NCBI RefSeq assembly: GCF_010692725.1 | Contig: NZ_JAAFZB010000095.1 | Location: 1 to 64,000 of the forward strand | Source of the DNA: Flavihumibacter soli | Lineage (GTDB): Bacteria > Bacteroidota > Bacteroidia > Sphingobacteriales > Sphingobacteriaceae | Reading direction: 5' to 3' | DNA: 64,000 nucleotides | Program-made: the position numbers and the translations under genes | Notes under the pieces: generated by a model | The model's input: the letters and a program-made list of their open reading frames with translations, nothing else | Databases searched by the model: none | What the model was told of the DNA's origin: nothing | Part shown: one piece after another, positions 1 through 64,000 of the stretch | Layout of the letters: each line of letters starts with the position of its first letter | Numbering within the stretch: position 1 is the first letter of the stretch

Positions 1-1245
1 AATGATGCGCCGGTAGCCCTGAACGATGCTTACAACACCACTGAAGAAACACCAGTAAGTGTTCCTTTACCGGGTGTTATGACTAACGACAGTGATATCG
101 ACGGCGATGCCATCACGGCCATTAAAGTCACCGATCCGGCAAACGGCACCCTGGTCTTCAATGCCGACGGTTCCTTCACCTATACCCCGAACGCCAACTT
201 CAACGGAACGGACTCCTTCACATACAAGGTGAACGATGGCACTCTGGAAAGTAACATTGCCACCGTGATTATAACCGTCACTATCGTTAACCAGTCGCCA
301 ATTGCGGCAGACGATCATTTCGAATTGATCAATACCGACCTGGAAGGAAGTATAAGCCTTAACGACTACGATCCGGACGGAGATTCCCTTGTATACTCGA
401 TTATCACAAATCCTGAACATGGAGAGGTGCGGATTAACCCGGATGGCACTTTCCAATACTCGCCGAATCCAGGCTTTTCAGGCGTTGACACGCTCGTCTA
501 CAAGGTCTGTGATTCTGCGGGCCTATGTGCAGAGGCAAAAGTGTTCTTAACTTCCAGGCCCTCAGCCATTGTGAGCCTAACACCTTCTTACAGTAAGATA
601 GCGGAAGGCAGCAAGGTAACGATCACAGCAGTGCTAAGCCAGGCCTTCCCTGAAGACGTTCAGGTTACCTTAAACTATAGCGGCGACGCGCAGAACGGGA
701 AGGACTATGAACTGTTTGAAAATTTTGTTACAATTAATATCCCAGCGGGTCAGACTATTGCTACAGAATACTTTGTGTTGACTGCTTTAATTGATGACCT
801 GAACGAGAAAGAAGAACAAATCCTTATCAGTATTTCAGATGTCAATTCCGACCGGGTCAGGATTGGTTCAGGAGCCGAGGTGAGTATACTTGATCTCTAT
901 CCGCCTTCTAAAGAAGTATCTGAAGAAACTCCAAATACGGATATAAAACCGGATCCGCTTATTTCACCAAACGGCGATGGACAAGGCAACGAACGGTTCC
1001 TGATTGATAATATTGATCTCTTTCCAGACAACCAGGTTTTAATATTCAACCGCTGGGGGAATGAAGTCTTTCGGACTAATAGTTATAATAACAGTGAAAA
1101 TTCATTCCAGGGCGTAGCAAATACCGGTCTTCTAACCAACACCAATAAAGATCTACCTGAAGGTGTCTATTATTATCTTATACATACCACCGACTCAGAC
1201 AATAAGAAAAGGCTGAATAAAGGCTACCTGATTTTAAAACGATAA
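1..1245 (+). CDS. C-terminal part of a large T9SS-secreted adhesin-like protein (5' end outside window)
   Basis: Frame 1 is open from the first base, so the gene begins upstream; the first internal ATG, at 79, is not its start. The visible 414 residues begin with cadherin/VCBS-like tandem repeats rich in SxTYTPNxNFNGTDSFTYKV-type sequence, roughly the first 175 residues. A Calx-beta-like segment (around SIAEGS-like and GKDYELF) follows. The last ~90 residues are a gliding-motility-associated CHU_C domain (SPNGDGQGN, IFNRWGNEVF, LPEGVYYYLI), the type B sorting signal that directs cargo through the type IX secretion system. The PorP/SprF gene 97 bases downstream is the usual genomic partner of such proteins. 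I infer a surface-exposed adhesin; ligand and total length are unknown. Confidence 0.9.
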   Translation, partial: NDAPVALNDAYNTTEETPVSVPLPGVMTNDSDIDGDAITAIKVTDPANGTLVFNADGSFTYTPNANFNGTDSFTYKVNDGTLESNIATVIITVTIVNQSPIAADDHFELINTDLEGSISLNDYDPDGDSLVYSIITNPEHGEVRINPDGTFQYSPNPGFSGVDTLVYKVCDSAGLCAEAKVFLTSRPSAIVSLTPSYSKIAEGSKVTITAVLSQAFPEDVQVTLNYSGDAQNGKDYELFENFVTINIPAGQTIATEYFVLTALIDDLNEKEEQILISISDVNSDRVRIGSGAEVSILDLYPPSKEVSEETPNTDIKPDPLISPNGDGQGNERFLIDNIDLFPDNQVLIFNRWGNEVFRTNSYNNSENSFQGVANTGLLTNTNKDLPEGVYYYLIHTTDSDNKKRLNKGYLILKR

Positions 1246-1342
1246 GCACATTTAAAGCGATTATAAAACCGAAACATTCAGCCATAGATTTCGTAGACAG
1301 AATCAGCAAACCGCCACTACCACGCTAGACTGAATCTAACCG

Positions 1343-2260
1343 ATGCGAATTAAAGGTTTAACAGCTTTCTTGATTTTCTTGAGTCTCGGACTCGCCGCTT
1401 TTGGTCAGCAAAAAGCAATGTATACGCAGTATATGTTTAATACGATGGCCATTAATCCTGCATATGTGGCGGTAGATGAACAAATGGCCGTGACCATGTT
1501 ATCCAGACATCAGTGGGTTGGATTTGCTGGTGCTCCAAACACACAAACCTTTTCTATTCATACACCTATAAAGCAATCAAATACCTTCGTCGGGGGACAA
1601 ATATTACGAGATCAGATCGGTGAGGTAATCACGGAAACCGGTGCTTACGGTACAATAACGCAGCGTGTTGCGATTGGATTAAAGACATACCTGGCCGTGG
1701 GAGTAAATGGCGGATTAAGCACCTTTAAAGCAAATTATTCGGACATATATGGAGATAGCCCTGGTTCAGTTAACGATCCATTGTTCCAGGATGAAAGCTC
1801 GATACGCGGCAACTTTGGAATGGGCGTGATGTTATTCTCAGATAAATATTACCTGGGTGTCTCATCCCCACACTTTTATCAGGCAAATCTTTCATTTTCC
1901 GAATCAGAGACTAAAAGTCGTCCCCATTATATGCTTCAGGCGGGTTACCTCGCAAAGGTCAATGAGAACCTTAAATTCAAACCTAACTTTCTCATCAAAT
2001 ATGTAAACGGCTCACCTGTTCAATTTGATTTAAATGCCAATTTGCTGATAAATGAGACGCTTTGGGTGGGTGCTTCTTACCGCTCGCTTGACTCATTCAG
2101 TGCCGTGGCGTCGCTCTATATCACGAAAGATATTCAGTTCGGCTATTCATACGATGTTGCTCATACAGCCTTGTCGAAGGTCCAGAAAGGCTCCCATGAA
2201 GTAATGCTTCAGTTTCGAATGGGAGTTAAGGGTCGCGACCAGCCTAGATGTTACTTCTAA
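1343..2260 (+). CDS. PorP/SprF family type IX secretion membrane protein
   Basis: A 305-residue protein with a signal peptide ending near residue 21 (AAFGQQ) and the family opening QYMFNTMAINPAYVA. The rest alternates short hydrophobic strands, as expected of an outer-membrane beta-barrel. PorP/SprF proteins accompany T9SS cargo carrying CHU_C domains and help attach or export that cargo (SprF for SprB in Flavobacterium). This gene directly follows such a cargo gene on the same strand and faces the gldKLMN operon, so it is probably co-transcribed with the adhesin. Family assignment is secure. Pairing with the upstream adhesin is inferred from position. Confidence 0.9.
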   Translation: MRIKGLTAFLIFLSLGLAAFGQQKAMYTQYMFNTMAINPAYVAVDEQMAVTMLSRHQWVGFAGAPNTQTFSIHTPIKQSNTFVGGQILRDQIGEVITETGAYGTITQRVAIGLKTYLAVGVNGGLSTFKANYSDIYGDSPGSVNDPLFQDESSIRGNFGMGVMLFSDKYYLGVSSPHFYQANLSFSESETKSRPHYMLQAGYLAKVNENLKFKPNFLIKYVNGSPVQFDLNANLLINETLWVGASYRSLDSFSAVASLYITKDIQFGYSYDVAHTALSKVQKGSHEVMLQFRMGVKGRDQPRCYF

Positions 2261-2844
2261 GATCTTCTGTTCTCATCCCTCTTTTAATTCTATCCCTTCT
2301 TTAATTCCATTCCTGGGCACCAGGACTATCATTCTCCGAACTTTCCGGAAACAGGACTCACTGCCACCAGTAGCGTTCCTTCGTAAGCTCCAGTTACTAA
2401 AGTGACTCTCCTTCGACTTTTACCGAATGCCCAAGCCGCAAGATATCCATTTTGATGCAGCCGATGCAAAAGCAGGCATAAAACAGGGCATTGAAACCAA
2501 AAAATGAACAAGTTCAGATCCTTTATTCGAGAATGCCGGGAGGTTATCCGATATCACTTATGGGTTACCTCATTAGCCTGACTCGCCTGTAATAAATCGC
2601 TGAAACAGATGTGTCCGGCTTCGGCACACTATCAAGGCGGCCATATTCACTGTAAGAACTTTAAAGGTCATACGTGGGATTCTCAAACTCATCATATCAC
2701 CCGCCCTATTGATCTTCATTAATATACTTCCGAACACACTAAAAATCGATCCGGACAAGTCATTCGCCATTACAAATCCAAAGAGACTACTTCTTACAAC
2801 GATAGGTTAACAACTCCAACCCCGGACATCCGAAACCGCAACCC
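2261..2844. other. Intergenic region between convergent porP-like gene and gldN
   Basis: About 580 bases without a convincing gene. Open frames of 60-65 codons on the minus strand have no recognisable motif. A 26-codon plus-strand frame at 2427-2507 has coding-like composition but no start signal or known family. The stretch may hold a decayed gene. The only clear signal nearby is the terminator of the gld operon just after this region. Confidence 0.5.
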
Positions 2845-2875
2845 AAAAAAAAAGCCTTCCGTTAGGAAAGCTTTC
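2845..2875 (-). terminator. Rho-independent terminator of the gldKLMN operon
   Basis: On the minus strand AAGCTTTCC pairs with GGAAGGCTT (one G-T wobble) around a TAAC loop and is followed by nine T residues. It lies about 20 bases after the gldN stop codon. Confidence 0.85.
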
Positions 2876-2893
2876 TAATTCTTTGATGTCTGA

Positions 2894-3760
2894 CTAGTAG
2901 GACCAGAGATCATGCTCCCGGTTCATCAGCTCTTTACGAATCCTCTCAGACTCCTGAAGCTTATCGATCCCCTGTGCATAGTCTTTAATACGCAGGTCTT
3001 CCGGATTTGATTCCTTGACTATGTAGCTGGCGAATAAACGCTTCATGAATACGTCGTCATAACTTAAACCGGTAGCATCATTGCGTCGGTTAACGACCTC
3101 CTTAGTAACTAATATCTGGCGAACTTCCGGGAAATAGATCCAGAAGGCCGGCTGATCATCGAATACCTGACCGGCAGCTTTTACCTTCATCATCGGAGCA
3201 ATACCAATGATGCGGGGTTCAAACACGGAACGTTGTTTATCGAATATCCAGTCCTCTTTAATCCGGAACTTAACAATGCTGTCGGCATTAAATTCGCCCG
3301 GCTTAACGGTTGTACCGGTTTGATTACCTTCCGAATCAAAAATAGGTACGAGCACACTATCAGCAAATTTGGACATGGCATCTTCAGGCTTTAAGACCGT
3401 TGAGAATTCATCGCCATTAACGTCTTCCTTAGTGGCAGTAGCGTCATAAGCAGTCAATTCACCTGCCATGACCGCATCCATAATCACATCGATCAGTCGT
3501 CCCTTAGGAGACGCAAAAACCATGTTCATCTTATCACGCAGGTCAATTTCACGCCAAACCCTTTTGCTGAACATAACATCCAGTTCCCGCAGGTTGGCAT
3601 AAGGCGTTACCTTCGCATTTAAAATATTTGACTTTTTGTAGTACCCGTCAAGCGGACGATCAACCGGCGTTGGCTTGGTACTGTTCGTTAAATTCGGAGC
3701 CTGGGCGAATGCCGCAGCACCGACAACCAGAAAGATTAAGGTTAATAATTTCGTCTTCAT
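2894..3760 (-). CDS. gldN: Gliding motility / type IX secretion protein GldN
   Basis: 288 residues with a signal peptide ending at AAAFAQ (about residue 20), then a GldN/PorN core (DGYYKKSNILNAKVTPYANL, VWREIDLRDKMN). GldN forms, with the lipoprotein GldK, a periplasmic ring under the outer membrane that is part of the type IX secretion apparatus. It is the last gene of gldK-L-M-N, starts 7 bases after gldM and is followed by a terminator. The order K-L-M-N is the conserved one. Length is normal for the family and the ATG is the only start that keeps the signal peptide. Confidence 0.96.
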   Translation of the reverse strand: MKTKLLTLIFLVVGAAAFAQAPNLTNSTKPTPVDRPLDGYYKKSNILNAKVTPYANLRELDVMFSKRVWREIDLRDKMNMVFASPKGRLIDVIMDAVMAGELTAYDATATKEDVNGDEFSTVLKPEDAMSKFADSVLVPIFDSEGNQTGTTVKPGEFNADSIVKFRIKEDWIFDKQRSVFEPRIIGIAPMMKVKAAGQVFDDQPAFWIYFPEVRQILVTKEVVNRRNDATGLSYDDVFMKRLFASYIVKESNPEDLRIKDYAQGIDKLQESERIRKELMNREHDLWSY

Positions 3761-3767
3761 AACCTGA

Positions 3768-5297
3768 TTAATTAGCTGTTATTACAATACCGTCCAATTG
3801 ACGTTGAGTCCCGTCAGGGCCAACTGCCACTATATTATCAAAGATCACCCGCGTTCCCGGAGTAACACCATTCATCGCCGCCTGCATTTGTGAACTTAAC
3901 GTATTTCCATTAGCCTGTAGTATCACCGGATCAGTTCTTGGCTTCGCTATTACCAAATTGAAACGGGTTACTCTGAATTTGGCGTCAAAATCAAAGCCTT
4001 CCAATATTGCAAAAATGGCATTTTGTGATTTGATGACCACCGAACTCATATTTCCGCCCGTTTTCCCCGCGAACTTCGCTTTCGGATCAGGAATCCGTTT
4101 TACACGGAAATCACTCGATCCGATGTTCTGAACTTTGCCGTTGATCTCTGCAGATACATTGACTTTGGCAGCACCGGCAGAGCTCACATTTACTGTGTAT
4201 TTACCGTTCGAACCTGATATACTACCACCTGTCATACTTACCCTTAAATTCTCCTTAGGTATCCCTGGAGCTGATACAGATACAGGGTTTGGAACGCCAA
4301 TATAGAATACGTTCATTTTATCAGGGGATACTACCGCTGATGGACGTGATACCTGGTATTTCTGCTCCGCCGTACGATATTCTTTCACACTGCCATCTGT
4401 TTGTTTAACCCGGACAGTACCTACCCATGAGAAAACTCCTTCACTTCCTGTATTTACCGAGTAAACTCCTTTTCCGTCTTTTACCTGCAGATTACTACCA
4501 CCTACAGAAATAGAGGGGTTAGATTTTGAATCATAAGCCGTTAAAAATACCTCGGCGGTATATGGCTGTCCTGCAATCACATAGGATGTCGGTGCCACGG
4601 CTACAGCTGCAAATTGATCAAGGTTAACTACCGCCTGATCCATTTTACCCAAGATCTTCTTAACCGTTTCTGATTCTGCGTTCTTTGTATCAGCCTGGAT
4701 CTTTGTAAGAGCGGTGATTGCCGCAGTTAACGGTATACCATCACCAAAGTTGGTTTGTTCCCAGGTCTTGCGTACACCAGCCCTGCTTTTAGGATCTACT
4801 GCGTGAAGAGAAAAATTCACTCCGGCACGTTCCTTCGGATCAAGCAATGCCAGCAATTTCTCACGGGTATCATTGATCTTATTCTTTAATACCTCGCCGC
4901 GTTTCTGATTGATCATGAGCCTCGGCGCAATATCCAGGTTATCCCTTTTATTTAAGTCGCCGGTAGCTTCATTATACCCATCACCTTCCTTTTCGAAAAG
5001 CTTCTTAAGCTCTTCTATGTGAGCGTCAAGTTCACGAGTATACTGGCTCGCCTTCTTGGCGCGTTCGTAGATCGGACGTGCCCTTTCAGGCTCATCCTTC
5101 AATTTGGTAGCCTCGAATGCTGCGAAAGTGTTATCGACACCATTCTGAACGTTCTGGGTAGAAGCTGTTAAGCTGTCTGTTAAATTTTTAAAAGCATCTA
5201 AAATTGTATCACTTACATTCAGCGCTACTAAACCCAGCAGCACCAGGTATAGTATTCCAATCATCCGTTGCCTTGGGGTTTGTTTACCTCCAGCCAT
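3768..5297 (-). CDS. gldM: Gliding motility / type IX secretion motor protein GldM
   Basis: 509 residues, typical for GldM. It begins MAGGKQTPRQRMIGILYLVL with a single membrane helix at about residues 12-35, then a long periplasmic part built from an alpha-helical domain and Ig-like beta domains. GldM spans the periplasm and, with GldL, forms the proton-driven inner-membrane motor that energises secretion and gliding. It ends 7 bases before gldN and starts 47 bases after gldL ends, so it is in the same operon. The conserved N-terminal helix and family length make the call firm. Confidence 0.96.
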   Translation of the reverse strand: MAGGKQTPRQRMIGILYLVLLGLVALNVSDTILDAFKNLTDSLTASTQNVQNGVDNTFAAFEATKLKDEPERARPIYERAKKASQYTRELDAHIEELKKLFEKEGDGYNEATGDLNKRDNLDIAPRLMINQKRGEVLKNKINDTREKLLALLDPKERAGVNFSLHAVDPKSRAGVRKTWEQTNFGDGIPLTAAITALTKIQADTKNAESETVKKILGKMDQAVVNLDQFAAVAVAPTSYVIAGQPYTAEVFLTAYDSKSNPSISVGGSNLQVKDGKGVYSVNTGSEGVFSWVGTVRVKQTDGSVKEYRTAEQKYQVSRPSAVVSPDKMNVFYIGVPNPVSVSAPGIPKENLRVSMTGGSISGSNGKYTVNVSSAGAAKVNVSAEINGKVQNIGSSDFRVKRIPDPKAKFAGKTGGNMSSVVIKSQNAIFAILEGFDFDAKFRVTRFNLVIAKPRTDPVILQANGNTLSSQMQAAMNGVTPGTRVIFDNIVAVGPDGTQRQLDGIVITAN

Positions 5298-5344
5298 GTG
5301 TTACTTGGGTTAAAGTGTTAATCGTAATTTGTGAACTATATCGC

Positions 5345-6145
5345 TTAAACACGTGGCTGATTCATAGCGGAAAGCATATTTCCGTAAATAGAATTCAATG
5401 AGGACAGGTTCTTGGCTAAGCGACCCACCTCATCCTTGAACATTTTTGAATCTTCCATAGATTCATTGAAATTCTGCATTGTGGCCGAAAGATTTTGATA
5501 GAATTTATTCATCGACTTCAAGTGTGCACTTGAATCCTGTAATTCCAGTTCGTATACCGCGTTCAAAGCGGAAAGATTTTTGGCAAGAGTATTCACCTGC
5601 TCATGATAAGCCCGTGAGTCGATATTGGTATCTGCCATCTCCGAAAGACTTCCGGTAGCTTTATCAAAAGCAACACTTAAGCCGTCAAACTTCTCGGAGG
5701 CTGTTTTTACTTTACTTGTAAATTCATTGGTCGCTCCTGATGCATCAGCCATGTTTGAGATATTGGCAACTTTATCGCCGAATGTACGAAGGCCGGTTCC
5801 GAGGCTTTCAATCAGATCAGGTCCGATCTTGGCATTCTCCATCATTTTATCTAATGCTGCTGTAGAGGACACTGAAGCCTGTCCCGAACGGGAGCTGGCA
5901 GTGGGTAATTCACCATTAAAATCCTCATCCAGCTCAGGGTAAACACGAGACCATTCCGGATCTTTAGGTTCGGTCTGGAATCCCATAACAAAGAATAAAA
6001 TTGCTTCTGTAATTAGTCCGGCTGCAATCATCATCTCTCCACCTTTCCAGTGCAAAATTTTAAACATCAACCCGATAATAACAACCGTTGCACCCCACGA
6101 TATAAGGGAATTAATTCCCAATTTGAACTTAGCTTTCTTAGCCAT
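5345..6145 (-). CDS. gldL: Gliding motility / type IX secretion motor protein GldL
   Basis: 266 residues. Two membrane helices occupy about residues 10-30 and 38-57; the second carries a buried glutamate (GLITEAILFF), as in the GldL proton channel. The rest is cytoplasmic and rich in predicted helix/coiled coil, ending in two similar segments (VNTLAKNLSALNAVYE and VGRLAKNLSSLNSIYG). GldL forms the rotary stator-like motor with GldM. It sits between gldK and gldM in the standard order. The repeated C-terminal segment is visible in the sequence; its role is unknown. Confidence 0.96.
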   Translation of the reverse strand: MAKKAKFKLGINSLISWGATVVIIGLMFKILHWKGGEMMIAAGLITEAILFFVMGFQTEPKDPEWSRVYPELDEDFNGELPTASSRSGQASVSSTAALDKMMENAKIGPDLIESLGTGLRTFGDKVANISNMADASGATNEFTSKVKTASEKFDGLSVAFDKATGSLSEMADTNIDSRAYHEQVNTLAKNLSALNAVYELELQDSSAHLKSMNKFYQNLSATMQNFNESMEDSKMFKDEVGRLAKNLSSLNSIYGNMLSAMNQPRV

Positions 6146-6183
6146 AAAAGTTTAAAGATTTAGAGATTTTTAAGATGATTTGA

Positions 6184-7503
6184 TTAACGTTTGTCCTTAA
6201 TATCGCGGCCCTGATATTTAGAGATACAACGGAAACCGATATATGACTTTGCGGTATCCTGATATTCAAACGTATTAGCAGAATTTTGAAGGAAATAACC
6301 GATATCTTTCCAGGAACCGCCGCGAATAACCTTCCGTTTTAACACTTCAGGATCTTCGGCGCGTGCCTCATAGTTAAAAGTTGGGTTTAAGTCATGCACA
6401 AACGTAGAGGCTGACTCATCATAAGCTGATGATGTCCATTCCGCCACATTACCGGACATATTATATAAACCGTAATCATTCGGATAATACGACCTTACAT
6501 TTACTGTGAAAGTTCCACCATCGTCTATATAGTTACCGCGACCGGGCTTAAAGTTAGCCATCAAACAGCCTTTTGCATTTCGGATATAAGGTCCGCCCCA
6601 AGGATAGCTTGTACCCACACGTCCTCCACGGGCGGCATACTCAAATTCAGCTTCGGTAGGTAAATTATACTCTGACCGGATGGGAATGCCCCGGCTCTCC
6701 CGGTATGACTCGTTAAAACGGGTACGCCATACGGTGAAGGCACGTGCCTGACGCCAGCTCACTCCTACAACAGGATAGTTCGCAAACGCAGGGTGCGAGA
6801 AATAGCCCTGGGTCATCGGCTCATTCTGAGCATATGCGAAATCAGATAACCACGTTAAGGTATCCGGGTAGATCGCTACTGTATCACGAAGAATAAAATC
6901 AGAACGTTTCTTGGTTTTATCATTACGGAAGTTTGAAGCCTCACGCAGTTTCATGATCGCAAAATTGTATTTTAAAAGACGGACATCAAGTTCGTTGCGA
7001 TCAAATACCCGGTCTTCACCCTGGTAATACATGCCTTCAAGCTTGGCCGCATTAGCTGACTTTCCTTTTTTACCTCCCCAGATACTTGATCCATTGCCAA
7101 CTTTTTTCCAGTTGATATATTTTTTGCCCTGCGCGGTGGTACTTGCGTTACCCTTAGGCTGAATGTAATATTGATCGTCCTGAAGATAATTGGTTACCGC
7201 GATTGAGTCACGCACCCAATTCACGAACTGGCGGTACTCGCTATTGGTGATCTCGGTTTCGTCCATATAAAACGCCTGCACGGTAACCTGCTTGTTTTGA
7301 GAAACCTGTGCGAATGTAATATCCTGATCGGTCTGGCCCATGATAAACGTTCCTGCCGGTACGTATACCATTCCATAAGGAACTTCGTTATTTCTGAACT
7401 TCTTGGATGAAACTCCAATCAGTTCTCCTTGAGATCCACCTTTACCACAGCTACTTGCCAAAAAGGCAAGAGCTATAAAAGCGCTAAAGTAAATTTTCTT
7501 CAT
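6184..7503 (-). CDS. gldK: Gliding motility lipoprotein GldK (formylglycine-generating-enzyme fold)
   Basis: 439 residues with a lipoprotein signal and lipobox cysteine C19 (LASSC), followed by an FGE-sulfatase-type domain from about residue 40 (GMVYVPAGTFIMGQT, TEITNSEYRQF, YNLPTEAEFEYAARGG, NVAEWTSSAY, RGGSW). GldK is the outer-membrane-anchored part of the GldK-GldN ring of the type IX secretion system; the FGE fold is structural, not known to be catalytic here. It is the first gene of the gldKLMN operon, 38 bases before gldL. The 294-base upstream region should hold the operon promoter, but no exact TAnnTTTG box was found close to the ATG. Confidence 0.96.
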   Translation of the reverse strand: MKKIYFSAFIALAFLASSCGKGGSQGELIGVSSKKFRNNEVPYGMVYVPAGTFIMGQTDQDITFAQVSQNKQVTVQAFYMDETEITNSEYRQFVNWVRDSIAVTNYLQDDQYYIQPKGNASTTAQGKKYINWKKVGNGSSIWGGKKGKSANAAKLEGMYYQGEDRVFDRNELDVRLLKYNFAIMKLREASNFRNDKTKKRSDFILRDTVAIYPDTLTWLSDFAYAQNEPMTQGYFSHPAFANYPVVGVSWRQARAFTVWRTRFNESYRESRGIPIRSEYNLPTEAEFEYAARGGRVGTSYPWGGPYIRNAKGCLMANFKPGRGNYIDDGGTFTVNVRSYYPNDYGLYNMSGNVAEWTSSAYDESASTFVHDLNPTFNYEARAEDPEVLKRKVIRGGSWKDIGYFLQNSANTFEYQDTAKSYIGFRCISKYQGRDIKDKR

Positions 7504-7797
7504 TTGGTTGTTCGGGGTTGTATACCTAATTCAAATTGTACCGAATATATACAAATTACACATTATCTACATAAAAAAGAAACCCCTGAGAAGGCTCAAT
7601 TTCACGTGACGATCTGTTAACACCATGCGCCAATTACCAATTTTACCGGATAATATAAAACGTAAATGTCAGTACAGTATTCTGTTAACTTAAAATTATT
7701 TTTTCTTTACGTAAGGTAGGTTGTAAATGTTTCCTATAAAAAAGAAAAATCTTTACAAAACCCTTACTTAGGGTGTGTAACGTAATATTTACAGTCT

Positions 7798-8568
7798 CTA
7801 TTTTTCGGTCTGTTTAATATACTGCTCAATGGCCATGGTCATGCTGGGAGCATTCGGCGTTGGGGCCGGAATATCCAGAATCAGATTATGCTCCAGAACA
7901 GCTTTATGCGTACTTGCTCCAAAGGCAGCGATCCGGGTTGAGTTCTGAACAAAATCAGGGAAATTTATAAAGAGAGATTGGATACTGGAAGGGCTGAAAA
8001 AAGCGATCACATCGTAATATACCTCCGCAAGATCCGAAAGGTCACTGCAAACCGTACGGAACAGGACCGCTGATTTATAGTCATAGCCGCTCTCCTGTAG
8101 GAACTTTTGCGTTTCTTCGGCTGCCACATCTGAACAAGGGTAGAGAAATTTTTCGGTGGCATGTTTTTTCAAGACCTCGGCAAGATCCAGGGCTGTCTGC
8201 TTACCGAAGAAGATCTTCCTCTTGCGGTATTGAATATACTTTTGAAGATAAAGCGCAATTGTTTCTGAGATACAAAAGTATTTCATCTCTGCAGGCACTT
8301 CATAGCGCATTTCTTCACATACCCGGAAAAAATGATCGACTGCATTCCGGCTGGTAAAAATAATCGCGGTCATTTCCGCCAGATTGATCTTCTCTTTTCG
8401 AAATTCTTTAGCCGGAACACCTTCAACATGTATAAACGAGCGAAAATCGATTTTCAGGTTATGTTTTTTCGCCAGATCGAAATAAGGTGACTTTTCAGTT
8501 TCTGGCTTTGGAAGGGTAACAAGGATGCTTTTAACTTTTTTGTTTCTAGCTTCTGGTGATGCTTGCAT
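7798..8568 (-). CDS. hemD: Uroporphyrinogen-III synthase
   Basis: 256 residues matching the HemD fold: an ILVTLPKPE start, the central IIFTSRNAVDHFF motif, and a second lobe with FFSPSSIQSL and AAFGASTHKAVLEH. The enzyme closes hydroxymethylbilane to uroporphyrinogen III in the tetrapyrrole pathway, in the cytoplasm. It follows the DUF4271 gene by 12 bases and is probably co-transcribed with it, an arrangement I have seen in related Bacteroidota. Sequence similarity among HemD proteins is low, so the call rests on the SRNAV and SPSS motifs. hemW lies divergently 1.6 kb away. Confidence 0.85.
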   Translation of the reverse strand: MQASPEARNKKVKSILVTLPKPETEKSPYFDLAKKHNLKIDFRSFIHVEGVPAKEFRKEKINLAEMTAIIFTSRNAVDHFFRVCEEMRYEVPAEMKYFCISETIALYLQKYIQYRKRKIFFGKQTALDLAEVLKKHATEKFLYPCSDVAAEETQKFLQESGYDYKSAVLFRTVCSDLSDLAEVYYDVIAFFSPSSIQSLFINFPDFVQNSTRIAAFGASTHKAVLEHNLILDIPAPTPNAPSMTMAIEQYIKQTEK

Positions 8569-8580
8569 GGTTTTTTCGGC

Positions 8581-9561
8581 TTAGAACCTGAGTGCTTTAA
8601 TTAGAATTAATACTGGGCAAATTTCGAGGGCACAAAGGTATATAATTAAATAGAATTTTGAAAAGTGGTAATTAGACAGAACATTGTTTCCCGCACGTAA
8701 AAACTGTATGATAAATACCAGGATAATCAGTAGGATCGCCAGATACGTATAGATACCTGCATACCGTTCAGGGGTCAAGCTGAATGCAATGACCAGAGGC
8801 AAAAAGATCAGGGCAGCGTTGAAATAGCTTAAATACAGTATTGTTACATATTCTTTGACCAGTTTTTGCACCCCGAAAAAAAAACCGAGTATCCGTAGCA
8901 CAACTATCTTCAACGCAAACAACGCTATGATCACCGCAGACAACACCAGAAACCATTCAAAGCCTTTATAATTATACTCCAGTTGAAAATACTTACCTGA
9001 GAGGTATAAAAACATTCCGATAGTTAAACCAAACAGCAGGAACAGTAATAAGAAGGGCCAGGAGCTCAGTAGGTTTTCTTCCTTGTTAATCTGGCTCAGG
9101 CTGCGGCTGCTATAGAATGATTGAACAATGGCTCCAAGTTCCTTCGAAAATGCATTTCTCAACACCGCAAAAAACAATAGGAGGGTCAGGATTACTAAAA
9201 TAACCCAGGTTTCACCCATCGTCCTTTGAATCCCCTGGTTAAAACGGGAGCTTTTTTGAGGGAATTGTTTAGCCCATGCCTCGAAATTGAAATTCTTAAC
9301 ACTATAAAGGTTGATCAAACTATCCACAAAACGGTTAGGACGTGCGGGATCAGGTGCCTTTATCCAGGCTGTTGCAAGGGAATCGGACAATCTCAGTGAG
9401 TCAAGTTTAAGCTGGTTTAATCTGAGTTCAGCGGAGTCTACCGCAGCCTGCCGGTAAGCGGGATCAGGTGCCTGATCACGGCTGAGGGTATCGGACTGAG
9501 CCCTCGCCGCTATCCATAAAAGCATTAAAACAAATAAACACCGAACAAACCTCTTAATCAT
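8581..9561 (-). CDS. DUF4271 domain membrane protein
   Basis: 326 residues. An N-terminal signal-like helix (about residues 5-22) is followed by a polar, probably periplasmic stretch to about residue 110. About seven hydrophobic segments come next, in the pattern of the DUF4271 family restricted to Bacteroidota. No catalytic motif is visible and no function is established. The gene precedes hemD by 12 bases, which suggests co-expression with haem synthesis but does not prove a role there. An exact TAnnTTTG box lies at 9606-9613, about 45 bases upstream of the ATG. Confidence 0.8.
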   Translation of the reverse strand: MIKRFVRCLFVLMLLWIAARAQSDTLSRDQAPDPAYRQAAVDSAELRLNQLKLDSLRLSDSLATAWIKAPDPARPNRFVDSLINLYSVKNFNFEAWAKQFPQKSSRFNQGIQRTMGETWVILVILTLLLFFAVLRNAFSKELGAIVQSFYSSRSLSQINKEENLLSSWPFLLLFLLFGLTIGMFLYLSGKYFQLEYNYKGFEWFLVLSAVIIALFALKIVVLRILGFFFGVQKLVKEYVTILYLSYFNAALIFLPLVIAFSLTPERYAGIYTYLAILLIILVFIIQFLRAGNNVLSNYHFSKFYLIIYLCALEICPVLILIKALRF

Positions 9562-9605
9562 ATATATAATTCCGCCTAAGCTCCAAAGTTTATTTTGTTC
9601 AGATG

Positions 9606-9613
9606 CAAATTTA
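9606..9613 (-). promoter_or_regulatory. Candidate -7 box of the DUF4271-hemD operon
   Basis: On the minus strand TAAATTTG matches the Bacteroidota -7 consensus TAnnTTTG exactly, 44 bases before the ATG. No TTTG -33 element was seen at the usual spacing, so this is tentative. Confidence 0.35.
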
Positions 9614-9858
9614 CATCATTATCAGGATGTTTTCTTACTCTGGAATTAATCTGCCATTAAATATTTTGCTGCAAACACAATTTCAGTCAGGATACTTCTT
9701 CTCTGCCGTGTATAAATGAAGTCGCCAGTATTAAACCAAACCTTAATCCCCGAATATATTCCACTTATGTCGGCCAACATACCTCTAATTCTAAATATTC
9801 AAAATATGCTGGCGTTTTTTTTACCAACCACTTATGGATTAGATACATCATCTAGTAC

Positions 9859-9905
9859 TCAGGTAAAGGTTAGTCCACTAAATTAGCGGACTAACCTTTA
9901 CCTGA
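9859..9905. repeat. Large intergenic palindrome, copy 1
   Basis: An 18-bp perfect inverted repeat (TCAGGTAAAGGTTAGTCC and its complement) encloses 11 bases whose centre (CTAAATTAG) is itself palindromic. It is followed by cCCTAAGCA. The second palindrome, at 59251-59280, shares the GGACT...GACC / CTTTACC / CTAAGCA pattern. It lies in the 618-base gap between the DUF4271 gene and hemW and has no T tract, so it does not look like a simple terminator. Confidence 0.75.
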
Positions 9906-10005
9906 CCCTAAGCATTCTGCACTAATTGTCCCTTAGTTTCAATTGAGATACATTTGTCCGTTGGAAATTTTTTTGACTTTAACTTTAAGGAACAAACATT
10001 ATAAA

Positions 10006-10101
10006 ATGGCAATTCAATTAAACACAACATCTATTGGACGGGTAGAGGATCTCATTTATTACGAACGGCTTGGGGATTACCTGATCCGTACGGCGTTGTA
10101 A
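10006..10101 (+). pseudogene. 31-codon ORF, possible truncated remnant of a Bacteroidota-specific small protein
   Basis: The frame reads MAIQLNTTSIGRVEDLIYYE, continues with 10 polar/aromatic residues (RLGDYLIRT) and stops after AL. The IGRVEDLIYYER...DYLIRT pattern resembles, from memory, the start of multicopy Bacteroidota proteins of about 130-190 residues that continue after a YxVRS/T-like motif. Here the frame ends at the point where the family would continue, so a 3'-truncated gene is likely. It lies 100 bases after the palindrome at 9859-9905 and 78 bases before hemW. The assignment is weak. Confidence 0.3.
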
Positions 10102-10166
10102 TTATATTGTAAATGTAAAAAGCTGCCTGCCCGGGCGCTGGTGCGAATGTTCAACTAAATTAAGCC

Positions 10167-10174
10167 TAAATTTG
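10167..10174 (+). promoter_or_regulatory. TAnnTTTG box abutting the hemW start
   Basis: TAAATTTG matches the -7 consensus exactly and ends 5 bases before the hemW ATG. With normal spacing, transcription would begin at or next to the ATG, giving a leaderless mRNA. No -33 TTTG was found. Confidence 0.45.
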
Positions 10175-10179
10175 CGACT

Positions 10180-11307
10180 ATGGCCGGAATCTACCTTCAT
10201 ATCCCATTTTGCAAAAAAGCTTGTCATTACTGCGACTTTCATTTTACTACCTCACCGCTTCGCAAGGATGAAATGATTGCCTCGCTCCGGAAGGAGTTGA
10301 CCTTGCAATCAGATTTTTTTGATAATGCCCTTGTGGAGACCATTTATTTCGGCGGCGGAACCCCATCCCTGTTGTCGGCGGATGAGATAAAATGGATATT
10401 GGGCGATATCCATGAAATTTTTCCAATATCTCCGAACCCCGAAATTACACTGGAAGCGAATCCTGACGATTTAAATCCGCAAAAGGTAAGGGAATTAAAA
10501 AATACACTGATCAATCGTTTCAGCATAGGCATTCAATCTTTTTTTGATGAAGATCTCGTCTGGATGAATCGGGCTCACAACACCAGGGAGGCGGAGGCTT
10601 CGGTGAAACGCGTTCAGGATGCAGGCTTCGAAAACATTACTGCGGACCTGATATACGGCTATCCGCTCCTCACAAATGAGAAATGGCATTTAAATATTGA
10701 GCAGCTTACCAGCTTTGGTGTACCTCACATTTCTGCTTACAGCATGACCGTCGAACCGGCAACCGCACTGGCGTCATTTATCCGCAAGGGAAAGCAGCAG
10801 GCTATGAATGAAGCTCAAAGTGCTGAGCAGTTCCTGATCCTGATGGAGTCATTAAAGGAAGCAGGCTTCGAGCACTACGAGATATCCAACTTTGCTAAAC
10901 CGGGCTGGCATTCCCGCCATAATTCCAATTACTGGAATGGAATTCCCTATTTGGGAATCGGGCCCTCTGCCCATTCGTTTAAGGCTAATGTGCGCCAATG
11001 GAACGTTGCAAATAATACGAAATATATTGAATCCATCGGAGCAGGTCTGATTCCTGCCGACAAAGAGGAACTCTCGGAAGCCAACCGGATAAATGAATAT
11101 ATCATGACATCCCTGCGAACGGAAGCCGGGATGGATTTGCAAAGAATCACAACAAGTTTCGGCAATGAATACCGGTTACTAATCGAAAATGAGCTCCAGC
11201 AGTTTTGCGACAAGAACTGGATATCCCAGGATGGAGCCCGGGTGACATTAACTACAGACGGCAAGCTGTATGCGGACCATATTGCTTCAGACTTATTTGT
11301 TGAATAA
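10180..11307 (+). CDS. hemW: Radical SAM haem chaperone HemW
   Basis: 375 residues. The radical-SAM cluster motif is C11-x3-C15-x2-C18 near the N-terminus. The residue after next is F, not the fourth Cys of HemN, which fits HemW and not the oxygen-independent coproporphyrinogen oxidase. GGGTPSLL and a HemN_C-like C-terminal domain follow. HemW binds and inserts haem into respiratory enzymes, which suits the oxidase genes elsewhere in the window, although they are not adjacent. The start is fixed by MAGIYLHIPFC. A hairpin terminator follows the stop codon. Confidence 0.92.
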   Translation: MAGIYLHIPFCKKACHYCDFHFTTSPLRKDEMIASLRKELTLQSDFFDNALVETIYFGGGTPSLLSADEIKWILGDIHEIFPISPNPEITLEANPDDLNPQKVRELKNTLINRFSIGIQSFFDEDLVWMNRAHNTREAEASVKRVQDAGFENITADLIYGYPLLTNEKWHLNIEQLTSFGVPHISAYSMTVEPATALASFIRKGKQQAMNEAQSAEQFLILMESLKEAGFEHYEISNFAKPGWHSRHNSNYWNGIPYLGIGPSAHSFKANVRQWNVANNTKYIESIGAGLIPADKEELSEANRINEYIMTSLRTEAGMDLQRITTSFGNEYRLLIENELQQFCDKNWISQDGARVTLTTDGKLYADHIASDLFVE

Positions 11308-11327
11308 TTCTGCATGCTGATTAAAAA

Positions 11328-11352
11328 GGGAGTACCATAAACCAGTACTCCC
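11328..11352. terminator. Bidirectional hairpin between hemW and the SusD gene
   Basis: GGGAGTAC pairs perfectly with GTACTCCC around a 9-base loop. It lies 20 bases after the hemW stop and 28 bases after the end of the convergent SusD gene, with A-rich and T-rich flanks on its two sides. Confidence 0.75.
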
Positions 11353-11379
11353 TTAATATCTTACACTAGCACTACTATC

Positions 11380-12747
11380 CTACAAACATGGACTTGGTGC
11401 GTCTTCTGCAAAGGGGATCGGGAAGCAGTTCCAGACATCATCTCCCGTTCTATCCACCGGCAATTGAACCAGCCGGTTGTACCTTCTCATGTCCACCCAG
11501 CGATGTCCTTCGGCGTACAAAGAGTATCTTCTTTGCTTTAGCATTTCATTAATCAGGGATGCATTATCAACCGGTCCCGCATAAGGCAGTAATCCATTCC
11601 CTATCCTGATCTTATCCAATACGGGCACTGCATCACCAAATGCGCCGGTCTGGATCTTAGCCTCTGCATAGAGCAGCATCAGCTCCTCGTTCCGCATGAT
11701 CGGAATAGGGGAAGTGTTACTCTGGTATAAGGCCACACCATGAGTGGCAGTCAGATTATCAGAGGTTGCCGGAGAAGATCGCAATGCAATTTTTGACAGT
11801 CGTAGATCCGCTCCCTCTCCTGCTGCCTGCGCATCAGCCAGGAAGGCAGGATGTGCTCCCCTAACCTCTCCTGTAGAATTCACGGGCAGGTAAAACCTGT
11901 TTAGTTCATCACCGCCTGCGGTAGAATAAATGTGATAAGCGCCAATGTTCTTCACGGTGTTATAATCGGCGTTAATATCCATGAAAGATCCACTGAGGTG
12001 CGTTAATGCCTCAGCAAAGTTGCCACGATACGCGGCTACACGTGCGGCAAGACCCCGGTTGAATCTTTTAAAGGCCGGGGGATCATTGAAAACCGCAAAG
12101 CCGGAAGACAACCGGAAGGCAAAGGCGGTTCCTGCAGCATCCAGATTTGTGGCGCCCGTTTCTAACAATGCGGCTATACTCGCTAAGGCAGCAGTTTTAT
12201 CCACGATCGGCCCGAGGTTGTCAGGATCGTCGACTTCTAACCTTATTCCGTTCTCATTGGTCAGATTTAGCGCTAACAGCAATGCGTAAGCTTTCATTGT
12301 ATTGGCAAATCCCAGGTAGCCCTGCTTTTGTTCCTCTGTTGGAAGGCCTGTATTGTTTACTGATCCTATCAGCACATTGCAGTTCTTGACAACCCGGTAA
12401 AATGCATTCCAGGGATTGGTTATATAAAACGTGTTGTTGTCAAGAATGGCTGTCCCCCTTCCTAGTAGTTCAGATGTATATCGCGGGTCGGCTGAAGAAA
12501 ACCGGTAAATATCCCGGCCAACCTGGCTGACGTCATCCAGGTAAAATTCCAGGCTCGGCCTCAATCCCGATTCGGTACCGGTAACAATCGTGTTTAACGC
12601 AGCAACGGTTGCGTTCGTCTGCACACCATCCAGGCTTGAATTATTTGGATCACCCGTGTCATCCAATTCGCAGCCGGAAGGCAGAAGCAACGAGGCAGCA
12701 AGCATGACCCCGAGCATGATTTTCGAATAATTTATATGGATTTTCAT
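11380..12747 (-). CDS. SusD/RagB family nutrient-binding outer-membrane lipoprotein
   Basis: 455 residues with a lipoprotein signal (C26, LLPSGC). The helical SusD core follows, with RagB/SusD signatures such as PIMRNEELMLLYAEAKIQTG and the C-terminal LLNEMLKQRRYSLYAEGHRW-like stretch that ends in a WVDMRRYNR motif. SusD-like proteins sit over the SusC channel at the cell surface and capture the nutrient. The gene starts 11 bases after the SusC gene, as usual. No glycoside hydrolase, peptidase or sigma/anti-sigma pair adjoins it, so the substrate cannot be inferred. Confidence 0.92.
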   Translation of the reverse strand: MKIHINYSKIMLGVMLAASLLLPSGCELDDTGDPNNSSLDGVQTNATVAALNTIVTGTESGLRPSLEFYLDDVSQVGRDIYRFSSADPRYTSELLGRGTAILDNNTFYITNPWNAFYRVVKNCNVLIGSVNNTGLPTEEQKQGYLGFANTMKAYALLLALNLTNENGIRLEVDDPDNLGPIVDKTAALASIAALLETGATNLDAAGTAFAFRLSSGFAVFNDPPAFKRFNRGLAARVAAYRGNFAEALTHLSGSFMDINADYNTVKNIGAYHIYSTAGGDELNRFYLPVNSTGEVRGAHPAFLADAQAAGEGADLRLSKIALRSSPATSDNLTATHGVALYQSNTSPIPIMRNEELMLLYAEAKIQTGAFGDAVPVLDKIRIGNGLLPYAGPVDNASLINEMLKQRRYSLYAEGHRWVDMRRYNRLVQLPVDRTGDDVWNCFPIPFAEDAPSPCL

Positions 12748-12758
12748 GATTCTGATCG

Positions 12759-15700
12759 TTAAAAGTTTGCAGTGAGATGAAAGAATAATCGCCTTGCTGC
12801 CGGATATGGCGTAACTTCAACGGCTGTAGAGAAGCCGGCGGCCCCAAAATTAGATACTTCCGGATCGTAGCTTTTATAGGGAGTTATAACGAACAGGTTT
12901 GTGCCGGAAACTCCGAGTTTAATACCCTCTACAACTGATCCAAAGGCCCTTTTCAGCGTTGCCGCAGGTATGTTATAGTACAATCCTGCTTCCCTTAAAC
13001 GGAAATAATTAGAATCCTGCACATACTGCCGGGCTGTAACACCGCCGGCATTCAGTCTGATGGCTGCCTGATTAAGCCCGGTAGCCGGATCGATGTCATC
13101 ATAATCAGGGCTTGTTCCACCCAGGTCTGTCAGAAATTCGGTAAGGTTAACATTTTGACCTCCGCTCTTCCAGTGAAGCATGAAGCTCAGGTTGAAATCT
13201 TTAAATAAGGTAAAATCATTCGAAAAGCCTATCTGGAAATCAGGTTCAGAATTTCCAAGTACAAAAACGCCGTCTGAGGTACCATCACCATTCGTATCGT
13301 CTATACCCACAATCTGGGTGGCAGATGAGCCCTCCTCGATGCGGAAGGTCCCAATACTGTTACCGAATCCGCCAATATTAAAAGGCGGTATATCAAGCTG
13401 CGTTACTTTCGACCTGTTCAGCCAGAAATTGGTTCTGGAATTCCACTTGAAATTTGTTGAATTGAAAGGCGAAGCTACCAGGCCAATTTCAACTCCCCTG
13501 TTTCGTAAGGTTCCGCCGTTAACTATCCGCTGTACAAATCCCGATGAGCTTGGAATATTTTGAGCGAATATGAGCTCCTCTCCGTTTCTATTGTAGTAGG
13601 TCGCATCGAATGCAATTTTTCCATCCAGGAAACCCAGGTCAAACCCGGTTTCGAATTCCTTTTGCCGCTCCTGGTTGATATTGCTATTTCCTAGTTGGGT
13701 GAATCCTGCCGGGTTAGTTACCCCGATCAGGGTGCCTCCTACTCCCCCGATATTAGAGGGCGAAAAGCTGGTATACTTGGCACCGAAAGGTGGAAAGTTA
13801 CCGGATTCACCGTAGGCAGCTCTGACCTTAAACAAATTAATCGATTCAGATTTCCAGAAATCAAAATTACCAAGGTTAACTGCTAAGGACACTTTCGGAA
13901 AGGCCTCGTAGTCGTTTACGTTCGCATTATCGGAAGATTTGTCAAGGCGGATACCACCTGTCAGGATTATTTTATCTTGAAAATTGATCTCTTCCTGTGC
14001 GAATAAGCCCCGGTTTTTGCGAGGCGCACGAAACTGATCAACCCGGATGGCCGATGCCTGATCGAGGTTTTCCTGGCCCGTGATCAGGATGGTTGCAATG
14101 TTGAGCACCTGGTTTTGATCGAAATTTTCTAATGTAGCGCCTGCAGAGGTTGTAAAGCTGAACCTTGAATCTGCCGTGGTATAATTGTTCACCACATAGG
14201 CAGATCCGTTGGTATTCAGGTTATTGGTGTTACCCTGTATGGAAGCACCGTTCGTACCGTTTCCATCCGACTGGAACTGAAGCGTATTAGGGAAGATCGC
14301 TTGCGTATTTAATGTGTAGTAATCCAGACCTCCCCGCAATATTAACCGGGTACTTGATTGGGTACTTTGCTGCAGATATGAAGTAAGGGATAGCCCGCCG
14401 ATAAACCGGTTGACCTCTTCATTATTCGTGAATACATCTCTCGTTTCAAGCGGGTTTGACGCACCGTAGCGATTCCGGGGATAATCACCATTTGCATTGG
14501 GGTGAAGATCGACGTAGGTCGGAGTTGATGACAGGGCGACTCCGTAGGATACCCCGGCATTGTCATTATTTGTTAGACCACGATCCGTAGAAGAGTTAAT
14601 ATAATTTGTGGTCATTGAAACACTAAACCGGTTAGATATAGTATGGTCAATATTCGCCCTCACGGAGCTTTTTACATAGCCACTGTTTTTAATGATACCT
14701 TCTTCATCCAGGTGGAGTCCGGAAACGAAGAATTTCGTTTTGTCACTACCACCCGATACACTTGCTGAGGTGGTGCTGAGGAATCCGTTGTTCCCATACA
14801 TCTCCTCCTCGTAATTGTAAATATGTCCCTGGCTCACGGCATCACGGAAGCGACCTTTCTCTGCATCCACGGAAGCCTGGTTCGTTACGTTTCCCGCGGC
14901 GTCTGTGGTTTGGTAGAACTGCTGAATTTTGTTCTCATCCCAGCTGCGTACCCCAAGTAGTTTGCTGGCTTCAGCCATACCCAGATCCTGAGTAAAGGAT
15001 ACCTTGGTTTTGCCGGTGGTCCCCTTTTTGGTTGTAATAATGATAACCCCTGAAGCAGCGAGGGAGCCATAGATTGCGGCAGCAGATGCGCCTTTCAGCA
15101 CTTCAATACTCTCGATATCCTCCGGATTTATATCAGCTATCCGGTTTGAGGGATTATCCTGGTTAGATGTACTTCCGCTATTCCGCGAAGCGATTGTTAC
15201 AGCGTTTAGTCCCGAAGAGATCGAAGAGTTATCCATAAATACGCCATCCACCACATACAAGGGCTGGGTGCTGCTGTTAACGGAGGTCAGTCCCCGCAGG
15301 CGAACGGAGATACCGCCACCGGGAGCACCGCTCGCAGCCACAATATTCGCACCGGCAAGCTTACCATTGAGCGCTCCTTCAAGCGTCTGGTTTACAGTAG
15401 TCCCCGTTAACTCCTCAGCGGATATCGTCGCGACAGAATTCGCAAGATTACTCCTTTTAACACTGGTAGCCAGCCCCGTAATAACAACTTCATCTAGTTT
15501 CGCGAAATCTTCGCGCAAACTGATCTGCATATTCGAAGCGGCCCTGGCTTCCTGGCTTACATAACCAAGAAAGCTGAACTCCAGGGTAGCGTTCTGCGGA
15601 ACATTCGTCAGCGAGAATGTTCCGTTGGCCCCGGTAGCTGTCCCTGTTAAAGATCCTTTTACCTTAACAGAGACCCCGGGCAGCGGCTCCCTGGTACCGG

Positions 15701-15800
15701 CATCGGTGACCGTACCTGCGGCGGTGACCTGCGCCGTACTTGTAAATGGCAAAAGACTTATTGCCATCACAATGAATGATAGTAATAGTTTCTGTTTCAT
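12759..15800 (-). CDS. SusC/RagA family TonB-dependent outer-membrane transporter
   Basis: 1013 residues from the ATG giving MKQKLLLSFIVMAISLLPFT; a start 39 bases further upstream is possible but would spoil the signal peptide. A carboxypeptidase-like domain (GTVTDAGTREPLPGVSVKVKG) is followed by a TonB box-like DEVVITG, a plug domain (VRLRGLTSVNSSTQPLYVVDG, IESIEVLKGASAAAIYG) and a 22-strand barrel ending in a terminal aromatic. There is no N-terminal STN domain, so it is a transporter without the sigma-regulator signalling extension. It forms a pair with the SusD gene. Confidence 0.94.
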   Translation of the reverse strand: MKQKLLLSFIVMAISLLPFTSTAQVTAAGTVTDAGTREPLPGVSVKVKGSLTGTATGANGTFSLTNVPQNATLEFSFLGYVSQEARAASNMQISLREDFAKLDEVVITGLATSVKRSNLANSVATISAEELTGTTVNQTLEGALNGKLAGANIVAASGAPGGGISVRLRGLTSVNSSTQPLYVVDGVFMDNSSISSGLNAVTIASRNSGSTSNQDNPSNRIADINPEDIESIEVLKGASAAAIYGSLAASGVIIITTKKGTTGKTKVSFTQDLGMAEASKLLGVRSWDENKIQQFYQTTDAAGNVTNQASVDAEKGRFRDAVSQGHIYNYEEEMYGNNGFLSTTSASVSGGSDKTKFFVSGLHLDEEGIIKNSGYVKSSVRANIDHTISNRFSVSMTTNYINSSTDRGLTNNDNAGVSYGVALSSTPTYVDLHPNANGDYPRNRYGASNPLETRDVFTNNEEVNRFIGGLSLTSYLQQSTQSSTRLILRGGLDYYTLNTQAIFPNTLQFQSDGNGTNGASIQGNTNNLNTNGSAYVVNNYTTADSRFSFTTSAGATLENFDQNQVLNIATILITGQENLDQASAIRVDQFRAPRKNRGLFAQEEINFQDKIILTGGIRLDKSSDNANVNDYEAFPKVSLAVNLGNFDFWKSESINLFKVRAAYGESGNFPPFGAKYTSFSPSNIGGVGGTLIGVTNPAGFTQLGNSNINQERQKEFETGFDLGFLDGKIAFDATYYNRNGEELIFAQNIPSSSGFVQRIVNGGTLRNRGVEIGLVASPFNSTNFKWNSRTNFWLNRSKVTQLDIPPFNIGGFGNSIGTFRIEEGSSATQIVGIDDTNGDGTSDGVFVLGNSEPDFQIGFSNDFTLFKDFNLSFMLHWKSGGQNVNLTEFLTDLGGTSPDYDDIDPATGLNQAAIRLNAGGVTARQYVQDSNYFRLREAGLYYNIPAATLKRAFGSVVEGIKLGVSGTNLFVITPYKSYDPEVSNFGAAGFSTAVEVTPYPAARRLFFHLTANF

Positions 15801-15867
15801 ATTACTTAATTTTAGTATACTAAATATACTTAAAATCAAGCCTTTACACTAAAACATTGTAGTTACA

Positions 15868-15875
15868 CAAATTTA
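15868..15875 (-). promoter_or_regulatory. Candidate -7 box of the SusC/SusD operon
   Basis: TAAATTTG on the minus strand, an exact TAnnTTTG match, 67 bases upstream of the SusC ATG. A -33 element was not seen. An 8-bp hairpin (GACTTTTC/GAAAAGTC, 15927-15948) lies just upstream, between this box and the preceding gene. Confidence 0.4.
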
Positions 15876-15961
15876 ATTGACGAAGATTAGGAGAGTACAT
15901 CAGTCCGGGGGAGTAAATAATGAAAGGACTTTTCATCAGCGAAAAGTCGTAGTCAAATTAC

Positions 15962-16381
15962 TTAACTTGAATGATCTGAAATAATCTTCCATTGACCATT
16001 TAATTTCTTCATTAATAAGGTAAAGTAACCCTCCGGAGAATCTTTTTCTCTTTTTAAATGCCAGGCACCCAGGACAAAAGCATCAGTTTCGCTAAGAAAT
16101 CGTATTTGCTGAACATCGAAGCTAAGAATTCCCATGGCAACCTTATCGGGGTAAGATTTGCGATAGTTGTCCAGCGTTGTCTGCCAGCCAAACTTGGGGC
16201 CGTTTTTGCCAACAAATAACAAGGAGTCAGACTTCCAGTAAGTCTCCATATATGCTTCCAGATCTCCTTTATTCCATGAGACCCGCTGAGTTTCCAGTAT
16301 ATTCAGAATATCCTTTCTATCCTGTGCATTGACCGTTAACGTTAGGGCAAAGAAAATAGCGCAAAAAACTAGGGCTTTCAT
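15962..16381 (-). CDS. Secreted NTF2-like (SnoaL/DUF4440-type) protein
   Basis: 139 residues with a clear signal peptide (ending VNAQ, about residue 20). A small cone-shaped NTF2-like fold follows: ILNILETQRVSWNKGDLEAY, then FVLGAWHL and QWKIISDHSS at the C-terminus, the standard pattern of DUF4440/SnoaL-like proteins. Such proteins bind small ligands or act as simple enzymes; nothing here tells which. It stands alone, divergent from the sugar kinase gene (39 bases apart) and upstream of the SusC gene on the same strand. Confidence 0.7.
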   Translation of the reverse strand: MKALVFCAIFFALTLTVNAQDRKDILNILETQRVSWNKGDLEAYMETYWKSDSLLFVGKNGPKFGWQTTLDNYRKSYPDKVAMGILSFDVQQIRFLSETDAFVLGAWHLKREKDSPEGYFTLLMKKLNGQWKIISDHSS

Positions 16382-16420
16382 AAGCTTAATTATTTTAATT
16401 TCATTGAAAAGATTAAATAT

Positions 16421-17308
16421 ATGAATAAGCAGGTATTATGCTTCGGAGAAGTCTTATGGGACACATTCCAGGAAGGTAAGATCGCTGGCGGTGCGCCAAT
16501 GAACGTGGCCATGCACCTGAGACAGCAGGGTGTTAGCGCTAGCCTGGCAAGCCGTATCGGAGAGGATGAAGACGGAAATAAATTGCGGGAATTTTTAAAC
16601 ACACATAATCTCGATTCGGAACTGCTTCAGCACGATGCCAATCTGCCAACCTGCGTCGTATCTGTTACGCTTGACGATCAGCATCAGGCTACGTATACCA
16701 TACCCTACCCGGTATCATGGGATAATATACAACCCGAACCTTCACTGCTTAATGCAGCTCGTCAAGCAGATGTAATTGTCTTTGGGAGCCTTGTTTGCAG
16801 GGACACGACCAGCAGATCGACACTCGAGCAACTCCTAAAGACAGACGCACTTAAAGTTTTTGATGTGAATCTCAGGGCGCCGCACTATCACCTGGATCAC
16901 CTTAAGGAACTGGGTGGCCAGTCTAACATCATCAAAATGAATGAGGAAGAGTTAGATATGCTTGCCGGCAGTGAATTGTCGCACCTATCTCAGAAAGAAA
17001 AAATATCTTTCATATCCGACTATTTTGGCTGCAATACTGTTTGCATTACCCGGGGAGGTTCCGGAGCAATCGTGCTGTTGAACGAAAGTTACCATGAACA
17101 TCCCGGGTTTAAAGTGCAGGTTGTAGATACCGTTGGTGCCGGTGATGCCTTCCTGGCCACATTCATACGTGGTATCTTAACCGGTGAAGCCCCGGATCTG
17201 ATCTTAAGACGGGCCTGCGCCATTGGCGCATTTGTTGCCGGCAGCCGGGGGGCAAATCCGGTTCACGACCCTGAGAAAATTACACAGATCGCCGGGCAGG
17301 ATATTTAA
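16421..17308 (+). CDS. PfkB family carbohydrate kinase (fructokinase-like)
   Basis: 295 residues of the ribokinase/PfkB fold: an N-terminal sugar-binding GGAPMNVAMHL motif (residues 24-34) and the C-terminal signature DTVGAGDAFLATF with the catalytic aspartate in GAGD. It probably phosphorylates a free sugar such as fructose with ATP in the cytoplasm; the exact sugar cannot be read from the sequence. It starts with MNKQVLCFGEVLWD, typical of bacterial fructokinases. It is transcribed alone, divergent from the NTF2-like gene. Confidence 0.85.
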   Translation: MNKQVLCFGEVLWDTFQEGKIAGGAPMNVAMHLRQQGVSASLASRIGEDEDGNKLREFLNTHNLDSELLQHDANLPTCVVSVTLDDQHQATYTIPYPVSWDNIQPEPSLLNAARQADVIVFGSLVCRDTTSRSTLEQLLKTDALKVFDVNLRAPHYHLDHLKELGGQSNIIKMNEEELDMLAGSELSHLSQKEKISFISDYFGCNTVCITRGGSGAIVLLNESYHEHPGFKVQVVDTVGAGDAFLATFIRGILTGEAPDLILRRACAIGAFVAGSRGANPVHDPEKITQIAGQDI

Positions 17309-17409
17309 GCGGATTCGACACATCTGACTGTCAAAATAATTACAATCTAAAAAACGTCCTCCGGAAACTTTTAACTTAGGGTTCTCGTTATTTAGGTGAA
17401 AGGTATATT

Positions 17410-18510
17410 ATGCGGGGTCATGAATTCTCTAAGTTTATTCCGAATGAACTCCCAAAGGGAGGGTTCGATGAACTGTTAAAGTTATTTCTTGAGTTACTGA
17501 ACTATACTTCCGGGGATCCAAATGAAGCCCTGGCCTGGATGAATGAGCTTGATAAGCAGTACAACCTTACTACTGATGAATATGGTATGGGTGATTTTAT
17601 CGAGGACCTCAAGAAAAAGGGTTACCTGGATGACGACGATCAAAAAAGCGGCGGATTTAGGATTACCGCCAAAACCGAACAGAGCATCCGGCAGTCTGCT
17701 CTGGAGGAGATCTTCGGGAAGCTAAAAAAATCCGGAAAGGGAAACCACAATTCGAATATTTCTGGTTTAGGTGAAGAGAAAAATGCCGACAGGCGTGAGT
17801 TTCAATTCGGCGACAGCCTGGATCAAATTGATATGACCGCCTCTATTCATAATGCCCAGATCAATCATGGCATAGGTGATTTCAGCATGACCGAACGTGA
17901 TCTGGAGGTTGAAGAGAAAGACTATAAAACGATCTCTTCGACGGTTCTCATGATTGATATATCGCATTCTATGATACTCTATGGTGAAGACAGGATCACT
18001 CCGGCAAAAAAAGTCGCAATGGCACTTGCCGAGCTTATCAGCACTAAGTATCCTAAGGACACCCTGGACATCGTGGTCTTCGGCAATGATGCCTGGCCGA
18101 TATCGTTAAAAGACCTTCCTTACCTGCAGGTAGGGCCTTATCACACCAATACCTACGCAGGCCTCGAACTGGCTGTTGATCTGCTTCGCAGGCGGAAAAC
18201 GCATAACAAGCAGATCTTTATGATCACTGATGGGAAGCCAACCTGCCTGAAAGAAGGAAACAAATATTACAAGAACAGTATTGGACTGGACCGGAAAGTT
18301 GTGAATAAAACGCTGAATATGGCAGCACAATGTAAGAGAATAGGTATTCCTATTACAACCTTTATGATTGCACGGGATCCTTATCTGCAACAGTTTGTCC
18401 GGCAGTTCACCGAGATAAACGGCGGAAAGGCATTCTACAGCTCACTCAAAGGTTTAGGAGAGTATATCTTTGAAGACTATATCCGAAACCGGAGAAAAAC
18501 AGTGAGATAA
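17410..18510 (+). CDS. VWA-domain protein (partner of the MoxR-type ATPase)
   Basis: 366 residues. The N-terminal 170 residues are charged and helical. A von Willebrand factor A domain begins near residue 178 with the metal-binding MIDAS motif DISHS (in VLMIDISHSMILYG), followed by FMITDGKPT and a C-terminal catalytic-like strand pattern. MoxR ATPases and VWA proteins act together like magnesium chelatase subunits, as chaperones or metal-insertion machines. The AAA gene follows 61 bases later on the same strand. The client is unknown. Confidence 0.82.
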   Translation: MRGHEFSKFIPNELPKGGFDELLKLFLELLNYTSGDPNEALAWMNELDKQYNLTTDEYGMGDFIEDLKKKGYLDDDDQKSGGFRITAKTEQSIRQSALEEIFGKLKKSGKGNHNSNISGLGEEKNADRREFQFGDSLDQIDMTASIHNAQINHGIGDFSMTERDLEVEEKDYKTISSTVLMIDISHSMILYGEDRITPAKKVAMALAELISTKYPKDTLDIVVFGNDAWPISLKDLPYLQVGPYHTNTYAGLELAVDLLRRRKTHNKQIFMITDGKPTCLKEGNKYYKNSIGLDRKVVNKTLNMAAQCKRIGIPITTFMIARDPYLQQFVRQFTEINGGKAFYSSLKGLGEYIFEDYIRNRRKTVR

Positions 18511-18571
18511 TCTAAAGGAGCTACCGGGTTTTATGGTATATCATCAACCCGACCATTAAATCAAATAAAGA

Positions 18572-20080
18572 ATGAACAAACTGGATATACAAACTCTTGC
18601 TGAGCTGAAGCAGTCAGGCTACCGCTCCCGTACGGTTAAAGAAGAACTAAGAGAAAACCTCATCAGTCAGTTAAAGAATAAGGAAGCAGGATTTGAAGGC
18701 ATTATAGGCTATGAGGATTCTGTTATCCCTGACCTTCAGACAGCCATTTTGTCGAAGCATAATATTTTATTGCTTGGTTTGAGGGGCCAGGCAAAGACGC
18801 GAATTGCCAGATTAATGATCAGCTTGCTTGATGAATACGTTCCCTATATAGAAGGTTCCGAACTATTCGAAGATCCCCTCAACCCGATATCCTGGTTTGG
18901 CAGGCATGAGCTTGAGACCAAAGGCGACAGCACACCTATAAGCTGGCTGCACCGCTCTGAACGATATACGGAAAAGCTGGCTACTCCTGATGTGACAGTT
19001 GCCGATCTGATCGGTGATGTTGACCCGATCAAGGCTGCTACAATGAAACTTACTTACTCCGATGAACGGGTGATACATTTCGGTCTGATCCCAAGGGCAC
19101 ACAGAGGGATTTTCGTTATAAATGAATTACCTGACTTACAGGCCAGGATCCAGGTTTCCTTATTCAACATCCTTCAGGAAAAAGATATCCAGATACGTGG
19201 TTTTAAATTAAGGCTGCCGTTGGATATTCAATTCGTCTTTACTGCTAATCCGGAAGACTATACGAACCGCGGCGCCATTGTTACTCCGCTTAAAGATCGT
19301 ATTGAAAGCCAGATATTGACCCATTATCCACGCAGCGTAGAAATTTCACGTAAGATCACTCAGCAGGAGGCATCCATTACCAAGCAGCAGCTTGAGAACA
19401 TTGAAGCAGACGGACTGGTTAAAGATCTTGTTGAACAAATCGCTTTTGAAGCCCGTAATTCAGAGTATATCGACAAGAAATCGGGGGTGTCGGCGCGGCT
19501 TACGATTTCTGCTTATGAAAACCTGATAAGTAACGCTGAGAGACGCATGCTGATCAATGACGAAAAGGATACGTTCGTCCGGATCTCCGATTTCCTGGGA
19601 GTGATCCCGGCGATCACCGGCAAGATCGAACTAGTATATGAAGGCGAGCTGGAAGGTCCGGCTAAGGTTGCGAACATCCTGGTTGGTAAATCTATCAAGA
19701 ATCTGATGACCCAGTTCTTTCCGGATCCGGAAAAACTAAAGAAGTCTAAAAATACCAATCCTTACTCCGAGATCATTAACTGGTTTGGAGCAGGTAATAC
19801 GATTAACATATCGGATAATCTACAGGGAAGGGAGTATAAAAACATCCTGCTTTCGGTACCAGGTTTGAAATCCGTCGTTAAACAATTCCATCCTCGGCTT
19901 AGTGAAAATCAGCAATTTCTTTTGATGGAATTCTTACTGCACGGGCTTGCTGAGTATTCGCAGGTCAGCAAATCCTTCCTGGACAACGGCTTTGCATTTA
20001 CTGATATGTTTAACAGCCTGTTTAGTGCCGAGTTTGGGAACGAAGATGACGATTACGGAGATGAACAGGGTAGATACTAA
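18572..20080 (+). CDS. MoxR/Mg-chelatase-type AAA+ ATPase
   Basis: 502 residues. The Walker A motif is GLRGQAKT near residue 73, the MoxR-type form with A before K. Walker B is GIFVINELPDL, where N replaces the usual D before E. Sensor 1 (FVFTANPEDY) and an arginine-rich segment follow, then a long C-terminal helical region ending in an acidic EDDDYGDEQ tail. It is read after the VWA gene and probably works with that protein. The Walker B substitution may slow hydrolysis; this is inference. Confidence 0.85.
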   Translation: MNKLDIQTLAELKQSGYRSRTVKEELRENLISQLKNKEAGFEGIIGYEDSVIPDLQTAILSKHNILLLGLRGQAKTRIARLMISLLDEYVPYIEGSELFEDPLNPISWFGRHELETKGDSTPISWLHRSERYTEKLATPDVTVADLIGDVDPIKAATMKLTYSDERVIHFGLIPRAHRGIFVINELPDLQARIQVSLFNILQEKDIQIRGFKLRLPLDIQFVFTANPEDYTNRGAIVTPLKDRIESQILTHYPRSVEISRKITQQEASITKQQLENIEADGLVKDLVEQIAFEARNSEYIDKKSGVSARLTISAYENLISNAERRMLINDEKDTFVRISDFLGVIPAITGKIELVYEGELEGPAKVANILVGKSIKNLMTQFFPDPEKLKKSKNTNPYSEIINWFGAGNTINISDNLQGREYKNILLSVPGLKSVVKQFHPRLSENQQFLLMEFLLHGLAEYSQVSKSFLDNGFAFTDMFNSLFSAEFGNEDDDYGDEQGRY

Positions 20081-20133
20081 TCATATGTTATCTTTATGCC
20101 TGAATCTTAATTTTTCAAGGCTTAACTAAGCAA

Positions 20134-21387
20134 ATGACCAACCGAATTCTGATCCTGATGATCATCAGTGTGTTATTGATCATCATTGACCTGTATATCT
20201 ATAAAGCTGTCAATTCTGCATTTTTAAAGTGGAATCTCAAAAAGAGAAAACTTTTTAAACATCTTTTCTGGGCTTATTCCTTTATCCTGCTGGGAAGTGT
20301 TTTGGCCAGTATCTATCTGAATCTTCGGCTGACTGCCCGGGCGATCATACTTGTAGCATTCTTCCTGACTTTCGTCAGTAAGGTCTGCTTCCTTCTTTTT
20401 TTGGTGATCGATGATGCTCGTCGTGGAATTACCTGGCTTTTCAGAAAATTCAAGGGCGGCAAGCCTGAAGAAGAGCCGGTTTCATCTGAAAATGCAATAC
20501 CACGGTCGGAATTTCTTATTAAAGCCGGAACGTTGGTCGCCGCTGTTCCACTGGCTTCGCTGAGTTACGGCATAATTTCCGGCGCTTATGATTATGAAGT
20601 AGTCAATCGAACGCTGGTATTACCAAATTTGCCTGCGAGTTTTGAAGGGCTGACTTTAGCACAGATCTCTGACGTTCACTCCGGGAGCTTTTACAATCGT
20701 AAAGCCGTGTTGGGCGGCGTCGATCTGCTGTTAGCGCAAAAGCCTGATCTGATATTTTTCACCGGTGACCTTGTAAATAATCTGGCTTCAGAAATGCGTG
20801 ATTACCAGGATATTTTTTCAAGGCTGAAAGCCCCGCTCGGGGTATTCTCTGTTTTGGGAAATCACGATTATGGAGATTACCACTTTGGGAAGGAACCTTC
20901 AGCTGCTAAAGCAAAGAATCTGGCGGATGTGAAAAGTACCCATAAGAACATGGGTTGGGATTTGTTGCTTAATGGAAACCGCAGTATCAAAATTGGTGGT
21001 GAGGAAATTGCGATTGTCGGGATTGAGAATTGGGGTGCAGGCCGTTTTGTGAGGCACGGTCGTATGGACTTAGCCGTACAAAACACGGACGATATCCCAG
21101 TAAAACTTTTGCTCTCCCACGATCCGTCGCACTGGCGTGCGCAGGTCCTGAAAGATTACCCTCAGATCGATGTAATGTTCAGTGGTCATACTCACGGGAT
21201 GCAGTTTGGAGTTCGTACGGAAGAACTTCAATGGAGTCCCGTTCAATACATTTATCCAGAGTGGGCCGGACTATACCAGCAGGCACATCAGCAATTATAT
21301 GTTAACGTCGGATTTGGCTTTTTAGGCTATCCGGGACGGGTTGGAATTCAGCCTGAAATTACGATATTTGAGTTAAGGAGGTCTTAA
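20134..21387 (+). CDS. Membrane-anchored metallophosphoesterase
   Basis: 417 residues. Three N-terminal membrane helices lie within residues 5-95 and a further hydrophobic stretch near 130-150. A calcineurin-like phosphoesterase domain follows, with all metal motifs: DVHSG near residue 180, GDLVNN, GNHDYGDY, LSHDPSH and SGHTHGMQFG. This architecture is the YkuE/YaeI-like group, which cleaves phosphoester or pyrophosphate substrates at the membrane. It starts 53 bases after the MoxR-type gene. The substrate is unknown. Confidence 0.88.
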   Translation: MTNRILILMIISVLLIIIDLYIYKAVNSAFLKWNLKKRKLFKHLFWAYSFILLGSVLASIYLNLRLTARAIILVAFFLTFVSKVCFLLFLVIDDARRGITWLFRKFKGGKPEEEPVSSENAIPRSEFLIKAGTLVAAVPLASLSYGIISGAYDYEVVNRTLVLPNLPASFEGLTLAQISDVHSGSFYNRKAVLGGVDLLLAQKPDLIFFTGDLVNNLASEMRDYQDIFSRLKAPLGVFSVLGNHDYGDYHFGKEPSAAKAKNLADVKSTHKNMGWDLLLNGNRSIKIGGEEIAIVGIENWGAGRFVRHGRMDLAVQNTDDIPVKLLLSHDPSHWRAQVLKDYPQIDVMFSGHTHGMQFGVRTEELQWSPVQYIYPEWAGLYQQAHQQLYVNVGFGFLGYPGRVGIQPEITIFELRRS

Positions 21388-21444
21388 ATCCGATTTCCCT
21401 CCTCTCTTTCATGCTGAAAATAATGATGGATGTAATTATCTTGT

Positions 21445-22335
21445 ATGAGATCCCGAATTACTAGATATTTCCGGGATACCCTCGACTTCTTACTATTCAG
21501 CAACTTGTTTATTGCGCTGTGTGCGGTAGCCCAGGGGATGGTGACCTACATGCTGCTTGGGGTGAAACCGGAAAAGTATATTCTTGCCCTGCTGTTCTTT
21601 GCAACACTGGCACAATATAATTTCAGTATCCTGTTAACGAAACCAAAAAACCCGCAGGGATCAAAGTTCAGAAGGGTTAGGTGGATATTTTCACACTACC
21701 GGCTGATGATTTCCATTACGATCATTTCAGTTTTATCGTTAATTCCCCTGATCCTCTTTTTGTCTGTTCCTTCGCAAATCCTGTTATTTTTCCTTGGCGT
21801 CCTATCTGTAGCTTATGGATTACCGATTTTCAGCTTCCATGATAAAAAATTCGGTTTAAGAAATATTCCCGGGATTAAACTCTTTCTCATTTCGCTGGTA
21901 TGGTCATTAAGTACTGTGCTCCTTCCCATATTGGAGCTTGAAAGTACTGACATATTGCACATAACAAACCGGAATGCAATTTTGCTGATTGCCAAACGAT
22001 TCCTTTTTATAGCGGCCATTACTATACCCTTTGATATTCGCGACCTTTTCCAGGATCGTAGCAGTGCACTTAAAACAATTCCAGTGATGCTTGGTGAGAA
22101 GAAAGCGTACCTTTTCTGCCAGGCTTTGTTAGTAGCCTATCTCGTTTTGCTATTCCTCTTCAGCGAGAGCTTTGACAAAAATTTTGTCGCTTTGACACTT
22201 ACCATCCTTCTTTCCGGCTGGCTTATTTTCAAATCGAATTTCGTGCGGAATGAATATTACTATTTCCTCTACCTCGACGGCACTCTGATACTGCAGTTCC
22301 TTCTGGTTTACTTAGCAAGTCATATTGGGTTATAG
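21445..22335 (+). CDS. UbiA-like polytopic membrane protein, probably a degenerate prenyltransferase
   Basis: 296 residues with eight or nine membrane helices. The loop near residues 198-220 reads PFDIRDLFQDRSSALKTIP, like the second Asp-rich motif of UbiA prenyltransferases (DxxxD with KTLP). The first Asp-rich motif (NDxxDxxxD) is absent: the equivalent loop reads AQYNFSILLTKP. Either a divergent enzyme or a non-catalytic relative is possible. It follows the phosphoesterase by 57 bases on the same strand. Confidence 0.6.
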   Translation: MRSRITRYFRDTLDFLLFSNLFIALCAVAQGMVTYMLLGVKPEKYILALLFFATLAQYNFSILLTKPKNPQGSKFRRVRWIFSHYRLMISITIISVLSLIPLILFLSVPSQILLFFLGVLSVAYGLPIFSFHDKKFGLRNIPGIKLFLISLVWSLSTVLLPILELESTDILHITNRNAILLIAKRFLFIAAITIPFDIRDLFQDRSSALKTIPVMLGEKKAYLFCQALLVAYLVLLFLFSESFDKNFVALTLTILLSGWLIFKSNFVRNEYYYFLYLDGTLILQFLLVYLASHIGL

Positions 22336-22390
22336 GACCATCACAGATTGACTCTATAATAAACTGGTACTTTGTTTGTATGAATAAAAT

Positions 22391-22951
22391 ATGAATAAAC
22401 TTCTCGTTTTGCTCGCCCTGTTTGTATTTTCAATTTCCTCGTGTACAAGCAATACGGAGAACGAGCACAGGCTGCGTACAGAAAATCTGGAACTTCGACA
22501 GGAAGTGGATAGTCTGAAAGACGTGATCAGCAAATCAACGCGTCACACAGGAGGTGATACGGTTCTGAAACTTACCGAGAATGCTAATACCAAAGACCAG
22601 GGCAGCTTTACAGGGCAACATGCTTTGACTTTGCAATGGATAAGTTGGGATCAACCAGGAAGTGTAACAATTATCCCCTCAGAAAACGGATGGTACACTA
22701 TTGCCGGTCAACAGACAAAAAATGACGATTATCTTAAAATCACGGGCCGCATAAAACCATTGAATGAGCGGGAATTGGAATTTATAGGCGAGATTGAAAC
22801 CCGCGTCAGTCATCTGAATAATGGTGAACCCTGCCTGAAGACAGGCAGGAAGTTTTTTAAAGCTACAGGTTCACGGGAATACTGGCGCCTTCAGGATATG
22901 AGTAATTGCGAGAGCGCTTCTACGCTGGATTACATTGACATTTACTTTTAA
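22391..22951 (+). CDS. Lipoprotein of unknown function
   Basis: 186 residues with a lipoprotein signal (C18, SISSC). A short coiled-coil stretch (residues 25-50, RTENLELRQEVDSLKDVI) follows, then a compact domain with GRIKPLNERELEFIGEIETR and two further cysteines in the C-terminal part. No family was recognised. It is the last gene of the plus-strand set and converges on the response-regulator gene 36 bases away; no terminator hairpin was seen between them. Confidence 0.65.
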   Translation: MNKLLVLLALFVFSISSCTSNTENEHRLRTENLELRQEVDSLKDVISKSTRHTGGDTVLKLTENANTKDQGSFTGQHALTLQWISWDQPGSVTIIPSENGWYTIAGQQTKNDDYLKITGRIKPLNERELEFIGEIETRVSHLNNGEPCLKTGRKFFKATGSREYWRLQDMSNCESASTLDYIDIYF

Positions 22952-22987
22952 CAGCACTCAGAACAAACATACTCAACCCGGTATGGG

Positions 22988-23677
22988 CTATCCCGCAGTA
23001 AACTTATACCCTACACCGCGCACGGTTTGCAAGTATTGAGGACGGTCAGGGTTTTCTTCTATCTTTTTACGAAGCCTTACAATGTGCATATCCAGAGTGC
23101 GGGTATTTACATCCGAGTTATATCCCCATACAACCATCATCAAATCATCGCGGTTGATGATCTTATTTTCATTTTTAAGAAAATACAGCAATATCCGATT
23201 TTCCAATATGGTTAATTCGATTTTCCGCCCGTCTTTTATTAGTGAGTGTGTATTCGGGTGATGTTCCATGTCACCGAACTTATGTATCTCGGACTTTTCG
23301 TTGTTGATCGCATATTTCACCTTATTCTCTATCAGAGCAACCAACACATCCATATTGAAGGGCTTGGTTATATAATCGGAAACTCCGAAGCTATACGCAT
23401 CGATTTTATCTACATCCTGCGCTTTTGCGGTGGTCATAATGATCAGGTTATCAAAGCCCTTTTCCCGGACTGCCTGACATACTTCCGAACCCTGCTTGTA
23501 AGGCAGCATCCAGTCAAGCAGAACGATATCCGGCTTTTCTGCTAAGATCATTTCTTCAGCCGCGAGACCATCGGCTGCCTCAAGGACTTTATATCCTTCT
23601 GTCTGCAAACGATGAACTACCAGGAACCGAAGGTTCTCATCATCTTCAACAACTGCTATTTTAATTTCCTTTTGCAT
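22988..23677 (-). CDS. OmpR/PhoB-family response regulator
   Basis: 229 residues. The receiver domain (1-120) has acidic residues D12-D13, the phosphoacceptor D55 (VLLDWMLP), T in IIMTTAKAQ and K in YITKPFN. The C-terminal winged-helix DNA-binding domain ends TVRGVGYKF. It follows the sensor kinase by 36 bases and is its evident partner. It is the last gene of an operon that starts with an S9 peptidase. Targets are unknown. Confidence 0.93.
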   Translation of the reverse strand: MQKEIKIAVVEDDENLRFLVVHRLQTEGYKVLEAADGLAAEEMILAEKPDIVLLDWMLPYKQGSEVCQAVREKGFDNLIIMTTAKAQDVDKIDAYSFGVSDYITKPFNMDVLVALIENKVKYAINNEKSEIHKFGDMEHHPNTHSLIKDGRKIELTILENRILLYFLKNENKIINRDDLMMVVWGYNSDVNTRTLDMHIVRLRKKIEENPDRPQYLQTVRGVGYKFTAG

Positions 23678-23713
23678 AATGATTAATGATTTCTTTAACT
23701 TCTTCCTAACCTA

Positions 23714-25384
23714 TTAACTTTCGTATGGCAGCTCAATTCTGAATTCTGAGCCCTTCCCTTCTTTACTTTTAACAGTAATGGTTCCATTCATAAAATTAAC
23801 CAGTTCCTTACAGAACGCCAAGCCAAGCCCGACGCTGCCCTGCTGGTTATACTGACTCTGAATACGATAAAACTTTTTAAATATATTAACCAGTTCGTGA
23901 CCCGGAATACCGATCCCTTTATCGGTGAAACGAAATACGATGTTTTTTCTTAATTTCCTGATAGCGATCTCTAATTCCTTTGCTTCAGAAGAGGAGTATT
24001 TAAATGCATTATCTATCAGATTCTGAAAGATACTTCCCAAAAGGACCGGATCGGATTTAAACTTTGTAACCCCGTCGATCTTGTAATGGATATTAAAGTT
24101 AGGATGCCTGATCTGATAAGCGTCAACCAGATTCTGACAAAATACTTCAAGATCTATCTGCTCTTCTTTCAAAACTATCGCGCGGTTCTCGATCTGAGTA
24201 AACGACAGCAGCTTATTCATCATATCATTCAGTTTATCTGCCTCTTCGTCGAGGATCTTACCGTAATGCGAGCGCTCCTTGTCAGTAAGTTGAGAGGCAC
24301 TCCTGATATTGTTGCCGGCAATTTTAATAACACTTACAGGTGTTTTAAACTCGTGAGTCAGGTTATTGATGAAGTCGTACTGCAGCTTGAACATCTTGCT
24401 ATTGATGTTCAGATTTCTGAAAATAAGATATGCGATGACTATCAAGACAACATAGATACTTAATAAGCTTATTGCAACCGGCAGGAAACGTGTATTTATC
24501 TCACGGGTTAGAAAGCCGCGTGGTGAACTTAAATATAGCTTATAATCAGCGAATGCACCTGGCAGAGGGGTTTCAGTACTAATCTCCTCCGGAGTGTTCT
24601 CCAGCGACTCATAAACCAAGGGTTTAATCTCGATATTTTTATAGAGCTCCGGATGGGGATTACGAATCTTCAGCTTATTAGGATCAAGGTAAAAAGTGAT
24701 AAGATCCTGTTCGTAAACCGGTGATAGCGCCTGGTCATTGAACATCAGATCCTTGAATATACGGAGGTCCTCGGTCCGTGGGATATTCATGTAGGTTATC
24801 CGTTTAGAATTTATGCTGTAGGATATATTGAAAACATCTTCACCGGACAGCGCACTTGAAGTATCTGCAGATTCGATAAATCCTGCGAATTTAACTGCCA
24901 TTTTGTTGAACTCATCACCTGCATTAAGTGATAGAGTATTTGGATTGCTGTTCTTGAATAAGACAATTGAATCTTTGGGTATCCCTAAAGCAAACTGATA
25001 GACTGCCTTTGGCCCCATCGAAAAATTGTTAACCCGGATCCCGTCCATAATGGGATGATTGCTGATTCCTGTGTCATAAAATACGATCCGTTCGATGAAC
25101 GGAAAATCGGATAGAAGCGTATCGGCATATTTAGATACCGAACCTGAATCCAGAAAGCCCTGGTAAAAGGATATCTGTGGAATCTTGTTCTGAAAAAAAT
25201 TATTATAAGGACCTATAGTTTGATCAAGTACATCGATCTTTTTGGACGCAAACTCATTTTCAACATTTTTGACCGTGAGGTTATAGGCTAGCATAAGGCC
25301 TACGATCAGGGATACTGAAATTAAAACCAGGAAAGTAATTATCAGCGAAAAGTTTTTACGATAAAGCTGTTTCTGCACCTTCAT
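23714..25384 (-). CDS. Sensor histidine kinase
   Basis: 556 residues. One membrane helix lies near residues 13-35, a ~270-residue extracytoplasmic sensor region follows, and a second helix lies near 300-322. HisKA carries the phosphoacceptor H at about 343 (NNLTHEFKTP). HATPase_c has NAFKYSS, DKGIGIPG and GSVGLGLAF. The sensor region matches no domain I know. The gene begins 2 bases after the S9 peptidase stop, so translation is probably coupled and the peptidase may supply or respond to the signal. Confidence 0.92.
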   Translation of the reverse strand: MKVQKQLYRKNFSLIITFLVLISVSLIVGLMLAYNLTVKNVENEFASKKIDVLDQTIGPYNNFFQNKIPQISFYQGFLDSGSVSKYADTLLSDFPFIERIVFYDTGISNHPIMDGIRVNNFSMGPKAVYQFALGIPKDSIVLFKNSNPNTLSLNAGDEFNKMAVKFAGFIESADTSSALSGEDVFNISYSINSKRITYMNIPRTEDLRIFKDLMFNDQALSPVYEQDLITFYLDPNKLKIRNPHPELYKNIEIKPLVYESLENTPEEISTETPLPGAFADYKLYLSSPRGFLTREINTRFLPVAISLLSIYVVLIVIAYLIFRNLNINSKMFKLQYDFINNLTHEFKTPVSVIKIAGNNIRSASQLTDKERSHYGKILDEEADKLNDMMNKLLSFTQIENRAIVLKEEQIDLEVFCQNLVDAYQIRHPNFNIHYKIDGVTKFKSDPVLLGSIFQNLIDNAFKYSSSEAKELEIAIRKLRKNIVFRFTDKGIGIPGHELVNIFKKFYRIQSQYNQQGSVGLGLAFCKELVNFMNGTITVKSKEGKGSEFRIELPYES

Positions 25385-25386
25385 TC

Positions 25387-27267
25387 CTAATTTTTGTTCA
25401 GGTTGCCGTCAAGGAACTTTTCAAGTTGCTGGTAAAACTCAATTCTGTTTTCCGGCTTTTTGAAAAAATGTCTTTCATTCTCCTTTAAAATATAAGTTAC
25501 CGGCATTTTCCGCTTCTTCAGTTCCTTTACAAACTGATTAGTTTCATTCACATTCACCCTGGGATCTTTAGTTCCCTGAGCAATTAATACCGGAACCTTT
25601 ATTTTGTCAGTATGGAAGATCGGGGATGTATCACGAAAATAATCCGCATCCTTCTCGGGGTCCCCTACCATTTCAAAATACATTTGCTGATAAGGCTTAT
25701 AGTATGGAGGGATGCCTTTTAAATAAGTAAAAAGATTGGTAAGGCCAGAATAGGAAGCTCCGCATGCATAGAGTTCAGAATTAAAACACAGGCCGTGAAG
25801 TGCAGAGAAACCACCAAAGCTGGCACCATAGATGGCAATACGCTTAGGGTCGGCGATCTCCTTACTAATTAACCATTTGACTCCATCTGTGATATCGTTC
25901 TGAATCTTACCGCCCCATTCCTTGAAACCCGCTATCCAAAACGATTTACCATATCCCGTGGAGCCCCGGAAGTTCATCTGGAAAACTGCATACCCCCTGT
26001 TAGCTAAGAACTGTACTTCGGAGTTATATCCCCATGAATTACGGAACGAGGGCCCGCCATGAGGGAGAACTACCACCGGAAGATTTTTCTCAGGCATATT
26101 CAGAGGCAATGTGAGATACCCGTTGATAGTCAAGCCGTCGCGGCTTTTATAGCTTACCGGCTTCATCGGCGCCATCTCATTTTGTTTAATCGAAGAATTA
26201 ATATCTCCCAACTTTTTCAATTGATTATCTTCAATATTATACAGATAATACGTTCCTGGATTGCGATCTGTAAACGTCCGGATAATGAATTTGCTTTCCG
26301 AAGAATCCTGGTCTGTAATTTTTATCTCCGTATCCGGTAACAGCTCTTCAAGACGCTCGTACATATCTCTTGTGTCGTTATCCAGATAATGACGCTCTTT
26401 CTTCCAGGATTCGTATCCGGCAAAAACCATTTTATTTTTTGACCTGGAATAGGACCCTTCTGAAACATCCACTTGTGGATTACTATATAATTCCTGATGT
26501 TCCTTGCCCGTATTGCAATTCAGCTCTACCAGCGCTTTCTTGTCGCGGTTTTTATTGGTTAGGATGTATATACAAGAATCCTTGCTGAACCCCAAAAAAT
26601 TGATAGAAGTTTTGAAATTATTTTTCACCACCGGTCTGAAGTCATCTTTTTCAGTCTCGCGATAAATAAGAGTCTCATCAACCCCGTCGCTGGTTAAGGC
26701 AAGCCTTAGTTCACCGGATGAGTCCGCATAAAATTCAGTGATATTACCGGGATTCCGTACTAGCAGCGATAGTTTGCCCGTGGTAATATTCATCCGGTAA
26801 GCATCGAACACCGTTGAATCACGCATATTCAATGACACAAGTATATTATTATTATAAGCCTTGGGAGTGATCAATCCGATCTTTGAATTCTGATATTCAA
26901 TAAGCTTACGATTATCTGTTCCGTCCTTCTTTACGGCAAATAATCCCAAGTCGGAATCGTTACCTGCATTTCTAAGGTATAATATCTCTTTATTGTTTGC
27001 CCAAAAATAATACGCAATATTCTGGCTTGTATCACTGGTTAAGCGCACGACGTTCTTACCGTCCGTAGTTTGCACAAAGATGTTTAACCGGTCATGATAG
27101 GGTTGTAAATAAGAGATATACTCTCCGTCAGGAGATATAGAAAAAGCAGTTTTCTCCGGGTTCTTGAAAAAATCTTCGACCGGAATGCTTCGGGTTTCTT
27201 TTTCCGCACTGCACGAAACACAAAAGACTATTGCCAGAAAACATAATCTTATATTAAAAAAGTTCAT
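25387..27267 (-). CDS. S9 family (prolyl oligopeptidase-type) lipoprotein peptidase
   Basis: 626 residues with a lipobox (C19, FCVSC). An N-terminal beta-propeller-like region (about 30-370) is followed by an alpha/beta-hydrolase domain with the nucleophile in GASFGG (S about 483), the aspartate in GTKDPR (about 567) and the histidine in ENERHFF (about 598). It should cleave small peptides at the cell envelope. It is the first gene of an operon with the sensor kinase and regulator. The divergent TPR gene lies 263 bases away. Confidence 0.9.
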   Translation of the reverse strand: MNFFNIRLCFLAIVFCVSCSAEKETRSIPVEDFFKNPEKTAFSISPDGEYISYLQPYHDRLNIFVQTTDGKNVVRLTSDTSQNIAYYFWANNKEILYLRNAGNDSDLGLFAVKKDGTDNRKLIEYQNSKIGLITPKAYNNNILVSLNMRDSTVFDAYRMNITTGKLSLLVRNPGNITEFYADSSGELRLALTSDGVDETLIYRETEKDDFRPVVKNNFKTSINFLGFSKDSCIYILTNKNRDKKALVELNCNTGKEHQELYSNPQVDVSEGSYSRSKNKMVFAGYESWKKERHYLDNDTRDMYERLEELLPDTEIKITDQDSSESKFIIRTFTDRNPGTYYLYNIEDNQLKKLGDINSSIKQNEMAPMKPVSYKSRDGLTINGYLTLPLNMPEKNLPVVVLPHGGPSFRNSWGYNSEVQFLANRGYAVFQMNFRGSTGYGKSFWIAGFKEWGGKIQNDITDGVKWLISKEIADPKRIAIYGASFGGFSALHGLCFNSELYACGASYSGLTNLFTYLKGIPPYYKPYQQMYFEMVGDPEKDADYFRDTSPIFHTDKIKVPVLIAQGTKDPRVNVNETNQFVKELKKRKMPVTYILKENERHFFKKPENRIEFYQQLEKFLDGNLNKN

Positions 27268-27530
27268 TCTGATTTTAACCGGCTAAAAGTGCAAGTAAGC
27301 TAAAAAAATTATAATTCGCATCGGCCAGCCAAATTGCAACCGAATTATTACCAGTTCGGTAACCGCAATCAGCCAAAATAAACGTAAAATACTAAAAGCA
27401 TAAGGGTAAACAACTAATTAAAGGTAACATTTAGAGTACATACCCTTAACAGCCTGCAATGCCTTATAATACTACAGCTGTAGCCAAAATGCGGCATAAG
27501 AAAATCTTTCATATTAGCTACCTTTAACTC

Positions 27531-29333
27531 ATGCGGAAAATTGTCCTCTTCTTGCTCCTGTTCCTGCCTGTAGTATCCGCATTTGCTCAGCAAAATGACG
27601 ATGCTTTGGCAGCCCAGTTTTTTCAATCCGGCGAGTACGAAAAGGCTGCAGTCATTTATCAGAAGTTATTTTCTCAGACTAAGAATCCGGCTTATTATGA
27701 TCCCCTGTTTACAAGCCTTTTAAATTTAAAACGTTATGAGGAGGCAGAGCAACTCGTCCGGCGACAGATGAAATCATCTCCTCAAAATTATATTTATTCC
27801 ATTGACATGGGCCGAGTATTACAGGACCGCGGAGAAAAAACCCAGGCTACCACTCTGTACAATCAGCTCCTTAGTAACCTTCCAAATACCGAAGCAGCAA
27901 TTCGTGACCTTGCAACAGCATTCTACCGTGCGGATGCATATGACTACTCTATTAAAACATTCGTTCAGGGAAGAAAGCATCTGGGGAACGAAAATGCCTT
28001 TGGGTTTGACCTGATTGGTTTATACAGGTTCCGGAAAGATAAGGTGATGCTTATCCAGGAATACTTATTACTATTGGAAACTACACCTGAAGCATTGACG
28101 CAGGCACAAAATGTACTCGCGAATGTATTTGAGGACGCCGCAGATTATGAGCTGCTCGAGTCTGCATTAATTCGGCGGCTTCAGAAGGATCCACAAAATA
28201 TAGCTTACTCTGAGCTGCTAACATGGCAGTTTATCCAGCAAAAAGATTTTGACATGGCTTTGAGGCAAACACTTGCTCTAGACAGACGCTTGAAGGAAGA
28301 GGGCGAAAGAGTTCTCGCTTTATCCCGCATTTTCACCACAAACAAGGCTTTTGCCCAAGCCATTGAAGCGCTGAATTATTTAATAGCTAAAGGTGGGGAT
28401 AGTCGTTATTATATCCCCGCTAAAATTGATCTTCTAAATGTCAAGAGCCAGATGCTTACCAGCGGAAATTTCAACCATGAAGAACTTTTGCAGCTGGAAA
28501 AAGACTACTTATTCCTGCTTGACGAATTCGGGCGTAATTCCGGAACCGCCTTTGCCGTGCGGCAGCTGGCTAGCTTGCAAGCCTTCTATCTTCGACAACC
28601 TGCTGATGCCGCTGGTATTTTAGAAAATTTGCTCCAAGTGCCCGGCTTGCCTCCGTCAACAGTAGGTCCGGCAAAACTTGAACTGGGCGACATTTACATC
28701 CTGACCGGCGAAGTCTGGGAAGCAGCTCTCATATACGGTCAGGTTGAAAAGCAGTTCGCCAACGAGCCTGCCGGACAAGAAGCAAAATTCAAGAATGCGC
28801 GCCTGTCTTATTTCCAGGGAGACTTTATGTGGGCGAAAGCCCAGCTCGACGTACTGAAAGCTTCAACATCTCAGCTTTATGCTAACGATGCTTTGAATCT
28901 GCGACTGCTCATATCTGATAATCTGCAAAATGAAACGGATACGGCCGCCTTAAGAATCTATTCCCGGGCTGATATGCTGATCTTTAAAAACCAGCCTGAG
29001 AATGCATTACGAACCTTAGATAGCATAGATAAGCAATTCCTGTCCAACTCACTTGCTGATGACATCCTGATGGCGAAAGCAAAAATATTTGTAAAGCAAA
29101 ATGATTTGAACGCTGCAATCTCTCAGCTTCAAAAAATAGTAAAAGACTATTCTTTTGACCTCTGGGCAGACGATGCAATGTTCATCCTTGCTGAAGTTTA
29201 TGAAACCCGTTTAAACGATACAGAGAAAGCGAAAGGCTTATATCAAAAGATAATTACAGACTTTCCGGGTAGCTTGTACGTGATTGAAGCCAGAAAACGC
29301 TTCAGGAGTTTGAGGGGAGATAAAATTGGTTAG
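27531..29333 (+). CDS. Secreted tetratricopeptide-repeat protein
   Basis: 600 residues with a signal peptide (ending SAFAQ, residue 20). Helical repeats cover nearly the whole protein, e.g. AAVIYQKLFSQTKNPAYYDP and the C-terminal AISQLQKIVKDYSFDLWADD with YQKIITDFPGS, like BamD/YfgC-type TPR arrays. A role in envelope assembly or protein interaction is likely but unproven. A near-consensus TACCTTTA lies 4 bases before the ATG. The DUF4286 gene follows 42 bases later but has its own promoter-like box. Confidence 0.8.
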   Translation: MRKIVLFLLLFLPVVSAFAQQNDDALAAQFFQSGEYEKAAVIYQKLFSQTKNPAYYDPLFTSLLNLKRYEEAEQLVRRQMKSSPQNYIYSIDMGRVLQDRGEKTQATTLYNQLLSNLPNTEAAIRDLATAFYRADAYDYSIKTFVQGRKHLGNENAFGFDLIGLYRFRKDKVMLIQEYLLLLETTPEALTQAQNVLANVFEDAADYELLESALIRRLQKDPQNIAYSELLTWQFIQQKDFDMALRQTLALDRRLKEEGERVLALSRIFTTNKAFAQAIEALNYLIAKGGDSRYYIPAKIDLLNVKSQMLTSGNFNHEELLQLEKDYLFLLDEFGRNSGTAFAVRQLASLQAFYLRQPADAAGILENLLQVPGLPPSTVGPAKLELGDIYILTGEVWEAALIYGQVEKQFANEPAGQEAKFKNARLSYFQGDFMWAKAQLDVLKASTSQLYANDALNLRLLISDNLQNETDTAALRIYSRADMLIFKNQPENALRTLDSIDKQFLSNSLADDILMAKAKIFVKQNDLNAAISQLQKIVKDYSFDLWADDAMFILAEVYETRLNDTEKAKGLYQKIITDFPGSLYVIEARKRFRSLRGDKIG

Positions 29334-29363
29334 ACTCGTTTTCATACATATATAGCAAAGAAC

Positions 29364-29371
29364 TATCTTTG
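29364..29371 (+). promoter_or_regulatory. TAnnTTTG box abutting the DUF4286 start
   Basis: TATCTTTG, an exact consensus match, ends 4 bases before the ATG at 29376, which would place transcription start at or beside the start codon. No -33 TTTG was found. Confidence 0.45.
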
Positions 29372-29375
29372 GCCC

Positions 29376-29678
29376 ATGGTCTTATATAATGTAACAGTTA
29401 TCCTGGACGAGGATATTCAAACCGACTGGCTCCACTGGATGAAGCAGCGGCACATACCAGAAGTAATGGACACCGCATGTTTTGTATCACACAGGATGTT
29501 GAAGGTCCTGGACTCGCCGAATGAGGGCGTGACCTATTGTATTCAATATATAGCTGACAACATCGAGGACTATAACCGGTATCTGCTAAACTTCGCTCCC
29601 GCTCTCAGAAATTCCTTTCCCGAGAGGTTTTCAAATAAATTTGTGATCTACCGAACTCTTATGGAATTCATTGACTGA
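29376..29678 (+). CDS. DUF4286 family protein
   Basis: 100 residues: MVLYNVTVILDEDIQTDWL at the start, then HWMKQRHIPEVMDT and YCIQYIADNIEDYNRYL, the standard DUF4286 layout of a small ferredoxin-like alpha/beta protein widespread in Bacteroidota. No signal peptide or membrane helix is present, so it is probably cytoplasmic. No function is known. It sits between the TPR gene and a strong bidirectional terminator. Confidence 0.85.
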   Translation: MVLYNVTVILDEDIQTDWLHWMKQRHIPEVMDTACFVSHRMLKVLDSPNEGVTYCIQYIADNIEDYNRYLLNFAPALRNSFPERFSNKFVIYRTLMEFID

Positions 29679-29700
29679 GTCCGGCAACGGTAAGAGGCTA

Positions 29701-29737
29701 AAAAAATAGCGATGGAATTCTCCATCGCTATTTTTTT
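29701..29737. terminator. Bidirectional terminator between DUF4286 and the OmpA-type gene
   Basis: A 16-bp perfect stem (A-tract plus TAGCGATGGA) closes a 4-base loop (ATTC) and is flanked by A and T runs on either strand, so it can stop both converging genes. Confidence 0.95.
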
Positions 29738-29769
29738 ATTTGGCACTCCTGCCCGGAAGATACCCTCCC

Positions 29770-30609
29770 TTATTTTATCAGATTATATAGCTCATCCAGT
29801 TTTGGCGAAAGAACAATTTCAATCCTTCGGTTACGGCTCCGTGCTTCAGGAGTCGTTGCAGGGTCAATAGGCTGAAATTCACCCTTTCCTGTCGCAGTTA
29901 TCCGGCTGTTCTCAATTTTTTGAACATCTGTCAGATATCGTACAACTGAGGTAGCCCGCAGAACGCTTAGATCCCAGTTATCTTTTATTTGGCCCAGATT
30001 GACCACCCGCTGATTGTCTGTATGACCTTCCACGGAAATATTAATCTCCGGCTGTGTTTTCAGCACCTTAGCCAGCTCGAGCAGTGCCTGCTTGCCTTTA
30101 TCGTCTATTACAATGCTCCCCGAGGCAAACAGTAGTTTATCCGTTAAAGAAACATAGACTTTGCCGTCCCGGATGTCGACAGAGAGTCCGCTCTGCTGAA
30201 ATCCGAGTAAAGCTTTCTGTAGTTTATCCTTCAATGCATTTGCTGCCTCATCGCGTTTGCGCAAAATATCTTCGACCTCTCTAAGCCGCGCTTCTCTCCT
30301 TTTCAGATCTTCCGAAAGTTTATTGATTTCCGTGGAGCTGTTGGAACGAAGAGAAGCATAATTAGCATCCAGGCCTTTCAACCGATCCTCCAGGTCCGCC
30401 AGCCGACCGTTAAGACGGCTGGTATCCGCGCGTAACCGGTCCATCTCCTCTTCCAGGCTCTCAATTTTTACCCTGGAAGTTTCCCAGCCCTGACTTAATG
30501 AGTCTTTCTGAGCCAGGAGCGCATTGTACTTCTTCGGAGACAGAACAACGCATGAGCTTAAACAAATAATAAAAAACGCTGCAAACGCAAGTAGGGCTGA
30601 TTTATTCAT
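29770..30609 (-). CDS. OmpA-family lipoprotein
   Basis: 279 residues from the ATG at 30609, chosen because it starts the lipoprotein signal directly (C20, CLSSC) and avoids overlapping the upstream gene; an ATG 24 bases upstream exists. A long coiled coil (about 30-130) is followed by an OmpA/MotB-like peptidoglycan-binding domain (LLFASGSIVIDDKG, ISVEGHTDNQ, GKGEFQPI, NRRIEIVLSP). It probably ties the outer membrane to the cell wall. The DUF2461 gene is 10 bases upstream and may be co-transcribed. Confidence 0.9.
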   Translation of the reverse strand: MNKSALLAFAAFFIICLSSCVVLSPKKYNALLAQKDSLSQGWETSRVKIESLEEEMDRLRADTSRLNGRLADLEDRLKGLDANYASLRSNSSTEINKLSEDLKRREARLREVEDILRKRDEAANALKDKLQKALLGFQQSGLSVDIRDGKVYVSLTDKLLFASGSIVIDDKGKQALLELAKVLKTQPEINISVEGHTDNQRVVNLGQIKDNWDLSVLRATSVVRYLTDVQKIENSRITATGKGEFQPIDPATTPEARSRNRRIEIVLSPKLDELYNLIK

Positions 30610-30619
30610 AAATAATATA

Positions 30620-31282
30620 TTAGGAGATAGCATTTCTTAGAAAAACGATAAAGGGATGAATAGCAGTGAACGCTTTCACGACTGTATCGGTTGCATTGGG
30701 CTTGGTAAGATCAGAGCGTTGCAAAGGAACTGTCACCGTATAGCTTTTTAGGCGGAGATATTCTATATCCTGATGATTCGCGTCATAACCCTTGGGAGTG
30801 GTTTTCAGTTTATGGTCCGTATCAAGACGCCCGTTCCCGGAGGCACGAAAAAACTCATCAAGGCTATGTTTGAAATCAGAACTGTTATAATCAATTTCCT
30901 GGCGAATAAGCTTTAACTGGTCCGTTTCGGGCATCCAGCAACCTCCCGCAACGAAACACTCTTCCGGACTAATATGAAGGTAGTAGCCGGGTCCGTTGAA
31001 GTTTTTGCCATTCGGGGAAATGCCGACTCCGAAATTAGTTTTATAGGGAGTTTTATCAAGACTAAAGCGAATGTCCCGATAAATGCGCATAACGCAATCC
31101 TTTGGGTCAAGGTCAGCAGGAATTGATCGATCAGTCTCTGCCAGTCCTTTGATCACAGTCCCAGCAAAACCTAGAATGTTCTCCCTGCTTCCGTCATGGG
31201 AAGCCTTATTTTTTGCGAACCATTCACGATTGTTATTTGCTGCTAGTTCTTTCAGAAAATTGAACGTATCGACTTTTATCAT
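30620..31282 (-). CDS. DUF2461 (TIGR02453) family protein
   Basis: 220 residues: FLKELAANNNREWFAKNK at the start, then CVMRIYRDIRFSLDKTPYKT, NFGVGISPNGK and GPGYYLHISPEECFVAGGC, the conserved core of DUF2461. The family is common in Bacteroidota and Actinobacteria and has no proven function. No signal peptide. It precedes the OmpA-type lipoprotein gene and follows the end of the respiratory operon on the same strand by 71 bases. Confidence 0.9.
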   Translation of the reverse strand: MIKVDTFNFLKELAANNNREWFAKNKASHDGSRENILGFAGTVIKGLAETDRSIPADLDPKDCVMRIYRDIRFSLDKTPYKTNFGVGISPNGKNFNGPGYYLHISPEECFVAGGCWMPETDQLKLIRQEIDYNSSDFKHSLDEFFRASGNGRLDTDHKLKTTPKGYDANHQDIEYLRLKSYTVTVPLQRSDLTKPNATDTVVKAFTAIHPFIVFLRNAIS

Positions 31283-31353
31283 AAAAGACCTGGCTTGTTG
31301 TACCGGCTCAATCTAACGATTTATTGGATGTGGTATTTATAAGAATACATCTT

Positions 31354-31629
31354 TTAATTGAGATTGATCTTTTCATCCTTAATATCGACTGAAATGTTTT
31401 TGCGTCGGTATTTGGTATACCATACATATCCTACAGCTGCACCCGCCACATACGGGGCAGCCAGTAACAGGAGTATACCCGTGTTTAATCCCTTGCCCTG
31501 CGTATTTCCGTTCTGTACAGAGTTTTCAGCACTTAAGGTACACATAGAGCATTGGGCACTTGCATCAAAACAAGTTAGGCTAAACAATCCAAAAAAGAAT
31601 ATGATCGATAACGTTCTTAGTGCTTTCAT
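31354..31629 (-). CDS. Small secreted/membrane protein at the end of the oxidase operon
   Basis: 91 residues from the ATG at 31629; a longer frame exists but runs into the upstream DUF420 gene and would bury the signal peptide. A signal peptide ends near DASAQ, followed by the pair CSMC, then one membrane helix (LLLLAAPYVAGAAVGYVWY) and a basic tail. I know no family name. Its place after DUF420 and SCO1 and its Cys pair suggest a link to oxidase assembly, but that is only context. Confidence 0.65.
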   Translation of the reverse strand: MKALRTLSIIFFFGLFSLTCFDASAQCSMCTLSAENSVQNGNTQGKGLNTGILLLLAAPYVAGAAVGYVWYTKYRRKNISVDIKDEKINLN

Positions 31630-31670
31630 GATATTAATTTTTTGAGCAGGAGGACTGTCCCAGTTACCCC

Positions 31671-32210
31671 TTAAAACTGGTAATATGGCGAAATCATCAG
31701 GTAAACAAGTACCCCGGTAACTGTCACATATAACCAGATTGGATAACTCCATCTTACAAGTTTTTTATGCTTCTCCACTTGCATCTGCAAGCCGCGTTGA
31801 AAACTGAACAATACCAACGGCAAAACTATCGCAGCCAGTATAATATGAGTAATCAAAATGAAATAATAGATATATCTAATAAAACCGGAGCCTCCGTAAG
31901 TTGTTTTGATGCCAGTCGAATGGAAAATAATATAAGAAACTAGGAAGAATGACGACAAGACGAACGTGGTGATATTCAGCTTTTTATGAATCGCTATTTG
32001 TTTTCGCTTGATAAAATACAAAGATAACAACAGCAATATACTGCATGTGCCGTTAATCAGTGCATTTAAAGCGGGTAATCTCAACACCCACGCGGGAATT
32101 AGCGATTTATCAGGGAAGATATTAATCACATTACTTTGAAGCAATGCAACAACAGCAAAGACGACTATTGATAGTGTAAGTATCAGCCTGAATGTAGTTT
32201 TTTCGGTCAT
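31671..32210 (-). CDS. DUF420 family membrane protein
   Basis: 179 residues with about five membrane helices. Histidines in HKKLNITTF and HIILAAIVLPL and the ending WSYPIWLYVTVTGVLVYLMI fit DUF420, a family found beside cytochrome oxidase genes (CtaM-like; reported to be needed for oxidase maturation in Bacillus). It lies 15 bases after the SCO1 gene. A role in oxidase assembly is likely. Confidence 0.85.
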   Translation of the reverse strand: MTEKTTFRLILTLSIVVFAVVALLQSNVINIFPDKSLIPAWVLRLPALNALINGTCSILLLLSLYFIKRKQIAIHKKLNITTFVLSSFFLVSYIIFHSTGIKTTYGGSGFIRYIYYFILITHIILAAIVLPLVLFSFQRGLQMQVEKHKKLVRWSYPIWLYVTVTGVLVYLMISPYYQF

Positions 32211-32225
32211 AGCCGGATGATTTAT

Positions 32226-32924
32226 TTAACGGTCTTTAACGCCCCTGAGCTCTTCAGTTATCAGAACCTTGATCTCGTCGGTTAGCTTATCTACTTCTTC
32301 CTTGTTGGCAGAATCATAATAGCCCCGGATACGCTGTTGTGGATCCAGCAAGATAAGCATAGGGCTGTGGATGAAGTTAGACGTCGTTGTAGTGTCTTTC
32401 AGCGCATCGACAAGGAAACTTTCATGGGCAAGTTTGTATATTTCAGACTTGTCGCCTGTTAAAAAATTCCACTTGGCTGGCCGGTTTTTGAATTGTGCGG
32501 AATAACTCTTTAAAATAGAGGAATTGTCGTGTTCCGGATCAACTGTTATTGAGAAGAATTGCAGGAGCCTATTTTTCGAGAACCTGCTGCTTACCCGTTC
32601 CACCTCCTTATTCATATCAGAACAAAACGAAGGACAGCGACTGAAGAAGAAATTAACTACGGTGATTTGGTGGCTATCTGCCGGAAATACAACAGGCTCT
32701 TGGTCTTGATTTATAAGCTTAAATGGCCTGACGGTATGGTACACCGTATCAGCGATCTTCTTGCCCCGCTTCGTATGAAACGTTTTTGAAACCTCCTTAG
32801 GACCGTAAATTGAAAGCGGCCTGTAGCGGTTTTTTCCTTTTTCCTGAAGCAGATAATATAATAATCCTGGCACCGCAAGCATGGTAACCAGGATTAAGAT
32901 TTTTTTTAAGGGAAAGGGATTCAT
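32226..32924 (-). CDS. SCO1/SenC family copper chaperone
   Basis: 232 residues with an N-terminal membrane anchor (about 8-25), then a thioredoxin-like domain with the copper motif CPSFC (about residue 95) and the third ligand histidine in NFIHSPMLILLD. SCO proteins deliver copper to the CuA site of oxidase subunit II, on the periplasmic side. The ATG overlaps the stop of the subunit IV gene by one base, so translation is coupled. Confidence 0.92.
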   Translation of the reverse strand: MNPFPLKKILILVTMLAVPGLLYYLLQEKGKNRYRPLSIYGPKEVSKTFHTKRGKKIADTVYHTVRPFKLINQDQEPVVFPADSHQITVVNFFFSRCPSFCSDMNKEVERVSSRFSKNRLLQFFSITVDPEHDNSSILKSYSAQFKNRPAKWNFLTGDKSEIYKLAHESFLVDALKDTTTTSNFIHSPMLILLDPQQRIRGYYDSANKEEVDKLTDEIKVLITEELRGVKDR

Positions 32925-33271
32925 TAATTCATGTGAACACCCAGGTATGAACCTTCAGTGAGCAACAAAATAATAAAGTAAACGATGAATATGAGTGATA
33001 CAACTATCCCTGTTTTTAAAGCAGTTCTCTCAAACTTCAGGTGCATAAAGTATGCTACTATATAAAATGCTTTTACAAGGGTCAGAATAATATAGGCAAA
33101 GTTAGCCATACCCTGACCGATATAATCCTTCGGAAGTAAATAAAGCGCTATAATAAACTCAAGCGTTGTGATAGCCAACAGGTAAAAAAATACCTGCCAG
33201 ATCTTCTTTTTGGTCATCCCCTCATGCTCTCCGGCATGCTCTAAATGTTCATGTGTATTTTCTGCAGACAT
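32924..33271 (-). CDS. Cytochrome c oxidase subunit IV (bacterial, CyoD/CtaF-like)
   Basis: 115 residues: a His-rich N-terminus (ENTHEHLEHAGEHEG) and three membrane helices (IWQVFFYLLAITTLEFIIAL, FAYIILTLVKAFYIVAYFMH, GIVVSLIFIVYFIILLL). The HLKFE-like motif after helix 2 is typical of bacterial subunit IV. It has a structural role in the aa3 oxidase. It sits between subunit III and SCO1. Confidence 0.85.
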   Translation of the reverse strand: MSAENTHEHLEHAGEHEGMTKKKIWQVFFYLLAITTLEFIIALYLLPKDYIGQGMANFAYIILTLVKAFYIVAYFMHLKFERTALKTGIVVSLIFIVYFIILLLTEGSYLGVHMN

Positions 33272-33291
33272 GCTGTGTTGCTTTATCAGAA

Positions 33292-33981
33292 TTAAACTAA
33301 ATAGAAAAATGTAAATACGAATACCCAGACAAGGTCTACAAAGTGCCAGTAGAGACCAACTTTCTCTATCATAAGATAGCTGCCTCGCTTGGCAAATACA
33401 TTGGTCAAGGTCATTATTAAAATAATGATGTTAATCAGAACCCCGGTGAACACGTGGAAACCGTGAAAGCCGGTGATCGTAAAGAAGAGGTTAGAAAACT
33501 GCATGGCCCCGATACTTTCAATTCCAGTGTAAGAAGCAGGAAAAGCTCCCCACCAGTATCCTTCATGATGTAAATGAGTCCATTCTATGGCCTGGCATCC
33601 AAGGAACATTAAACCTCCTATGATCGTACCGATCATCCACCATACCACTTCTTTCTTTGAATTCCGGTGACCAGCCTCAACCGCTAATACCATCGTAACA
33701 GAACTCATGATCAGGATAAAGGTCATAATCCCTACAAATACCAATGGGTATCCATGATCGGCAATACCTGGTATTGACTGGAATACAACATCGGGATCAG
33801 GCCAGGTTATTTTACTAAATCGTTGGGCACCATAATAGATAAGGAATGCAGAAAAAGTGAAAGCATCTGAAAGTAAGAAAAACCACATCATCAATTTGCC
33901 GTATTCAACAGCAAACGGTGATCTTCCACCACTCCAGGCGTCGGTTTTTATTTCATCAATTTGTGATACAGTAGAACTCAT
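33292..33981 (-). CDS. Cytochrome c oxidase subunit III (second copy)
   Basis: 229 residues, seven membrane helices, with family motifs WFFLLSDAFTFSAF, EGYWWGAFPAS, FTITGFHGFHVFTG and LYWHFVDLVWVFVF. This is the standard-length subunit III of the pair. It stabilises subunit I at the proton-entry side. The paralogous shorter gene lies 22 bases upstream, so the operon has two adjacent subunit III genes. Confidence 0.93.
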   Translation of the reverse strand: MSSTVSQIDEIKTDAWSGGRSPFAVEYGKLMMWFFLLSDAFTFSAFLIYYGAQRFSKITWPDPDVVFQSIPGIADHGYPLVFVGIMTFILIMSSVTMVLAVEAGHRNSKKEVVWWMIGTIIGGLMFLGCQAIEWTHLHHEGYWWGAFPASYTGIESIGAMQFSNLFFTITGFHGFHVFTGVLINIIILIMTLTNVFAKRGSYLMIEKVGLYWHFVDLVWVFVFTFFYLV

Positions 33982-34003
33982 TTAAGTGATGTAAAAGGGT
34001 TTG

Positions 34004-34591
34004 TTATTGGTTCAAAAGTAAGAAAACATAAAGATAAATCCATAGTATATCAATAAAATGCCAAAATATGGAAGTTACCTCTAAACGGAATAAGTTGCGA
34101 ACCTGAGGTATTCTTTTGAGTGCCCCGGTGAGCGAATTTACCAGCATCAGAATCCCTGCGAAAATATGCAGCATATGAAACCCGGTAAATACATAGATAA
34201 ACGACTGAGATGCATTATAGTTTACAAAATAAACGCCTTGACGGGTAAGCACTTGCCATGCGTAGAATTGTACCACCATAAACAATATTCCCAGAACGAT
34301 TGTAGCAGCCAGATACATCATCTGCTGGTTGAATCGAAGCCTTTTTGCCGCCTTATAAGCAAGGTGCATTGTGATACTGCTTAAAATGATAATAACAGTA
34401 CTGTATTTAAAAGCTTGCGGTAAAATCGTTTTCAAACCACGATCCGGACTGCCGGCGGTGTAAACAATATACCCGCTGGTTAAGCCCGCGAATATCATAA
34501 ATGAGGATATGATGAATAACCAGACCAGAAATTTCTTGGCTTTCAGATTCTGTTTGTCTTCTACCTCTGTAAGGTTTGTATTTTTTTTCAT
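34004..34591 (-). CDS. Cytochrome c oxidase subunit III (first, shorter copy)
   Basis: 195 residues from ATG 34591; a TTG 21 bases upstream is less likely. It has five or six membrane helices and subunit III motifs (GFHMLHIFAGILM, SIFWHFIDILWIYLYVFL) but a shorter N-terminal half than its neighbour. Two adjacent subunit III genes are common in Bacteroidota oxidase operons; how they share the position in the complex is not clear from sequence. It lies 28 bases after the heme O synthase gene. Confidence 0.9.
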   Translation of the reverse strand: MKKNTNLTEVEDKQNLKAKKFLVWLFIISSFMIFAGLTSGYIVYTAGSPDRGLKTILPQAFKYSTVIIILSSITMHLAYKAAKRLRFNQQMMYLAATIVLGILFMVVQFYAWQVLTRQGVYFVNYNASQSFIYVFTGFHMLHIFAGILMLVNSLTGALKRIPQVRNLFRLEVTSIFWHFIDILWIYLYVFLLLNQ

Positions 34592-34619
34592 TGATAAATA
34601 TTGATATAACAATTCGATT

Positions 34620-35492
34620 TTAACGTGGGATTACCAGGTCGAATAACAGGGCTAGCTGCAGCAAGGGCAGGTAAAAGAAGGAGGCATACATTAACTTTTT
34701 TGCCGATAAAACATCGAGATTGATGAACAACCTGATCGCCTGCCAGGAAAAATATATTCCGCCAATAACCGAAATCACCCCGTAAGCGTATCCGCCAAAA
34801 TCATAAAACAATGGCATCAAGCCCACCGGAATAAGTAAGAGAGTGGTTATAAGTGTGATTGTTGCCGATGTCTTATCCCTTTGGGTCGTTGGCAATAACC
34901 GGAATCCCGCCTTTTTGTAATCATCATCAAGGACCCAGGCGATTGCCCAAAAATGAGGGAACTGCCAGACAAACTGTATTATGAACAGAATCACCGGAAT
35001 CCAGGAGATGCTCGGATTATCAAAGGCCGCAAAGTAACCGATCAGAGGTGGCAAGGCTCCCGGAATAGCACCTACAAAGACTGCTATGGGCGAAACTCTC
35101 TTCATCGGTGTGTACAGGAAAGCGTAAAGAAATATCGAAAAGACCGACAAGACTCCTGTAAGGAAATTGAGTTTGACTAATATAAGGGTGCCTGCAATAC
35201 CCATAAATAAACTTAATACCAGAGCCTGTCCTGTATTCATCCTGCCGGATGGAATTGGCCGGTCCATCGTCCGCGACATCAGTTTATCCAGATCCTTCTC
35301 GATGATCTCGTTGAACCCGTTTGCCGCTGATGTTACTAAAAATCCCCCAAGGGTAAGAATAAACCAATTGATCCAGATAATGTCCCCCTGAATTTTACTT
35401 CCAATTAAAAAGGAAACAGAGGCCGAAAAAACAACGGTAAGTGTAAGTCTGAGCTTTATTAATTTATTAAAATCGGATATAAAATTTCTCAC
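34620..35492 (-). CDS. ctaB: Protoheme IX farnesyltransferase (heme O synthase)
   Basis: 290 residues, about nine membrane helices. The prenyl-binding motif is NGFNEIIEKDLDKLMSRT; a second acidic loop reads DDDYKKAGFRLLP. It adds a farnesyl group to haem b, giving heme O. It starts at GTG, which overlaps the upstream heme A synthase stop as GTGA, a classic coupled start. The product feeds the adjacent heme A synthase for the aa3 oxidase. Confidence 0.95.
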   Translation of the reverse strand: MRNFISDFNKLIKLRLTLTVVFSASVSFLIGSKIQGDIIWINWFILTLGGFLVTSAANGFNEIIEKDLDKLMSRTMDRPIPSGRMNTGQALVLSLFMGIAGTLILVKLNFLTGVLSVFSIFLYAFLYTPMKRVSPIAVFVGAIPGALPPLIGYFAAFDNPSISWIPVILFIIQFVWQFPHFWAIAWVLDDDYKKAGFRLLPTTQRDKTSATITLITTLLLIPVGLMPLFYDFGGYAYGVISVIGGIYFSWQAIRLFINLDVLSAKKLMYASFFYLPLLQLALLFDLVIPR

Positions 35493-36556
35493 GCTAATTT
35501 CCTGCTATACAATTTATTCCTTCCCAACAATAGCATTAAGTAGAACTGGGCCCCAAATAACATGGTTGCCAGCAAAATATGAACGGCCTGCGCAACCGGC
35601 GGCAAAGCTAGGTATGATAAAACAATTCCGGTAATTATTTGAACAATTAGCAGAATCATTACAAATGAAACATATTTAAACTGATGACCAGATAATGTAT
35701 ACCCGGCACGGATCATTAAAAAGACAATCACATTCAATATCACAACCAGAATAGCGAGGTCACGGTGCAGGATAAAGTTAAATCCAACTTTTGATACCCA
35801 TTCCGACCGGTTGAGATTGTTCATAGTCGTAGCGATTGCATCTATCTGCTCTCTCACAGTCGTGCCAAGGGCAATCTGGAACAATGACAACAATACAACA
35901 ACAATCATAAGAATTCGTAAAGATCCCACCTGACGGTTAGCCAGTAAGTTACGGTCGCGCCATACGCGGGCAAGAAAATACGTGTAAATGCTGATCGCCA
36001 GTATGGCGATAGCCAAAAGCATGTGAAGGGTGACCACCCAGGCCATCAAATTAGTACTGACAACAATAGAACCGAGCCAGCCCTGGAAACCCACCAGCAC
36101 AAGGTTAAACAGACTCCACAGAAAGATCTTTCGGCGAGCCCGGATATAGGTAACTGAAAAAACTAAACAGGCGATCAGCAGAACTCCATACACCGCTCCG
36201 AGAAGCCGGTTAATATACTCGATCCAGGTATTGACAGGATTAAACTCCTCAGGCTCTAAAATGCTCTTATCGTGCCTTACGCGGTCAGCCATTTCCCCAA
36301 ATCCAAGCACATCTAAAGTTTTGGCAAACCGAAGATTCTTTGCCACCCTTTTTTCAACATATCTTTCATGATAGTCAGGTGGCAGCTGCGAAACATCCGT
36401 CGGTGGAACATACTGATCGAAACATTTCGGCCAGTCAGGACAGCCCATACCTGAACCTGAACTGCGAACAATTCCGCCTGCGAGAATTAAGGCAAAAAGA
36501 GTTACAATGGAAATCAGATTTATCCTGATGAATCTCTTCTCACTTGAGGGATACAT
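35489..36556 (-). CDS. ctaA: Heme A synthase (COX15/CtaA family)
   Basis: 355 residues with eight membrane helices and conserved histidines (WVVTLHMLLAIAILA, NFILHRDLAILVV, AVHILLATMLFGAQ) that bind haem b and heme O. It oxidises heme O to heme A. The CPDWPKCF loop near residue 38 is a typical cysteine pair. A strong terminator lies directly upstream (36590-36624), so this gene and those after it may be read at a lower level or from their own promoter. Confidence 0.94.
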   Translation of the reverse strand: MYPSSEKRFIRINLISIVTLFALILAGGIVRSSGSGMGCPDWPKCFDQYVPPTDVSQLPPDYHERYVEKRVAKNLRFAKTLDVLGFGEMADRVRHDKSILEPEEFNPVNTWIEYINRLLGAVYGVLLIACLVFSVTYIRARRKIFLWSLFNLVLVGFQGWLGSIVVSTNLMAWVVTLHMLLAIAILAISIYTYFLARVWRDRNLLANRQVGSLRILMIVVVLLSLFQIALGTTVREQIDAIATTMNNLNRSEWVSKVGFNFILHRDLAILVVILNVIVFLMIRAGYTLSGHQFKYVSFVMILLIVQIITGIVLSYLALPPVAQAVHILLATMLFGAQFYLMLLLGRNKLYSRKLA

Positions 36557-36589
36557 TTTAATTTTGTCAGGAGTTAGAATAGCTATTAT

Positions 36590-36624
36590 AAAAAATCAGT
36601 TGGCAATTTCCATTGCCAACTGAT
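36590..36624 (-). terminator. Strong terminator inside the oxidase operon, between coxI and ctaA
   Basis: On the minus strand a 13-bp perfect stem (ATCAGTTGGCAAT and its complement) with a 4-base loop is followed by six T residues. It lies 17 bases after the coxI stop codon and 33 bases before the ctaA start. Confidence 0.92.
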
Positions 36625-36641
36625 AATATTAAGACCAGAAT

Positions 36642-38534
36642 TTAAACGTTTTCGGTCGTTGTAACTTTAGGGTTGTTCCTTACCCAGTCCTCCTGGATCT
36701 TTTCAGCAACCGCGTTACCTTCAAAATCATGAGGGAGGTTAGAACTCATCGTTTCTGAGAAAGGAGTTGTCTGAGGTATAAAGTCTTCGTGATGTCCAGG
36801 CTTGCTGTAATCATACGGCCAGCGATAAACGCTTGGAATCTCTCCCGGCCAGTTACCGTGTATCCGCTCAACCGGTGTAGTCCACTCAAGGGTATTTGAC
36901 TGCCACGGATTCTGCGAAGCTTTTTTACCATAGAAGATCGAATAAAAGAAGTTCCATAAGAAAGCAACCTGCGCAAGTGCCGAGACAATAGCGGCCCAGG
37001 TAATGAATGTATTTACGGTTAACCACTCCTTCATGAATTCAAATTCAGTGAAAGCATAATACCGGCGTGGAACTCCGTCTAATCCCATGAAGTGCATCGG
37101 GAAGAATACCAGGTAAGCACCGATAAAAGTGAACCAGAAATGAATATATCCCAGTTTCTCATCCATCAGGCGACCAAACATTTTAGGGAACCAGTGGTAA
37201 ACGCCGCAAAGCATACCAAAGATGGATGCCGAACCCATCACCAGGTGGAAGTGGGCAACAACAAAGTACGTATCGTGAAGATTGATATCCAAAGCGGCGT
37301 TTCCTAAAAATATACCGGTTAAACCTCCGGAGATAAAGAAAGAAACAAGGCCGATGGCAAATAACATCGCCGGAGTAAAACGAATATTTCCGCGCCAAAG
37401 CGTCGCCAGATAGTTAAATGTTTTCACCGCAGACGGAACTGCAATGATCAGCGTCGTGATCATGAATACCCCGCCAAGGAACGGATTCATTCCAGTCACA
37501 AACATGTGGTGTCCCCAAACAACGAACGATAGCACCGTAATACCAATAAGGGAATAAACCATTGCATGATACCCAAAGATCGGTTTACGTGAATTGGTCG
37601 CAATTACTTCAGACGTAATACCCAGTGCAGGCATCAATACAATATATACTTCCGGGTGTCCAAGGAACCAGAACAGATGCTGCCATAAGATTGGGCTACC
37701 ACCCTGGTTTGGTAAAACCTGACCAGCAACCACTATATCGGAAAGATAGAAACTGGTACCGAAGCTTCTGTCGAAGATTAGCAGTACCACCGCTGAAACT
37801 AATACCGGGAATGAAAGAACTCCTACGATAGCGGTCAGGAAGAATGCCCAGATCGTCAATGGCATTTTCCACATATCCATACCTTTTGTACGCATATTCA
37901 ATACCGTACTGATATAGTTCAATGCACCGATCAAAGAAGAGGCAATGAAAAGGGTCATACTAACCAGCCAAAGCGTCATACCTATTCCGGAACCAGGAAT
38001 AGCCTTCGGCAAGGCCGACAAAGGCGGGTATACTGTCCATCCTGCACTGGCAGGCCCGGTCACTGTAAAGAACGATGCCATCATCACCATACATGCCGAG
38101 AAGAACAGCCAGTAGGAAAGCATGTTCAGGAATGGCGACGCCATATCCCTCGCACCTAACTGCAAGGGAATTAATAAGTTACTGAAGGTACCGCTGAGTC
38201 CTGCTGTCAGTACAAAGAATACCATCATGGTGCCATGTATCGTAACCAAAGCAAGGAAAAACTCTGGTTTTATTCTTCCTCCCTCAGCCCATTGCCCTAA
38301 GAAGGTTTCCAATAATGGGAAATTTTTATCAGGCCAGCCTAATTGAAGACGGAACAGGACAGAAAGTATCATAGCGATAACAGCCATGATGATACCAGTG
38401 ATCAGGAATTGCTTCGCGATCATTTTATGATCCTGGCTGAATATGTACTTCGTTATAAAGGTTTCCTTATGATGCCCATGATCATGATCATGGTTATGTA
38501 GTACGGCTGTATCGTGTAATGCTGTGCTTGCCAT
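36642..38534 (-). CDS. ctaD: Cytochrome c oxidase subunit I
   Basis: 630 residues of the haem-copper oxidase catalytic subunit. Haem ligand His is in VTIHGTMMVFF; CuB His and cross-linked Tyr are in LFWFLGHPEVYIVLMP; CuB HH is in WGHHMFVTGM; the haem a and a3 ligands are in HDTYFVVAHFHLVMG. The N-terminus is His-rich (HNHDHDHGHHKE). It reduces O2 to water and pumps protons. It follows subunit II by 8 bases. An A-family (aa3) enzyme is likely given the adjacent heme A genes. Confidence 0.97.
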   Translation of the reverse strand: MASTALHDTAVLHNHDHDHGHHKETFITKYIFSQDHKMIAKQFLITGIIMAVIAMILSVLFRLQLGWPDKNFPLLETFLGQWAEGGRIKPEFFLALVTIHGTMMVFFVLTAGLSGTFSNLLIPLQLGARDMASPFLNMLSYWLFFSACMVMMASFFTVTGPASAGWTVYPPLSALPKAIPGSGIGMTLWLVSMTLFIASSLIGALNYISTVLNMRTKGMDMWKMPLTIWAFFLTAIVGVLSFPVLVSAVVLLIFDRSFGTSFYLSDIVVAGQVLPNQGGSPILWQHLFWFLGHPEVYIVLMPALGITSEVIATNSRKPIFGYHAMVYSLIGITVLSFVVWGHHMFVTGMNPFLGGVFMITTLIIAVPSAVKTFNYLATLWRGNIRFTPAMLFAIGLVSFFISGGLTGIFLGNAALDINLHDTYFVVAHFHLVMGSASIFGMLCGVYHWFPKMFGRLMDEKLGYIHFWFTFIGAYLVFFPMHFMGLDGVPRRYYAFTEFEFMKEWLTVNTFITWAAIVSALAQVAFLWNFFYSIFYGKKASQNPWQSNTLEWTTPVERIHGNWPGEIPSVYRWPYDYSKPGHHEDFIPQTTPFSETMSSNLPHDFEGNAVAEKIQEDWVRNNPKVTTTENV

Positions 38535-38542
38535 AATCTCTC

Positions 38543-39850
38543 TTATCTATTGTTATTTGTATTTAAAGCCACTTTATTATTTAGCCCAGATGCTTTAGCC
38601 TCTGCCATCTGCAGCTCCTTTTTGACATCGTCATTATACATTACCGGCAGCTTAGCTTCCCATGCTGCATATTCAGCTTCACTTACTACGGTAACCTTGC
38701 TTTGCATGTTATAATGACCGCTACCACAGATCTTAGCACATAATAAAACAAAGTCAAACTTCGGATCGTTCAGCTTCTCACGCATTTGTGCCGTAGTATA
38801 CTTTGGAGTGAACTGGAAGAAGGTTGGCATACCGGGAACAGCATTCATCTGGACTCTGAAGTCCGGAATATAGAAACTGTGTAAAACATCTTTCGAACCG
38901 ATCATCACACGGGTAGGTCTGTTAACCGGGATTACAATTTCACCGGCAAGTTTATCGTCCCAGCTCTTGCGATCCTTAAAATCAATGCCCAAACCGTTCG
39001 TCGGTGTGATCAGTTTATAATTACTTACTCCAACCTGGTTATCAGAACCTGAATACCTGATGTTCCATTTAAACTGCTCGCCTCTTACTTCAATAAGCAC
39101 CGCCTTTTTCTGCTCAGCTTCAGAAGGGCTGGTAATCCCCCTCCAGGTAAAGAAACCTAATAGTACCAGTACAGTTAGCGCAATCGCCGGCACAATCGTC
39201 CAGATCCTTTCGACCGCATTGTTATGCGGATAGAAATAAGCCTTACGTTCAACTGAACCCCTGTATTTGAAAGAGAAACCGAAAAGGAAAATATGGGTAA
39301 GGACAAAAACGATGGTTGTAATAATCGTGGTCACCATGAACATGAAATCTAAACCTTCACCGTGCACAGACGCCGATTCAGTTACACTCATTGCGCCCTG
39401 GACCGTGTACGACCAGTAAACTCCGTATAAACCTAATACAAGAGCAATCGCAAATAGTACTCCCTGAACTTTTTGCCAGTCGAACCCAGCTTTCTTACCC
39501 TGCATCTCGCGACTGAGTTCATAAACTTTCAGGATCTTGCCAACGATACCGATGAAAACGCAAAGCAGCAAAAACAGCAGCACATAAAACCACGCAGATT
39601 TATACACTGCACTATGATCTGCCTCTGCTCCAACAACAGTTGCAGCAGCACTTTTTGCAGTATCAACCGCTGTGCTGATCAGCGGAGCCGAAGTTGGCTT
39701 TGCTGCCGGTGCGGCAATTGCGGTATCAGCCTTCGTTGCAGCAGCCGTGTCAGTCGTTTGAGCAATTAATGATATGCTGCTTCCCAAGAGAAGACATAAA
39801 ACCACCAATGACAAAAACCCTTTGATATTATACTTTTTAATTAAACCCAT
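38543..39850 (-). CDS. ctaC: Cytochrome c oxidase subunit II
   Basis: 435 residues from ATG 39850 (a TTG 12 bases upstream is unlikely). A signal peptide, an Ala-rich linker, a membrane helix near 100, two further helices, then the CuA domain. The CuA motif is CAKICGSGHYNM near the C-terminus; the usual Glu (C-x-E-x-C) is Lys. No CxxCH is present, so there is no fused cytochrome c. The protein is longer than classical subunit II because of the N-terminal extension. It takes electrons from ACIII, directly or through a cytochrome c. Confidence 0.95.
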   Translation of the reverse strand: MGLIKKYNIKGFLSLVVLCLLLGSSISLIAQTTDTAAATKADTAIAAPAAKPTSAPLISTAVDTAKSAAATVVGAEADHSAVYKSAWFYVLLFLLLCVFIGIVGKILKVYELSREMQGKKAGFDWQKVQGVLFAIALVLGLYGVYWSYTVQGAMSVTESASVHGEGLDFMFMVTTIITTIVFVLTHIFLFGFSFKYRGSVERKAYFYPHNNAVERIWTIVPAIALTVLVLLGFFTWRGITSPSEAEQKKAVLIEVRGEQFKWNIRYSGSDNQVGVSNYKLITPTNGLGIDFKDRKSWDDKLAGEIVIPVNRPTRVMIGSKDVLHSFYIPDFRVQMNAVPGMPTFFQFTPKYTTAQMREKLNDPKFDFVLLCAKICGSGHYNMQSKVTVVSEAEYAAWEAKLPVMYNDDVKKELQMAEAKASGLNNKVALNTNNNR

Positions 39851-39891
39851 TTTATATAACAATATGGTGATATTATACTTTTCTGCCTCTA

Positions 39892-41112
39892 TTAAATATG
39901 GTGATGAACACTCTCGTTCAGGAAAGGATGGTTTATTGCTACCAACGATCTTTTACTAAGGGACTTCAACATAAGGAAGGTAAACAAACCGGCAAAACCA
40001 ATCGCAATACCTATTTCAATAATACCAAATCCACGATGTTCTGCAACCGTTCCCGGCATGATCATCATATAGTAATCCAACCAATGACCAACCAGTAACA
40101 TGATACAAACAAACATAAGCGTATTCATCTGGCGTTTTGAATCTCTCGTCATCAGTATCAGGATCGGCGCGACAAAGTTAACTACAATATTTACCCAAAA
40201 CCACGGTAAATATTCCGGTTCGAAGCGTTTGTAGAAATAGACTGTTTCCTCGGGCATGTTTGCGTACCAGATCAGTAAAAACTGCGCGAACCACACATAA
40301 GTCCAGAAGATAGAGAAGGCAAATATGAATTTACCCAGGTCATGTAAGTGATTTTCGTTTATCCAGGTCATGTAGCCGCTTTTTTTCAAAAGAATAACGG
40401 TTAATGTTATGGTGCAAAGGCCCGAAACCCACATAGCAGCAAAATTATACCAGCCAAACATGGTTGAGAACCAGTGTGCCTCCAGCGACATGATCACATC
40501 AAATGACCAGATAGGAGTCGTAAAACCAAATACGATCAGGAAAATAGCCGACCACTTGATACTTTTCTTGTATGAGTTAAGTCCGCCTTCCATGTCCTCA
40601 TTAGATGAGAAACGACTCAGCATCAGCGCAAATATGCTGTAACTGGCCAGGAAGAAAACCAGGCGCGTAAGGAAGAATGGAACGTTCAAATAACCAGACT
40701 TACCGGCGATCAGTGCATCATATTCCGGATGATTCGGATCAGTTAAACCGTCTGCATGCCAGTGATGATACAAGTTATGTGTAAGTAAGCCTGCTGCGCA
40801 AACAACGATCAAAATGATGGATGCTATAGGTAAAATTCTGGCGAAGGCCTGAGGAATGCGAAGCAATCCAGCCGACCATCCCGCCTGGGCAACAAACTGA
40901 ACCGCAAGGAAGAAGGCTCCGGCTGCACATACGCAGGTAAAGTAGTAAGCCATCAATAATAAATTGGCAAAGGTGCGCTCTGCATGATCGGTTAACAGAC
41001 CGAAGGCAATAGCGAGAATACCAACAAGGATGGCGATCAAACTCCAGGTTTTTGGTTTCCCTGAGAATTCGTATTGTTCGGTGAAATTATGACTATGATT
41101 GTGATTTCCCAT
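39892..41112 (-). CDS. actF: Alternative complex III subunit ActF
   Basis: 406 residues, about ten membrane helices, of the ActF/NrfD-like family. Features seen: a His-rich start (NHNHSHNFTEQYEF), WSFDVIMSLEAHWFSTMFGWY and WSVFAFSIFWTYVWFAQFLLIWYANMP-type helices. With ActC it forms the membrane core that handles quinol and probably protons. It lies between actE (17 bases) and subunit II. Confidence 0.93.
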   Translation of the reverse strand: MGNHNHSHNFTEQYEFSGKPKTWSLIAILVGILAIAFGLLTDHAERTFANLLLMAYYFTCVCAAGAFFLAVQFVAQAGWSAGLLRIPQAFARILPIASIILIVVCAAGLLTHNLYHHWHADGLTDPNHPEYDALIAGKSGYLNVPFFLTRLVFFLASYSIFALMLSRFSSNEDMEGGLNSYKKSIKWSAIFLIVFGFTTPIWSFDVIMSLEAHWFSTMFGWYNFAAMWVSGLCTITLTVILLKKSGYMTWINENHLHDLGKFIFAFSIFWTYVWFAQFLLIWYANMPEETVYFYKRFEPEYLPWFWVNIVVNFVAPILILMTRDSKRQMNTLMFVCIMLLVGHWLDYYMMIMPGTVAEHRGFGIIEIGIAIGFAGLFTFLMLKSLSKRSLVAINHPFLNESVHHHI

Positions 41113-41129
41113 CTGGTTTTTGCAATTGA

Positions 41130-41714
41130 CTATTGTAATTTTTGTAATTCATGAACGTACATAACGATTTTCCAGCGCTCAGTGGGAGTTAACTGATACT
41201 TATGCGGTCCCATTAAATTCACACCATGTGTAATCGTATGAAAGATCTTCCCGTCAGTCAGATCTCTCATGGCACCACCTCTCGAAGATGTTCCGGTTCC
41301 GTACGCCGGCGGCGCAGGGAATTTTTCCATTTTCACAATCGACCCGTCACCTCTACCTTCATAACCATGGCAGTGTGAACACATATTCACATAAAGAGTC
41401 TTTCCCTCTTCCAGTGTAGGAATAGTCACCGGAAGCGGATTTTTCAAGGACTGGCTGGCAGCCTGGTAGCCTTCAGGTGTGTTCGGAAAATCATCCACCC
41501 TGTCAAAACCCACAGGTGTAGTATTCGCGGGCGGAAGCTGCGCAGTCTGACCGCTTTTAAAATTCTTATTCGGCTGATCCGGATCATAAGCCTTATGCTC
41601 GTACATATTCGGAGCATATTGCCAACCCGGGCTGCGCTTATCGCCGCAGGAAGAAACAACCGAAGCGGCCGCTACGGCTAAAAAAGCAACACCTACTAGT
41701 CGGAGCTTATTCAT
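41130..41714 (-). CDS. actE: Alternative complex III cytochrome c lipoprotein ActE
   Basis: 194 residues starting at ATG 41714, which gives a clean lipoprotein signal (C23, VVSSC). Upstream ATG/GTG codons exist, but the signal peptide fixes this one. One haem c motif, CSHCH, lies near residue 117, with a likely distal Met further on (GVNLMGPHKY). It is the monohaem subunit likely to pass electrons to the oxidase. Its start overlaps the actD stop by 8 bases. Confidence 0.93.
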   Translation of the reverse strand: MNKLRLVGVAFLAVAAASVVSSCGDKRSPGWQYAPNMYEHKAYDPDQPNKNFKSGQTAQLPPANTTPVGFDRVDDFPNTPEGYQAASQSLKNPLPVTIPTLEEGKTLYVNMCSHCHGYEGRGDGSIVKMEKFPAPPAYGTGTSSRGGAMRDLTDGKIFHTITHGVNLMGPHKYQLTPTERWKIVMYVHELQKLQ

Positions 41715-42243
41715 AACTAACATATTTCCTTTCATTGTGCTTAATTTCAACTGCACCGGCTTCTTTTAAAATGTTATCAATCTTATCAGGATATGGATTC
41801 GCTTTCGCATCAATGGCCACGACAAAGCGATCGTTGGTAGCACGGAGATCCATTACTCTCGGAGCTCTGCCCGGGAAAAGGTGATTTACAAAGAAGTAAG
41901 TACCCACCATTCCGAACGAACAGAATAAAACGGTTAATTCGAACATGATCGGAACAAAGTCAGGGAATGCAAAGGCAGGCTTACCACCGATGTTCATAGG
42001 CCAGTCATGAACCAGCATGTAGTAGATCATAGAAAAGCCAGTAAGAGTTCCGGTTAATCCGAAGCAGAATGCTACGATCGGCAATCTTGAGCGCTTAACG
42101 CCTAACTTATTTTCAATTCCGTGGATAGGCATCGGAGTGAACACATCGTAAATACTTACGTTGTTTTCCTGCAGCTTATCTATCCCATGCATCAGATCAT
42201 CAGGATCCTCAAAATGACCTAATATATATTTAGTGTTGCTCAT
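41707..42243 (-). CDS. actD: Alternative complex III subunit ActD (DUF3341)
   Basis: 178 residues: KYILGHFEDPDDLMHGIDKL at the start, then VYDVFTPMPIHGIE, then two membrane helices (IVAFCFGLTGTLTGFSMIYY and FVPIMFELTVLFCSFGMVGTY). This is the DUF3341 layout of ActD. It is a structural membrane subunit of ACIII. It starts 2 bases after actC and overlaps actE. Confidence 0.94.
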   Translation of the reverse strand: MSNTKYILGHFEDPDDLMHGIDKLQENNVSIYDVFTPMPIHGIENKLGVKRSRLPIVAFCFGLTGTLTGFSMIYYMLVHDWPMNIGGKPAFAFPDFVPIMFELTVLFCSFGMVGTYFFVNHLFPGRAPRVMDLRATNDRFVVAIDAKANPYPDKIDNILKEAGAVEIKHNERKYVSYE

Positions 42244-42245
42244 TG

Positions 42246-43721
42246 CTATATTTTTGCGTATTCTTTCTCTTCTGAAACACTATCGTATTTAGTTAGTGAT
42301 TCCTTGTAAAACTCTGCGTATTCTTTAGGCACTGAATCCTCACGGATAAGTCTCTGTTTAGACTGATCGCTTGAGCTCTTCAGCAATAATTTAACCTCAG
42401 CCATCGCAATTGCAGGCAACACCCGAAGGAATAATAAGAATAAGGTAAAAAATACTCCGATGGATCCAATAAAGACACACACGTCAATAACACTTGGATA
42501 GAACATCACCCAGCTCGATGGCAGGTAATCGCGGTGCAAAGAAGTTACGATGATCACGAAACGCTCAAACCACATACCTATGTTTACGACAATGGATAGT
42601 ATCCATGAAGCGGCCACGCTTGTGCGAATCTTCTTAAACCAGAATAACTGTGGAGAAATAACGTTACAGGTCATCATCGCCCAGTAAGCCCACCAGTACG
42701 GTCCGCTAACCCGGTTAAGAAACGCGTATTGCTCGTATTCGGCACCTGAATACCAGGCAATAAATAACTCAGTCAGGTAAGCCACACCAACGATAGAACC
42801 GGTTAAGATGATGATCTTGTTCATCGACTCAATGTGAAACATGGTGATGTAGTTCTCAAAACCTAAAACCTTACGGGCAATAAGCAATAATGTCTGAACC
42901 ATTGCGAAACCGGAGAAAATCGCCCCTGCAACGAAATATGGAGGGAAGATTGTTGTATGCCAGCCCGGGATCACGGAAGTCGCAAAGTCCATGGATACGA
43001 TGGTATGCACAGAAAGTACCAGCGGTGTAGATACACCCGCCAGGATCAAACTGACCACCTCAAATCGCTGCCAGGTTTTAACGGATCCGTTCCACCCAAA
43101 AGACAGGATAGAATAAATACGACGGCGGAAACCGGTCGCACGGTCACGGATCGTCGCAATATCAGGAAGTAAACCAGTGTACCAAAATACCAGGGAGACT
43201 GAAAAGTAAGTGGAGATCGCGAAAACGTCCCACACAAGCGGTGAGTTAAAATTCACCCATAAAGAACCGAACTGGTTTGGCAGAGGCAATGCCCAGTAAG
43301 CCATCCATGGGCGGCCCATGTGTGCTACAATATATGTCGCTGCGCAAATTACCGCAAAGATGGTCATCGCTTCAGCTGACCGGTTAATCGAGTTACGCCA
43401 GTTCTGACGGAACAGTAATAAAACCGCTGAGATCAGTGTACCGGCGTGACCAATACCCACCCACCATACGAAGCCGGTGATATCCCAGGCCCAGCCAACT
43501 GTTTTATTCAATCCCCAGGTTCCGATTCCAAACCAAAAGGTGTAACTAACTGAAACTACCCATAATAGGGCACCTAGTGCAGCGATGGTGAATCCGATCC
43601 ACCAGGCTCTGTTAGGTTTATTTTCTACCGGAACCAGTATATCCTCCGTAACCTTGGCGTAGGTAATGTTCGCGCCGGTTACTAATGGTTCTCTAAGTAT
43701 CGATTCGTGATGAGATGACAT
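42246..43721 (-). CDS. actC: Alternative complex III subunit ActC (NrfD-like)
   Basis: 491 residues, ten membrane helices, NrfD/PsrC family. Conserved stretches include VGIGHAGTLISAVLLLFRQ, WRNSINRSAEAMT and GWHTTIFPPYFVAGAIFSG. It is the quinol-binding membrane subunit of ACIII that replaces cytochrome bc1. It starts 33 bases after actB. Length is normal for the family. Confidence 0.95.
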   Translation of the reverse strand: MSSHHESILREPLVTGANITYAKVTEDILVPVENKPNRAWWIGFTIAALGALLWVVSVSYTFWFGIGTWGLNKTVGWAWDITGFVWWVGIGHAGTLISAVLLLFRQNWRNSINRSAEAMTIFAVICAATYIVAHMGRPWMAYWALPLPNQFGSLWVNFNSPLVWDVFAISTYFSVSLVFWYTGLLPDIATIRDRATGFRRRIYSILSFGWNGSVKTWQRFEVVSLILAGVSTPLVLSVHTIVSMDFATSVIPGWHTTIFPPYFVAGAIFSGFAMVQTLLLIARKVLGFENYITMFHIESMNKIIILTGSIVGVAYLTELFIAWYSGAEYEQYAFLNRVSGPYWWAYWAMMTCNVISPQLFWFKKIRTSVAASWILSIVVNIGMWFERFVIIVTSLHRDYLPSSWVMFYPSVIDVCVFIGSIGVFFTLFLLFLRVLPAIAMAEVKLLLKSSSDQSKQRLIREDSVPKEYAEFYKESLTKYDSVSEEKEYAKI

Positions 43722-43754
43722 ATTCCTTTAAATTTCTGTTGTTATGAAATTGTA

Positions 43755-46700
43755 TTAAGCCTCTACAGTATTTCTAACTTTTGTCTGGTATCCAACACCA
43801 GGCATTGTATTGATCTCTTCTAGTACGTAGTACGTGCGCTCGCTTTGCAGCGCCTTCGAAACTTCTGATTCCGGATCATTGCCATCTCCGAAGATGATCG
43901 CGTTGGTCGGACAGGTTTGCTGACAGGCAGTTTTTACATCGCCGTCTTTCATTGGTCGTTTCTCCAGTTTAGCTTGCAGTTTTCCGCTTTGGATACGCTG
44001 GATACACATCGAGCATTTTTCCATAACACCACGAGAACGGACAGATACATCAGGGTTCAGTACCAGCTGCGTAAATTCGTTGTTCATGTAGTTATCAAAG
44101 CGGGAATCATTCCAGTAGTTAAACCAGTTGAAACGGCGCACTTTGTACGGACAGTTGTTCGCGCAATAACGGGTACCGATACAGCGGTTATAAGCCATAT
44201 GATTTAACCCGTCTGACGAGTGCATAGTGGCAATAACCGGACAAACAGTTTCGCATGGTGCATGCTCACAATGCTGGCACATCATAGGCTGGTGAATCAC
44301 GGAAACATTATCCATATTCTCCAGATCCTTGATCTCATTCTCCTCCGTTATCTTTTCACCACCCTCATTGAACGTATAGTAACGGTCAATACGGATCCAG
44401 TGCATTTCACGACGACGACGAACCTCATCACGACCAACAACCGGGATATTATTCTCAGCGTTACAGGCAACAATACAGGCGCCACATCCGGTACAGGCAT
44501 TCAGGTCGATTGCCATTACCCAGTTGTGTCCGGGCTGCTCATATTTATCCCAAAGATCATACTTGTTTGCACCATGACCTTTTCCGGTTCCAGCATGCGG
44601 ATCTTTCAGATAATCCTTCAGCGTAGTCTCGCGAATGATGTTACGGCCTTCAATTGTATGATGGGTCTGTGTTTGAGCAAGCTCGTAGGTACCGGCAACC
44701 TTGCTGATCGAAGCAGCAGTATGTGTCTGGAAGGTACCGTTTACAAAATTCAGGAACGGGTAGGCATTTTTACCAACCTCCGCCGCCGCTTTTCCGGCTT
44801 TGGTACGGCCATAACCCAGGGCGATAGAAACGGTTCCGATCGCCTGACCAGGTTGTAACAATACAGGAAGCGTAACGCTGTATTTGTCAGTCTTTACTTC
44901 TACCATGTCAAGCTCAGCAATACCGAGCTTCTCTGCGAATTTCGGAGCTATAGCAGCGTAGTTGTCCCAGGTTACCTTTGAAACCGGATCCGGCAACTCC
45001 TGTAACCATGGGTTATTAGCGAATTTACCATCACCGACCGCCACATTTTCATAGACGCTCAGTTCCACAGCATTATCGCCACCTTTAACCAGGGCGTTGC
45101 TCTGGTTAACGATTGTCTGGGCTACCGCATTCAGATCCCGCGAAAAAGCGGAAGCTGCTGCCGGCTTTTCGCCAAGGTAAACAGATCCTTTTTGTAGAAG
45201 TTCCTTCCAGGTTGAACCGGACTGGGATAAAATATTGGCGCTCCAGTTATTCTGGATGTATTGATAATAATCTTTAACGGCATTGTCCGACCAGATCAGC
45301 AATCCTTCTTCAGCGTAACGGGTATCGTTAACGGGATTAATGGTAGGCTGACCAATTGTATAGTAACCTTCGAGCGGGTTGGCGTCAGACCATGACTCAA
45401 GATAATGATGAGCCGGCGCTACCACCTGGCATAATGAAGCAGTTTCATCCTGGCGATCAGCGAAGGAAACGCGAAGTTTCACTTTAGCCAACGCATCTGA
45501 AAACTCTTTGGCATTTACGTAGTCGTAAGCCGGATTAGAATTCAGGAAGAATACCGCGTCGACTTCACCACGTTTCATTTCATTAATGAACTCCACAAAT
45601 TCCGCGTCGTTACCTGCATACTGGTATGAAGCATTCGCCACATCGATGGTGCTGCCGTAGCTGCCGATAAGCGAGTTAATAGCGTTAACGAGTATTTGAA
45701 CAGAAACATCATTGCTACCGCAAACAACAAGTCCTTTTCCTTTCGCTGCGGCAAGCTCTTTTGCAACAAGCATGATCGACTTCTCAGCGTTCGCGTTTGT
45801 CAGCTTTTTGCTGCCCGCCAGTGTACCGCCAAGAGCATTGTATAAATTCATTAAAGCGATTCCCTGTTCAGAAGGCTTCAATTGAATACGCGTATCTGCA
45901 TTAGTTCCTGTCATGCTCATTCCGGATTCGAACTGAATATGACGGGACATTTTTTTGTTCTTCAGGGACGTATTATTCCGGTTCGAAACGTACTGGCGGT
46001 TATATTCAACCGGCGAGATCCAGGTTCCCAGGAAATCTGCATCAAAGCTGACAATCAGGTCTGCTTTGTCAAAGCGGTATCTCGGAAGAGCTGCCACACC
46101 GAAGCTATTCTCATTAGCCTTTATAATACCTGTATAGGATACTGCGTCTACCTGAACATGTTTTGAATTTGGATATTTCGCAACAAAGTCGGCAATAACT
46201 CGTTTGGTTGAAGGGCTATTGATCGTAGAAGAAACGATCCGGATCTTTTTGCCACCCGCCTGAACCTTATTCAGTTCGCCTTTTACATACTGGTCTAATT
46301 GAGGCCAGGTGGTTGTGTTACCATTGTATGCCGGCCCCTTCAATTTGGATACATCATAAAGATCCAGAACAGATGCCTGTCCCTGTGCAGAAAGCCGGCC
46401 TTTGGTGATGATACAATTAGGGTTTCCTTCAATCTTGATTGGACGGCCTTCGCGCGTTTTAACAAGTACGCTTTGACCTTTGAAAGTTGAAGAATAAAAA
46501 TTGGGGATCCCCGGTACAATCTCTTCAGGTTTTACCAGGTAAGGAATAGATTTAGTTACCGGAGCAGGATTACAGGCTGCCAGAGTCACTGCGCCCAGGC
46601 CGAAACCTAGTGCCTTCAAAAAGTCGCGGCGCGGTGCTACGGTACTTAAACCAGCTTCATTAAGCACCTCCTCAATTGGAAGTTTTTCAGAAAATTCGCC

Positions 46701-46775
46701 TTTGTTGTTTTCAACAAATTGTGTGCTGTTTTGCAGCTCTTCTAAACCTTTCCAGTATTTTTTATTGCTTTCCAT
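43755..46775 (-). CDS. actB: Alternative complex III iron-sulfur subunit ActB
   Basis: 1006 residues. A Tat motif RRDFLKALGFG at about 49-59 lies after a cytoplasmic leader. A molybdopterin-oxidoreductase-like domain without cofactor signature (about 60-720) is followed by a ferredoxin domain with Cys clusters CTGCGACIVAC, CQHCEHAPCETVC, CIGTRYCANNC and, further on, CSMC with CQQTC, for one [3Fe-4S] and three [4Fe-4S] centres by family analogy. It is the large periplasmic electron-transfer subunit of ACIII. It lies between actA and actC. Confidence 0.95.
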   Translation of the reverse strand: MESNKKYWKGLEELQNSTQFVENNKGEFSEKLPIEEVLNEAGLSTVAPRRDFLKALGFGLGAVTLAACNPAPVTKSIPYLVKPEEIVPGIPNFYSSTFKGQSVLVKTREGRPIKIEGNPNCIITKGRLSAQGQASVLDLYDVSKLKGPAYNGNTTTWPQLDQYVKGELNKVQAGGKKIRIVSSTINSPSTKRVIADFVAKYPNSKHVQVDAVSYTGIIKANENSFGVAALPRYRFDKADLIVSFDADFLGTWISPVEYNRQYVSNRNNTSLKNKKMSRHIQFESGMSMTGTNADTRIQLKPSEQGIALMNLYNALGGTLAGSKKLTNANAEKSIMLVAKELAAAKGKGLVVCGSNDVSVQILVNAINSLIGSYGSTIDVANASYQYAGNDAEFVEFINEMKRGEVDAVFFLNSNPAYDYVNAKEFSDALAKVKLRVSFADRQDETASLCQVVAPAHHYLESWSDANPLEGYYTIGQPTINPVNDTRYAEEGLLIWSDNAVKDYYQYIQNNWSANILSQSGSTWKELLQKGSVYLGEKPAAASAFSRDLNAVAQTIVNQSNALVKGGDNAVELSVYENVAVGDGKFANNPWLQELPDPVSKVTWDNYAAIAPKFAEKLGIAELDMVEVKTDKYSVTLPVLLQPGQAIGTVSIALGYGRTKAGKAAAEVGKNAYPFLNFVNGTFQTHTAASISKVAGTYELAQTQTHHTIEGRNIIRETTLKDYLKDPHAGTGKGHGANKYDLWDKYEQPGHNWVMAIDLNACTGCGACIVACNAENNIPVVGRDEVRRRREMHWIRIDRYYTFNEGGEKITEENEIKDLENMDNVSVIHQPMMCQHCEHAPCETVCPVIATMHSSDGLNHMAYNRCIGTRYCANNCPYKVRRFNWFNYWNDSRFDNYMNNEFTQLVLNPDVSVRSRGVMEKCSMCIQRIQSGKLQAKLEKRPMKDGDVKTACQQTCPTNAIIFGDGNDPESEVSKALQSERTYYVLEEINTMPGVGYQTKVRNTVEA

Positions 46776-46815
46776 TTAAGCTATATAAACTGTATACGTA
46801 AGTTTTATTAAAATA

Positions 46816-48096
46816 TTAGTAATGACATTTACCGCATTCCAAACCGCCTAAAACGGCTGCAGTAACTTTTTGACCCTTCTTCAACTGATCGTGTGCCGCC
46901 ATTAATTTGTCATAATGAGCATTGTCTTTATGATTAACCTCAGTTTCTTTATGGCAATTGATACACCATTTCATCGTTAAAGGAGAGTACTGGTAAACTT
47001 CTTCCATGGTCTGGATCGGACCATGACATTTCTGACATTCAATTCCAGCCACCTTCACGTGCTGTGAGTGATTGAAATAAGCAAAGTCAGGAAGATTGTG
47101 GATACGAACCCATTCAATCGGTTTCTGATTGTTACCATAAACACGGGTCTCAGGATTATAGTCCAGCGCCTTGTAGATCTTCATAATCTCAGGAGAGATC
47201 TCACCATCATATTTATCCGTTGCCTGAACATAGTTATGGCAGTTCATACAAACGTTTGCCGATGGTATCGAAGCGTTCTTCGATTTGAAAGCACCTGTAT
47301 GACAGTACTGGCAATCAATCTTGTTCACACCTGCATGCAGCTGGTGTGAAAATTTAATCGGCTGAACAGGCTGGTAGCCGGTATTAACTCCAGTATTCCA
47401 CATGGTTTTCCATCCGGCAGTTCCCAGGAAAATAATAGCCAGCAGAACCACGAAGAAGATGAACTTCTTGTTTTTGCTCAGCTTTTTCAAACCTGCAAAA
47501 CGATCTTTCTGAATTTCTTCCTCCTCTTCCGTGATGAGGCCCTGCTTTTGAAGCATCACGCGCTCAAGGGTATGTATAACCCGGTTTAAAACCAGGATAA
47601 CAAGGAATGCAATAACAATTACCGCGAGTAGTCCGAAAAGCATAAAGTTGCTCACTTCTCCGTCAGCAGCCGCATCCTTACCCTCAGGACCTCCCGGAGG
47701 AACAGGTGCTCCCGCAGGTTTCTCACCTTCCGCCTTTATATAAGCGTAGATGTTTTTAACGTCGTCGTCAGAAAGCTCAGGAAAGGCAGTCATCATGGCC
47801 GGCTTGTACTGGTCAAACAAGGCCTTAGCTGCAGGATCTCCACTGGCGATCATTGAAGGGGCGTTTTTTGTCCACTTAAGCAGCCATGCTTCATCATGAC
47901 GCTCATGTACACCTTTTAAAGCCGGACCGATCACCTTTTTATCAATACCATGACAAGCAGTACATTTCTGCTTGAAAATAGCCGCTCCCGCTCCCGCATC
48001 CTGTGCAAAGGACATGGTAACTGAGGCAATACTGAGGGAGGAAATTAAGATCAGTGACTTGGTAACACTTCTAAAAAACAATGAGATGCTTCTCAT
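46816..48096 (-). CDS. actA: Alternative complex III multihaem cytochrome c subunit ActA
   Basis: 426 residues with a signal peptide and six CxxCH motifs. The first (CTACH) lies in an N-terminal cytochrome c domain (about 28-130). A membrane helix follows near 155-175 and a second near 215-235. Five motifs (CQYCH, CMNCH, CQKCH, CINCH, CGKCH) form the C-terminal pentahaem part. It is the first gene of the ACIII-oxidase block; an exact TAnnTTTG box lies 82 bases upstream. The extra N-terminal haem domain is noted as a finding. Confidence 0.93.
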   Translation of the reverse strand: MRSISLFFRSVTKSLILISSLSIASVTMSFAQDAGAGAAIFKQKCTACHGIDKKVIGPALKGVHERHDEAWLLKWTKNAPSMIASGDPAAKALFDQYKPAMMTAFPELSDDDVKNIYAYIKAEGEKPAGAPVPPGGPEGKDAAADGEVSNFMLFGLLAVIVIAFLVILVLNRVIHTLERVMLQKQGLITEEEEEIQKDRFAGLKKLSKNKKFIFFVVLLAIIFLGTAGWKTMWNTGVNTGYQPVQPIKFSHQLHAGVNKIDCQYCHTGAFKSKNASIPSANVCMNCHNYVQATDKYDGEISPEIMKIYKALDYNPETRVYGNNQKPIEWVRIHNLPDFAYFNHSQHVKVAGIECQKCHGPIQTMEEVYQYSPLTMKWCINCHKETEVNHKDNAHYDKLMAAHDQLKKGQKVTAAVLGGLECGKCHY

Positions 48097-48178
48097 ATTG
48101 AGTATTTTATGCTAAAATTTGAAAGTGATAAATAGAAAAGTTGATAATTACGAGTATTTACCAACATTTTTCGGTTGA

Positions 48179-48186
48179 CAAAAGTA
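48179..48186 (-). promoter_or_regulatory. Candidate -7 box of the ACIII-oxidase operon
   Basis: TACTTTTG on the minus strand, an exact TAnnTTTG match, 82 bases before the actA ATG. A -33 TTTG at normal spacing was not seen. The rest of the 480-base gap (48097-48576) holds no convincing gene. Confidence 0.4.
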
Positions 48187-48576
48187 TGCTTTATTCAAGT
48201 AACGGTGACATTTTGATGACCTATATTACTAATTTATAATCGTTCTAAATAATCACGAAAACGTCACTTACTAGCTCATGAAAGTGGTTTTTTCAATAGT
48301 GTACGAATGACAATAGCAACCAGCGAATAATGATGAGCAATGACCAATAAACCGTCGAAAGGAAAAGAATAATTGAACAGTGACCTGTCGACAAACCGTT
48401 AAAGTATACCAGGATAATATTATAATAAACAAAGAGTAAAGAACAAGGACTCAAACAAATAGCAAAACAAAGGTCAGTCTCTGTTTTAATATATGAACAT
48501 AAATTCTTATTCCTTACTCTATTATTTTTTGTTTATGCCTTGCTTACTGAACCTTGCAGAAAATAAGCCAGCACCA

Positions 48577-49557
48577 CTACTGCTTCAGCACCCAGGCAAA
48601 GATCAGGGGAGCTACAATGGTCGCATCCGACTCCACGATAAATTTTGGCGTATGTATATCCAGTTTTCCCCAGGTGATCTTTTCATTAGGAACAGCACCG
48701 GAATATGAACCGAAAGAAGTTGTTGAATCTGATATCTGGCAGAAATAACTCCAGAATGGTATGTTTTCCATTTCCATATCCTGGTAGAGCATGGGTACCA
48801 CGCAGATGGGGAAATCGCCGGCAATACCCCCTCCTATCTGGAAGAAGCCTATTCCTTTACCGGATGAGTTATTGATATACCAGTCAGCCAGCCAGCCCAT
48901 ATATTCGATACCGCTCTTCATAGTAGAGGCTTGTAACTCGCCTTTCATCACATAAGAAGCAAAGATATTCCCCATTGTAGAATCTTCCCAGCCCGGAACA
49001 ACGATCGGCAGGTTCTTTTCGGCTGCAGCCAGCATCCATGAATTCTTCGGATCGATCTCGTAATATTGTTCAAGGTCGCCGCTCAACAGCATTTTATACA
49101 TAAATTCATGCGGGAAATAACGCTCACCTGAATCATTGGCATCCTTCCATATCTTGTGAATATGTTTCTGAAGCCTCCGGAATGCTTCCTCTTCAGGAAT
49201 ACAGGTATCAGTAACCCGGTTATAGTGATTCTCTAAAAGATCCCATTCATCCTGAGGACTCAGATCACGATAGTTCGGTACGCGCTTATAGTAGGAATGG
49301 GCAACAAGGTTCATAATATCCTCTTCCAGGTTGGCACCCGTACAGGAAATGATAGACACCTTATCCTGGCGGATCATCTCAGCAAGTGAAATGCCGAGTT
49401 CAGCGGTACTCATCGCACCGGCCAGGGTGATCATCATTTTACCACCCTCATCCAGGTGGGTTTCGTATCCTTTAGCCGCGTCCACCAGCGCCGCAGCGTT
49501 GAAGTGCAGGTAATTTCTCTCAATAAATTGGGATATAGGTCCTCTTTGAATGCTCAT
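48577..49557 (-). CDS. Deoxyhypusine synthase-like protein
   Basis: 326 residues of the DHS fold, e.g. VVPGWEDSTMGN, GGGIAGDFPICVVPM, and the active-site motif PNEKITWGK with the lysine K298 equivalent to the imine-forming lysine of eukaryotic DHS. Eukaryotic and archaeal DHS modify eIF5A/aIF5A; bacteria lack that substrate, and some bacterial members make homospermidine or have unknown roles. It stands alone; a TAnnTTTG box lies 20 bases upstream. Reaction unproven. Confidence 0.85.
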   Translation of the reverse strand: MSIQRGPISQFIERNYLHFNAAALVDAAKGYETHLDEGGKMMITLAGAMSTAELGISLAEMIRQDKVSIISCTGANLEEDIMNLVAHSYYKRVPNYRDLSPQDEWDLLENHYNRVTDTCIPEEEAFRRLQKHIHKIWKDANDSGERYFPHEFMYKMLLSGDLEQYYEIDPKNSWMLAAAEKNLPIVVPGWEDSTMGNIFASYVMKGELQASTMKSGIEYMGWLADWYINNSSGKGIGFFQIGGGIAGDFPICVVPMLYQDMEMENIPFWSYFCQISDSTTSFGSYSGAVPNEKITWGKLDIHTPKFIVESDATIVAPLIFAWVLKQ

Positions 49558-49576
49558 AATCTTTTTGTTAAAAGGC

Positions 49577-49584
49577 CAAAAATA
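49577..49584 (-). promoter_or_regulatory. Candidate -7 box of the DHS-like gene
   Basis: TATTTTTG on the minus strand, an exact TAnnTTTG match, 19 bases before the ATG. No -33 element was found. Confidence 0.4.
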
Positions 49585-49811
49585 GCTATTTGGTTTTGAT
49601 GCCCGAATGATAATTCGGATTAGAGGAAAGTTTGGGCCCTTTAAGGCACTATTACGACGAGATTAAGACCGCCTTCTTCATTATTATATTACATTCCTGT
49701 TTGCTATTGAATACCCGGTAGAATTTCTCAAACATAGAATAGAATAACTATTTCCTGTGATTGACAGAATATTCTATCTTGCTTGTGCATAATGCACCCC
49801 CCATACTTAAC

Positions 49812-51467
49812 ATGAACCCAAACTTAAAATACCTCGTCTTCGCCACTATCGCCACCTTAAGTTCCTGCAAACAGAACGCATCCGTCACCAATAACCAGGA
49901 CGGCTTGCAGGCATTCAGTGCCGACAGTATGCGATTGCATGTCGCCGCGCTTTCCCATGATTCAATGCAGGGCCGTAAACCATTCACCGAAGGCGAGACG
50001 AAAACCATCGCGTATCTCCAAAAGGAGTTCAAGGCTCTCGGTGTGGAACCGGGTAATGGCAGCAGTTATCTGCAGGAAGTACCCATGGTCAATATTAAAA
50101 CCACAGCTGAGCCTGTTATGAAAGTTACGACTTCGAAGGGCAGCTTCAGCCTGAAAGGATTGGAGGATTATGTGATCTGGACAGATCAGATAAAGGATAA
50201 GGTAGACCTCAGCAACACAGAAGTAGTATTTGCCGGTTACGGTGTGGTTGCGCCCGAAGCTAACTGGAACGACTATGATGGCATCGATGTGAAAGGAAAG
50301 ATCGTGATGGTCATGGTGAATGATCCGGGGTACTGGAGCGGGGATTCTTCCCTCTTTAAAGGTCAAAACATGACCTACTATGGCCGCTGGACTTATAAAT
50401 TTGAAGAAGCAGCGCGGCAGGGCGCTAAGGGCTGCCTGATTGTACACGAGACGAAAGCAGCAAGTTATCCCTTCGCCGTCGTTCAGAATAGCTGGAACAC
50501 ATCCCGCCTTCGTTTAGATGACCGCGGGAAGAACAAGAAATACACGGATATTAACGGCTGGCTTTCCTTGCCAGCTGCAAAGAAGCTGATTGCCGCAGCC
50601 GGGAAGGACACGACAAACTTTTTCGCAATGGCTGACAAGCCCGGGTTCAAGCCCATTACTCTGGACCTGAAACTGACGACCAGCCTGAAAACAGAACTGA
50701 CATTTAATAAATCCCATAACGTGATCGGCAAAATAACGGGATCTACCCGTCCGGAAGAAGTGATTATTTATACCGCACACTGGGATCATCTTGGCATCGG
50801 AAAACCGGATGCAACTGGTGACACCATCAACAACGGCGCACTGGACAATGCAAGCGGCACCGCCGCCTTGCTGGAACTCGCACGCGCTTTCAACAGCCTG
50901 CAACCCAAACCGGAAAGAACGATAGTGTTCCTGGCGGTCACTGCCGAAGAGCAGGGACTGTGGGGCTCGGCCTATTATGCGCAAAACCCCGTTTACCCGG
51001 TTGACAAAACCGTTGCGAACATCAATATTGACGGGGTTAACCCCTTTGAAAAAACAAAGGATATTATTATCGTCGGCAAAGGCCAGTCAGACCTGGAAGA
51101 CTACCTGAAGGAGGAAGCTGAAAAAGCAGGTCGTGAGTTAGCTTTTGAAACACACCCCGAGGCCGGGCATTATTACCGTTCAGATCATTTCAACTTCGCT
51201 AAAGTCGGCATCCCCGCACTCTATACATCAAATGGGGTACAGGTGATCGGAAAAGACAAGGCATATGGAGAAAAACTTGATGCAGATTATACCGAAAAGA
51301 ATTACCATCGCCCTTCTGATGAGTATCACGAAGATACCTGGACCTTTGAAGGCGGGATCGAAGACTTAAAACTACTATTCCAGGTAGGAAAGAGACTTGC
51401 ATACGGGGACAAAGTTCCCGCCTGGAAAGACGGCTCTGAATTTAAGGCGATCAGGGATAAGAAATAA
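49812..51467 (+). CDS. M28 family zinc aminopeptidase lipoprotein
   Basis: 551 residues from ATG 49812, which gives a lipoprotein signal (C19, TLSSC); a TTG 51 bases upstream adds a non-signal leader. A PA-like insert (GVVAPEANWNDYDGIDVKGK) precedes the metallopeptidase with zinc ligands in AHWDHLG, GALDNASG, TAEEQGLWGS, INIDG and YYRSDHFNFAK. It probably trims N-terminal residues from peptides in the periplasm or at the surface. The beta-barrel gene follows 65 bases later. Confidence 0.92.
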   Translation: MNPNLKYLVFATIATLSSCKQNASVTNNQDGLQAFSADSMRLHVAALSHDSMQGRKPFTEGETKTIAYLQKEFKALGVEPGNGSSYLQEVPMVNIKTTAEPVMKVTTSKGSFSLKGLEDYVIWTDQIKDKVDLSNTEVVFAGYGVVAPEANWNDYDGIDVKGKIVMVMVNDPGYWSGDSSLFKGQNMTYYGRWTYKFEEAARQGAKGCLIVHETKAASYPFAVVQNSWNTSRLRLDDRGKNKKYTDINGWLSLPAAKKLIAAAGKDTTNFFAMADKPGFKPITLDLKLTTSLKTELTFNKSHNVIGKITGSTRPEEVIIYTAHWDHLGIGKPDATGDTINNGALDNASGTAALLELARAFNSLQPKPERTIVFLAVTAEEQGLWGSAYYAQNPVYPVDKTVANINIDGVNPFEKTKDIIIVGKGQSDLEDYLKEEAEKAGRELAFETHPEAGHYYRSDHFNFAKVGIPALYTSNGVQVIGKDKAYGEKLDADYTEKNYHRPSDEYHEDTWTFEGGIEDLKLLFQVGKRLAYGDKVPAWKDGSEFKAIRDKK

Positions 51468-51532
51468 CATTCGAATCAATCCCGCCAAATGATATCAAAT
51501 CGACTCTCAAACAAAAGTTTATCTTCGCCGCG

Positions 51533-52678
51533 ATGAAAAAAAATTCTACTTGTCTCCTCCTTTTCTTAGCTGGTATATTTTTACTATCCTCCGAAGTCTA
51601 TGCTCAGAAAAAACTGATTAAAAAGCTGTTCGGCGGCGGCAGCGACAGCACACGTTCCAGCAGTTTTGTACCCCTGCCTGCTATTGCCTATTCACAGGAA
51701 ACGAGCCTGGAATTCGGTCTGCTGACTCTCTACTCATTCTATACCGACCGGGAGGATACCCTGACTAGAAATTCATCTGTTCAGGGCCTTGCAACCTATA
51801 CCACTCAAAAGCAGGTCAACTTGAAACTGCAAACAGATTACTGGACCCCGCAAAACCGCTACCACTATTTTAACGAGATCCGCTATAAGGACTTTCCGTT
51901 CAGCTTTTACGGCATAGGTGATCAGACAAGGGAGTCAGATAAACAAACCGTCACCCAGAAACTTTTTCGCTTTGCCGTTGAGGCTGAAAAAAAGATGGGT
52001 CGCTCATCCTATACAGGTATCACCGGCCGTTTCGAAAATTATCGTTTTGAATACCCTATTGATTTCGCTGAGGTATCAGACCAGATTCTATTCAGTGGAA
52101 CAGACGGTGGAAAGGTATTATTCCTTGGTCTATCCCAGAATATCGATAGCCGCAACAACAATACTTATCCAACAGCCGGAACGTTTATTGGCCTGAATTA
52201 TTCCTACGCACCCGATCTGTTCGGTGGCGAGAACTTTTCAGGAACCCTGACCAAATTTGACCTGCGCACCTTTAAATCCCTGAACCGGGAAACAGTGATC
52301 GGTTTTAATGCAAATTACCAGACCCTTCAGGGTGATAATACGCCTTTTTATCTGCTGCCGCAGCTAGGCAATGACCAAATGATGCGTGGCTATTATACCG
52401 GTCGCTACCGCGATCAGAGCCTATTGGCCGCACAGGCCGAACTCCGCTACCGTTTTCATCCCCGCTTTGGCGTGGTAGGCTTCCTTGGAGGAGGTACGGT
52501 TTACGCCAACGGAAACCTGAACCTGAAATCACTGAAACCATCCTACGGCGGTGGAATGAGGTATTTCTTTGATGTTGAAAGGGGCCTTAGTATTCGCCTT
52601 GACTATGGCGTGGGCGAAAAAAGACCGGGAGAAGAAAGACAGACGGGGTTTTATGTATCGTTGGGAGAGTCTTTTTAA
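51533..52678 (+). CDS. BamA/TamA-like outer-membrane beta-barrel protein
   Basis: 381 residues with a signal peptide ending VYAQ (about residue 25). The body alternates beta strands and carries the barrel signature MMRGYYTGRYRDQSLLAAQA, close to the RGY/F-RD loop of the Omp85 family, and ends in a terminal Phe (LGESF). No POTRA domains are present, so it is a barrel-only relative. The exact function is not known. TATCTTCG, one base off the -7 consensus, lies 5 bases before the ATG. The stop codon falls in register with the octamer tract that follows. Confidence 0.8.
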   Translation: MKKNSTCLLLFLAGIFLLSSEVYAQKKLIKKLFGGGSDSTRSSSFVPLPAIAYSQETSLEFGLLTLYSFYTDREDTLTRNSSVQGLATYTTQKQVNLKLQTDYWTPQNRYHYFNEIRYKDFPFSFYGIGDQTRESDKQTVTQKLFRFAVEAEKKMGRSSYTGITGRFENYRFEYPIDFAEVSDQILFSGTDGGKVLFLGLSQNIDSRNNNTYPTAGTFIGLNYSYAPDLFGGENFSGTLTKFDLRTFKSLNRETVIGFNANYQTLQGDNTPFYLLPQLGNDQMMRGYYTGRYRDQSLLAAQAELRYRFHPRFGVVGFLGGGTVYANGNLNLKSLKPSYGGGMRYFFDVERGLSIRLDYGVGEKRPGEERQTGFYVSLGESF

Positions 52679-52783
52679 TGTGCTAATGGGATAATATGCT
52701 AATGTGGTAATGGGGTAATGGGTTAATATGATAATATGTTAATGTGATAATATGTTAATGTGATAATATGTTAATGTGATAAG
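52676..52783. repeat. Octamer-phased TAAT tract
   Basis: Thirteen successive 8-base units end in TAAT (the last in TAAG), e.g. ATGTTAAT and GTGATAAT. The last part is three perfect 16-base copies of GATAATATGTTAATGT (52730-52777). The stop codon TAA of the beta-barrel gene plus the next T is in the same 8-base phase. No protein is encoded across it. Confidence 0.9.
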
Positions 52784-52827
52784 GCATAGCATATATCCCA
52801 TTGTCTTCTAGGGCAAACATATTTGAT

Positions 52828-52912
52828 CCGTAGAAATGGTTATGCCGCCTACGGGGCATTGTAAATTTTGGTAAATCTTTTCTACCAACCTGTAGCCCCT
52901 ACCGGGGCAAAA
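52828..52912. repeat. Two-hairpin intergenic repeat with CCTACGGGGCA-type core
   Basis: The segment holds two similar GC hairpins: TGCCGCCTACGGGGCA and GCCCCTACCGGGGC. They are separated by an AT-rich stretch with TTGGTA...TACCAA inverted ends and preceded by CCGTAGAAATGG. From memory, sequences with TCTACCAACCTGTAG and CCTACGGGGCA cores recur between genes in many Sphingobacteria and Chitinophagia genomes. It fills most of the gap between the octamer tract and the dipeptidase gene. Confidence 0.7.
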
Positions 52913-52997
52913 AGAGTGATGATTATTGCCCTAAAGATCCGTCAATAAGCTAATTAGACAAATATTTCTGGAATTGCAGAAATTCTTACCTTACGGC

Positions 52998-54209
52998 ATG
53001 AATTCAATCCATATTCTAAAGAGATCCGCAGCCGCTATTTTCCTGCTCTTTTTTACCATTCAAACAGCCCAGAGCCAGGACTACAAAGAAGTTCATCAAA
53101 AGAACATCCTGATCGATACCCATAATGATATTCTGACCACTGCCTTTTCGGATGGTGTAAGCTTTGATCAGGACCTGAAAGGCCGGACACATTCAGACCT
53201 GAAGCGAATGAAGCAGGCCGGGATGGATGTCCAGGTCTTCTCTGTCTGGTGCGACGGCAAGCGGGCCAACCCTTTTGCCTATGCCAATCGTCAGATTGAT
53301 ACACTTTACGCCTGGGCTGCGCGCAATCCGAAAGACATGATGCTTGTGAAAACGCCGGCCGACCTGAACAGGGCGGTAAAGGAACAGAAACTCGGCGCGA
53401 TGATCGGCGTGGAAGGCGGCCACATGATAGAAAATAGCCTGGAAAACCTGGATAAATTATTCGAGCGCGGTGCCCGCTACATGACCTTAACCTGGAATAA
53501 TTCAACACCGTGGTCCAGCTCGGCAATGGATGAAAATATGCCGGCAAAATCACCGCTATCCGGTGAAAGCGCGCCAAGAAAAGGCCTGACCGACTTTGGC
53601 AAACAGATAGTACAAAGAATGAATAAGCTCGGAATGATGGTCGACCTATCGCATGTGGGCGAACAGACATTCTGGGACGCGATTAAAACGGCCAGCAAGC
53701 CGGTCATCGTGTCGCACAGTAATTGCTTTCAACTCTGCCCGGTATCACGGAATCTCAAGGATGACCAGATCCTCGCAATAGGTAAGAACGGAGGCATCAT
53801 CTGCCTGAATTTCTATTCCGGCTTCCTGTCTCCCGAGTACGAAAAGCTTGGCAGTGAGTTTGACCGCAAGCATAAAGCGGAGCGGGATTCCCTCTTAAAA
53901 ATCAATTCCGAGCCTTACTTTGCCAATGAATTCCTGTTCAAAAAGTATGCTACTGAAGTGCAGCAACTGCGGCCGAACTACACGGCTATTGTTGATCACC
54001 TGGACCATATAGTGAAACTGATCGGTGCAGACCATGTTGGCTTCGGCTCAGACTTTGATGGCATTAACTCCACCCCGCAGGGCCTCGACGATATCACAGG
54101 TTATCCGCTCATCACGAAAGAACTTATTGCAAGGGGATATAGCAGGAAGGATATCGCTAAAATAATGGGCGGGAATTTTATACGGGTGTTTAAGGAGAAT
54201 ATGAATTGA
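52998..54209 (+). CDS. Secreted membrane dipeptidase (family M19)
   Basis: 403 residues from ATG 52998; the TTG 24 bases upstream is not needed. A signal peptide ends near AQSQ. Renal-dipeptidase motifs are present: LIDTHNDIL (zinc ligands H, D), MIGVEGGHMIEN (bridging E), MVDLSHVG (H), KPVIVSHSNC (H) and HVGFGSDFDG (D). It hydrolyses dipeptides with zinc in the periplasm. The gene lies between the repeat cluster and the DUF3828-like gene. Two octamer units follow its stop codon. Confidence 0.93.
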   Translation: MNSIHILKRSAAAIFLLFFTIQTAQSQDYKEVHQKNILIDTHNDILTTAFSDGVSFDQDLKGRTHSDLKRMKQAGMDVQVFSVWCDGKRANPFAYANRQIDTLYAWAARNPKDMMLVKTPADLNRAVKEQKLGAMIGVEGGHMIENSLENLDKLFERGARYMTLTWNNSTPWSSSAMDENMPAKSPLSGESAPRKGLTDFGKQIVQRMNKLGMMVDLSHVGEQTFWDAIKTASKPVIVSHSNCFQLCPVSRNLKDDQILAIGKNGGIICLNFYSGFLSPEYEKLGSEFDRKHKAERDSLLKINSEPYFANEFLFKKYATEVQQLRPNYTAIVDHLDHIVKLIGADHVGFGSDFDGINSTPQGLDDITGYPLITKELIARGYSRKDIAKIMGGNFIRVFKENMN

Positions 54210-54228
54210 GATACACCGACCTTTCCAT

Positions 54229-54244
54229 AGGCTAATGGATTAAT
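54229..54244. repeat. Two further TAAT octamers
   Basis: AGGCTAAT and GGATTAAT, the same 8-base pattern as at 52676-52783, in the same position relative to a gene (after the dipeptidase stop, before the next start). Confidence 0.6.
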
Positions 54245-54258
54245 GGTAAAACACATCA

Positions 54259-54825
54259 ATGCTTATGAAAACAATTGCTTCGATACTATTGGCAGTGCTG
54301 CTTTTCACATTTATTGACAGCAAGGGTGCCCACCTGAATCCAGACCATACAACAAAGCCCTTAGAGGCCCCGAAAAAGGTAGTGCGCGATTTCCTGAAAT
54401 GGTACAAAGAAAACCGGGAGCGCCTGGGCACCTTCCGCCTGGTCCCCGTCAAACCGGGGGATACGACAAAATCTTACAGGGTTGACTTCAGGGAAACCGA
54501 AAAATATTTAAGCGAACTAAAGAAAAGCGGTTTTGTATCCGATCAGTACATCATTTCATTCCGGAAGTACTTCGAAACGGCTGATGCCAACCTGGCAAAA
54601 TATCCGCAGTACGATGGTCCGGCTGTAGGATTCGGCTTCGACCTTGTTCTTAAGGCACACGACTACGGCGAGATACTGGACCACCTCAATAAACTGAAAT
54701 TTGTTATTAAGCCAGTCAACGCCGACTCTACTAAGGTGTACGTGAGGTTCCCTACCGTAATTATGGCTTTAACGCTTAGCAGGTCAGGAAGTACCTGGTT
54801 GATAGATTCATTGGATTATGTGTAA
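54259..54825 (+). CDS. Secreted DUF3828-like protein
   Basis: 188 residues with a signal peptide; the ATG at 54265 gives a slightly better one and may be the true start. The segment KKVVRDFLKWYKENRERL and the later pattern resemble DUF3828-type proteins, and the C-terminal half is predicted alpha/beta. The resemblance is only partial. No enzyme motif is visible. It lies just before the left repeat of the GxxExxY unit. Confidence 0.55.
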   Translation: MLMKTIASILLAVLLFTFIDSKGAHLNPDHTTKPLEAPKKVVRDFLKWYKENRERLGTFRLVPVKPGDTTKSYRVDFRETEKYLSELKKSGFVSDQYIISFRKYFETADANLAKYPQYDGPAVGFGFDLVLKAHDYGEILDHLNKLKFVIKPVNADSTKVYVRFPTVIMALTLSRSGSTWLIDSLDYV

Positions 54826-54834
54826 TGAAGGTGG

Positions 54835-54877
54835 TTTCACGCAGAGCAAAATAAGAAGGCGCAAAGAGCGCAAAGAA
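54835..54877 (+). repeat. Left repeat of the GxxExxY unit
   Basis: TTTCACGCAGAG, then GCAAAATAAGAAG and the direct pair GCGCAAAGA / GCGCAAAGAA. It starts 9 bases after the DUF3828-like stop codon. The middle part reappears, inverted, at 63092-63112. Confidence 0.8.
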
Positions 54878-54948
54878 TTATCACAGTCTCCGCTTTAATC
54901 TTCACCCGAATAAATAAGAAGTAACGAAAAAGACGAAATATCTGCGCC

Positions 54949-55338
54949 CTAACCTGCTGTCTCTAAGTTATTCACAATGCGATGAAGGCCATCTTTTAAA
55001 ATCTTGCAATTGAAGTTTATCAATAGTCCCAGTTTTAGCTGTGAGATTTTCAGGTAAGTAAGTAATTGTGCGTAATGAACAGAAGCCAGAGATTCAATAG
55101 CTTTTACTTCGACAATAATTTTGTCTTCTACGACCATATCTAATCTGTAACCAACATCCATTCTAATCTCTTTATACACAAATGGCATTGGTACCTGCTG
55201 TCTGACCTCCAGGCCCATCTGTCTGAGATCATATGCAAGTGCATTCTCATAAGAAGATTCGAGCAAACCAGGCCCAATATTTTTGTGCAATTCGAGTGCT
55301 GCTCCGATAATTTGATATGAAAGATCATTTTCTGTCAT
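54949..55338 (-). CDS. GxxExxY protein (PD-(D/E)XK_3 family)
   Basis: 129 residues. The name-giving motif is G24-L-L-E27-S-S-Y30. A PD-(D/E)XK-type core follows with D67 (GYRLDMVV) and E77-V-K79 (IIVEVKAIE), then VHYAQLLTYLKISQLKLGLLINFN. The fold is that of restriction-type nucleases; biochemical function is unproven. The family is scattered across bacteria by horizontal transfer. The flanking inverted repeats make it likely to be part of a mobile or formerly mobile unit. Confidence 0.9.
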   Translation of the reverse strand: MTENDLSYQIIGAALELHKNIGPGLLESSYENALAYDLRQMGLEVRQQVPMPFVYKEIRMDVGYRLDMVVEDKIIVEVKAIESLASVHYAQLLTYLKISQLKLGLLINFNCKILKDGLHRIVNNLETAG

Positions 55339-55473
55339 TCTTTAAATTAAGAAAAACAGAAATTTTAACAAAGAGAGTTTGCCTGTGCCGCTCAGCAAAA
55401 TTCGGGTTATCTAATGCCATGACAAAACTTACGTTGCTTAAGCGAACGAATTTCTTATAGATTTACGTCAATA

Positions 55474-55541
55474 TCTCTGCGGCCTTTGCGCAAAAATACT
55501 CTGCGGCCTCTGCGTGAAATGAGTCGGCCCTGCGTGAAATG
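55474..55541 (-). repeat. Right repeat of the GxxExxY unit
   Basis: CTCTGCGGCC appears at 55474-55483 and 55498-55507, with TTTGCGCAAAAATA between, then CTCTGCGTGAAA and a second CTGCGTGAAATGA. It is inverted relative to the left repeat. It ends 13 bases before the methyltransferase stop codon. Confidence 0.8.
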
Positions 55542-55554
55542 AATTCGACTTTTC

Positions 55555-56340
55555 CTAGTACTTAACCTTAAAATCCTCCTTCACCTGCCCTTTCCTCACA
55601 AACACCAGTCCTATCCAGAACAGGTCAACCGTTACTGTTACCCTCGGATCAGCCTTGATCTGCTGCCAGGCTTCTTTCATGCCTTTGCTCCAGTAGATAT
55701 CGTCGAATATCATGATGCCGTTTTCACTTAACTTAGGCAGGCACCACTCGAAGTAATTCAGGGTCGCATCCTTGCGGTGATTCCCATCAATGAATACAAA
55801 ATCAAGGTTCTCCTGCCGATCCAGAATGTCCGGCAAGACTGTATCGAAGTTTCCGGTGTTCAATTCCACATTGCTGATCTTCAACCGGCTTAAATTCTCC
55901 GCAGCAATAGCAGCAGTTTCAGGACAACCCTCAATGCTGATAACCGGGGACGCAGGAACCGCTTTGGCGAGGTAAGCGGTTGTGATCCCAAGGCAGGTAC
56001 CGAGTTCAATGACATTTTTCGGCGAAAAGTATTCAGCCAGCCGGTAGATCAGCTGAGCCAGTCGTGCAGGCTTCAGGGCATTCTTCGCGATAGTGCTAAC
56101 ACCCTTCTTTTTATTGTTATTAAGATGCGACCCGGCACCCAGGTCGGTTATGTTGATGACACGCTCATCCTGCAATAATGCTGCGCGCAATTCTTCTATT
56201 TCCCGATATTCATTTTTGGCATGAAAATCGTAAATTATTTCGTCAATCAGTTTGTAGACAAAGGGCGAGTGAACCCCATGTCGTGTTTTTGCTGTAAACC
56301 GGTGTTTTAAATAGTCAAAAACCAACTGCATGTTTATCAT
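55555..56340 (-). CDS. Class I SAM-dependent methyltransferase
   Basis: 261 residues. The SAM-binding motif I is NVIELGTCLGITTAYLA (about residues 98-114). VISIEGCPETAAIA and VFIDGNHRKDATLNYFE follow, as in catechol-type O-methyltransferases. The N-terminus is basic and probably binds the substrate partner. The substrate is unknown. ATG 56340 is preceded at 4 bases by an exact TAnnTTTG box; an ATG three codons later is the alternative. It diverges from the SirB1-like gene. Confidence 0.85.
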   Translation of the reverse strand: MINMQLVFDYLKHRFTAKTRHGVHSPFVYKLIDEIIYDFHAKNEYREIEELRAALLQDERVINITDLGAGSHLNNNKKKGVSTIAKNALKPARLAQLIYRLAEYFSPKNVIELGTCLGITTAYLAKAVPASPVISIEGCPETAAIAAENLSRLKISNVELNTGNFDTVLPDILDRQENLDFVFIDGNHRKDATLNYFEWCLPKLSENGIMIFDDIYWSKGMKEAWQQIKADPRVTVTVDLFWIGLVFVRKGQVKEDFKVKY

Positions 56341-56344
56341 GCGG

Positions 56345-56352
56345 CAAAAATA
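56345..56352 (-). promoter_or_regulatory. TAnnTTTG box abutting the methyltransferase start
   Basis: TATTTTTG on the minus strand ends 4 bases before the ATG. A TTTG lies 16 bases further upstream, one base short of the usual minimum spacing. A leaderless mRNA is implied. Confidence 0.5.
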
Positions 56353-56390
56353 GGTAAAGGATTGACAACAAAAATTAATTAAGCCTCAGG

Positions 56391-57251
56391 ATGGATGTTA
56401 AGGAAATAGAATCGTTGATCAAGCTGCTCGACGACCCTGATAGCGAGGTATCACATCATGTGGAGGAAAAGCTGCTTTCTTATGGCACGGAGGTAGTCGG
56501 GTATCTTGAAAATGCCTGGGAACAGTCGTTCGACAGCATTCTACAGGAAAAAATTGAGAACCTCGTTCATAAGATCCAGTTTCAGACCGTAAAGAGGGAA
56601 CTGCAGCTGTGGCATATTGGCGGCTCCTTCGATCTTCTGCAGGGGATGCTGATCATCAATAAATACCAATATCCTGACCTCGATGAGCAAAAGGTTATCA
56701 ATCAGCTTGAGTCCATAAAACGGGAGATCTGGATGCAGATGATCTACGAAATGAGCGCCATTGAAAAGGTAAAGCTCATAAATCACAGCCTTTACAGCAC
56801 CCATGGTTTTTCAGGAAACACCACGCATCACCAGGATCCGAACAATTCCTACCTGAGCCATGTACTGGAAACCAAAAAAGGGAACCAGATCAGCCTGGCC
56901 GTTATATACTCCATTATCGCCCAAAAACTGGATATCCCCATTTATGGCGTGAACCTGCCTCAGCACTTTATTTTAGCCTACGTTGACGACACGCTGGAAA
57001 CTGAATTTCACAACGGCATCCTGTTTTATGTCAACGCTTTCAATAAGGGTTTCATATTTGGAAGAAGAGATGTTGATTCGTTCCTGAAACAATTGAATAT
57101 ACAGCCCGACAAGCAGTTTTATGAGCCCTGTTCAAATGATGAGATCATCCAGCGGGTACTTCGTAATCTCATCAGCTCCTATGAAAAGAACCAGGCGCCT
57201 CACAAGGTAAGTGAACTTGAAGAATTACTCGAGATATTTCATATCCCCTGA
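56391..57251 (+). CDS. SirB1/transglutaminase-like protein
   Basis: 286 residues. The N-terminal ~90 residues are HEAT-like (LIKLLDDPDSEVSHHVEEKL). The C-terminal part is SirB1-type: SYLSHVLETKKGNQISLAVIYSII, LDIPIYGVNLPQHFILAYV and FYVNAFNKGFIFG. The catalytic Cys of true transglutaminases is not seen, as is usual for this family, so no enzyme activity should be assumed. It converges on prfB; a three-arm hairpin lies between. Confidence 0.82.
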   Translation: MDVKEIESLIKLLDDPDSEVSHHVEEKLLSYGTEVVGYLENAWEQSFDSILQEKIENLVHKIQFQTVKRELQLWHIGGSFDLLQGMLIINKYQYPDLDEQKVINQLESIKREIWMQMIYEMSAIEKVKLINHSLYSTHGFSGNTTHHQDPNNSYLSHVLETKKGNQISLAVIYSIIAQKLDIPIYGVNLPQHFILAYVDDTLETEFHNGILFYVNAFNKGFIFGRRDVDSFLKQLNIQPDKQFYEPCSNDEIIQRVLRNLISSYEKNQAPHKVSELEELLEIFHIP

Positions 57252-57257
57252 AAAAGA

Positions 57258-57310
57258 AACGCTGACAGGGTTTCAAACCTTGTCAGCGTTCCGGAACCCT
57301 GTCAGCGTTT
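57258..57310. terminator. Three-arm hairpin between convergent SirB1-like gene and prfB
   Basis: Arm 1 AACGCTGACAGGGTTT pairs with arm 2 AAACCTTGTCAGCGTT (one wobble, 1-base loop). It also pairs perfectly with arm 3 AACCCTGTCAGCGTT (57295-57309). Two mutually exclusive stems are thus possible. It lies 7 bases after one stop codon and 5 bases before the other. The sequence resembles a repeat common in Bacteroidota (recollection). Confidence 0.75.
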
Positions 57311-57314
57311 ACTT

Positions 57315-58392
57315 TTAAAATTCCATCATATAGGCCTTCAGAAATTCATTCAGATCCCCGTCGAGAACCGCCTGAGCGTTTGAAGTTTCATGACCGGTAC
57401 GAAGGTCCTTAACCAGTTTATAGGGATGCAGTACGTAGTTCCTGATCTGTGATCCCCATTCGATCTTCTTCTTGCTTCCCTCGATAGCGGCCGTCGTTTC
57501 CTGGCGCTTGCGAAGCTCAATCTCATATAACTGCGATTTCAGCAGGCGGATAGCGTTATCCTTATTCTGCAGCTGCGAACGCGATTCCTGGTTCTTAATG
57601 ATGATTCCGGAAGGCTTGTGGTATAGGCGGACCGCAGTTTCCACCTTGTTCACATTCTGACCACCGGCACCTCCCGAACGAAAGGTCTCAAATTCAATTT
57701 CTGCAGGGTTGATCTCGATCTCGATCGTATCGTCTACCAGCGGGTAAACATATACCGATGCAAAAGAAGTATGACGTTTAGCGTTCGAATCAAAAGGCGA
57801 AACCCGCACCAGACGGTGCACCCCGTTCTCGCCCTGCAGGTAGCCATAAGCAAATTCGCCTTCAAACTGAAGTGTAACCGTTTTAACGCCGGTCACATCA
57901 CCTTCCTGCATATCCTGCTCGGTCACCTTGTAGCCGTTCTTCTCGCCCCACATAATATACATCCGCATCAGCATGAAGGCCCAGTCGCAGCTTTCGGTAC
58001 CGCCGGCCCCGGCCGTGATCTGCAATACAGCATTAAGCTGGTCTTCTTCCGAACTGAGCATATTCTTGAACTCCAGTTCTTCGACCTTCTCAACGGCTGC
58101 CTCAAACTGTTCCTTCATTTCTTTTTCAGTAGCATCGCCACCGGAAAAGAAATCCAGCATGACTGCAGCATCTTCCACAGCAGCATCAACCTGCTGGAAA
58201 GCATCAGTCCATATTTTCTTTGATTTTATAGAGTGAAGTACCTTTTCAGCCTCCTTGGGCGAATCCCAGAAGTGAGCCCCGAGAGTAACCTCCTGCTCCT
58301 CTTTTAGTTCTTCGAGTTTCTGGTCGACGTCAAAGATGCCTCCTCAGGGACGTTACTCTGTCCCTTAAATCCTGAATTTGTTCTTTAGTCAT
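57315..58392 (-). CDS. prfB: Peptide chain release factor 2, with programmed +1 frameshift
   Basis: The zero frame starts at 58392 and reads 20 codons to an in-frame TGA (58330-58332) in CAT-CTT-TGA-C. A +1 slip on CTT skips one T and continues at GAC (58331) for 338 codons, giving 358 residues, normal for RF2. The stop-recognition SPF motif region ([13 protein letters not shown]) and GGQ ([12 protein letters not shown]) are present. AGGAGG three bases before CTT is the usual stimulator. RF2 releases at UGA/UAA; low RF2 favours the shift, an autoregulatory loop known from E. coli. An exact TAnnTTTG box lies 4 bases before the ATG. Confidence 0.96.
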
Positions 58393-58396
58393 TCAG

Positions 58397-58404
58397 CAAA
58401 AGTA
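58397..58404 (-). promoter_or_regulatory. TAnnTTTG box abutting the prfB start
   Basis: TACTTTTG on the minus strand, exact consensus, ends 4 bases before the prfB ATG, implying a leaderless mRNA. No -33 TTTG was found. Confidence 0.45.
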
Positions 58405-58442
58405 TAAAATAAGCATCTTTGAAAGCAGATAATTTTACCCTT

Positions 58443-59187
58443 ATGAGAAATTCCATTCTGATACTTACTTTATTGGTTTTCTTAATTTCCTGCAATTCTA
58501 AAAAGGGTAAGGTTGAATCTGTGGATTCAGCCCAAGCTTCAATTAATGATACCGCCACCGGTGAATAAGACACCGCAGACTTTCAAAGGTATGTATACAT
58601 TTGGTCACGAGGTCCGCACATTTCTCGACTGCAATACCCAATTAACCTATTGGGTGAATGACAGCCTGGCAAATCTTCGAAAGCCGTATCAGGAGACAGT
58701 CCAGCCGCTTACCTATCCTTATGAAAGTGTCTATGCAGAGGTGAAGGGCTACCTCGGCGGCCGGTCGGATTTAGGTTACGCTTCCGAGTATGAAAATGTA
58801 CTGGTAGTAACCGAAGTCATTAAACTGGAAGCCAAAAACCTCGGTACCGAATGTTATGATTATGAGTTCATCGCGCTGGGCAACGAACCCTTCTGGGCGG
58901 TAGACATTGTTCCCACGGAACAACAGATCGTCTTGAAGCATATTGGCGAAAACAAGGTCTACCAGTTCCCCTATCAGCCGGCGAACATCGGCGGGGGCGT
59001 ATACCGCTTCGAAACGAGCAACGGCGCAAAAGATAAGCTGGTCATCGTGATCCGGGAAGAAACATGCAGCGACGGCATGTCAGATAATAAATATAAGTAT
59101 TCTGCAGAAGTCGTGATCAACGGGCAGACATTGAAAGGCTGCGCTGTCAAAAAAGGGGATGTTCCACCCGGGCAGCCGAGACCATAA
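58443..59187 (+). pseudogene. COG3650-like lipoprotein gene split by a frameshift
   Basis: ATG 58443 opens a lipoprotein signal (C17, FLISC) that ends at TAA after 41 codons (58568). The next frame, open from before 58513 to 59187, continues without a signal: TPQTFKGMYTFGHEVRTFLDC, then IALGNEPFWAVDIVP, typical of COG3650-type envelope proteins. The two parts together make a normal lipoprotein, so a frameshift between about 58515 and 58568 is likely: real inactivation, a slip, or a base-call error. It diverges from prfB. Confidence 0.75.
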
Positions 59188-59411
59188 GTTCATCAATACT
59201 CTCGCGAGAAATCACCTGAAGTTCAATAGGTCTCGTTCACCTCATGTTAGGGTCAAGTCCATTAATTAATGGACTTGACCTTTACCAGACCTAAGCAAGA
59301 GTACTATCAGGCAGGTAGCCGACTTAATATTCGCGCTTCCCGTGCGAACTTCTGCCGCTGCTTTTTCAAAGGTTGGGTGAGGTCCTTTTCATATGAACAT
59401 GGAAGCGAAAT
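59188..59411. other. Intergenic region with palindrome
   Basis: The gap between the COG3650-like gene and the next minus-strand gene holds the palindrome listed separately. A short minus-strand frame (59307-59473) has no recognisable motif and no start signal. Nothing else was seen. Confidence 0.5.
59251..59280. repeat. Perfect 30-bp palindrome, copy 2
   Basis: GGTCAAGTCCATTAA is followed directly by its exact reverse complement. CTTTACCAGACCTAAGCA runs on from it, as CTTTACCTGACCCTAAGCA does from the copy at 9859-9905. The two loci thus share stem-edge (GGACT..GACC-like) and flank sequence 49 kb apart. Confidence 0.8.
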
Positions 59412-59437
59412 AAAAAAGGCCGCATTAACTGCAGCCT
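59412..59437 (-). terminator. Rho-independent terminator after the 59488-60000 gene
   Basis: AGGCTGCA pairs with TGCGGCCT (one wobble) around GTTAA and is followed by T6 on the minus strand, 50 bases after the stop codon. Confidence 0.8.
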
Positions 59438-59487
59438 CATTTACACTTCCTTTTTCAAAAGGCCCCGTAGAACCCATGAAAGCAATT

Positions 59488-60000
59488 TTATTTAAAAAAG
59501 CCGCCGATGGTGTCACCGAGACCGCCGGTGCCTTCGCCCGTGTCGCGCTGCTGCTGATCGCCCTTCTTATTGAACATGCCCATAACATCGTTCAGATCAA
59601 ACTTGCCGTCATCGCCGGCAAACTGCTTCAGCATACTTTGCAGGTCGAAACCTTTATCATTGGGATCATTTGTCCGCCTTACAAACTTTTCAATAAGCGC
59701 AGGTATTATGCCTCCGGCTACACTGCCGGCCGAACTGCCGTCAACGCCCATATTTCCCAGCTTTCCTGCAAAAACTTCCTTGATCTTATTGACTATCGGA
59801 TTATTGGCAAAATCGCCGCCCTGGAAAAGTTGCGACAGATCGCCAAAGTTGCCTGAAGAGGCTTTCTCTTTGAGAACTTCCTCTATTGAGCCGGAGGCAG
59901 CTTGTATTGCCTCTTCATTCTTTTCATTCGGGATCGCCGGATTTTTTACGATCGTTTCTTCGGCTTCCTCTCTTACGAGGTTGTTGAGATTTTCTAACAT
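59488..60000 (-). CDS. Conserved hypothetical helical protein
   Basis: 170 residues from ATG 60000, which starts MLENLNNLVREEAEETIVKN; a frame 42 bases longer has a hydrophobic leader unlikely to be translated. It is helical, with a Gly-rich middle (GSSAGSVAGGIIPALIEKF) and a Gly/Asp-rich tail (GEGTGGLGDTIGGFF). The pattern resembles DUF937-type proteins, but I cannot confirm this. No signal peptide is present in the short form. It follows the M16 gene pair and has its own terminator. Confidence 0.65.
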   Translation of the reverse strand: MLENLNNLVREEAEETIVKNPAIPNEKNEEAIQAASGSIEEVLKEKASSGNFGDLSQLFQGGDFANNPIVNKIKEVFAGKLGNMGVDGSSAGSVAGGIIPALIEKFVRRTNDPNDKGFDLQSMLKQFAGDDGKFDLNDVMGMFNKKGDQQQRDTGEGTGGLGDTIGGFFK

Positions 60001-60043
60001 GATTGAAATGCTTTTTGAGTAAAAGGCCAGGTCTATAAACAAT

Positions 60044-60077
60044 AAACCCTGAGAAGCCTAATAAGTTCTCAGGGTTT
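60044..60077. terminator. Hairpin after the M16 peptidase operon
   Basis: AAACCCTGAGAA pairs perfectly with TTCTCAGGGTTT around a 10-base loop. It lies 23 bases after the M16 stop on the minus strand and is T-rich downstream (TTTATTGTTTATA). Confidence 0.8.
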
Positions 60078-60100
60078 ACCAGAAGGGAAGTCAGTATTGC

Positions 60101-61507
60101 TTAAAAACCGTCCGCCTTGATCTCCTTAACCGTTACCGGTCCGTATTTCTCCGCTATTTTTTTTATTTCCTCAGCTTTACCGATCAACACAAACTGCAGG
60201 TTATCTTTCGGGTAATATTTGTCGGCGATCTCCCTGGCTTTAGCTACGGTCAATCCGTCGACGTTGCTTTCGAAATTATTTATGAATGACTCGTCAAAGC
60301 CATACCAGAACATCTGTGTCAGCAAACCAGCTAACTGACCGGATGTTTCATAATCAGGCGGAAACTGACCTTTGACATAGTTCTTCGCTGACTTTAAGGT
60401 CTCTTCATCAATACCTTTCTCGTGCAATTTTGTAAGCACTTTCAATGCCATATCAATTGCCGGCTCCGTCGTTTTGGAAGCGGTGAAAGTGGAGATATAG
60501 AAAGTTCCGGCATTCTTGAGTGGAGAGAAGCTGCTGCCTGCCCCGTAAGTCAGGCCTGAATTAACGCGAAGTTCATCGTTCAACCAGGAAGTAAACCTGC
60601 CGCCGAATGCGGTATTGATCACTTCAAGTGCAACGAAATCAGGGTTATCGCGACGTATGCCCTGGCCTCCGATCAGGAAGGTTGTTTCACGAGCATCCTC
60701 CTTATTAACAAGCAAGACGCGTTTCGATTTCGCCGGACTGACAGCTTGGGCAGCTAAGCTCTTTTGCAGACTTGCAGACTTGCTCCAGTTGCCAAACAGG
60801 CTGGTAAGCCTGGCTTTCATTGCCTTCGTTTCAAAATCACCGACTACAGCAATTGAAGAACCTGCGGGCGAATAATTGGCTTTATAAAATGACTTCAGAT
60901 CATCCACGTTGAACTTGCCTACGGTAGCGGGGCTGCCGCTAACCGCATTTCCATAGACGTGATCGCCATACATGAATTTATCCCAGTAAGAGCCGATAAC
61001 TGATCGGGGACTTTCCTTGGCCCTATCCAGGTCAGACAGCATACGCTTCCGTTCCTTTTCAAACTCCGCTGCGTTGAAAACCGGGTCAGCCAGCACTTCC
61101 TTCAGAATCGGGAAAACCTTGTCCTGGTCCTTACTTGCGAATTTAGACGACAGGCCGGCGGATTCCTTGCTGGCATAAGTGTTCAGGCGGGCACCGATGA
61201 AGTCCAGCTCTGCCTCGATCTTTTCCTTCGAGTAGCTTTTAGTGCCGTGCTGTAAAGCCGCGGCTGTTAGAGAAGCGAGTCCTGATTTAGCACCGTCGTA
61301 TATTGCCCCAGCTGGCACAATGGCCGAAACACTGATGGTCGGAACTTCATGCTGTTCCATGAGGTAGACTGTCAATCCGTTTGGCAATGAAAATTTTTCA
61401 TAAGCCGGCAACTTAAAGGCCGCCGTTTTTGTCTGCGCTTTACCTGGGTTAGCCAGTGCCGAAACAGCAAGAAATGCAATAAATATATTTTTGATCTTAT
61501 TGTTCAT
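60101..61507 (-). CDS. M16 family peptidase, non-catalytic partner
   Basis: 468 residues with a signal peptide (ending NPGKAQ). The M16 fold is clear, but the zinc motif HxxEH is absent at its place (LTAAALQHGTKSYS). It keeps the R/Y-type substrate motif in the second half (ELRVNSGLTYGAGSSFSP). Such subunits pair with an active M16 partner. It starts 4 bases after the active gene, so the two are co-translated. Probably a periplasmic heterodimeric peptidase. Confidence 0.9.
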   Translation of the reverse strand: MNNKIKNIFIAFLAVSALANPGKAQTKTAAFKLPAYEKFSLPNGLTVYLMEQHEVPTISVSAIVPAGAIYDGAKSGLASLTAAALQHGTKSYSKEKIEAELDFIGARLNTYASKESAGLSSKFASKDQDKVFPILKEVLADPVFNAAEFEKERKRMLSDLDRAKESPRSVIGSYWDKFMYGDHVYGNAVSGSPATVGKFNVDDLKSFYKANYSPAGSSIAVVGDFETKAMKARLTSLFGNWSKSASLQKSLAAQAVSPAKSKRVLLVNKEDARETTFLIGGQGIRRDNPDFVALEVINTAFGGRFTSWLNDELRVNSGLTYGAGSSFSPLKNAGTFYISTFTASKTTEPAIDMALKVLTKLHEKGIDEETLKSAKNYVKGQFPPDYETSGQLAGLLTQMFWYGFDESFINNFESNVDGLTVAKAREIADKYYPKDNLQFVLIGKAEEIKKIAEKYGPVTVKEIKADGF

Positions 61508-61511
61508 CTGT

Positions 61512-62825
61512 TTATTCCTCCACGTTAGTTTTTAATATCCCAACCGTACGGTTCGATTTTTTAAAGTATTCGTTCGCAACCCGTTTAACATCGGCAGCAC
61601 TAACCTTTTCATATTCGGCAGGCGCATTGAACATCTTCCGGTAGTCACCGAAGAAGAGTTCATAGGTTCCGATGTTATTCGACTTACCATTGATCGTCTC
61701 GATCTGGCTATAAAACTGCATCAGCTTTTGATTCTTTATTTTTTGCAGTTCCTGATCGGTGATCCCGTCTTTCTTCACTTTCTCGATCTCTTCATAAATT
61801 GCTTTCTCGAGATCAGCCTCCTTTACACCTGTGGCTGTAACGGCGTAGATCTGGAACAGGTTAGGATCAAAGGTTTCATCATTGCTGGTTCCGATCTGGG
61901 TTGCCAGCTGCTTCTTATCGACGAGGGCAGAGTAGAGCCGCGAGGTATTACCGGTTGACAATATCGAACTGAGGATATCCAAGGCATAATAATCTTTATG
62001 CTTTGTCTCGGGTGTATGGTAGCCGATCAGCATATAAGGTGTGGCCACCTCTTTCTGAACCATCACCCGCCTTTCGCCGGTCTGTGGAGGCTCAACAAGA
62101 TGCACCGGCTTGGGAGCAGCATTGGAAGGGATCGGTTCCATATATTTTTGAGCAAGACGCTTTACTTCGTCCAACTTCACATTCCCCGAAATAACCACCA
62201 CTGCGTTATTGGGCGCGTAATAGGTTTTGAAATATTTTTCAAGATCTTCCTTAGTCCAGTTCTTAATGTCCGTTTCATAGCCGATCACTGTCCAGTGATA
62301 AGGATGTTCCTGGAAAGCCGCTGCATTCACTGCATCGCTTAAAGCATTCCATGGCGAGTTTTCAAGCCCCGTACTTCGTTCCGAAAGAACGACGCCGCGT
62401 TCGCTTTCTATCATACCTGTATCGATGCTTAGGTGAGCGATGCGGTCTGATTCGAGTTCGAACACGGTTTCCATAGCCGTTACCGGAAACCAGTCGGTAT
62501 AAACCGTGACGTTCTGCGTGGTATAAGCGTTATTTGCTCCCCCGTTGAATTCCATTACGCGGTCGAACATCTTCGGGCCGAACTTTTTGGAACCATTGAA
62601 CATCATGTGTTCAAAAAAGTGCGAAAGTCCCGTAATACCGGGATACTCGTTGCGGGAGCCGACCTTATAAAAAAGGTACATATTCGCATTGGGAATGGAA
62701 CTATCCTCCATTACCAAAAACTTCATCCCATTCTTAAGGGTGAAAGTTTTTACCGCATCGGCTTTGACCTGTGCAAACAGCGGAATGCTGAAGCCCAGAA
62801 ATAAGAGACATATTAATTTCCTCAT
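61512..62825 (-). CDS. M16 family zinc peptidase, catalytic partner
   Basis: 437 residues with a signal peptide (ending PLFAQ). The inverted zinc motif is H69-F-F-E72-H73 (LSHFFEHMMFNG), with the distal Glu about 75 residues later (ESERGVVLSE). It precedes the non-catalytic partner by 4 bases. The pair probably degrades peptides in the periplasm. No promoter box with exact TAnnTTTG was found in the 530 bases upstream. Confidence 0.93.
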   Translation of the reverse strand: MRKLICLLFLGFSIPLFAQVKADAVKTFTLKNGMKFLVMEDSSIPNANMYLFYKVGSRNEYPGITGLSHFFEHMMFNGSKKFGPKMFDRVMEFNGGANNAYTTQNVTVYTDWFPVTAMETVFELESDRIAHLSIDTGMIESERGVVLSERSTGLENSPWNALSDAVNAAAFQEHPYHWTVIGYETDIKNWTKEDLEKYFKTYYAPNNAVVVISGNVKLDEVKRLAQKYMEPIPSNAAPKPVHLVEPPQTGERRVMVQKEVATPYMLIGYHTPETKHKDYYALDILSSILSTGNTSRLYSALVDKKQLATQIGTSNDETFDPNLFQIYAVTATGVKEADLEKAIYEEIEKVKKDGITDQELQKIKNQKLMQFYSQIETINGKSNNIGTYELFFGDYRKMFNAPAEYEKVSAADVKRVANEYFKKSNRTVGILKTNVEE

Positions 62826-63354
62826 ACTTATAAATGGCTTAAATTAATTTGAAAACACATCCAAATTAAGCGATTAAAATCAGATATCTGGTTTGATGAT
62901 AAAATCTTTACACCTTGCTTTCCGCAGTCCTTAAAATCTTGCAAATAAGTGAACTGTTCCCGCGGATTCTAAGAACATTGGCAAAATGATAAAATAAGGA
63001 TGCTAAGTTAGGAGACTATTTATTTCACGCAGAGGTCGCAAAGTTAGTAGCAGACTAGTTTAGACCGAGGGTAGAGGTTAGGCTTTGGGGGCTTTGCGTT
63101 TTCTTATTTTGCTTTCGTGCCCAAAAGGCTTTTAAAATGCTATTGATGATTTATAGATTATGTAATCGCGGATAAACCGCGGATTTCCTCAGGTTCTAAC
63201 CTTTTAAAACTCTCTGATCTGCGCTTGGGACTGTTAGTAAACTTCAACCTAGGCGATATTTCGAAAGGCATATTTAGAAAAGTAAACAGGCTTTAGTTAA
63301 TTTCGCTACTTGTTGTCCCTGATAAGGGTTGTTCTCCACTCTAATTTAAAACAG
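62826..63354. other. Intergenic region upstream of pgi
   Basis: No gene was seen in these 529 bases. They hold the short repeat unit at 63023-63112 and a small hairpin CGCGG-ATAAA-CCGCG (about 63167-63181). pgi and the M16 pair diverge from this region. Confidence 0.6.
63023..63112. repeat. Gene-less relative of the GxxExxY unit ends (MITE-like)
   Basis: It begins TTTCACGCAGAG (63023-63034) followed by GTCGCAAAG, and ends with CTTTGCGTTTTCTTATTTTGC at 63092-63112 read in two parts: CTTTGCG, then TTTTCTTATTTTGC. The reverse complement of the end matches the left repeat of the 54835 unit with two differences in 21 bases. CGCAAAG and CTTTGCG are inverted around 48 bases of interior. Confidence 0.7.
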
Positions 63355-64000
63355 ATGTTTCCTAAAATTCCATTCAGTCAGACTGAAAGCTTCAAATATT
63401 TATCGGATCATTTCCAGTCAGTCAGGGAGCTGAAGCTTCGGGATCTGTTCTCGGACGAGCCAAACCGCTTTGAGCAGTTTTCCATCCGCTTTGAGGATAT
63501 ACTATTAGACTACTCGAAAAATCGTATCACAGAGGATACGCGAAATCTGCTGATTGAGCTGGCAAAGGAGTCTGGCTTGAAGCAAGCAATCGCGGCAATG
63601 TTCAATGGCGGAAAGATTAATGAAACGGAAGGCCGCGCTGTCCTTCACACGGCATTGAGAAATCCTGAGCGCAGCGGCCTCATCGTCGATGGCCACGATA
63701 TCCTACACGATATACACAAGGTGCTGGACCAGGTGGAAAGATTTTCAAACCAGGTTATCAGCGGTGAGTGGAAAGGCGGCACAGGCAAGACAATACAACA
63801 CATCGTCAATATTGGCATTGGCGGCTCGGATTTGGGCCCGGTAATGGTGACCGAAGCACTGAAGCCCTATGCGAATCATCTGCAGCTTCACTTTGTATCG
63901 AATGTCGACGGAACACATATCGCTGAGACACTCAAAAAGATCGATCCGGAGACCACGCTCTTTATGATCGCATCTAAAACATTTACGACACAGGAGACGA
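63355..64000 (+). CDS. pgi: Glucose-6-phosphate isomerase (3' end outside window)
   Basis: 215 complete codons are visible. Family motifs: [47 protein letters not shown] and [12 protein letters not shown], with [13 protein letters not shown] at the window edge. The enzyme interconverts glucose-6-phosphate and fructose-6-phosphate in the cytoplasm. ATG 63355 gives [16 protein letters not shown], a usual start for this group. The 3' part lies beyond the window. Confidence 0.95.

Follow-up and report, generated by a model that had tools for sequence, protein, structure and literature searches.

The window, the whole 64,000-nucleotide stretch of the Flavihumibacter soli genome that was analysed, contains an intact gene for a GxxExxY/PDDEXK_3 protein that lies between inverted arrays of a short heptad repeat. 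A second element, which has no gene inside, is found further along the same window. The features of the two are as follows:

54835-54875, forward strand: left inverted array, made up of TTTCACGCAGAG, the spacer CAAAATAAGAAGG and then CGCAAAG AG CGCAAAG
54949-55338, reverse strand: GxxExxY/PDDEXK_3 gene, 129 amino acids, intact (profile matches, fold model)
55475-55519, reverse strand: right inverted array, its heptads running to a final CTCTGCGTGAAA
55528-55542, reverse strand: second, partial copy of the right end, a CTGCGTGAAATGA repeat (repeat family, 12-mer matches)
63022-63119, forward strand: solo element with no gene inside, left arm at about 63022-63044 and right arm at about 63083-63119
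63198-63263, forward strand: GxxExxY C-terminal remnant beside the solo element (E 0.46, a weak match under the cut-off)

The original prediction placed the gene inside a perfect 12-bp inverted pair, and this pair is present: TTTCACGCAGAG occupies positions 54835-54846 and its reverse complement positions 55508-55519, one base away from the earlier placement at 55507-55518. The additional heptad units predicted at both ends are likewise found, at 54860-54875 and 55475-55514, and a copy of the 12-mer with one mismatch lies at 55528-55539. Four matches to the 12-mer with at most one mismatch occur in the window, a number never reached in 100 shuffles (mean 0.32), and the exact 12-mer occurs five times in the whole 4.44-Mb genome, from which its reversed control is absent. 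The 12-mer represents one word of a general heptad array. The neighbours of the unit are convergent: a 188-amino-acid protein is encoded on the forward strand and a methyltransferase on the reverse strand.

The protein encoded between the arms belongs to the PD-(D/E)XK_3 family, as proposed, with scores far above both cut-offs: PF13366 (PDDEXK_3) is matched at 139.9 bits against a 22-bit cut-off, and TIGR04256 at 146.3 bits against 35, with residues 6-122 aligned to positions 2-116 of 116. PDDEXK_3 and GxxExxY are the only Pfam and NCBIfam families recovered, and a Y1/HUH tyrosine transposase is not among them. The residues D67, E77 and K79, cited earlier as a sign that the gene is not decayed, are all present in an intact frame. 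Among 49 aligned relatives, D67 is kept in at least 90%, while the invariant positions are G22, P23, G24, L25, E27, Y30, E77, K79, N108, F109 and R120. The predicted fold model (pLDDT 93.5) resembles PD-(D/E)XK nucleases, and nuclease matches top both structure searches: the best Foldseek row is lambda exonuclease (E 3.5e-3, with none at 1e-3), and the best VIA row is 4ic1 (Z 9.4, most rows being under Z 8), which we take to be Cas4. The Holliday-junction resolvase 1gef follows with a middling VIA score (Z 7.3). The modeled fold, together with the D...ExK residues, points to a PD-(D/E)XK nuclease; if the enzyme cuts junctions or hairpins, a palindrome would be a fitting target for it. Searches for PDB relatives by sequence returned one sub-significant row each, and PHROGs gave one weak match to a family of unknown function. 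In the cyanobacterial units described below, all 31 genes encode 125 amino acids and the median dN/dS over 103 pairs is 0.124, indicating that the protein is kept by selection. At three loci (L423, L424 and L425), the open frame of the gene runs upstream into the arm, which would add SRRDAEAQRR in front of the normal start.

In the surroundings of 30 GxxExxY genes from kin genomes, the heptad word reads CRCWRAG, with a word-to-word spacing of mostly 9 (32 pairs) or 8 (10 pairs) bases; the array period overall is 8-10, and the arrays around these genes mostly point inward from both sides. The words are concentrated close to the gene: CGCARAG/CTYTGCG occurs at 3.8 per kb within 100 bp and 4.5 per kb at 100-200 bp, falling to 0.1-0.5 per kb beyond 300 bp, and near control methyltransferase genes it reaches at most 0.36 per kb (a single locus of each of the two kinds, GxxExxY and methyltransferase, was not long enough for this comparison). 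Tandem word pairs occur at 3.45 and 2.41 per kb near GxxExxY genes, and none were found within 300 bp of the control genes at 30 four-helix-bundle and 29 methyltransferase loci.

A total of 97 GxxExxY loci were collected: 30 among the best-scoring matches in kin genomes, 40 hand-picked from listed matches in repeat-rich genomes, and 27 from genomes chosen for the repeat, for which three of 30 were excluded as too short. Five of the 97 have no usable frame, leaving 92 genes. Of these, 46 have an array no more than 300 bp away, a biased rate since the loci were picked by score, by hand or by repeat, as against none of 30 four-helix-bundle loci, and 23 of the 92 have an inward-pointing array pair on both sides. 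The statement that such tracts flank GxxExxY genes in other phyla holds for several of them, far above control genes: 19 of 27 full-length loci have arrays within 300 bp, most densely within 100 bp, and a clean inverted pair is frequent at cyanobacterial loci (names of phyla and of the Nostoc family, here and below, are taken in part from record titles). An equal number of the genes, 46 of 92 and mainly those of one family branch, have no arrays within that distance.

Gene and repeat also occur together at the level of whole genomes. Among 121 kin genomes, at least two arrays are found in 31 of 56 with a GxxExxY gene versus 5 of 65 without one (p 7e-9), and none of 5000 within-genus permutations is as extreme; related genomes are not independent, and permutation within genera helps only in part. 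The remaining 25 of the 56 gene-bearing genomes hold fewer than two arrays. A reversed three-word pattern is absent from the 121 genomes, and with a two-word pattern the reversed control gives 8 + 13 matches versus 410 + 48 forward. In a second set, 199 genomes from the family of G139, at least four arrays occur in 24 of 39 genomes with the gene versus 7 of 160 without it. The reversed control is enriched there too (at least four in 8 of 39 versus 3 of 160, p 1e-4), so part of that signal is composition, and the excess over the control persists (p 3e-8). From the opposite direction, 47 of 50 genomes picked solely for the repeat carry GxxExxY over cut-off, and none of 14 named control genomes does. 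Genes for four-helix-bundle proteins (TIGR02436) follow array genomes as well: 36 of 89 genomes with such a gene have at least two arrays versus none of 32 without. Within four-helix-positive genomes the GxxExxY effect is retained (31 of 55 versus 5 of 34). TIGR02436 was rejected as the array partner, because the correlation holds at genome level but its 30 loci have no array within 300 bp.

Most copies of the repeat are solo, and many of the listed repeat loci are small palindromes. They are spread over Bacteroidota, cyanobacteria, planctomycetes, acidobacteria, alphaproteobacteria, treponemes and others. Among the matches listed from a scan across public genomes (80 of 113 stretches), only 3 of 80 repeat loci have a GxxExxY gene within about 105 bp and one more has it at 1.7 kb; some of the 80 lie near a contig or locus end, where a gene beyond could not be seen. 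The idea that the repeat is confined to the GxxExxY neighbourhood was therefore abandoned. Two repeat-rich genomes, G098 and G104, hold 22 and 26 array matches, and an array-type gene was seen in neither; both GxxExxY genes taken from G104 fall in the array-less branch described below. The repeat pattern is rare on viral contigs (8 stretches), and GxxExxY relatives occur in 8 of 72,556 plasmid records, all called non-mobilizable. Some palindromes are also repeated in tandem, head to tail, every 154, 122, 190-196 and 235 bases or so (G113:C1:1988605-1989244, G091:C10:356438-356829, G091:C15:27352-27762 and G097:C26:22550-22809).

The genome of the window itself has such dispersed solo copies: about a dozen elements of about 200 bp each, roughly 70-93% alike. 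The gene-bearing unit and these gene-free elements have inverted ends in common. Over 38 bp, the left arm of the unit (54838-54875), its odd spacer included, is 84-87% identical to the right arms of solo elements elsewhere in the genome. The right arm of the unit, when reverse-complemented, corresponds to the left arm (63022-63044) of the solo element in the window. About 80 bases beyond this solo element lies the weak GxxExxY C-terminal remnant, and the two (63022-63263) are possibly a decayed unit. In single-strand folding, the joined arms of the window unit have a z of -5.1; the solo element has a z of -1.6 and does not stand out in this test. Two more GxxExxY copies in the same genome are frameshifted (G000:C92:209174-209513 and G000:C96:579522-579861; L010 and L008), and no heptad arrays were found near either.

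The arrays follow the phylogeny of the protein. On the tree of the 92 proteins, the presence or absence of arrays requires 10 changes, compared with 31.0 for shuffled labels, and none of 500 shuffles came as low. A single branch with 35 members contains 34 of the 46 array-less genes, and 45 of the remaining 57 proteins have arrays. The form of the array, here called its dialect, is similarly structured, as the period (8, 9 or 10) requires 8 changes versus 20.5 shuffled and the first letters of the word 8 versus 13.8 (0 of 300 as low in each case). Left and right arms have an equal period in 20 of 23 genes, and in the only three genomes of the set with two array-bearing genes each (G091, G105 and G034), the dialect differs between the genes. 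Among the matches listed, the spacer dialect extends genome-wide, being one base in G104 and G098 and two in G000, G021 and G119. Linked inheritance of arms and gene is sufficient to produce such a pattern, which therefore demonstrates a unit rather than a mechanism.

Presence and absence of the unit at a fixed position were compared at two sites. In a sister species (G067, L043), the only one of 29 other loci with both the 188-amino-acid gene and the methyltransferase, the order M19 peptidase, 188-amino-acid gene, methyltransferase and transglutaminase-like gene is kept, and the gap between the second and third of these is about 33 bases and repeat-free, compared with 729 bases in the window. 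This locus is an empty site, though its DNA has diverged too far for the junction between empty and occupied alleles to be placed to the base. The second site is cyanobacterial, of the Nostoc family, where 145 genomes from the family of Dolichospermum were searched with the joined flanks of a unit from that genus; the loci returned with both flanks comprise 15 that are empty or solo and 31 that are occupied. Three states of the gap between two convergent genes occur here: it may be empty, contain a mini-palindrome, or contain a unit, in most cases 430-530 bp long. The predicted empty sites exist. No target-site duplication was seen at either site; the gaps of the empty alleles differ too, so no clean duplication can be read.

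At the cyanobacterial site, whole units replace one another. Of the 31 occupied loci, 21 carry a type A unit, with five to six CGCRGAG-like words and at most one CGCAAAG, and 10 a type B unit, with four to nine CGCAAAG words and no more than one CGCRGAG-like word. The arm words go with the type of the gene. On the flank tree the A/B character changes 10 times, against a shuffled mean of 8.6, so the flanks do not predict the type of unit; on the unit tree it changes a single time. In one pair of genomes the flanks agree at 97% and 96% over 700 bp, and the units between them are 77% identical and have different arm words. A third genome, with flanks only 91% and 88% alike, carries a unit that is 96% identical to one of the two. 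The change in sequence between alleles is located at the arms. Three of the 10 type B units are inverted, match coordinates suggest three more inverted B units, and two of the empty alleles fall among type A genomes whose flanks resemble theirs. The best 30 matches of the A and B units are all at this one site; solo elements are at many. Exchange is observed here, and a jump of the unit to a new site was not caught. In five kin genomes (L013, L014, L015, L018 and L023), GxxExxY adjoins, by eye, what appears to be the same topoisomerase-like gene, a locus that is a possible second exchange site.

Local linkage, genome co-occurrence, the states of one site, type switching, the arm matches to solo elements and the gap in the sister species make it very likely that arm, gene and arm, about 430-700 bp together, form one exchangeable unit. 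This upholds the original proposal that protein and repeats belong together, in that arms and gene are swapped as a single module at a fixed site. The unit is probably mobile, and together with its solo palindromes it appears to represent a mobile-element family not described before.

A different account of the same observations is that the palindromes are MITE- or REP-like and moved by an unrelated enzyme, the GxxExxY gene being a passenger captured between two copies. It draws on the 77 of 80 listed repeat loci that have no close GxxExxY gene, on six genomes that hold arrays and in which an array-type gene was not seen (G104, G098, G086, G114, G057 and G099), and on the four-helix-bundle genes, which also track repeat-bearing genomes. 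A passenger, however, is hard to reconcile with an arm dialect that tracks the GxxExxY protein tree and, at the Nostoc-family site, the gene type, and the four-helix correlation neither removes the GxxExxY effect nor places arrays near those genes; capture of a passenger is accordingly considered unlikely. Somewhat less likely again is a defence or conflict locus, in which diversifying selection acts on a small gene with an immunity or toxin-like role, ordinary homologous recombination swaps its alleles, and the arms serve as terminator or regulatory hairpins between convergent genes. The fast exchange of alleles in one fixed gap with convergent neighbours would fit such a locus, as would the weak similarity to Cas4 profiles, but PADLOC returned no convincing match (partial, weak hits to Cas4 at E 0.0013, Cas4b at 0.0017 and Cas5 at 0.0068), units change at the arms while flanks stay 96-97% identical, and the dispersed solo copies with matching arms and their co-occurrence with the gene are left unexplained. 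That purine-rich heptads are simply common near GxxExxY genes is very improbable, given that the compositional enrichment in the family of G139 is exceeded by the forward pattern, that reversed controls are nearly empty in the 121 kin genomes and that word density is at background beyond 300 bp.

The preferred reading, an exchangeable and probably mobile unit with solo counterparts and nuclease-assisted copying, is as a whole slightly favoured over its alternatives taken together. The array-bearing GxxExxY proteins would constitute a PD-(D/E)XK subfamily encoded between inverted heptad arrays, and the solo palindromes with like arms would be its gene-free counterparts, as REPINs are to RAYT. 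The nuclease may recognise arrays of its own dialect, perhaps as a hairpin or cruciform, and may cut there or at a related palindrome; repair of the break could then copy the unit or a solo palindrome into the cut site. The chances that unit and repeats are spread by the nuclease in such a REPIN-RAYT-like or homing-like manner are about even. More tentative is the extension to a multi-phylum class of mobile DNA, in which array-branch GxxExxY nucleases copy their unit and the palindromes of their own dialect, and types displace each other at fixed sites, with no transposase or recombinase encoded by the element itself.

In the part of the open-access literature covered, no paper was found that relates GxxExxY, PF13366 or TIGR04256 to repeats or that explains either the proteins or the palindromes, and the papers containing the repeat words are, by title, all on unrelated subjects. 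Among known systems, MITEs are gene-free elements of about 100-300 bp that have their ends in common with a parent insertion sequence. The gene-free elements described here share their ends with a gene-bearing unit in the same way, but there is no DDE transposase, no target-site duplication was seen, and the arms are degenerate arrays rather than a fixed terminal repeat.

Homing endonuclease genes include PD-(D/E)XK types such as I-Ssp6803I. The likeness is that a predicted nuclease gene is present or absent at a fixed site and exchanged between related genomes, with flanks uncorrelated with the gene, as the 10 flank-tree changes versus one unit-tree change indicate. In contrast to homing genes, the unit lies outside any intron, intein or host gene, is bounded by inverted arrays, and has gene-free copies dispersed elsewhere.

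GTAG- and CGTC-tagged REPs are short palindromes that occur, like those described here, in many phyla, including cyanobacteria and planctomycetes, and the CGTC repeats have no transposase partner (PMC3733652). Their end words differ from the CRCWRAG heptads, and no GxxExxY or other nuclease partner was met in the part of that paper covered.

The closest parallel is with REPINs and RAYTs, the latter being tyrosine (HUH) transposases of the IS200 kind (Bertels and Rainey 2011, PMC3116915). As far as that source was covered, both systems have a gene beside palindromic repeats with many matching solo copies in the same genome, several flavours per genome, each with its own gene, and inverted doublets able to form hairpins. 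The differences are that the enzyme here is of PD-(D/E)XK type rather than an HUH transposase, that the repeats are arrays of heptads with a period of 8-10 and the gene lies between two such arms, and that whole units replace each other at one site. On the more tentative multi-phylum reading, the GxxExxY unit would be a nuclease-only counterpart of the REPIN-RAYT system. GxxExxY proteins and palindromes both occur in many phyla, and linking the two supplies a testable function for the proteins and a source for one of the common types of intergenic repeat; it would mean that a nuclease without a transposase can keep up a dispersed repeat family.
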